Shown here one piece after another: positions 1-21,375 of a DNA stretch of 21,375 nt. Numbering within the stretch: the first letter of the stretch is position 1; each line of letters opens with the position of its first letter. Under the pieces are notes generated by a model, which saw only the letters and a program-made list of their open reading frames with translations, ran no database searches and was not told the origin of the DNA. A program made the position numbers and the translations under genes. Source of the DNA: a virus; the IMG/VR virus record IMGVR_UViG_3300006128_000073, positions 1 to 21,375 of that record. One strand, 5' to 3'.

Positions 1-74
1 CCGTCATGGTCGTTTGCCTTGTTCAAAGCATATTTTTCGGCTTCATATACCAGGCTTTTAATTCGTTCGTTCAT
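1..74 (-). CDS. MN-x-x-I family small phage protein (partial)
   Basis: This is the N-terminal part of a gene that runs off the left edge of the window. It begins MNERIKSLVYEAEKYA, the same pattern as three complete genes just upstream on the minus strand (345-569, 566-769, 969-1196), so it is a further paralog. An AAGAGGT ribosome site overlaps the stop of the preceding gene. The function is unknown. Such short proteins are common in early regions of T4-like phages. Confidence 0.7.
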   Translation of the reverse strand, partial: MNERIKSLVYEAEKYALNKANDHD

Positions 75-78
75 CGTA

Positions 79-348
79 TTACCTCTTTAATATATCCCAG
101 TCTAATCCATACCATGGTTTGAAGCCAATGCCCTTGCCCATCCAAGTTTCAACATCGTCAACAATTTCACTCCATTCGTTCTCGCTATCACGATAGACCA
201 CACGAATATTTTTACCATGATGTTCTCGGCACCATTCCAATACTTGTTCAGCATCATTAGTAACACTTCTACGACCAAGGTTTAAATCCTGAATAAACAA
301 TACTCCGGCTTTCTTTTCAAGAATTGTAAAATCGCTTTGTGTTTTCAT
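79..348 (-). CDS. Hypothetical 89-aa early protein
   Basis: A small acidic protein that I do not recognise. It starts MKTQSDFTILEKK and ends with an aromatic stretch (KPWYGLDWDILKR). There is no signal peptide or membrane segment. Its ATG overlaps the TGA of the upstream gene in an ATGA junction, so it is translationally coupled within the operon that starts at the promoter near 1633-1661. Confidence 0.75.
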   Translation of the reverse strand: MKTQSDFTILEKKAGVLFIQDLNLGRRSVTNDAEQVLEWCREHHGKNIRVVYRDSENEWSEIVDDVETWMGKGIGFKPWYGLDWDILKR

Positions 349-569
349 TCTTCAACTCCGAAATGTTCTTCAATAGCAATAGCACAATTATCTCTGTCTG
401 CTTTCAAAGCATAATGATTAGGCTGATCTCGACAAACTTGGGCACATTCTCGCACAATCAACTCGGCGAACTTTTTACGGAAAATAAATTCCCATTCATC
501 TAGGTCAGTTGTTTGACGACTGGCATACAGACTGGCTTGGTCAGCAAGTTGTTGAATTTGTTCGTTCAT
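345..569 (-). CDS. MN-x-x-I family small phage protein
   Basis: A 74-aa member of a local paralog family. The N-terminus (MNEQIQQLADQA) matches the family pattern. The middle carries a KFAELIVRECAQVC helix and the C-terminus ends in EEHFGVEE. This arrangement (MNERIK-like start, F-A-E-L-I-V-R-E-C core, HFGVE end) is common in phage hypothetical proteins, but no function is known. It is coupled to both neighbours by ATGA overlaps. Confidence 0.8.
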   Translation of the reverse strand: MNEQIQQLADQASLYASRQTTDLDEWEFIFRKKFAELIVRECAQVCRDQPNHYALKADRDNCAIAIEEHFGVEE

Positions 570-769
570 AAGTCAATTTTCCATTGCTTGGCAACCATCA
601 AAATGCGTTCATTGCCTCCAGTAATATCCAAACAATCATAGGCAAATTCACGGATAAGCATTTTACCAAACTTTTCGGCAAAACGTTTGTTATATTCAAG
701 TGTAACAGGATAACCATCTCCGTTGTCTTTGCTAGCCTGTTCAGCAATCTCTTTAATTCTTTTGTTCAT
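566..769 (-). CDS. MN-x-x-I family small phage protein
   Basis: A 67-aa paralog of the 345-569 product. It begins MNKRIKEIAEQA and has a core FAEKFGKMLIREFAYDC that aligns with FAELIVRECAQVC in the neighbour. The C-terminus is shorter and lacks the FGVE ending. It has ATGA junctions on both sides. The function is unknown. Confidence 0.78.
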   Translation of the reverse strand: MNKRIKEIAEQASKDNGDGYPVTLEYNKRFAEKFGKMLIREFAYDCLDITGGNERILMVAKQWKIDL

Positions 770-972
770 TTTACTTCTCCGTGTAGGGCTTCGTAATCTG
801 CCACCCGTTGACGCATTTCGGCAATAGCTTTCTCTTGGAGAGCAGGATAGCCGCCGGCTGGACGATTGCGGTCAAGTCCACTGAGGACAGATTTGTCTAA
901 GGCAATAGTTGCGTGGTTGTTGACATTAGCATCAGTACCACGACCAATAATTTTTAAATTAGGAAACATCAT
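766..972 (-). CDS. Hypothetical 68-aa early protein
   Basis: A small soluble protein beginning MMFPNLKIIGRGTDANVNN. The C-terminal half (KAIAEMRQRVADYEALHG) looks helical. Either of two tandem ATGs (972 or 969) could be used, and the first overlaps the upstream stop. I do not recognise the family. It sits between two members of the MN-x-x-I array in the same operon. Confidence 0.72.
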   Translation of the reverse strand: MMFPNLKIIGRGTDANVNNHATIALDKSVLSGLDRNRPAGGYPALQEKAIAEMRQRVADYEALHGEVK

Positions 973-1196
973 TCAACTCCAAACTGTTCTTTAATCTTTT
1001 CGTTAACATATTCGGCATCAGCGTAAGTTGATATATTCATCACTTGATGCATGGCTATATCAGCACATTTTACTACAACCGAATTAATTAACTTTTCCAT
1101 TTGCTCAGGTAGTATGTTATCATAACGTGGATATGTGCCTGGTGGATTTAATACTATATGTGCTTGGTCTAGTAATATTTTTATATTATCATTCAT
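969..1196 (-). CDS. MN-x-x-I family small phage protein
   Basis: A 75-aa paralog with the family start (MNDNIKILLDQA) and the typical ending (KIKEQFGVE). The central region (VVVKCADIAMHQV) takes the place of the IVRECAQVC helix of the 345-569 product. It overlaps its neighbours by 4 nt at each end. The function is unknown; the interest is the repeated duplication within 1.2 kb. Confidence 0.78.
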   Translation of the reverse strand: MNDNIKILLDQAHIVLNPPGTYPRYDNILPEQMEKLINSVVVKCADIAMHQVMNISTYADAEYVNEKIKEQFGVE

Positions 1197-1387
1197 GCCG
1201 TTACCTTTTCAACTGTATTTGATAATGCCTCTAGTGCATCGTAGTATTCGGTGTCATTTAAATTGATAGTATATTTTTTAATACCTGAACCAATCTCTAT
1301 TATGTAAGTATAGTCTGTGATTCTCCACAAGACTGCACGATCACCTTCACGGGTATAACCATCAGCGATATATTGAATTGAATTCAT
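1193..1387 (-). CDS. Hypothetical 64-aa early protein
   Basis: A small protein beginning MNSIQYIADGYTREGD. It contains probable beta strands (AVLWRITDYTYIIEIG) and ends KVTA. No known motif is seen. It starts at an ATGA overlap with the promoter-proximal gene 1384-1602, so it is the second gene of this early operon. Confidence 0.72.
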   Translation of the reverse strand: MNSIQYIADGYTREGDRAVLWRITDYTYIIEIGSGIKKYTINLNDTEYYDALEALSNTVEKVTA

Positions 1388-1602
1388 AATGCTACACTTT
1401 CCAAATTTGATAGATTAAGGGCATTAATTACTGCCTCACGAACTTCGGTGTCCATTGCTTCCCTAAAGCCAGGTTCTTTTGCAAGATTAACTAATGCTTG
1501 CCATGTACAGAGCCAATTTTGTTCATGTACCCGACTTAGTAAAACGATACCATGAACAGCAGCATTTCCCTCAGGGGTGAACATTCCGTAATCTTTAATC
1601 AT
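1384..1602 (-). CDS. Hypothetical 72-aa protein, first gene of an early operon
   Basis: The promoter-proximal gene of a run of at least eight coupled genes reaching the left edge. The leader carries a good ribosome site, AAAGGAG, 8 nt before the ATG. The protein (MIKDYGMFTPEGNAAVHG start) looks helical in the second half and has no recognisable domain. Expression should come from the consensus promoter at 1633-1661. Confidence 0.75.
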   Translation of the reverse strand: MIKDYGMFTPEGNAAVHGIVLLSRVHEQNWLCTWQALVNLAKEPGFREAMDTEVREAVINALNLSNLESVAL

Positions 1603-1610
1603 CTTTGACT

Positions 1611-1661
1611 CCTTTAATCAATCTAAGCCTCTATTATAGACCCAAAGTGATTTATTGTCAA
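1611..1661 (-). promoter_or_regulatory. Early sigma70 promoter with duplicated leader
   Basis: On the minus strand, TTGACA (1656-1661) and TATAAT (1633-1638) are separated by exactly 17 bp, a perfect sigma70 consensus. The 51-bp promoter plus leader is repeated at 3218-3268 with only five differences (46 of 51 identical). It drives the operon 1602 to 1. Confidence 0.9.
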
Positions 1662-1676
1662 ATTTTGGATATTTTG

Positions 1677-1698
1677 ATTGTTGTTTTTATACAACAAT
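1677..1698 (-). terminator. Stem-loop containing the upstream gene's stop codon
   Basis: ATTGTTG and CAACAAT form a 7-bp stem around an 8-nt loop. The TAA stop of gene 1687-2040 lies inside it. The following tract is only weakly T-rich, so termination may be partial. The hairpin lies just upstream of the early promoter, giving a stem-loop plus promoter cassette. Confidence 0.5.
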
Positions 1699-2040
1699 AT
1701 GTTGTGCTAAAACCATTAGACTAAGCCAAGCCCACATTGTGTTAAACCCCACCAATGTAGGTAATGCTTTCTTTCTACTGGCCCAAATCAAGGTAACACT
1801 GGTGACCAATGTTAAGTAATATAGCCACCAAATTTGTATACCGAATATAAGTCCTGGTATAATAATGATTGCTTTTGCGATCCAAGATACAAACTCTACA
1901 GTATTGTAGTTAGTCCAGTATTCTTTTTTGAACCACATTAGATAACAATCACGCATATTAGCCCAACCACTATGCGTATATGAAATGCACATTAGTACGA
2001 TCCAAACTAGTGTGGCATATAAAATTTGTTCTTGGGTCAT
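1687..2040 (-). CDS. Membrane protein, about four transmembrane segments
   Basis: A 117-aa hydrophobic protein. Likely membrane helices are near residues 5-22, 50-68, 70-86 and 95-115, with a polar stretch (WANMRDCYLMWFKKEYW) after the first. I do not recognise the family. The ATG overlaps the stop of 2037-2738, so the two are co-expressed. The stop codon is inside a stem-loop that precedes the next promoter. Confidence 0.78.
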   Translation of the reverse strand: MTQEQILYATLVWIVLMCISYTHSGWANMRDCYLMWFKKEYWTNYNTVEFVSWIAKAIIIIPGLIFGIQIWWLYYLTLVTSVTLIWASRKKALPTLVGFNTMWAWLSLMVLAQHIVV

Positions 2041-2738
2041 AGTAAGTTTTCCTTTATTTCTTTTAAGATTAATTTTTTACCCTTGAATAATGAATAGTAT
2101 TTTTCCATTGACCAAGGTCTGCTTTTGTTCATTTTAGAATTAGCACCATCGTTTAAGAAACTAAAAAGTTTATTGTTAAACCTAAATGGTATAAAATTTA
2201 TATCCTCATCGGTATGAAATTTCATGTAGTTAAACACTTCACCTTCCTCAATCACAAACTCATCATATTTTTCTTTCAGATAAAAAGCCATGTCTGTGTT
2301 TCTAAACCATTGACCTATATCTAGTTCACCGGGGAATACAATACATCTTTCTGCAATATTGTTATTGTCTTCCAAGAATGGTGGCAAACATAGTGTGGCT
2401 TTTAATGAAGGTTCGTCAGTAAAAAATATAAACCTTTGCATAAATGAAAATGCTTTTTTGCCAGGATGTCTTACTGATACATGAGTATTGAAAAATTCCT
2501 GATTGTAGTCTCCTGCTATTACATTGCCATTCTCTACCTTAAAACTATAAGAATATAAAGATTTCAATACAAACATATTTTTAAAAAATGTATTGAATCC
2601 AGGACACATGTGTGGATTAAAATTTGGGTATGATTTGTCAAATTTTCTATTTTTATAATAGTGAGATACAAGTGGCATAGGGGCCTCAGCCCTCATCCAC
2701 TCTTTCTCTGTGCATGTCCAATATACGTTAATAGCCAT
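2037..2738 (-). CDS. Conserved-looking hypothetical phage protein, 233 aa
   Basis: One of the larger early proteins. It begins MAINVYWTCTEKEWMRAEAP, and contains several aromatic and proline-rich stretches. No signal peptide, membrane segment or catalytic motif is evident. The start is supported by AAGGG 6 nt upstream and by its own consensus promoter at 2760-2788. It forms a two-gene unit with the membrane protein 1687-2040. The function is unknown. Confidence 0.8.
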   Translation of the reverse strand: MAINVYWTCTEKEWMRAEAPMPLVSHYYKNRKFDKSYPNFNPHMCPGFNTFFKNMFVLKSLYSYSFKVENGNVIAGDYNQEFFNTHVSVRHPGKKAFSFMQRFIFFTDEPSLKATLCLPPFLEDNNNIAERCIVFPGELDIGQWFRNTDMAFYLKEKYDEFVIEEGEVFNYMKFHTDEDINFIPFRFNNKLFSFLNDGANSKMNKSRPWSMEKYYSLFKGKKLILKEIKENLL

Positions 2739-2759
2739 AGTAAACCCTTCAAATACTAA

Positions 2760-2788
2760 ATTATAAACTTACTGTACTGAATTGTCAA
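2760..2788 (-). promoter_or_regulatory. Early sigma70 promoter
   Basis: TTGACA (2783-2788) and TATAAT (2760-2765) on the minus strand with a 17-bp spacer, a perfect consensus. It directs the genes 2037-2738 and 1687-2040. The -35 box lies immediately after the stop of gene 2798-3004. Confidence 0.9.
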
Positions 2789-2797
2789 TACTTATGG

Positions 2798-3004
2798 CTA
2801 TTTGGATTTACGCAAAATATCAAAAATTTCATTTTGCAACTCGGAGACAGTTTGGTTGTCTACATAAAAGTCGGTAGTAGGATCATAGTACTGACCTTCT
2901 TTTGGATCATAGTACAACACCGCACCGCTTGGATAATGAAAAGGACCCTCTAAGCCCTTACGTGGAAGATACTTAGGGTCGTGATTGAAACGGATATAAG
3001 ACAT
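2798..3004 (-). CDS. Small protein with an OCRE-like aromatic repeat
   Basis: A 68-aa protein. Its middle has a repeat of tyrosine/aspartate units, VLYYDPKEGQYYDPTTDFYV, at about residues 29-48. This resembles the Y-Y-D-P-x-x-G-x-Y-Y-D pattern of the eukaryotic OCRE domain, though that may be convergence. The ATG overlaps the upstream TAA (TAATG). The function is unknown. Confidence 0.72.
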   Translation of the reverse strand: MSYIRFNHDPKYLPRKGLEGPFHYPSGAVLYYDPKEGQYYDPTTDFYVDNQTVSELQNEIFDILRKSK

Positions 3005-3210
3005 TATGCAAACTCCCTTTTTAGTTCTAAGACAATATCACGCACTGCCTCGCGGTCAACACTATCACCTACAAATTCCATATCTCTCTCTAAGAGTCTG
3101 GCTTTGTAAATATCAGTAGCAATATCAATTTGAGATTCTGTGAATCCTAATGGATATACACCGTTGTCGCTATAAAACTCAAGCAAATACTCTGTAAAAG
3201 TCATATTCAT
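3004..3210 (-). CDS. Hypothetical 68-aa early protein
   Basis: I chose the ATG at 3210 (MNMTFTEYLLEFY) because AAAGGAC lies 5 nt before it; an upstream in-frame start would sit on that ribosome site. The protein looks helical and ends REAVRDIVLELKREFA. No function is recognised. It is the first gene after the promoter at 3240-3268 and is coupled to 2798-3004. Confidence 0.74.
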   Translation of the reverse strand: MNMTFTEYLLEFYSDNGVYPLGFTESQIDIATDIYKARLLERDMEFVGDSVDREAVRDIVLELKREFA

Positions 3211-3217
3211 AAAATGT

Positions 3218-3268
3218 CCTTTAATCAATCTAAGCCTCTATTGTATGCCCAAAACGATTTATTGTCAA
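3218..3268 (-). promoter_or_regulatory. Early sigma70 promoter, second copy of the 51-bp cassette
   Basis: TTGACA (3263-3268) and TACAAT (3240-3245) with a 17-bp spacer. The whole 51-bp promoter plus leader is a near copy of 1611-1661. It lies directly downstream of the terminator 3293-3319, giving a terminator-promoter cassette between units. Confidence 0.88.
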
Positions 3269-3292
3269 CTTTTATTTGTTGTATTTGAACAA

Positions 3293-3319
3293 CAAAAAAG
3301 GTAATACTAAAGTATTACC
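3293..3319 (-). terminator. Rho-independent terminator
   Basis: On the minus strand, a perfect 8-bp stem (GGTAATAC / GTATTACC, 4-nt loop) is followed by TTTTTTG. It ends the unit that carries gene 3409-3564 and shields it from the next promoter. Confidence 0.85.
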
Positions 3320-3332
3320 CTTAAAACAGTCT

Positions 3333-3391
3333 AGGACCTGTTTGTTTTTATAGATATATCTGTATATCAAAAATCTATTAAAACAGGTCCT
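3333..3391 (-). ncRNA. Long imperfect hairpin, candidate small RNA or structured 3' UTR
   Basis: AGGACCTGTTT (3333-3343) pairs perfectly with AAACAGGTCCT (3381-3391). Inside, ATAGAT (3350-3355) can pair with ATCTAT (3373-3378). The element lies between the stop of a 51-aa gene and a strong terminator, and nothing else is encoded there. It could be a stable 3' end, a processed small RNA or a second terminator-like element. Transcription is inferred only from its position. Confidence 0.45.
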
Positions 3392-3408
3392 GATTGGATT
3401 TAATGTGC

Positions 3409-3564
3409 TTAATAGTCTTGTTTACCTTTGTGCTTTTCTTGCCTTTTATAAGCAATTTTAGATTGTACTACTTTTTGCTTAAATGGAGTGTTGTGGGCAA
3501 ACAACACATAATGTTGTCTGTGTTTTGGTTGTGCAATAGTAAAGGTCAATGTTTCTTTTTTCAT
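3409..3564 (-). CDS. Small basic 51-aa protein
   Basis: A short gene that begins MKKETLTFTIAQPKHRQHYV and ends with a lysine-rich tail (KRQEKHKGKQDY). It is strongly basic, so it may bind nucleic acid or a host factor, but this is only inference. It has its own promoter (3574-3602). The predicted transcript start is only about 3 nt before the ATG and there is no ribosome site, so it is probably leaderless. Confidence 0.6.
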   Translation of the reverse strand: MKKETLTFTIAQPKHRQHYVLFAHNTPFKQKVVQSKIAYKRQEKHKGKQDY

Positions 3565-3573
3565 AATACAAAT

Positions 3574-3602
3574 ATTTTAGCATAGCATGTATTTATTGTC
3601 AA
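3574..3602 (-). promoter_or_regulatory. Early sigma70 promoter
   Basis: TTGACA (3597-3602) and TAAAAT (3574-3579) with a 17-bp spacer. The -35 box overlaps the TGA stop of gene 3599-3838. The ATG of 3409-3564 lies only 9 nt after the -10 box. Confidence 0.75.
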
Positions 3603-3838
3603 CCTTGACGGCCTGTACTGTAATGGGTCTCTTTGGGACCTTTACTAGTAAATGTTCTACCATATAGATCACCCTGGTACTCATCAAATTTTGTTACATA
3701 CTTTAACACAACCTTAATACTTTTATTGATACTAATGCTCAATAAAACTTGAGGCTTAAAGTCTAGTATGTCAGCAATTACAGTTTGCCCATTGTCAACA
3801 CATTTAACTTCTACCTTTTCATCATACCTTATCATCAT
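3599..3838 (-). CDS. Hypothetical 79-aa protein
   Basis: A small protein with alternating hydrophobic residues suggesting beta strands (KVEVKCVDNGQTVIADILDF). Two tandem ATGs follow GGGAGAGG; the second (3835) has the better spacing. It overlaps the end of the DUF2693-like gene by 17 nt. The function is unknown. Confidence 0.72.
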   Translation of the reverse strand: MMIRYDEKVEVKCVDNGQTVIADILDFKPQVLLSISINKSIKVVLKYVTKFDEYQGDLYGRTFTSKGPKETHYSTGRQG

Positions 3839-4154
3839 CCTCTCCCGTAAAATTAAACTCTACACTTAAGTGAGTAATAGACTTGGTAGTGAAACTACGC
3901 CATTCTTTAATATCAGTATCAAATACTCTAATACTAGTGGTTGATTCTTTGCGTGGTTTCTTTGGTTCTGTACTTTCTTTAACTTCAACAGTAGGAATAA
4001 CTTCTGGATTAAGTGTACAATTCATAACACGTTCAGTGCCATCTTTCTTAGTAAAAGTAACAGTAACTGTTTCTGTTTTTAACACGTTACGTAACCATTT
4101 GTCTAGCTTTTCCCAATCTTTGTCTGTCCACTTAGATGTTATATCTTTTATCAT
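3822..4154 (-). CDS. DUF2693-like phage protein
   Basis: A 110-aa protein whose centre and end match a pattern I associate with DUF2693: TVTFTKKDGTERVMNCTLNP at about residues 31-50, a charged linker, then a strand ending KEWRSFTTKSI. Such proteins recur in T4-like and other marine phages, and their role is unknown. GAGGACAAT precedes the ATG. The C-terminal tail is acidic (GEDDDKV). Confidence 0.75.
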   Translation of the reverse strand: MIKDITSKWTDKDWEKLDKWLRNVLKTETVTVTFTKKDGTERVMNCTLNPEVIPTVEVKESTEPKKPRKESTTSIRVFDTDIKEWRSFTTKSITHLSVEFNFTGEDDDKV

Positions 4155-4390
4155 ATTGTCCTCTTTTTAATGCTACTGTAACTTACTGGTTTTGCTTTTT
4201 TACGTTTTGGTTCTTCTACTTCAGGCTTATGTGTTTTTGCCTCGGCAACCAATTGATCCTTTACATACAGTTTAATATGATGATGGTCTTTACTATACCA
4301 TTCACCTCCTTGACCTGCATAAACCGTATCTACATCAATTTCAAGTCTTAAGTTATTTTTAAGAAATTCAATTAACTCTTGTTCGTTCAT
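4151..4390 (-). CDS. Small phage protein with LKNNL N-terminus
   Basis: A 79-aa protein (MNEQELIEFLKNNLRLEID start). It resembles the product of 20958-21143, which also has an E-x-LKNNL helix followed by D-x-x-Y about ten residues later, so the two are probably distant paralogs. The C-terminus here is lysine-rich (EEPKRKKAKPVS). GAGGAATGT gives a good start. The function is unknown. Confidence 0.72.
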   Translation of the reverse strand: MNEQELIEFLKNNLRLEIDVDTVYAGQGGEWYSKDHHHIKLYVKDQLVAEAKTHKPEVEEPKRKKAKPVSYSSIKKRTI

Positions 4391-4548
4391 ACATTCCTCG
4401 TTTTAATGTCTCCGCATTTACTACACCTTAATATTAGTCTAATAGATACAGGACGACCTGAGTTATCTTCATGTACATTCACATGATTATAAATATTCCA
4501 TTTATGTCTGCACTTTAATGTAGCAATTATTCTATACAACCATTTCAT
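4387..4548 (-). CDS. Small zinc-ribbon-like protein, 53 aa
   Basis: The protein has C13-R-H-K-W near the N-terminus and C42-S-K-C45-G near the C-terminus (KCRHKW and RCSKCGDIK). This fits a treble-clef or zinc-ribbon fold with C/H plus CxxC ligands, as in other tiny phage proteins. ATGA and TAATG overlaps couple it to both neighbours. Metal binding is inferred from the ligands only. Confidence 0.65.
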   Translation of the reverse strand: MKWLYRIIATLKCRHKWNIYNHVNVHEDNSGRPVSIRLILRCSKCGDIKTRNV

Positions 4549-5012
4549 TATACTAATCCATGTTTTTTGTTGAACTCAATGTCGCTTTCAAACGTGAATG
4601 CAACTTCCATCTTTTTTTCTTTGGGCCATTTAGACATATAATCATTGTCCTCATCAAACAATTTTAATGCTTCCTCTTCAGTAACAACACGATGGCTTAC
4701 AATTTGTTCACCTATATGTTCGCTACTAAAATCTTTAGCCTCTTCTAATGTTACAGTATCTAGTGCCCACTCTTTCTTTCCTGCAGGAACTTGGACCATA
4801 TAACGTGTTCTAAATGTACTGACACATTCAACTAGTACCCACTCCTTTGATTCTTTTTTAGTAAGTGTAAAGCTACCGTCATCATTAGATTCCCAGTTAA
4901 TTACATCACCCTCTTTCCAATCAGCCTCTTTTAATAGTTCGTCTGGAAATTGAATGATAGCATCACCTGTTTCTGGATCTTCTTCAATTTTGATAGTGTA
5001 CTTGCTATTCAT
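4548..5012 (-). CDS. AbrB/SpoVT-like domain protein
   Basis: A 154-aa protein. The first 50 residues (LPD-like FPDELLKEADWKEGDVINW, then DDGSFTLTKK) match the swapped-hairpin AbrB fold found in antitoxins and in many marine phage proteins. The remainder (WVLVECVSTFRTRYMVQVP) is a separate unrecognised domain that ends FESDIEFNKKHGLV. DNA binding is possible but not shown. A weak AGG lies upstream of the ATG. Confidence 0.68.
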   Translation of the reverse strand: MNSKYTIKIEEDPETGDAIIQFPDELLKEADWKEGDVINWESNDDGSFTLTKKESKEWVLVECVSTFRTRYMVQVPAGKKEWALDTVTLEEAKDFSSEHIGEQIVSHRVVTEEEALKLFDEDNDYMSKWPKEKKMEVAFTFESDIEFNKKHGLV

Positions 5013-5024
5013 AATGTTTGCCTA

Positions 5025-5303
5025 TTATAAAAAATTTACTAAGTCTAAGTCTATGTTATCGTTAATACAAGCTGTTATACCATGTGCTAGTATTGTTACT
5101 TGTTTTTCTGTCAAATCTATACCATATGCTTGGTCAATAATATGCAACACTTCATGTATTCTTGCCAATGCTTGTGTTTGTTTAGTGTGTTCTGTATTAA
5201 TCCAAATTTCTTGTGTATTAAAATTTGCTAGACCAATACTAGTCATATCACTACTATCTTTTTCTAAAATTTTATACATTAGTCCTGCAATTTTAATTTG
5301 CAT
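5025..5303 (-). CDS. ImmA/IrrE-like zinc metallopeptidase-like protein
   Basis: A 92-aa protein with H50-E-V-L-H54 in the context ALARIHEVLHIIDQAYG. A glutamate follows at about residue 66 (LTEKQ), which could be the third metal ligand. The pattern fits small zincin-like phage proteins related to the IrrE group. AAGGA precedes the ATG, which overlaps the upstream membrane-protein gene by 11 nt. The substrate is unknown. Confidence 0.68.
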   Translation of the reverse strand: MQIKIAGLMYKILEKDSSDMTSIGLANFNTQEIWINTEHTKQTQALARIHEVLHIIDQAYGIDLTEKQVTILAHGITACINDNIDLDLVNFL

Positions 5304-5586
5304 GTAACATCCTTATTAATCCGATTGTATCAATGCTTACAAGCAAGAGGTAATTAGCCAACATGCCAAATGATTTCCTAGTGTAACTAGCCCAGCAGTA
5401 CATACTGCAACCAGTAATCCAAATAGGGTACATAGTAAGTAGGGGTGGATTGGGAACTGTGAAAGCCATTGTGATTGAACAACCCACACTAATAGCCCAA
5501 GCAAGCAGCTCGACAACAAAACGAAACCGATTACTAGCATAATCTTCCTTTATCCAAATAAAAATGCCTGTTAAAATATCATTCAT
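5293..5586 (-). CDS. Membrane protein, about three transmembrane segments
   Basis: A 97-aa protein. An N-terminal amphipathic part (WIKEDYASNRFRF) precedes hydrophobic segments at about residues 23-42, 48-66 and 74-92. Conserved-looking features are N/RFRF, a proline-rich loop (VPNPPLL) and KSFGMLANY. I recall similar proteins in marine phages without a known function. It is the first gene after the promoter at 5593-5621. Confidence 0.74.
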   Translation of the reverse strand: MNDILTGIFIWIKEDYASNRFRFVVELLAWAISVGCSITMAFTVPNPPLLTMYPIWITGCSMYCWASYTRKSFGMLANYLLLVSIDTIGLIRMLHAN

Positions 5587-5592
5587 GTTGAT

Positions 5593-5621
5593 ATTATATA
5601 ACAGGTATTGTTTAAAGTCAA
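5593..5621 (-). promoter_or_regulatory. Early sigma70 promoter
   Basis: TTGACT (5616-5621) and TATAAT (5593-5598) with a 17-bp spacer on the minus strand. It is placed 7 nt ahead of the ATG of 5293-5586, so this mRNA also has almost no leader. Confidence 0.82.
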
Positions 5622-5630
5622 ATATTTTGG

Positions 5631-5762
5631 TTATCTAATATCTTCAGTATGTTTATGCTTAACCGACTTTTTAAGGATTTTGAACCAAACCTTTTTCTCT
5701 TTCTTTAGGTCATGTTCAAAGATAGCCTTATAAAGTTTTTTACGTAGTTTTCTTAGTTTCAT
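5631..5762 (-). CDS. Small highly basic 43-aa protein
   Basis: It begins MKLRKLRKKLYKAIFEHDLK and is about one third lysine or arginine, with a predicted single helix. The ATG lies 1 nt after the stop of the secreted-protein gene 5764-6087, so expression is coupled. It may bind nucleic acid or membranes, but no family is recognised. Confidence 0.6.
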   Translation of the reverse strand: MKLRKLRKKLYKAIFEHDLKKEKKVWFKILKKSVKHKHTEDIR

Positions 5763-5763
5763 T

Positions 5764-6087
5764 TTAGTTTGGTACCAATACTAATTGATACTGTCCGGTC
5801 TGTGGATTAACCATTTGTTGATAATGATATCCTACTGGAGGAGGAGCATATTGCACGTTTGGTTGTTGCACAACGATCGGTGCTTGTTGAACCACAATAG
5901 GTTGTTGCTCTACTACAACAGGGGGCTTGGCTAGTTCATATCCAATCACTCCACCGATAAGTGCAGGAGCTATCCATCCACCGCCACCATAATAACCATG
6001 TGGATGATAATATCCACCACGGTAGCAACAGGGTTCTGCTGATGCTACACCTGACAATAATGCTATCGCTAATATAATTTTTTTCAT
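5764..6087 (-). CDS. Exported Tyr/Gly/Gln-rich low-complexity protein
   Basis: I chose the ATG at 6087 because GGAG precedes it and it gives a clean signal peptide (MKKIILAIALLSGVASA). The mature part has a Gly/Tyr/His-rich stretch with CC, then a short hydrophobic patch (PALIGGVIGYELAKPP), then repeats of VVVQQ-P-type units and a Y-P-rich tail. It looks like bacterial glycine-zipper or YXXX-type envelope proteins. It may act at the host envelope. The function is unknown. Confidence 0.75.
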   Translation of the reverse strand: MKKIILAIALLSGVASAEPCCYRGGYYHPHGYYGGGGWIAPALIGGVIGYELAKPPVVVEQQPIVVQQAPIVVQQPNVQYAPPPVGYHYQQMVNPQTGQYQLVLVPN

Positions 6088-6091
6088 AATG

Positions 6092-6586
6092 TTACTCCTT
6101 ATTTTCAATAAAAGTTTGTAGTACTTCTTCTATGAATTTATTTATCGTAATGTCACGCTCATGTGCACCTCTGGCTATTGCAAGCAAGGTTTCGTCATCT
6201 AAAGTTAATTCCATTTCAACTCTAGTATCAAATGTTAATCCATGAAATATAGCAGTTGCTTTTTCTATAATATCATTCTCTGTCTCTAAGTCAAAGTATA
6301 GTACATTGTCGTATGCTACTGCGGGATTAATACCCTTATCTTTAGCCTCTTGATAGTAACCATCTATGTAACCAGGATCTATCCAGCGATAAGAATTATT
6401 TTTATTCAGTTTTGAATCGGTGGTAATTTCGTAAACTGTTTGGTCACTGGTATTAAATACAACCGACACATCAGCATGTTTACTTTCAAAGTTTAAAAAT
6501 CTAGCATTAGGATAGCAGAACCATTGGTACTCAGAACCACCAGTGATTTTATAATTTAGTTTTCCTACGATGTCGCTTAGGTGCAT
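6092..6586 (-). CDS. Phage protein with Arc-like C-terminal segment
   Basis: A 164-aa protein, starting MHLSDIVGKLN after GGAGAAAAG. The N-terminal half contains GGSEYQWFCYPNARFLNFE and SVVFNTSDQTVYEITT, suggesting a beta-rich domain. The last 40 residues (RVEMELTLDDETLLAIARG, then TINKFIEEVLQTFIE) resemble a ribbon-helix-helix of the Arc/MetJ type. It may bind DNA. It overlaps 6549-6794 by 38 nt. Confidence 0.72.
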   Translation of the reverse strand: MHLSDIVGKLNYKITGGSEYQWFCYPNARFLNFESKHADVSVVFNTSDQTVYEITTDSKLNKNNSYRWIDPGYIDGYYQEAKDKGINPAVAYDNVLYFDLETENDIIEKATAIFHGLTFDTRVEMELTLDDETLLAIARGAHERDITINKFIEEVLQTFIENKE

Positions 6587-6794
6587 TCTTTTCTCCAAAA
6601 GGGTTTCTATCTTTTAACAATGGTTCAATATCATTATTGTATATCTGTTCCATTGTTTTGTAAAGCATTTTGGCATCCTCATCGGTCATACCTGCAGTCC
6701 AGGGAGGATCAGTATCTAATTTTCTTAGACCATAATCATGTCTATATGTATAACACATACTAGTGATTACGTCTTCCTTACATTTATATTGCAT
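6549..6794 (-). CDS. Hypothetical phage protein, 81 aa
   Basis: I chose the ATG at 6794 (MQYKCKEDVITSMCYTYRHD), although a GTG at 6812 in the same frame is possible. The middle reads PPWTAGMTDEDAKMLYKTM. This combination of TSMCYT-RHD and GMT-E motifs recurs in T4-like phage proteins of unknown function. The C-terminus is basic (KRHRRKTKL). It overlaps both neighbours. Confidence 0.7.
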   Translation of the reverse strand: MQYKCKEDVITSMCYTYRHDYGLRKLDTDPPWTAGMTDEDAKMLYKTMEQIYNNDIEPLLKDRNPFGEKNAPKRHRRKTKL

Positions 6795-7005
6795 TTCTTT
6801 GTAATTGCTCACACATATCTACTATAGCACCTGGATAATCAGATTTTTTATCCAATACTATATTACAATCATAAGTTACTGTTACACTAAAATCATTATC
6901 GTCATCATCTTTAGTTAGAAATCCATATATTAATACTACGCCAAATAGCATTAGCATTACTAATAATACAGGTCTCATCAAATCAGACATTCTATGAGGA
7001 GACAT
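6784..7005 (-). CDS. Single-pass membrane protein, 73 aa
   Basis: A membrane helix at about residues 11-29 (MRPVLLVMLMLFGVVLIYGF) is followed by an acidic linker (TKDDDDND). The remaining 40 residues, with two cysteines, would face the periplasm. The ATG overlaps the upstream TAA. The function is unknown; it belongs to a run of small coupled membrane-protein genes. Confidence 0.7.
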   Translation of the reverse strand: MSPHRMSDLMRPVLLVMLMLFGVVLIYGFLTKDDDDNDFSVTVTYDCNIVLDKKSDYPGAIVDMCEQLQRNAI

Positions 7006-7181
7006 TATTTTGATGCTTTCTTATTAAAAGAGTAATTTAAAAACGCTAAACCAAAATTTATTAAGGTAGATGCATAGTCACCAACCTTTAATGAATCTAA
7101 CCCTGAACAAAATAGTAATCCTATTAGGAACCAAGTTACTTCAGTATGGTTATAATTATACCAACGCATTAGTTTATTCAT
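7005..7181 (-). CDS. Small membrane protein, 58 aa
   Basis: The ATG at 7181 (MNKLMRWYNYNHTEV) is favoured by the AGGA 6 nt before it. One or two hydrophobic segments (VTWFLIGLLFCSGLDSL and TLINFGLAFLNYSF) suggest a membrane hairpin. It is coupled to a 30-aa peptide gene upstream and to 6784-7005 downstream. The function is unknown. Confidence 0.68.
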   Translation of the reverse strand: MNKLMRWYNYNHTEVTWFLIGLLFCSGLDSLKVGDYASTLINFGLAFLNYSFNKKASK

Positions 7182-7182
7182 A

Positions 7183-7275
7183 TCAATCCTCATTCATTAA
7201 AATTATTACAAGAGACAATAATGCCAATCCCCAACAATCATTTATTACACATAGTAAAGGAATCAAATAAAGCAT
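7183..7275 (-). CDS. Tiny 30-aa membrane peptide
   Basis: A very short open frame that begins MLYLIPLLCVINDCWGLALL and ends with an acidic tail (MNED). Almost all of it is hydrophobic. Its ATG overlaps the TAA of 7275-7535 (TAATG), and its stop lies 1 nt before the next ATG. This tight coupling on both sides, inside a stretch with no other gene, supports translation. Confidence 0.5.
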   Translation of the reverse strand: MLYLIPLLCVINDCWGLALLSLVIILMNED

Positions 7276-7535
7276 TATTCATCCATGGCGTTAGTGCCAA
7301 TTGTAGTCAATGTTGTTTCTAACATTCTAATTAAATCTCTGACATGACCTTCAGATAATGTAAGTGTTATATATGTATTACCACCGACTTTAAGTTGTGC
7401 ATATTTACGGTCATTAGTTACACCAACCATGTATAGTGAATCATTGTTTTTAACATTAGTTGTAGATGTATACTGTTCAGGTTTTAGAGGTTCAACTTCT
7501 GGAATCTCTGGTAAAGTTACTTTATTAAAAAACAT
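7275..7535 (-). CDS. Hypothetical 86-aa protein
   Basis: It begins MFFNKVTLPEIPEVEPLKPE. The middle looks like beta strands (DRKYAQLKVGGNTYITLTLS) and a helix follows (HVRDLIRMLETTLTTIG). AAAGGAG gives a good start. No family is recognised. Confidence 0.74.
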   Translation of the reverse strand: MFFNKVTLPEIPEVEPLKPEQYTSTTNVKNNDSLYMVGVTNDRKYAQLKVGGNTYITLTLSEGHVRDLIRMLETTLTTIGTNAMDE

Positions 7536-7600
7536 TATTACTCCTTTGTTGTAACAATTATAACTGAAAACCTATTACAATACAATATAAAAGGGTATAA

Positions 7601-7780
7601 CTATTTTTTAACAACTACATTACCTTTAAAGAACATTCCCATAAATACTATTGCTACCCAAGTATCAATAGTGTAGGGGATATTTAATACTGGGAACAAT
7701 GTATTCAATGACCAAATAGTTATAAACGGACCGAATACAATTACTCCGATCATTATTAATATCCAAATTCCTAATTTCAT
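7601..7780 (-). CDS. Two-helix membrane protein, 59 aa
   Basis: It begins MKLGIWILIMIGVIVFGPFI and has a second hydrophobic segment near residues 39-52 (TWVAIVFMGMFF), ending VVVKK. The size and topology would fit a small holin-like or other membrane effector, but nothing identifies it. The ATG overlaps the stop of 7777-7953 in an ATGA junction. Confidence 0.65.
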   Translation of the reverse strand: MKLGIWILIMIGVIVFGPFITIWSLNTLFPVLNIPYTIDTWVAIVFMGMFFKGNVVVKK

Positions 7781-7953
7781 TGTGTTTCCTTAATGTTGTA
7801 GTTATCCATTATGAAGTGCATAAGGCTCTCAGCCTCTACAATACTATTAGTGTTAAGTGGGCGAGGCTCATCTTCAATAAGTAGAACATAAGTCCATAAC
7901 TTTACATCAAAGTATAACTCATATTCTACACCATATTTGTTTCTTCTTTTCAT
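7777..7953 (-). CDS. Hypothetical 58-aa protein
   Basis: It begins MKRRNKYGVEYELYFDVKLW. No domain is recognised. The promoter at 7961-7988 ends only 7 nt before the ATG and no ribosome site is seen, so the transcript would be nearly leaderless. It is coupled to the membrane protein 7601-7780. Confidence 0.62.
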   Translation of the reverse strand: MKRRNKYGVEYELYFDVKLWTYVLLIEDEPRPLNTNSIVEAESLMHFIMDNYNIKETQ

Positions 7954-7960
7954 AAGTTTA

Positions 7961-7988
7961 ATTATATCATAAAATAAATTATTTTCAA
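7961..7988 (-). promoter_or_regulatory. Early sigma70-like promoter
   Basis: TTGAAA (7983-7988) and TATAAT (7961-7966) with a 16-bp spacer. It lies just after the stop of the 2OG oxygenase gene (8006) and drives 7777-7953 and 7601-7780. Confidence 0.7.
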
Positions 7989-8005
7989 TACTAATGGTAA
8001 AGTTA

Positions 8006-8623
8006 TTAAAAGTTATTGAAACTTATTACCATTCTATCTGTTGTACCATTCACATCTTCATTAGAACCATGATATAACCATCCGGGAAATAACAATAGTT
8101 GTCCTTGTTTTGGTAAAAATCTATAATAGTCGTATGTATAATCCGTTTCTTTATTGACCTGAACATGCCTAGTCATTTCATTTGGATTATAAAAATACAA
8201 TGGGGTACTTTTTTCGTCAGTATTAATATATAACGCTCCACTTACTACCGCATGCGGATGTATGTGTCTAGTAAGTCTACTACCAGCATCTTGTATGTTA
8301 AACCAAGAATGTAATGATGATCCTATTTTGTAACCACTTTGATTACAATAATCTGTTACCCTATCACGTAGTTTTGATTGTATATCATTACAACTAGGTA
8401 CGTCATTTTCTATATCAGATAATATATTCCTAGCATTATCCCAAGAGTAATCTCCTCCCTCATGCGATGAAAATCCACCACCTTGAATCGTATGAGGAGT
8501 ATTGTGTTTTATATCTTGTTTGTTTTTAAGATAAACGAAAATATCCCTACATTGGTCTATTGATAGAAAATCTATCGTACTAGAAACCAATGTAGGGAAT
8601 AATGAAAAATTTGTTGTATTCAT
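8006..8623 (-). CDS. Putative 2OG-Fe(II) oxygenase
   Basis: A 205-aa protein that matches the small dioxygenase family (TIGR02466 type) carried by many marine T4-like phages. The metal site is H122-P-H124 within a strand leading to SGALYI, and H185 (LYHGSNE). R197 in DRMVISF would bind 2-oxoglutarate. The substrate is unknown; proposed roles in phages include protein or nucleotide hydroxylation. There is no clear ribosome site. It is followed by an early promoter. Confidence 0.8.
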   Translation of the reverse strand: MNTTNFSLFPTLVSSTIDFLSIDQCRDIFVYLKNKQDIKHNTPHTIQGGGFSSHEGGDYSWDNARNILSDIENDVPSCNDIQSKLRDRVTDYCNQSGYKIGSSLHSWFNIQDAGSRLTRHIHPHAVVSGALYINTDEKSTPLYFYNPNEMTRHVQVNKETDYTYDYYRFLPKQGQLLLFPGWLYHGSNEDVNGTTDRMVISFNNF

Positions 8624-8632
8624 AATTTGTAC

Positions 8633-8827
8633 TTATGCTACAAACTCCTTAACGTCTTCAAACCTTGTACTAGCAGGAACCCACTTGAATTGTTCTCTCT
8701 TGCGAAAGGCCTTTTCAAAGTCAAAGTTAACCATGAACCAGTTCTTTTCAGTACTGAAACTAACGGTTGTAGCAAACTTAACAACATGAACCCACCTACC
8801 TTTAAATTTTGCAACAACCATTGTCAT
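8633..8827 (-). CDS. Hypothetical 64-aa protein
   Basis: It begins MTMVVAKFKGRWVHVVKF, with AAGGAG 6 nt before the ATG. The protein is basic and rich in aromatic residues (EKNWFMVNFDFEKAF). The function is unknown. It is in one operon with the GIY-YIG nuclease. Confidence 0.72.
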   Translation of the reverse strand: MTMVVAKFKGRWVHVVKFATTVSFSTEKNWFMVNFDFEKAFRKREQFKWVPASTRFEDVKEFVA

Positions 8828-8837
8828 ATCTATCTCC

Positions 8838-9152
8838 TTATTTAAAAGTATTCAATAAAGGATTGAATTCTTTAATTAATTGTGTCTCTCTTGCATGACA
8901 CTCACGCTTACCTCTTACAACTTCAACTAGACCATAAGTAAAATTACTTACACCGTAATTGCGAATACTTTCGCACAATCCCCAACTTTTTGTTTCTGCA
9001 AACGCTCTTTGGATATGTTTGCGTACTCTAATGTAAAGGGCTTGTTTTACAGTTTTGCTAATTGCAGTAATACCGATATACTGTTCACCTGTAACAATAT
9101 TAGTGATTACATAAATTGCATGATTTCTATCTGACCGCTTTTTTCTACTCAT
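8838..9152 (-). CDS. GIY-YIG family endonuclease
   Basis: A 104-aa protein. The GIY-YIG core is seen as AIYVITNIVTGEQYIGIT near residues 12-29, with R/K residues in VRKHIQRA and the likely catalytic glutamate in ETQLIKEFNP. These small nucleases in T4-like phages are often free-standing homing enzymes, or act in DNA processing. It is not inside an intron here. The ATG lies 6 nt after the -10 box, so the mRNA is probably leaderless. Confidence 0.82.
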   Translation of the reverse strand: MSRKKRSDRNHAIYVITNIVTGEQYIGITAISKTVKQALYIRVRKHIQRAFAETKSWGLCESIRNYGVSNFTYGLVEVVRGKRECHARETQLIKEFNPLLNTFK

Positions 9153-9158
9153 GCTATT

Positions 9159-9187
9159 ATTATAGCGCCTTTGGGATTTGTTGTCAA
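9159..9187 (-). promoter_or_regulatory. Early sigma70 promoter
   Basis: TTGACA (9182-9187) and TATAAT (9159-9164) with a 17-bp spacer, a perfect consensus. It lies just upstream of the GIY-YIG nuclease gene and just downstream of the stem-loop at 9206-9221. Confidence 0.9.
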
Positions 9188-9205
9188 ATTTTGGGTAAAA
9201 CGTGT

Positions 9206-9221
9206 GTTGTTTTTATGCAAC
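9206..9221 (-). terminator. Short stem-loop containing a stop codon
   Basis: GTTG / CAAC with an 8-nt loop; the TAA of gene 9213-9398 lies inside it. It is a weaker copy of the hairpin at 1677-1698 and also sits directly before an early promoter. Confidence 0.4.
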
Positions 9222-9398
9222 TTTTTCTATTGTTGCTTTATAGTAACACTCACGATCCGTTTCCCATTCTTTAGAATAAGTCACAGCCTCGTCCAATGTC
9301 GTAAAAAACTTAGTATCGTTAGGATCTATACGTTGAGTACCCATATCGTATTCAATAACAAAGACTTTATATAATTTTCTTAATTTGACTTCTGCCAT
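9213..9398 (-). CDS. Hypothetical 61-aa protein
   Basis: It begins MAEVKLRKLYKVFVIEYD and ends CYYKATIEKVA, probably a small alpha/beta protein. AAGGAG is 6 nt before the ATG. It has its own consensus promoter (9428-9456) and so forms a single-gene early unit. The function is unknown. Confidence 0.74.
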   Translation of the reverse strand: MAEVKLRKLYKVFVIEYDMGTQRIDPNDTKFFTTLDEAVTYSKEWETDRECYYKATIEKVA

Positions 9399-9427
9399 TT
9401 TTCGCTCCTTTTTTCTACTATAGATAT

Positions 9428-9456
9428 AGTATAATCGGAAATGGGAAAAATGTCAA
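9428..9456 (-). promoter_or_regulatory. Early sigma70 promoter
   Basis: TTGACA (9451-9456) and TATACT (9428-9433) with a 17-bp spacer. A short hairpin (AGTG / CACT, 9461-9479) at the end of the upstream gene comes directly before the -35 box. Confidence 0.85.
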
Positions 9457-9457
9457 T

Positions 9458-9904
9458 TTAAGTGTTGTTTTTTTGCACTAAACTCTCTAGGGCCATTTGT
9501 AATACTTTTGTTTGTCTAATTTGTACGTCTATTTCCCAAGGTAAATTTATGTAATCCTTATAGGGTAGATCCTCAGGGTTCTTATGTGCGTTATAAGGAA
9601 CCCCTAACCAGTAGTAAAAGTCTGGTTTAATTTCTAACATTTTTCTGTGTTTTTGATTGACGTGGATTAATTCATGTGTTAGTATTTGAGGGATTTCTTC
9701 ATATCGTAAACTATAATTGATACCTATACGATTGACTTTAGTTTTGTCAATTCCACCATATACCCCTGGACCCAGATCATATAAACAAACTTCTATACTG
9801 TCGGGTAGTTCTATAATTTTTGATATGGCTTCGGTTAAACGTGTAATGATAATTTCACGTTTATAGCTATGATTGTTGTTTTGATAAAAGAATGTAACGT
9901 CCAC
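9458..9904 (-). CDS. HExxH zincin-like phage protein
   Basis: A 148-aa protein with H77-E-L-I-H81 (LTHELIHVNQKH) and a likely third ligand, E124, in LPWEIDVQIRQ. This is the pattern of a single-domain zinc metallopeptidase. The start is a GTG (GTG GAC GTT) with no clear ribosome site, 3 nt after the stop of the GNAT-like gene, which suggests coupling. The substrate is unknown. Confidence 0.74.
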   Translation of the reverse strand: MDVTFFYQNNNHSYKREIIITRLTEAISKIIELPDSIEVCLYDLGPGVYGGIDKTKVNRIGINYSLRYEEIPQILTHELIHVNQKHRKMLEIKPDFYYWLGVPYNAHKNPEDLPYKDYINLPWEIDVQIRQTKVLQMALESLVQKNNT

Positions 9905-9907
9905 TAC

Positions 9908-10351
9908 TTATTTAGTAGGGTCGGTGTATTCATAGTTAGTAGTATCAACGTTTTCACGGAAAATAATTGCACCGTTTCTTAAATGAAAACGTCTTGCAGT
10001 ATCTGTTTTAGGGCTTAATGTAACAAAACGTGTAACACTAGGATAGTCCTTTTGTATACCCTTAACTGCTTGTATAAGTAACTCTTTGCCCTTACCACTC
10101 TTATAACTCCATATTGTATAAAATACGGCTGTTGTAGGTACTTGGCTTGTAGTGTTCAAGTCATTTACACTTTCAGGAACAAAGTCATGGAAGCTAACAC
10201 AAACCATTGCAGTTGGCTTTTCTTCTTCAACTAAAGCTGCTACCATTCTCCCGTCACTTACTCTAAAATCTTTGCTGATTTCAGGGCGTACAGGATCATC
10301 TTTGATGAATTCTAATAAAGCGTTACCGATTTCTCTTATAAATGTTAGCAT
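9908..10351 (-). CDS. GNAT-like acetyltransferase
   Basis: A 147-aa protein with the later GNAT elements: a strand TTAVFYTIWSYK, a GKGKELLIQAV helix that would bind the acetyl-CoA pyrophosphate, and a terminal TARRFHLRNGA helix-strand. The substrate is unknown. There is no ribosome site; a late-type element (CATAAATA, 10359-10366) ends 7 nt before the ATG. It marks the boundary between early-type and late-type genes. Confidence 0.7.
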   Translation of the reverse strand: MLTFIREIGNALLEFIKDDPVRPEISKDFRVSDGRMVAALVEEEKPTAMVCVSFHDFVPESVNDLNTTSQVPTTAVFYTIWSYKSGKGKELLIQAVKGIQKDYPSVTRFVTLSPKTDTARRFHLRNGAIIFRENVDTTNYEYTDPTK

Positions 10352-10358
10352 ATAATTC

Positions 10359-10366
10359 TATTTATG
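10359..10366 (-). promoter_or_regulatory. T4-type late promoter (variant)
   Basis: CATAAATA on the minus strand, one base from the T4 late consensus TATAAATA. It lies 7 nt before the ATG of the GNAT-like gene. Confidence 0.6.
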
Positions 10367-10388
10367 CCACATCTATAATATACGTACT

Positions 10389-11153
10389 TTATGCGTTGTA
10401 TATTTTGTTGAGGGACTTTTCAACAAACAGTTGACGTTCTTTTTTACTCTTAGCGCCTAGCACAGTTATGTTGTATAAGTTATTATTAGCATAGACTAAC
10501 ATAGTAATACAGAATCCTGCTGCATTAGTAAATCCTGTTTTTATAGTAATAATACCATCATGTCCAAAATACTTACTAGTAGGATTTCCTTTAACTTGTA
10601 CTGTTTTCTTTCCCTTTTGAATTTTACCGGTTACATTATGAGATTGTGCAGCATCTCTAACTATTTTATAGTCACTTACTGCTTCTGTCAAACGCACCAG
10701 ATCACTTATTGAACTATAATTCATAGGGCTAAGACCAGTTGGTTCTACAAATCCAGTATGATTCATATTCAGGATGAATGTATTTTCATTCATTTTTCTA
10801 ACAAATGCGGATTGTCCACCTGGATAGTTTTCGCTTAGTGTGATAGCAGCTACGTTGTCACTACTTATAAGTGCAAGATTAATAAGGTCTTTTCTAGTTA
10901 AAACCATACCCTTACTTAACTTGGTATTTGTTATGTGTTTGGGTATGTCTACTGTTAGTTTTTCGTCAAGATCCTGATTAGATGACATTACTGTATACAC
11001 CGTCATTAACTTACTAATACTGGCTATACTCATTTCGTAACTATCTAATGAACCATCAATTACTTCTCTTGTAGTGATATTGTATACTACAGAATTTGGA
11101 TTAGCAAAAGCAAATAATGGCAGGAAAATTAAGGTTAATAAAATTTTCTTCAT
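10389..11153 (-). CDS. Exported D-alanyl-D-alanine carboxypeptidase/endopeptidase (S11)
   Basis: A 254-aa serine peptidase of the PBP5/PBP7 class. The signal peptide MKKILLTLIFLPLFAFA is followed by the three active-site motifs: S45-I-S-K48, S98-D-N100 and K205-T-G207. The spacing is normal, but the protein lacks the long C-terminal domain of PBP5, so it resembles PBP7-type enzymes. It would trim or cut periplasmic peptidoglycan, which could aid lysis or remodel the wall during infection. The ATG chosen gives the signal peptide; it lies 4 nt after a late-promoter-like AATAAATA with no ribosome site. Confidence 0.88.
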   Translation of the reverse strand: MKKILLTLIFLPLFAFANPNSVVYNITTREVIDGSLDSYEMSIASISKLMTVYTVMSSNQDLDEKLTVDIPKHITNTKLSKGMVLTRKDLINLALISSDNVAAITLSENYPGGQSAFVRKMNENTFILNMNHTGFVEPTGLSPMNYSSISDLVRLTEAVSDYKIVRDAAQSHNVTGKIQKGKKTVQVKGNPTSKYFGHDGIITIKTGFTNAAGFCITMLVYANNNLYNITVLGAKSKKERQLFVEKSLNKIYNA

Positions 11154-11157
11154 TGAA

Positions 11158-11165
11158 TATTTATT
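11158..11165 (-). promoter_or_regulatory. T4-type late promoter (variant)
   Basis: AATAAATA, one base from the late consensus, 4 nt before the ATG of the D,D-peptidase gene. The predicted mRNA would start at or next to the ATG. Confidence 0.5.
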
Positions 11166-11212
11166 ATAACACAAAATGTTAAAAATACTAGTATACTTAG
11201 GTAACTTTACAT

Positions 11213-12208
11213 TTACTTTGATACTAGATTATCTTTAAATATTTGCCAAGCATTGTCCCAACTCCAACGTTGGCTACTAACATGAACGTCATTTCTACGT
11301 AATTTTAAACAACGGTCAACTGCAATTTTTAAATTATTATGCATAAATCCAGTGATTCCATCATCAATTACGTCTTCTGGGCCCTGACAGTGATAAGCAG
11401 CTACGGGTGTACCGCATGCCATACTTTCAATCATAACTATACCAAACGTTTCCCATTGACTTGGGAATACAAATACTTCTGCGTTAGCATAGTATTTTGC
11501 TAATTCTATGCCCGTTTTGAACCCTGTAAAATGTACTTCAGGATACTTTTCTTTATATGTTTCTAGCATTGGCCCATCACCAACCATAATCTTTAAGTAC
11601 CCCGGATAGTCTAATTCAAAGAAATCTTCTAAATTTTTCTCTTTGCTTACACGACTAACACATAACAAATATTTACTAGATGTATCTTCTCTTAATGAAG
11701 GATCAAATATATTACGGTCTACTCCCCTAGTCCATGGGATAACTTTTCCTTTAAATTTATGATCCTTTAATTCTTTAACCATAGTGTCGGTTGTGGTTAG
11801 TACACAATTGCTATGCTTATGAAACCAACGTACAAAACCCCAAGTAAACTTTTCAGGTACGTTGAATAGTGTTTTTAAACCTTCAGGAAATTTAGTGTGG
11901 TAAGCAGTATTGTACCTAATGCTATGTTTTGTAAGATATTTTCTAGCAGACAAACCCAAAGGACCTTCTGTGGCGATGTGGATATAATCCGGATCAATCT
12001 CCTTGATCGTCTTCCCCACTTTTTTGGTAAAGGTAAGTTTGACTTCGTTATACTTAGGGCAATCAATATAGCGGTACCTCCCGGGGTGAATATAATCAAC
12101 AGTATAACCATCACGAACCGCGCAAGTCTCAATGTTTTTATATGTAGTGACAACGCCATTTATTTGATCTGGTAAATTATCCGTAACTATTAAAATTTTC
12201 TTTGACAT
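11213..12208 (-). CDS. agt: Agt-like GT4 glycosyltransferase (diacylglycerol glycosylation)
   Basis: A 331-aa GT-B enzyme. The N-terminus (ILIVTDNLPDQINGVVTTYK), the CPKYNEVKL segment, HIATEGPLGLSARKY, TAYHTKFPE and IPWTRGVDRNIFDP follow the layout of the alphaproteobacterial Agt / SqdX-like group of GT4. The C-terminal E-x7-E motif is ETFGIVMIE. In bacteria, Agt transfers glucose or glucuronate to diacylglycerol to make glycolipids under phosphate limitation. Here it follows a PlcP gene, the usual partner that supplies the diacylglycerol. AGAAGG precedes the ATG. An alternative is a mannosyltransferase for surface sugars; the context favours Agt. Confidence 0.8.
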   Translation of the reverse strand: MSKKILIVTDNLPDQINGVVTTYKNIETCAVRDGYTVDYIHPGRYRYIDCPKYNEVKLTFTKKVGKTIKEIDPDYIHIATEGPLGLSARKYLTKHSIRYNTAYHTKFPEGLKTLFNVPEKFTWGFVRWFHKHSNCVLTTTDTMVKELKDHKFKGKVIPWTRGVDRNIFDPSLREDTSSKYLLCVSRVSKEKNLEDFFELDYPGYLKIMVGDGPMLETYKEKYPEVHFTGFKTGIELAKYYANAEVFVFPSQWETFGIVMIESMACGTPVAAYHCQGPEDVIDDGITGFMHNNLKIAVDRCLKLRRNDVHVSSQRWSWDNAWQIFKDNLVSK

Positions 12209-12363
12209 GAACCTTCTACCTTGTAACTTGAATATTTAATAGTATATTTCATTGTGTCTAATATTTGTTCGCATTCATGTATACTTGGCATTTCTAAAAC
12301 AATTTTAGCAGGAACGTCTTGAGGATTGTTTATATTAATTGCTAGTATTACCAGTAACCACAT
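12190..12363 (-). CDS. Small exported or membrane-anchored protein, 57 aa
   Basis: The ATG at 12363 is favoured because AAGGAG lies 7 nt before it. The N-terminus MWLLVILAININN is hydrophobic and is followed by a small domain with two cysteines (HECEQILDTM and EGSCQRKF). It overlaps the end of plcP by 29 nt and the start of agt by 19 nt, so it is co-translated with the lipid genes. The function is unknown. Confidence 0.65.
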   Translation of the reverse strand: MWLLVILAININNPQDVPAKIVLEMPSIHECEQILDTMKYTIKYSSYKVEGSCQRKF

Positions 12364-13111
12364 TATCATTCTCCTTAGTCCAAGTAATAATTTCCCAATC
12401 ACCACTATGATGTTCAACTAGTGCGGTACAACTTTCTACCCAGTCACCGTCATTCATATAAATTATTCCATCAACTTCTTTTATTTCAGCGTGATGAATG
12501 TGACCGCAAATAACTCCGTCGAAGCCTCGTTTAGCACAATACTTAGCAAGATTACGCTCAAACCGAAACATAAAATCCACGGCTTTTTTAACACGATGCT
12601 TAAGATACTTAGAGAGACTCCAGTAACCAAACCCCATACGATGACGAATCCAATTAAACTTACTGTTAACAGATAAGACCAAGTCATATAACTTATCCCC
12701 CAAAAAACTTAACCAAGGGGCTAGCCTTGTTATGCCATCAAATAAGTCACCGTGTGTTACAAGATAGTGCTTACCATCTGCACCTACATGTTCTATTTGA
12801 TTATGTATTTCTATTAAGCCAAAACTAAAACCATATGGTATCATAGGTCTTAAAAATTCATCATGGTTACCTGCAACATAGATAACTTTTGTACCGCGTT
12901 TAGCATGACCTAATACTCTACGAACTACATTAGTATGACTTTGTTTCCATCTCCACTTATTTTGTTGTATGCGCCATGCATCAATAATATCACCCACCAT
13001 GTATAATGTTTCACAACTATTATGCTTTAAGAAGTTGTTGAGGGCTTCAGCTTTGCAATCTTTTGTGCCAAGATGCACATCACTAATAAAGATACTGCGG
13101 TATTTTTTCAT
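12335..13111 (-). CDS. plcP: PlcP-type phospholipase C (metallophosphoesterase)
   Basis: A 258-aa calcineurin-like phosphoesterase. It shows D-V-H (SDVHLGTKDC), GDIIDAW, GNHDEFLRP, THGDLFD and GHIHHAEI, the full set of metal-binding motifs. The sequence follows rhizobial and marine PlcP closely: WYW-like KWRWKQSH, YWSLSKYLKHRVK, and the ending YMNDGDWVESCTALVEH. PlcP cleaves phosphatidyl head groups from membrane phospholipids to give diacylglycerol, freeing phosphate. LpxH (UDP-diacylglucosamine hydrolase) is the related alternative, but the WVESCTA ending and the Agt neighbour fit PlcP. A Pho-box-like repeat and a late-promoter-like element lie upstream. Confidence 0.85.
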   Translation of the reverse strand: MKKYRSIFISDVHLGTKDCKAEALNNFLKHNSCETLYMVGDIIDAWRIQQNKWRWKQSHTNVVRRVLGHAKRGTKVIYVAGNHDEFLRPMIPYGFSFGLIEIHNQIEHVGADGKHYLVTHGDLFDGITRLAPWLSFLGDKLYDLVLSVNSKFNWIRHRMGFGYWSLSKYLKHRVKKAVDFMFRFERNLAKYCAKRGFDGVICGHIHHAEIKEVDGIIYMNDGDWVESCTALVEHHSGDWEIITWTKENDNVVTGNTSN

Positions 13112-13117
13112 ATCTAG

Positions 13118-13125
13118 TATTTAAT
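13118..13125 (-). promoter_or_regulatory. Late-promoter-like element before plcP
   Basis: ATTAAATA, two bases from the T4 late consensus, ending 6 nt before the plcP ATG with no ribosome site between. It could also serve as the -10 of a PhoB-dependent promoter. Confidence 0.4.
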
Positions 13126-13134
13126 AGAATTTTT

Positions 13135-13152
13135 GTGACAACTTTGTTACAA
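13135..13152 (-). promoter_or_regulatory. Pho-box-like direct repeat upstream of plcP
   Basis: On the minus strand, TTGTAAC and TTGTCAC are separated by 4 nt, an 11-bp periodic repeat. By my count it matches the 18-bp PhoB consensus at about 13 positions. It lies about 9 bp upstream of the candidate -10, the normal place for a PhoB site. Chance matches are possible in AT-rich DNA. Confidence 0.45.
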
Positions 13153-13165
13153 AAAGTATAGCCGT

Positions 13166-13191
13166 AAAAAAAGGCTCCGTAGAGCCTTTTT
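13166..13191 (-). terminator. Rho-independent terminator (bidirectional)
   Basis: The stem AAAAGGCTC / GAGCCTTTT with a 4-nt loop is flanked by A and T runs on both sides. It overlaps the end of the phosphoesterase gene 13190-13795 and separates it from the plcP unit. Confidence 0.88.
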
Positions 13192-13795
13192 ACATTGTAG
13201 GTCCGTTTCCAGATTTAAAGCCTACACTACCACCTTCAGCCTCAATGCGTTTAATAACATCTTCAAATAGTATTGGAGCAAAGTTCGGGGTCTGTTCTAC
13301 GCACACACAGTGGTAGCGGACATCGTTCTCAGTACTATACAATATGTTACCTGTTTTTGCATCTATGCCTCTAGGTTTCTTAACACGATTTGTATGCAAG
13401 TGACCATGAATGTTAACACCAAATCGTCCTAGACTATCTGAATGAATTGGTATATGACTTAGTATCATACCATTCATTACATGATAAGCACGTAGTTCTC
13501 TAAAGTATTCTCTGTATTCATCATCTCTAAAGATATCGTGATTACCACGTATCAATACCTTATCACCATTAAGCCTGCTTAGTGTTGATAGAGATTTACG
13601 ATTAATAACTACATCACCTAGATGATACACTTTGTCAGTTGGCTTAACACGTTCGTTCCATGCTTTAACCATTGCCTCATCCATCTCATCTGGATCAGTC
13701 CATGGTCTTATTTTTGTCACGCCATCACTCTCTGTGAATCTACATACACCAGCGTGACCAAAGTGTGTATCACTTACTAGAAATACGCTTGGCAT
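13190..13795 (-). CDS. Metallophosphoesterase of phage type
   Basis: A 201-aa calcineurin-like phosphoesterase. Motifs in order are SDTHFGH (D-x-H), HLGDVV (GD), RGNHDIF (GNHD), SHIPIH and NIHGHLH (GH-x-H). It is a compact member of the kind often seen in T4-like marine phages; its substrate is unknown and it is not close to PlcP. I chose the ATG at 13795 because AAGGAG lies 6 nt before it; an upstream in-frame ATG falls inside a large inverted repeat. Confidence 0.82.
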   Translation of the reverse strand: MPSVFLVSDTHFGHAGVCRFTESDGVTKIRPWTDPDEMDEAMVKAWNERVKPTDKVYHLGDVVINRKSLSTLSRLNGDKVLIRGNHDIFRDDEYREYFRELRAYHVMNGMILSHIPIHSDSLGRFGVNIHGHLHTNRVKKPRGIDAKTGNILYSTENDVRYHCVCVEQTPNFAPILFEDVIKRIEAEGGSVGFKSGNGPTM

Positions 13796-13815
13796 ATCTT
13801 TCTCCTTGTTTAGTT

Positions 13816-13905
13816 TCGTTTCTATAAGCATTCTTAAATATCCCTTTCGCCTATAGAGCCTGTCTTATCTGCAGGATATGGATATAAGAATACTTATAGA
13901 AACGA
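13816..13905. repeat. Large imperfect inverted repeat between genes
   Basis: The arms TCGTTTCTATAAG (13816-13828) and CTTATAGAAACGA (13893-13905) pair perfectly. Further pairing follows inside (ATTCTTA with TAAGAAT, ATATCC with GGATAT) around a 30-nt loop. It fills the gap between the halogenase stop and the phosphoesterase ribosome site. It may end one transcript, regulate the next or protect RNA ends. Confidence 0.7.
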
Positions 13906-13906
13906 C

Positions 13907-15394
13907 CTAAATATTCTTCATCATATTTATGAATACTTTATGGTCAATTGTATTTTTTTCGTTTTGTAATTTAATTCTGTTAATCTCAAAAGATTCTTGT
14001 TTGGCAATGTCTAAGGCATTACGTTTAGCTAATGCTTGATAGTACGTTGCAGGGTCAAATTTCTGTAGACCCCACGCTATTGTTGTAAAGTTTACATGTC
14101 CAAATGTAGTTCCATTACCATTATCCATAAATGAATGTTGGTTTAGTATATCTGTTTTTGATTTCTCATCTAACCATTTTACTTCATCAGGCGTACTGTT
14201 AGTGATGTATTTCCAAAACTCTGAATCTGTTCTTCCTGTGGTATAACAATATCTTAAGTAAAGATAGATATTATCATAAAACTTACTCATATGGTTATTG
14301 TATTTTACAATATCATAATCATAAACATTAAAGTTATACACTTGTAAGAAATGACCTATTTGATATACCGTATGATGTATATTAGTTGCCTCTAATGGTT
14401 CTGCAAATCCACTACATAAACCTATTGATATACAATTACCAACCCATTGCTTACCCCAGAATCCGCTTTTAAAGTTCAATACTTTACTAGTGTTAACTAA
14501 ATCAGATTTATATCTATCTTTAACAAAGGTTGAGAATTTACTAAATGCTTCATCATCACTTGTGAACTGACTTGAGTATAAATATCCTGCTCCCCAACGA
14601 TTGCTTAATGGAACTTGTAATATCCATCCATCACTACTTGCCTCTGATGTAGTATATGGTGGTTGCTTTTCAAATTCATACATTATTGGATTAGGGATAC
14701 AACTATCAATAGGCAACCAATCTGTTCTATCTACCCAATTAGTTCCTAAATGTTTGAATAACACACTAGCAAATCCACTAGCATCAATATAAAAATCTGC
14801 ACTTAAGTTGCCGTTTTTCTCTAACACAACATAATCAATATATTCACTAGAACCTTTTTTAACTACATCTAATACAACATCATCAATGATAGTTAGATCA
14901 TCACGGAACTTGTTTAGTATATACTGACTAGTTATTGTTGCATCAATATGCAATGATTGGCTCTTGGAACGTTTTGTAGGTACTTTGCAGTCTTCATAAT
15001 AATTTTTACCAAACATTACATTATAATTGTAATCTGTATAACTACTAGTTGCCATATCATATGCAACCCCATAGTTCATTGGATTTTGCATTAAATCTGA
15101 TTCAAAAAATCCGTGATAAAAATATTTACCATCGTTTAACCAATTTTTGAATTGCAATCCTAATTTAATTGTAGCATTACAATGCTTAATCAATTCTTCT
15201 GTAGACACACCCACATAATCTAAGTAGTCGTAAATTTTCGGAGTAAGACTTTCTCCTACACCTATGCCTGGGTTTCTATGATCGTATACTAACACGACCT
15301 CAACATTATCACCCCAGTATCTTTTGACATAGGTAGATGCAATGACTCCTGCAAATCCACCACCTACTACAACTATTTTATGTTTGTTTGTCAT
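13907..15394 (-). CDS. Tryptophan-halogenase-like flavoprotein (long form)
   Basis: A 495-aa FAD-dependent protein of the PrnA/RebH family. It has the GGGFAGVIAS dinucleotide motif near residues 11-20, GVGESLTP (45-52; GxGEATIP in the family), and K77 in CNATIKLGLQF, at the position of the catalytic lysine. EPLEATNIHH lies at 332-341. The W-x-W-x-I-P signature is replaced by GWILQVP (256-262), so true halogenation of tryptophan is uncertain. Such genes are known in marine T4-like phages. Translation starts 6 nt after the CCA of tRNA-Ser with no ribosome site. Confidence 0.85.
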   Translation of the reverse strand: MTNKHKIVVVGGGFAGVIASTYVKRYWGDNVEVVLVYDHRNPGIGVGESLTPKIYDYLDYVGVSTEELIKHCNATIKLGLQFKNWLNDGKYFYHGFFESDLMQNPMNYGVAYDMATSSYTDYNYNVMFGKNYYEDCKVPTKRSKSQSLHIDATITSQYILNKFRDDLTIIDDVVLDVVKKGSSEYIDYVVLEKNGNLSADFYIDASGFASVLFKHLGTNWVDRTDWLPIDSCIPNPIMYEFEKQPPYTTSEASSDGWILQVPLSNRWGAGYLYSSQFTSDDEAFSKFSTFVKDRYKSDLVNTSKVLNFKSGFWGKQWVGNCISIGLCSGFAEPLEATNIHHTVYQIGHFLQVYNFNVYDYDIVKYNNHMSKFYDNIYLYLRYCYTTGRTDSEFWKYITNSTPDEVKWLDEKSKTDILNQHSFMDNGNGTTFGHVNFTTIAWGLQKFDPATYYQALAKRNALDIAKQESFEINRIKLQNEKNTIDHKVFINMMKNI

Positions 15395-15400
15395 ACTGTT

Positions 15401-15492
15401 TGGTGGAAGCGGTGAGATTCGAACTCACGGAACCTGTAAAGATTCTTTAGTTTTCAAGACTAACGCAATAAGCCGGGCTCTGCCACGCTTCC
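15401..15492 (-). tRNA. tRNA-Ser(UGA)
   Basis: The acceptor GGAAGCG / CGCTTCC and the anticodon stem TTAGT/ACTAA around CTTGAAA (anticodon TGA) fold well, with the long variable arm of a serine tRNA. CCA is encoded. The discriminator is A, where bacterial serine tRNAs usually have G. Confidence 0.9.
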
Positions 15493-15497
15493 TATTA

Positions 15498-15740
15498 TTA
15501 ATATCTATTTTGTTTTTCGTATTTATTCTTAACAGGTTTATCTTTGATTCGTTTTAAATATTCACGATTAACTAAACCTTCTTCAATCTCACGTAATGCA
15601 GTTACTGCATATCCGTTTTTAGTAGCCAATTTTGGTTTAACTCCTGCAGTTAGTTCTCTTACTCTAGCACTAGCGATAAGAATTAAATCATATCTATTCT
15701 CTACTGCTTGCACAGCCTTTTCACTACATTGTCTTGGCAT
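15498..15740 (-). CDS. rpoZ: RNA polymerase omega subunit homolog
   Basis: An 80-aa protein that matches RpoZ over its conserved core: AVENRYDLILIASARVREL at about residues 12-30 and AVTALREIEEGLVN at about 45-58, with a basic tail (KRIKDKPVKNKY). Host omega binds and stabilises the beta-prime subunit. A phage copy could replace host omega or alter polymerase use during infection. The gene lies between tRNA-Gly and tRNA-Ser; its stop is 5 nt from tRNA-Ser. The start follows a weak GAAAG. Confidence 0.82.
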   Translation of the reverse strand: MPRQCSEKAVQAVENRYDLILIASARVRELTAGVKPKLATKNGYAVTALREIEEGLVNREYLKRIKDKPVKNKYEKQNRY

Positions 15741-15759
15741 ATTTTCTTTCGTTGTTAAT

Positions 15760-15835
15760 TGGAGCGGGATATCGGTCTCGAACCGACGACCTTAACTTTG
15801 GCAAAGTTACGCTCTACCAACTGAGCTAATCCCGC
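15760..15835 (-). tRNA. tRNA-Gly(GCC)
   Basis: Acceptor GCGGGAT / ATCCCGC, anticodon loop TTGCCAA in a TAACT/AGTTA stem, T arm GTCGG TTCGAGA CCGAT. CCA is encoded. The standard fold is clean. Confidence 0.93.
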
Positions 15836-15876
15836 ATTCTATCTATTTAGTATCATTGGTGGGATACTAAAATATT

Positions 15877-15950
15877 TGGTACCTCGTTGGAGAATTGAAC
15901 TCCCGTATCCACCGTGTAAGGATGGCGTTCTACCATTAAACTACCGAGGC
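15877..15950 (-). tRNA. tRNA-Val(UAC)
   Basis: Anticodon loop CTTACAC in a CCATC/GGTGG stem; acceptor GCCTCGG pairs with ACGAGGT except at the last pair, and the first T-stem pair is also a mismatch. CCA is encoded. The fold is slightly degenerate but recognisable. Confidence 0.85.
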
Positions 15951-16009
15951 TTCTTGTACTCTCTTAAATACTCGTTTCGTTTAGTAATTTTTTTATACTT
16001 AACGATGCA

Positions 16010-16177
16010 TTACTTTCTATCGTCTATATTTTTTTGTTCTTCTACCATGTATTGTGCTAGTTTACTCTGAAATTCACTTTCTGTCAAGTTATGCCAACCC
16101 ATACATTTACCAGTTGGGCTACGACCGCAACCGCATTTGCCAAATTCTTCTGGGTTTTCTTTAACTCTGACTTGCAT
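16010..16177 (-). CDS. CDGSH-like small iron-sulfur protein
   Basis: A 55-aa protein. The segment GKCGCGRSPTGKCMGWHNL gives a C-x-C...S...C-x3-H pattern close to the CDGSH [2Fe-2S] motif, but the S-to-C spacing is one residue shorter than the standard and MGWH replaces DGSH. It may bind a cluster or another metal. The rest is a short helix. The ATG at 16177 is preferred over an upstream TTG. It overlaps the gene 16161-16340. Confidence 0.65.
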   Translation of the reverse strand: MQVRVKENPEEFGKCGCGRSPTGKCMGWHNLTESEFQSKLAQYMVEEQKNIDDRK

Positions 16178-16340
16178 GAATTTTTCTTTTTTCAACTATT
16201 GCAATTCTGTTACGAATTTTAGCCTTGTCTTTTGGACGACTAGACTTTTCTAACATTTCTTGTAATTGTGTTAAACTTAATGGACCTAATCTTGGTTTAC
16301 CTGTTTTGTGTTTATCAGGACTTAAATTACTTGTGCTCAT
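16161..16340 (-). CDS. Small basic phage protein, 59 aa
   Basis: It begins MSTSNLSPDKHKTGKPRLGP and has LSLTQLQEMLEKSSRPKDKA, followed by KIRNRIAIVEKR. I recall similar short basic proteins with a QLEEMLEKSSRP-type core in T4-like marine phages, without a known role. The ATG overlaps the parvulin stop (TAATG), so the two are coupled. Confidence 0.7.
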   Translation of the reverse strand: MSTSNLSPDKHKTGKPRLGPLSLTQLQEMLEKSSRPKDKAKIRNRIAIVEKRKIHASQS

Positions 16341-16612
16341 TATGCTGTACGATGAATAATATGATATCCAAACTGAGTTTGAATTGGTTCGCTAGTTGAA
16401 CCTACTTCTAATGCAAATGTTGCATCTTCAAAAGGTTTAACCATTTGACCACGACCGAATGTTCCTAAACTTCCACCATTCTGTCCACTTGGGCATTTTG
16501 AAACTTTACGTGCTAAGGTAGCAAAATCTGTACCTTCATTTAATTTGTTTTTCACTTCCACTGCATCATTTAGTGTAGGCACTAAAATATGACTTGCTGA
16601 TACTGTACTCAT
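16340..16612 (-). CDS. Parvulin-type peptidyl-prolyl isomerase (PpiC-like)
   Basis: A 90-aa stand-alone rotamase domain with the family motifs SASHILV, FATLARKVSKCPSGQNGGSLG, and IQTQFGYHIIHRT. It would isomerise proline bonds to help folding, with no signal peptide, so it acts in the cytoplasm. Phage or host proteins could be the clients. AAAGGAAAA precedes the ATG. It follows the CCA of tRNA-Met(CAU) by 21 nt. Confidence 0.9.
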   Translation of the reverse strand: MSTVSASHILVPTLNDAVEVKNKLNEGTDFATLARKVSKCPSGQNGGSLGTFGRGQMVKPFEDATFALEVGSTSEPIQTQFGYHIIHRTA

Positions 16613-16633
16613 TGTTTTCCTTTTTAAAATGTT

Positions 16634-16710
16634 TGGATGCGGGTCTCAGGAATCGAACCTGGTGTTCTCAGCTTATGAGACTGATGTGTAAACCGTTTCA
16701 CTCCCCCGCA
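16634..16710 (-). tRNA. tRNA with CAU anticodon (Met or Ile2), first copy
   Basis: Anticodon loop CTCATAA in a TCAGT/GCTGA stem and a normal T loop. The acceptor TGCGGG pairs with CCCGCA, but one extra base and a G-A mismatch lie next to the T stem. CCA is encoded. The anticodon stem lacks the GGG/CCC of an initiator. Met is more likely; Ile2 (lysidine) cannot be excluded. Confidence 0.78.
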
Positions 16711-16733
16711 CAGATATTTATTGATGTGTTTTG

Positions 16734-16913
16734 TTAGTTAGATTTTTCTACTCTGATCTTGAGTTGGTCATCGGGACCTATATCATATTTCTGTAATAAG
16801 CCTGACTTTTGATCTTCTTGTATGTGGGCGATATATTCACTATGCTTATAACTATTACCTTGTACAGTTACAGTTTTATAAAGTTTATCATTAACGTATA
16901 AATTTATCTTCAT
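16734..16913 (-). CDS. Hypothetical 59-aa protein
   Basis: The ATG at 16913 (MKINLYVNDKLYKTVTVQGN) is preferred because longer frames would run into tRNA-Leu. It looks like a small beta-rich protein. It lies between tRNA-Leu(UAA) and the CAU tRNA. A late-type GATAAATA ends 5 nt before the ATG, with no ribosome site. The function is unknown. Confidence 0.66.
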   Translation of the reverse strand: MKINLYVNDKLYKTVTVQGNSYKHSEYIAHIQEDQKSGLLQKYDIGPDDQLKIRVEKSN

Positions 16914-16918
16914 AAAAC

Positions 16919-16926
16919 TATTTATC
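16919..16926 (-). promoter_or_regulatory. T4-type late promoter (variant)
   Basis: GATAAATA, one base from the late consensus, between the CCA of tRNA-Leu(UAA) and the ATG of 16734-16913. Confidence 0.45.
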
Positions 16927-16930
16927 ATTT

Positions 16931-17228
16931 TGGTGCGAGTGCCCGGAATCGAACCGGGACGCCATTTTGGGGCGAGAGATTTTCTTACCACTATAGTTTT
17001 CACTACCTTTATAGTTTGTGGTCTGGACTATACCTTAACCATTGCTATCGCTTTAGGTTCCCGCCGTCTAGTCTCTACACGTTCAAAGATATTTCTATCT
17101 AGGCTTCGCTCGGTATTAGCATTTTACAGCCTTCACCGAATTTGACGGGTTCTACTCCAATCGTTTCCAATTGGGCACTCAAATTTTACTTCCAAGTCTC
17201 TTGTGTCTACCTATTTCACCACACTCGC
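16931..17228 (-). tRNA. tRNA-Leu(UAA), split by a group I intron
   Basis: Exon 1 is 17194-17228 and exon 2 is 16931-16983. When joined, the anticodon stem AGAGA/TCTCT closes the loop CTTAAAA (anticodon TAA). Acceptor GCGAGTG / CACTCGC, a long variable arm (CGCC / GGCG) and T arm CCCGG/CCGGG are intact, and CCA is encoded. The interruption falls between U34 and A35, the position of the ancient cyanobacterial and plastid tRNA-Leu(UAA) intron. Confidence 0.92.
16984..17193 (-). other. Group I intron (210 nt, no ORF) in tRNA-Leu(UAA)
   Basis: The intron shows the group I core: P3 (CCGTC / GACGG), the P4-side element GTCAAATTCGGTGAA, the R segment GTGTAGAGACTAGACGG and the S segment AAGGTATAGTCC, which form P7 (GACTA / TAGTC). 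The last intron base is G (omega G). For P1, ACTT at the exon end can pair with GAGT in the intron, giving the usual U-G wobble at the splice site. The core resembles the Azoarcus and Anabaena tRNA introns (IC3-like). It appears self-splicing by structure; this is inferred. Confidence 0.92.
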
Positions 17229-17247
17229 ATTTAACTTGTTTACTCTT

Positions 17248-17332
17248 TGGTGCGGATGGTGAGACTCGAACTCACACACCTTTCGGCGCCAGCTTCTAAG
17301 ACTGGTACGGCTACCAATTACGTCACATCCGC
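17248..17332 (-). tRNA. tRNA-Leu(UAG)
   Basis: Acceptor GCGGATG / CATCCGC, anticodon loop CTTAGAA in a CCAGT/GCTGG stem, and the long variable arm of leucine tRNAs. CCA is encoded. The TAA of gene 17334-17570 ends 1 nt before its 5' end. Confidence 0.92.
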
Positions 17333-17333
17333 A

Positions 17334-17570
17334 TTACTTCTTCAAATACTTCATTCCAACATACGTGCCTAATCCAGCACCCAACAAACTTGCTATTAAA
17401 TTATAATGATCTTCAGTATAATTAATAACTGCAATACTAGCAGTAAATGTAACAACCATACTCCAAAAAGTTGCTCTTAGTACATTGTTAGTGTTTATTG
17501 CTCTAATATAGTAAGTATACAGTATATCAGTTAAGAATACAAGTATAAAGGTTTCCAAATATGTCCACAT
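17334..17570 (-). CDS. Small multi-pass membrane protein, 78 aa
   Basis: Starts at the ATG at 17570 (MWTYLETFILVFLTDILYTY). Three hydrophobic segments (residues 5-20, 35-50 and 58-74) are separated by short loops, and the protein ends MKYLKK. The ribosome site AAGGA overlaps the CCA end of tRNA-Gly(UCC), so tRNA 3' processing would change its availability. The function is unknown. Confidence 0.74.
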   Translation of the reverse strand: MWTYLETFILVFLTDILYTYYIRAINTNNVLRATFWSMVVTFTASIAVINYTEDHYNLIASLLGAGLGTYVGMKYLKK

Positions 17571-17579
17571 ATTATTCCT

Positions 17580-17653
17580 TGGAGCGGGATAGGAGAATCG
17601 AACTCCTGACTTCAGTTTGGAAAACTGAGGTAATGCCATTTTACGAATCCCGC
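17580..17653 (-). tRNA. tRNA-Gly(UCC)
   Basis: Acceptor GCGGGAT / ATCCCGC, anticodon loop TTTCCAA in a TCAGT/ACTGA stem, T arm AGGAG/CTCCT. CCA is encoded. The methyltransferase stop lies 1 nt before its 5' end. Confidence 0.93.
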
Positions 17654-17654
17654 A

Positions 17655-18650
17655 TTATTTTTTAAAGACAACTGTATCATCACTACTCTTTTTACCTAGT
17701 TTCTGTAATGATTGTCTTTTGCTACTTATCACCGAAAACACGTTGTGTTTATTAAAATTATTACTTAAATGAAATTTTTCAACATCATTAATCATATCAT
17801 ATTTACCAACTTTTGCTACGTTCCAACAACTTACACCGTTATCGTTTAATAATGTCATTCCTTTAAATATAATATCATTTAGAAAGTTATTGACCCACAT
17901 TTCATATGTATCTATGTTGGTAATAGATTGTGTACTTTCATGTGTATATACTTCTAAATCAAAATAGGGAGGGCTTGTTAATACTAAATCAACTTTAGGA
18001 AGATTATGGTTTAACATGTTTCTAGCATCATCACAAATAAGTTGTACGTTATTTTCAATTTTCAAAAACTTTGCTAGACTTAATAAATTATTATATGTAG
18101 ATGTGTTGGGTTCAAACGCAATATACTTTGCACCACTAGACACTACTCCTAACATACGACCGCCCCACCCTGCGCATGGATCTAATACGATTTCTGGTTT
18201 GTATTCTAGGCAAATCATTTTTGCCATTTGAGGTCTATACATTGTATTTTTAGTTAATCCGCAACAAAAATATATTCCTCTTTTTAGTTCTGAAAGATAT
18301 GGTGTAGAATGGCTTTTGCGATTCCAACGTAGTATCTTTACTAAATTCTCTTTAGTCCATAAACTTCTATAACTAACACCGTTGTTGTTTTCTATGTCAT
18401 AAAAGTTAGGGAAAAAGTGTTCACACAGTTTCATACCCACTCTTTCAGTTGAGTTAATATAAGTATTAGTGTTTTTCCATTTTAATAGTTTTTTCCAGTC
18501 TTCATTTAACTTTTCATCACTATAAGTTAACTCAATGTTTACGTGTGAAATTTCTTCTGCTAACTGGTCTATAATTTGTTCAAATTCAGTATCAGTTATA
18601 TTGCGTAATGAATTTCTAATGTTGAGATAATTGTTTAAAATTGTTGTCAT
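17655..18650 (-). CDS. DNA methyltransferase (N6-adenine or N4-cytosine)
   Basis: A 331-aa enzyme. Motif I (SAM binding) is DPCAGWGGR at residues 157-165 and motif IV (catalytic) is TSPPYF at 225-230. SPPY is more common in N4-cytosine enzymes, but N6-adenine is possible. The N-terminal 150 residues would hold the recognition part. It overlaps a putative PD-(D/E)xK nuclease gene by 35 nt, the arrangement of a type II restriction-modification pair. The role could be to protect phage DNA, or to attack rival DNA together with the nuclease. Confidence 0.82.
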   Translation of the reverse strand: MTTILNNYLNIRNSLRNITDTEFEQIIDQLAEEISHVNIELTYSDEKLNEDWKKLLKWKNTNTYINSTERVGMKLCEHFFPNFYDIENNNGVSYRSLWTKENLVKILRWNRKSHSTPYLSELKRGIYFCCGLTKNTMYRPQMAKMICLEYKPEIVLDPCAGWGGRMLGVVSSGAKYIAFEPNTSTYNNLLSLAKFLKIENNVQLICDDARNMLNHNLPKVDLVLTSPPYFDLEVYTHESTQSITNIDTYEMWVNNFLNDIIFKGMTLLNDNGVSCWNVAKVGKYDMINDVEKFHLSNNFNKHNVFSVISSKRQSLQKLGKKSSDDTVVFKK

Positions 18651-19233
18651 ATTTATTAATAAGCATATCTAAGTGCGGTTTTGTTAGACAATCTTTAGCC
18701 AAATCACCATTTAAATAATGAACTTTAAGTAAGTCAGAATTATAGTGTGTGTGATTAAAGTCGCATACTACTCGTTTACCAAGTTTTACAGTTAAAATTC
18801 TTTTCTCAAGTTGAGATTTAATAAGCATCATTGGAAACTCAACTACATAAACAAATCTACCTTGACGAAACCCACTACAAACTATATTATAATTTAATTT
18901 ACTTGCAAGTAAATCAATAGTCATGTCGTTGAAATTTCCCCCTCCACCATATTTGGCTGGTATGCCTTTTTTATCAAATTGATTAAAATTTTTAGGTTTT
19001 ACTTCAATTTCAATGTTTCGTGCTTCGTCAATACCATCAGCACCATGTTTATTTGAATATGATTTATATTTTAAATAATACATAGTTACCAACTCACGAA
19101 TAGTTGATGAGTTATTATCGGTTACATAAGAAATAAATAAGTTTTGAAAATCAGCATCTTTAGAAGAAAACAATGTATCATTGCCTAAGGCATATCCTGT
19201 TGCTAATTTTAAATTGTTTTCTGAAATTTCCAT
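18616..19233 (-). CDS. Putative PD-(D/E)xK restriction endonuclease
   Basis: A 205-aa protein. The segment GADGIDE (residues 64-70) followed by EIEVKPK (75-81) gives D66/D69...E77-V-K79, the active site pattern of PD-(D/E)xK nucleases. The gene lies immediately upstream of, and overlaps, a DNA methyltransferase. I do not recognise the specificity or close family. Other possible roles include a methylation-associated accessory protein. There is no ribosome site before the ATG, which lies 18 nt after the CCA of a tRNA. Confidence 0.6.
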   Translation of the reverse strand: MEISENNLKLATGYALGNDTLFSSKDADFQNLFISYVTDNNSSTIRELVTMYYLKYKSYSNKHGADGIDEARNIEIEVKPKNFNQFDKKGIPAKYGGGGNFNDMTIDLLASKLNYNIVCSGFRQGRFVYVVEFPMMLIKSQLEKRILTVKLGKRVVCDFNHTHYNSDLLKVHYLNGDLAKDCLTKPHLDMLINKYDNNFKQLSQH

Positions 19234-19251
19234 TAATGGTAATTATTTGTT

Positions 19252-19326
19252 TGGTGCGACCAGGTGGATTCGAACCACCCCCGTACGAATTATGAGTTCG
19301 CGGCACTACCTCTATGCTATAGTCGC
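19252..19326 (-). tRNA. tRNA with CAU anticodon (Met or Ile2), second copy
   Basis: Acceptor GCGACTA / TGGTCGC (with one G-T pair), D arm GCAT/GTGC, anticodon loop CTCATAA in a GCGAA/TTCGT stem. CCA is encoded. It differs widely from the first CAU tRNA, so one of them may decode AUA as Ile2. Confidence 0.88.
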
Positions 19327-19337
19327 AACATGTATAT

Positions 19338-19366
19338 ATTATATAACACTTGTTATATAATGTCAA
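19338..19366 (-). promoter_or_regulatory. Consensus promoter with palindromic operator for the tRNA cluster
   Basis: TTGACA (19361-19366) and TATAAT (19338-19343) with a 17-bp spacer. A perfect 22-bp palindrome, with 10-bp arms TTATATAACA / TGTTATATAA and a 2-bp centre (19339-19360), fills the spacer and covers the -10. A dimeric repressor bound there would block the promoter. It drives the tRNA and gene cluster to the left. Confidence 0.85.
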
Positions 19367-19372
19367 ATATTT

Positions 19373-19449
19373 TGGTGCCTCAACCTAGATTCGAACTAGG
19401 CACCCCCGCCTTATCAAGACGGTGCTCTAACCAAATGAGCTATTGAGGC
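19373..19449 (-). tRNA. tRNA-Ile(GAU)
   Basis: Acceptor GCCTCAA / TTGAGGC, anticodon loop TTGATAA in a CCGTC/GGCGG stem, T arm CCTAG/CTAGG. CCA is encoded. The fold is clean. Confidence 0.93.
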
Positions 19450-19512
19450 AAATTTTAAAATGGGCTCTTTATTTCAGGTAAAGGGGTTTGTTAATTGCTA
19501 CCATTTTAAATC

Positions 19513-19520
19513 TATAAATA
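19513..19520 (+). promoter_or_regulatory. T4-type late promoter, perfect consensus
   Basis: TATAAATA on the plus strand, ending 4 nt before the ATG of 19525-19719. It is the only perfect copy on this strand and points at the only plus-strand gene. The transcript should begin at or within a few bases of the ATG. Confidence 0.8.
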
Positions 19521-19524
19521 TTTA

Positions 19525-19719
19525 ATGTCTACTGATCGCCATGTCAAATTAATCGAAGAACTATTACAAAAGTCTCAACCTAGAAACTTTAGTACTCCAC
19601 AAGAACTACTTGCATGGCAAAGAGGGTTTTTGACTGGTCTATTAGCAGTTATGATGAAAGACGATAATTTTAATCATCAATATATTCAAAACAGAATAGA
19701 CAAACTTGGCGACCCCTGA
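19525..19719 (+). CDS. Small plus-strand late protein, 64 aa
   Basis: It begins MSTDRHVKLIEELLQKSQPR and has a helix QELLAWQRGFLTGLLAVMM. It fits small phage proteins of unknown role. It is the only convincing plus-strand gene in the window and has a perfect late promoter. The stop (19717-19719) overlaps the 3' end of tRNA-Trp on the other strand, so transcription there is convergent. Confidence 0.72.
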   Translation: MSTDRHVKLIEELLQKSQPRNFSTPQELLAWQRGFLTGLLAVMMKDDNFNHQYIQNRIDKLGDP

Positions 19720-19780
19720 TGGAATCGAACCACCGCGCACAGTTTTGGAGACTGCCGTACTACCATTATACTAAGAGGCC
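19707..19780 (-). tRNA. tRNA-Trp(CCA)
   Basis: Acceptor GGCCTCT / AGGGGTC (two G-T pairs), anticodon loop CTCCAAA in a CAGT/ACTG stem, T arm GGTGG/CCATC. G73 and CCA are encoded. The upstream halogenase stop ends 2 nt before its 5' end. Confidence 0.9.
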
Positions 19781-19782
19781 AA

Positions 19783-20952
19783 TTATTCTCTTAATCTATC
19801 TACCTTTTCATATAGACCTAAATCATTAAAATTCTGCATGAAACTATAAACACCCCAACTACCATAACCTCTATTATGACCATCTGTTCTTATCTTGTAA
19901 GGGTCTTGTTTAGACATTTCAATTATTTCGTTAAACCCTGGACTTGACTTAAGTGATTCTCTAATTCTTTTTTCTGCACGTTCACCTGCAAAGTCCCAAA
20001 ATTTTGTTTTATACTTACTACCAGCAAGATAGTGCAACATAATCATTGTTTCTACTTCAACATGCGTATTCTCATATGCCATGTCAATAGCCTCAATTGG
20101 AAGATTACCAAACCAGTAATCATACGCATATCTATTAATCCAACCCATTGTACCAATACTTGTTGCTTCCATTGGCTCTAAAAAGAAACTTGCATTACCA
20201 TTGTATACAACTCTATCTACAAAATTCTTTTTGCGATAATAATTCTTAAAACTAAATGTGTTTGTATCATTACTTGGAGTTAAATTGTATTGTGCAAAAA
20301 CTTCTTTTACATCTTCTTTAACTTCATCCAATGATGTTATTGTATTGTTATACAAGTAACCAATGCTACATCTATTTTGAAGTGGTATACCAAATACCCA
20401 TCCCCAAGGTCTAGCAAGTGTTAGTGTATATTGAAATCTTGCCTGTTCCCAATAACATTGTGTAACGTGTACTGAGTTAACTGGAATTGTTTCTAGCATT
20501 TTAAATGGAGTATAGTCAGTTGGTTTACCTGTACAATCCATAATAAAATCTGCATCAATTTTACTGTAATCTGTTTCGTCAGTCTCAACCATTTTATACT
20601 TACTACTTAACTGATCCAATATGTAGTCTTGTAATTTGTTTGCGTTAAAATGCATTGATACTGCAGGAGTTTTAAAGTTATGATGATAGCCTTTACCATC
20701 ACCCCATCCTTCTTTATATATACCTGTCTTTAGTGACCCATCTACAAATCGTAGATCGCTGTACGCAAATCCTGTATTCTCAAACAATGCTTGAGGAAAT
20801 GCGCTATTAGTACCTTCACCTACTGTTGTTGGTGGAATAGCTGGATTGTGATGTAATTCAAATTCACATTGGTCACTTACAAATTGTGTGAAGTGGGTAA
20901 GAGCAAATGCACCAGCACTACCTTTACCAAGTATAACCATTTTCTTTTTCAT
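19783..20952 (-). CDS. Tryptophan-halogenase-like flavoprotein (short form)
   Basis: A 389-aa FAD protein of the same superfamily as 13907-15394 but much diverged. It has ILGKGSAGAFAL (7-18), VGEGTNS (44-50), K75 in GSLKTGIYKEGW as the likely catalytic lysine, and EPMEATSIG (259-267). W-G-W-V-F-G-I-P (183-190) is a stretched form of the W-x-W-x-I-P signature, so monooxygenation is less likely than in standard flavin monooxygenases, but the substrate is unknown. It is about 110 residues shorter than the other copy. A late-like ATTAAATA lies 2 nt before the ATG. Confidence 0.82.
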   Translation of the reverse strand: MKKKMVILGKGSAGAFALTHFTQFVSDQCEFELHHNPAIPPTTVGEGTNSAFPQALFENTGFAYSDLRFVDGSLKTGIYKEGWGDGKGYHHNFKTPAVSMHFNANKLQDYILDQLSSKYKMVETDETDYSKIDADFIMDCTGKPTDYTPFKMLETIPVNSVHVTQCYWEQARFQYTLTLARPWGWVFGIPLQNRCSIGYLYNNTITSLDEVKEDVKEVFAQYNLTPSNDTNTFSFKNYYRKKNFVDRVVYNGNASFFLEPMEATSIGTMGWINRYAYDYWFGNLPIEAIDMAYENTHVEVETMIMLHYLAGSKYKTKFWDFAGERAEKRIRESLKSSPGFNEIIEMSKQDPYKIRTDGHNRGYGSWGVYSFMQNFNDLGLYEKVDRLRE

Positions 20953-20954
20953 AG

Positions 20955-20962
20955 TATTTAAT
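20955..20962 (-). promoter_or_regulatory. Late-promoter-like element before the short halogenase gene
   Basis: ATTAAATA, two bases from the late consensus, overlapping the stop of the upstream gene and ending 2 nt before the ATG. Support is weak. Confidence 0.3.
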
Positions 20963-21143
20963 TGTAAGGTATTGGATTACCATCTTGACCCAATGGGTAT
21001 AGACATGTAGTTGCTATAACTTCATTTTCTAATAATATATTAAGAACAATTTGATCTGGGTTATCTCCGTAAATATCTGATACGATTGTATTTGTAAAAG
21101 TCAAATTGTTTTTTAAATATTCTTTAATTGCTTGTGTGTCCAT
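20958..21143 (-). CDS. Small phage protein with LKNNL N-terminus
   Basis: A 61-aa protein (MDTQAIKEYLKNNLTFTNTI start), a likely paralog of 4151-4390. The start at 21143 is chosen because AGGAG lies 6 nt before it and a perfect late promoter is just upstream. The ending (LYPLGQDGNPIPYN) is unlike the paralog. The function is unknown. Confidence 0.75.
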   Translation of the reverse strand: MDTQAIKEYLKNNLTFTNTIVSDIYGDNPDQIVLNILLENEVIATTCLYPLGQDGNPIPYN

Positions 21144-21160
21144 AATAAACTCCTGTCTAT

Positions 21161-21168
21161 TATTTATA
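21161..21168 (-). promoter_or_regulatory. T4-type late promoter, perfect consensus
   Basis: TATAAATA on the minus strand, 17 nt upstream of the ATG at 21143 with an AGGAG ribosome site between. This is the one late unit here with a conventional leader, and it probably also serves the short halogenase gene. Confidence 0.8.
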
Positions 21169-21180
21169 CACATAATATGT

Positions 21181-21336
21181 ACCATATAGAAACACATTCG
21201 GCTAAATTTACTTTCGTACCGGATGCCTTAATGAATGTGTTTTTATATGGTGCTAGTGTTGCTAACTTGGGAATCCCGGTCCTCAGTGTTTGGAGAACAC
21301 CTACATACCACCCTGCTCCAACCATATAGAAACACA
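21181..21336. repeat. Inverted and direct repeats in the right-end intergenic region
   Basis: ACCATATAGAAACACATTC (21181-21199) and GAATGTGTTTTTATATGGT (21233-21251) form a 19-bp inverted repeat with one mismatch. ACCATATAGAAACACA recurs as a direct repeat at 21321-21336. The stretch 21169-21375 holds no gene that I can support. The element may be a terminator, a regulatory RNA or a recombination site. Confidence 0.7.
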
Positions 21337-21375
21337 CTATACATTAGGTTTAGACCTGCTCCTTTATCCTAATAC

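What the first reader, a model, noticed from the sequence alone, without database searches (positions are those of the whole stretch)
16931..17228. Group I intron in a phage tRNA-Leu(UAA) gene
A 210-nt intron with P3, P4 and P7 elements and a terminal G splits the anticodon loop between U34 and A35. This is the exact site of the ancient cyanobacterial tRNA-Leu intron, while the core wording is close to the Azoarcus tRNA intron. It lacks a homing ORF. Phage group I introns usually sit in protein genes, so a tRNA intron raises the question of origin and of phage-borne spread of tRNA introns.
Basis: partly seen in the sequence, partly recalled or inferred. Interest (0 to 1): 0.85.

Follow-up and report, generated by a model that had tools for sequence, protein, structure and literature searches.

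The report
Self-splicing intron in phage tRNA-Leu gene
A viral DNA fragment carries a leucine transfer-RNA gene split by a complete self-splicing (group I) intron, and searches show that dozens of other phage contigs carry the same split gene, although a 2014 review said that phage introns sit only in protein genes.

Summary
Confirmed. On the minus strand, 16931-17228 is a tRNA-Leu(UAA) gene interrupted between U34 and A35 by a 210-nt group I intron (16984-17193). Rfam alone gives 43.3 bits (E 8e-10, below its cut-off of 50). An alignment of 49 phage introns at this site supports the whole fold P1-P9.1 by covariation: 30 of 51 pairs change on both sides, and 343 double-changed cells face 26-43 in slid controls.

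It is not unique. At least 89 viral records, including cultured Agrobacterium phage Atu_ph07 and a 735-kb phage, have a tRNA-Leu(UAA) intron at this site. Other phage tRNAs have them too, for example tRNA-Lys in Gordonia phage Daredevil. A 2014 review states that all phage introns then known were in protein genes, and tRNAscan-SE is not designed to find group I introns.

The intron falls in a phage-dominated clade, apart from the main cyanobacterial tRNA-Leu introns. Related phages encode an HNH endonuclease inside the intron or, unlike in the window, beside the tRNA (16/62 intron-bearing against 0/125 intronless tRNA-Leu genes), which suggests collaborative homing. One marine alphaproteobacterium has a chromosomal intron-bearing tRNA-Leu 91% identical to a phage copy. 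Splicing was not tested.

The parts
16931..17228 (-). whole tRNA-Leu(UAA) gene, exons plus intron, CCA encoded
   Evidence: ARAGORN intron mode; spliced form folds as a complete cloverleaf
17194..17228 (-). 5' exon, ends C32 U33 U34
16984..17193 (-). 210-nt group I intron
   Evidence: RF00028 43.3 bits, E 8.4e-10; covariation in A1; R1 248 bits, by construction because the window is in A1
16931..16983 (-). 3' exon, begins A35 A36 A37 A38
17177..17180 (-). P1 3' strand (internal guide, GAGU), pairs with exon ACUU at 17194-17197; splice-site U.G pair
   Evidence: U.G invariant in 49 of 49
17181..17183 (-). UUU next to the guide, candidate P10 with 3' exon AAA (16981-16983)
   Evidence: 93.9% paired but no covariation, and slid controls are nearly as good: inconclusive
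17157..17174 (-). P2 hairpin with GAAA loop
   Evidence: 7 of 7 pairs with changes on both sides
17144..17149 (-). P3 5' strand (3' strand 17060-17065)
   Evidence: 100% paired, 4 of 6 pairs with changes on both sides
17110..17139 (-). P4-P5 (P4 17135-17139 with 17110-17114; P5 17129-17131 with 17118-17120)
17079..17109 (-). P6 (17107-17109 with 17079-17081) and P6a hairpin (17096-17100 with 17087-17091, GAAA loop)
17069..17073 (-). P7 5' strand (3' strand 17026-17030)
   Evidence: 99.6% paired; A-U to U-A swap at one pair in 6 sequences; guanosine-site role is from general knowledge of the family
17037..17059 (-). P8
   Evidence: 100% paired, all 4 pairs with changes on both sides
16987..17022 (-). 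P9 (17018-17022 with 16987-16991) and P9.1 with GAAA loop (17002-17005 with 16994-16997)
16984..16984 (-). terminal guanosine (omega G)
   Evidence: invariant in A1; all 90 genes of the strict finder end in G (the finder itself requires it)

Best explanation
A real group I intron, most likely of the small tRNA type (IC3-like), interrupts a phage-borne tRNA-Leu(UAA) gene. After transcription the RNA folds so that the guide GAGU pairs with exon ACUU. External guanosine attacks after U34, the freed U34 attacks after the terminal G, and the exons join to an intact tRNA-Leu(UAA). That makes the insertion nearly neutral, and the phage keeps a tRNA that reads UUA (and possibly UUG) codons in its AT-rich genome. 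The intron spreads among phages at this one site. In relatives an HNH endonuclease inside or beside the intron-bearing tRNA probably cuts intronless tRNA-Leu alleles, and repair copies the intron in (homing or collaborative homing). The window copy has no such HNH gene, so it is inherited passively or moved by a partner in trans. Shown here: anatomy, covariation, site, distribution, HNH association. Inferred: splicing, cutting, neutrality.
For: Gene call and site. RF00028 match. Covariation: 97.9% of cells paired; 30 of 51 pairs and 343 cells changed on both sides, against 26-43 cells in slid controls. Invariant splice-site U.G and terminal G. At least 89 viral records have the same split gene, 71 distinct introns, including Atu_ph07 and LR756501. 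Intronless viral tRNA-Leu(UAA) genes up to 92% identical to the window exons. Introns 96% identical in exons only 69% identical (L133/L226). HNH ORFs inside ~700-nt introns. HNH frames near 16 of 62 intron-bearing but 0 of 125 intronless tRNA-Leu genes, p 5e-9. Phage context of the window.
Against: No splicing data. RF00028 score is below Rfam's gathering cut-off. The HNH association counts related phages as independent. The free-standing HNH proteins have no Pfam match at E 0.001 and are called HNH by their motif and a 51% match over 53 residues to an intron-encoded one. Cleavage of the intronless site is untested. The window has no HNH frame by this regex.
Confidence: 0.85

Rival explanations
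1. The whole intron-bearing tRNA-Leu gene was captured as a unit from a host chromosome, with no intron mobility in phages.
For: L351 (alphaproteobacterial chromosome contig) and phage contig L078 carry tRNA-Leu genes 91% identical over exons and intron, with 99% SH-aLRT support. Many bacteria have introns at this site: R1 rings in 27 of 299 Pseudomonadota and 32 of 98 Cyanobacteria drawn.
Against: Nearly all phage introns lie in one phage-dominated clade. Several pairs have introns far more alike than exons. HNH genes sit inside or beside the introns. No close bacterial relative of the window's intron was found.
Confidence: 0.25
2. It is a descendant of the ancient cyanobacterial tRNA-Leu intron carried by a cyanophage.
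For: Same gene and exact site. Distant similarity of window proteins to cyanophage proteins (halogenase 28-36%).
Against: Canonical cyanobacterial tRNA-Leu introns form a separate clade (98%) and end differently (GAGAATG). One cyanobacterial copy (L629) does fall among the phages.
Confidence: 0.08
3. A splicing-dead remnant, so the tRNA gene is a pseudogene.
For: Expression and splicing are untested; no HNH gene with it.
Against: All helices of the window copy pair, U.G and terminal G are kept, exons form a perfect cloverleaf with CCA, and a 96% identical copy sits in another phage.
Confidence: 0.05
4. The contig is mis-binned bacterial or plastid DNA, not phage.
For: 21-kb fragment with no capsid or terminase gene found; introns at this site are common in bacteria.
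Against: It is an IMG/VR virus record. Nine of ten proteins scanned match PHROG families, including halogenase, phosphoesterase and two unknown phage families. Nine tRNAs among many small ORFs. The same intron occurs in cultured Atu_ph07.
Confidence: 0.04

Closest known systems
Group I introns in bacterial tRNA genes (cyanobacterial tRNA-Leu(UAA), tRNA-fMet; Azoarcus tRNA-Ile; Agrobacterium tRNA-Arg)
   Same: Small HEG-less group I intron in the anticodon loop; for tRNA-Leu(UAA) the same U34/A35 site; GAAA loops in P2 and P9.1
   Different: Carried by phages; sequence outside the main cyanobacterial tRNA-Leu clade; some relatives have HNH genes in or beside the intron
Phage group I introns in protein genes (td, nrdB, psbA, terminase, capsid)
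   Same: Phage-borne group I core; the HTVC120P capsid-region match is 76% over 164 nt; endonuclease association
   Different: Interrupts a tRNA gene, where a 2014 review knew no case in phages (PMC3984707)
Collaborative homing (free-standing endonuclease beside an ORF-less intron; psbA of cyanophage S-PM2, T3-like phages; PMC10448857, PMC3984707)
   Same: HNH gene directly beside the intron-bearing gene in L050, L112 and others, absent from intronless tRNA-Leu(UAA) loci
   Different: Target is a tRNA gene; cleavage not tested; the window copy has no such neighbour
tRNA introns mentioned for recoded jumbo phages (PMC13037316)
   Same: 'Intronic sequences' reported in jumbo-phage tRNAs
   Different: Reported in a tRNAscan-SE screen; 'group I' does not occur in that text, and whether those are this kind was not tested

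Membership tests
Group I intron | P3-P8 and P4-P6 domains with pseudoknotted P3/P7 | tested here: met
   All helices pair in the window; P3, P7, P8 with 4, 1 and 4 pairs changed on both sides
Group I intron | Splice-site U.G wobble in P1 and terminal guanosine | tested here: met
   U.G 49/49; terminal G invariant
Group I intron | P10 pairing of the guide with the 3' exon | tested here: inconclusive
   93.9% pairable, no variation to test and slid versions nearly equal
Group I intron | Match to Rfam RF00028 | tested here: inconclusive
   43.3 bits, E 8.4e-10, full length, but below the gathering score of 50; a search threshold, not a biological feature. Relative L078 scores 74.5
Group I intron | Guanosine-dependent self-splicing | not testable with these tools
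   needs RNA
IC3 subgroup | Small intron without P2.1/P5abc/P7.1-7.2, GAAA L2 and L9 docking to P8 and P5 | tested here: inconclusive
   Size, helices and GAAA loops seen in the sequence; docking and subgroup were not tested with a subgroup model
Cyanobacterial tRNA-Leu(UAA) intron lineage | Insertion between U34 and A35 of tRNA-Leu(UAA) | tested here: met
   cyanobacterial copies at the same site
Cyanobacterial tRNA-Leu(UAA) intron lineage | Groups with cyanobacterial tRNA-Leu introns in a tree | tested here: not met
   12 canonical cyanobacterial introns form their own 98% clade; window in a phage clade
Azoarcus tRNA-Ile intron lineage | Groups with tRNA-Ile(CAU) introns | not tested
   Azoarcus sequence not fetched; phage CAU-anticodon introns (L017, L044, L056) lie elsewhere in the tree
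Collaborative homing | Free-standing endonuclease gene next to an ORF-less intron | tested here: not met
   Met in relatives (16 of 62), not in the window: no HNH frame; the GIY-YIG ORF is 8 kb away
Collaborative homing | Endonuclease cuts the intronless target | not testable with these tools
   needs an enzyme assay

The most novel reading that the evidence does not exclude
Probability: 0.3. Interest if true: 0.8.

Novelty: new variant of a known kind. Interest (0 to 1): 0.62.

Why it matters
The tRNA-Leu(UAA) intron has been a textbook case for whether introns are ancient or mobile. A large, unannotated reservoir in phages, partly with linked endonucleases and with one near-match in a host chromosome, gives a vector and makes the question testable. 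It also means that phage tRNA inventories are incomplete, because standard tools miss these genes.

Tried and rejected
Default ARAGORN and Rfam gathering scans miss the gene; not evidence of absence. ARAGORN intron mode on metagenome loci gives many spurious long 'introns' and shifts junctions (tRNA-Tyr(AUA), Ser(AGA) and Phe calls are mostly tRNA-Leu(UAA) mis-registered, seen from CTT/AAAA junctions), so I used a strict junction finder and model R1. My first junction regex was wrong and found one hit. P10 could not be supported statistically. Neighbour-gene relatives did not give an intronless copy at the same genome position: their tRNA arrays are too reshuffled. Mis-binned bacterial DNA and dead remnant were considered and thought unlikely. 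No structure prediction was run; nothing in the question needed one.

Full report
OBSERVATION. ARAGORN in intron mode finds tRNA-Leu(taa) at c[16931,17228] with a 210-nt intron, gactt^...^aaaat. In ordinary mode it finds eight other tRNAs and misses this one. The spliced 88 nt form a perfect cloverleaf with an encoded CCA. RF00028 matches 17197..17003 (-) over all 253 model positions with 43.3 bits and E 8.4e-10. Rfam's gathering score is 50, so the default scan is silent.

ANATOMY. Forty-nine phage introns from this site were aligned (A1; mean column identity 75%). A structure written from the window's sequence (P1, P2, P3, P4, P5, P6, P6a, P7, P8, P9, P9.1) was counted on them: 97.9% of cells pair, 30 of 51 pairs show changes on both sides, and there are 343 double-changed cells against 26-43 when partners are slid by 1-3 columns and 92 in shuffles. 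P3 and P8 are 100% paired with many pair types, and P7 swaps A-U for U-A in six sequences. The splice-site U.G is invariant in 49 of 49. P10 (UUU with exon AAA) is possible but untestable because nothing varies. The structure was derived from one member, which favours it on percentage paired, but not on the number of compensatory changes to this extent.

SURROUNDINGS. The window is a 21,375-bp virus record of IMG/VR, GC 34%. It has nine ordinary tRNAs and PHROG-family proteins: two halogenases, phosphoesterase, 2OG oxygenase, methyltransferase and unknown phage families. Nearest named phages by protein are cyanophages, but at under 36% identity over most of the halogenase, so the host is unknown. 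No terminase or capsid gene was identified.

DISTRIBUTION IN PHAGES. BLAST finds relatives over most of the gene in cultured Agrobacterium phage Atu_ph07 and in a 735-kb phage, and ARAGORN shows that these, and LR756511 (595 kb), are tRNA-Leu(UAA) genes. Atu_ph07's record has no tRNA annotated there. These scans started from the window's own wording, so they cannot measure prevalence. Introns also occur in phage tRNAs with other anticodons (model R1), three in one contig (L067), and in tRNA-Lys of cultured Gordonia phage Daredevil near its integrase gene.

DISTRIBUTION IN BACTERIA. R1 rings in 27 of 299 Pseudomonadota and 32 of 98 Cyanobacteria drawn; not all of these matches were checked for the tRNA they lie in. 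A quick maximum-likelihood tree (224 columns, SH-aLRT only, long branches present) puts the window next to L050 (96% identity) in a clade of 41 phage, one cyanobacterial and one alphaproteobacterial sequence (95%), while 12 canonical cyanobacterial tRNA-Leu introns form another (98%). The phage clustering is partly a result of how phage sequences were found. The alphaproteobacterial one (L351, among purB-, map- and rpsD-like genes by my reading of the ORFs) pairs at 99% with L078, whose tRNA adjoins a T7-type terminase gene. The two genes are 91% identical including exons, which indicates exchange between phage and host in one direction or the other.

MOBILITY. Intronless viral tRNA-Leu(UAA) genes up to 92% identical to the window's exons exist. 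Some intron pairs are far closer than their exons (L133/L226, 96% and 69%). In the stretches held, L050 and the window share DNA only over this gene, 92.5% over 322 nt. Introns of about 700 nt hold HNH ORFs. HNH frames lie within 1.2 kb of 37 of 141 loci, against one in 990,700 bases of the remaining DNA of the same loci. Counting distinct sequences: 16 of 62 intron-bearing and 0 of 125 intronless tRNA-Leu(UAA) genes, Fisher p 5e-9. The p-value ignores shared descent; some loci are cut short; and the regex was written after seeing the intron-encoded proteins. The free-standing proteins have no Pfam hit at 0.001 but share 51% over the 53-residue motif region, and a second conserved stretch, with an intron-encoded one. 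The window itself has no HNH frame.

KNOWN OR NEW. Reviews and papers read: PMC3984707 (2014) says all phage introns observed were in protein genes despite many phage tRNA genes. [quoted passage not shown] PMC7162821 (huge phages, tRNAs by tRNAscan-SE) does not mention introns. PMC11878797 on phage introns has tRNA only in its references. PMC13037316 (2026) mentions intronic sequences in jumbo-phage tRNAs without a class. Collaborative homing is described in PMC10448857 and PMC3984707. I found no paper describing group I introns in phage tRNA genes, but subscription journals are largely missing from the library.

VERDICT. A real group I intron in a phage tRNA-Leu gene: one member of an apparently undescribed, widespread phage set of a known ribozyme kind. 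Splicing, homing and direction of transfer are inferred.

Noticed in passing
L378:2496-2796 (NC_004464.2 pCTX-M3 61824-62124): A complete tRNA-Leu(UAA) gene with a group I intron at the same site, without a feature in the gene table used here, lies near the resistance gene aac(3)-IId; 1,257 plasmid records hold at least 80% of it, nearly all at 99% identity or more.
   Followed up: partly
L659:1378-1689 (NC_048021.1): Cultured Gordonia phage Daredevil has an unannotated tRNA-Lys with a 238-nt group I intron near its integrase gene; an HNH endonuclease is annotated about 450 bp away.
   Followed up: partly
L067:135-352, 5384-5606, 5874-6099: One viral contig with three different tRNAs interrupted by group I introns (Thr, Leu and a CAU-anticodon tRNA by sequence).
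   Followed up: no
L336, L339, L349, L369, L373: Uncultured Bacilli genomes with ~680-nt introns in tRNA-Leu(UAA), long enough for an endonuclease gene; their ORFs were not examined.
   Followed up: no
8838-9152: Free-standing GIY-YIG endonuclease (SegE-like) in the window; no sign of a link with the intron.
   Followed up: no
13907-15394 and 19783-20952: Two tryptophan-halogenase-like proteins in one phage fragment.
   Followed up: no
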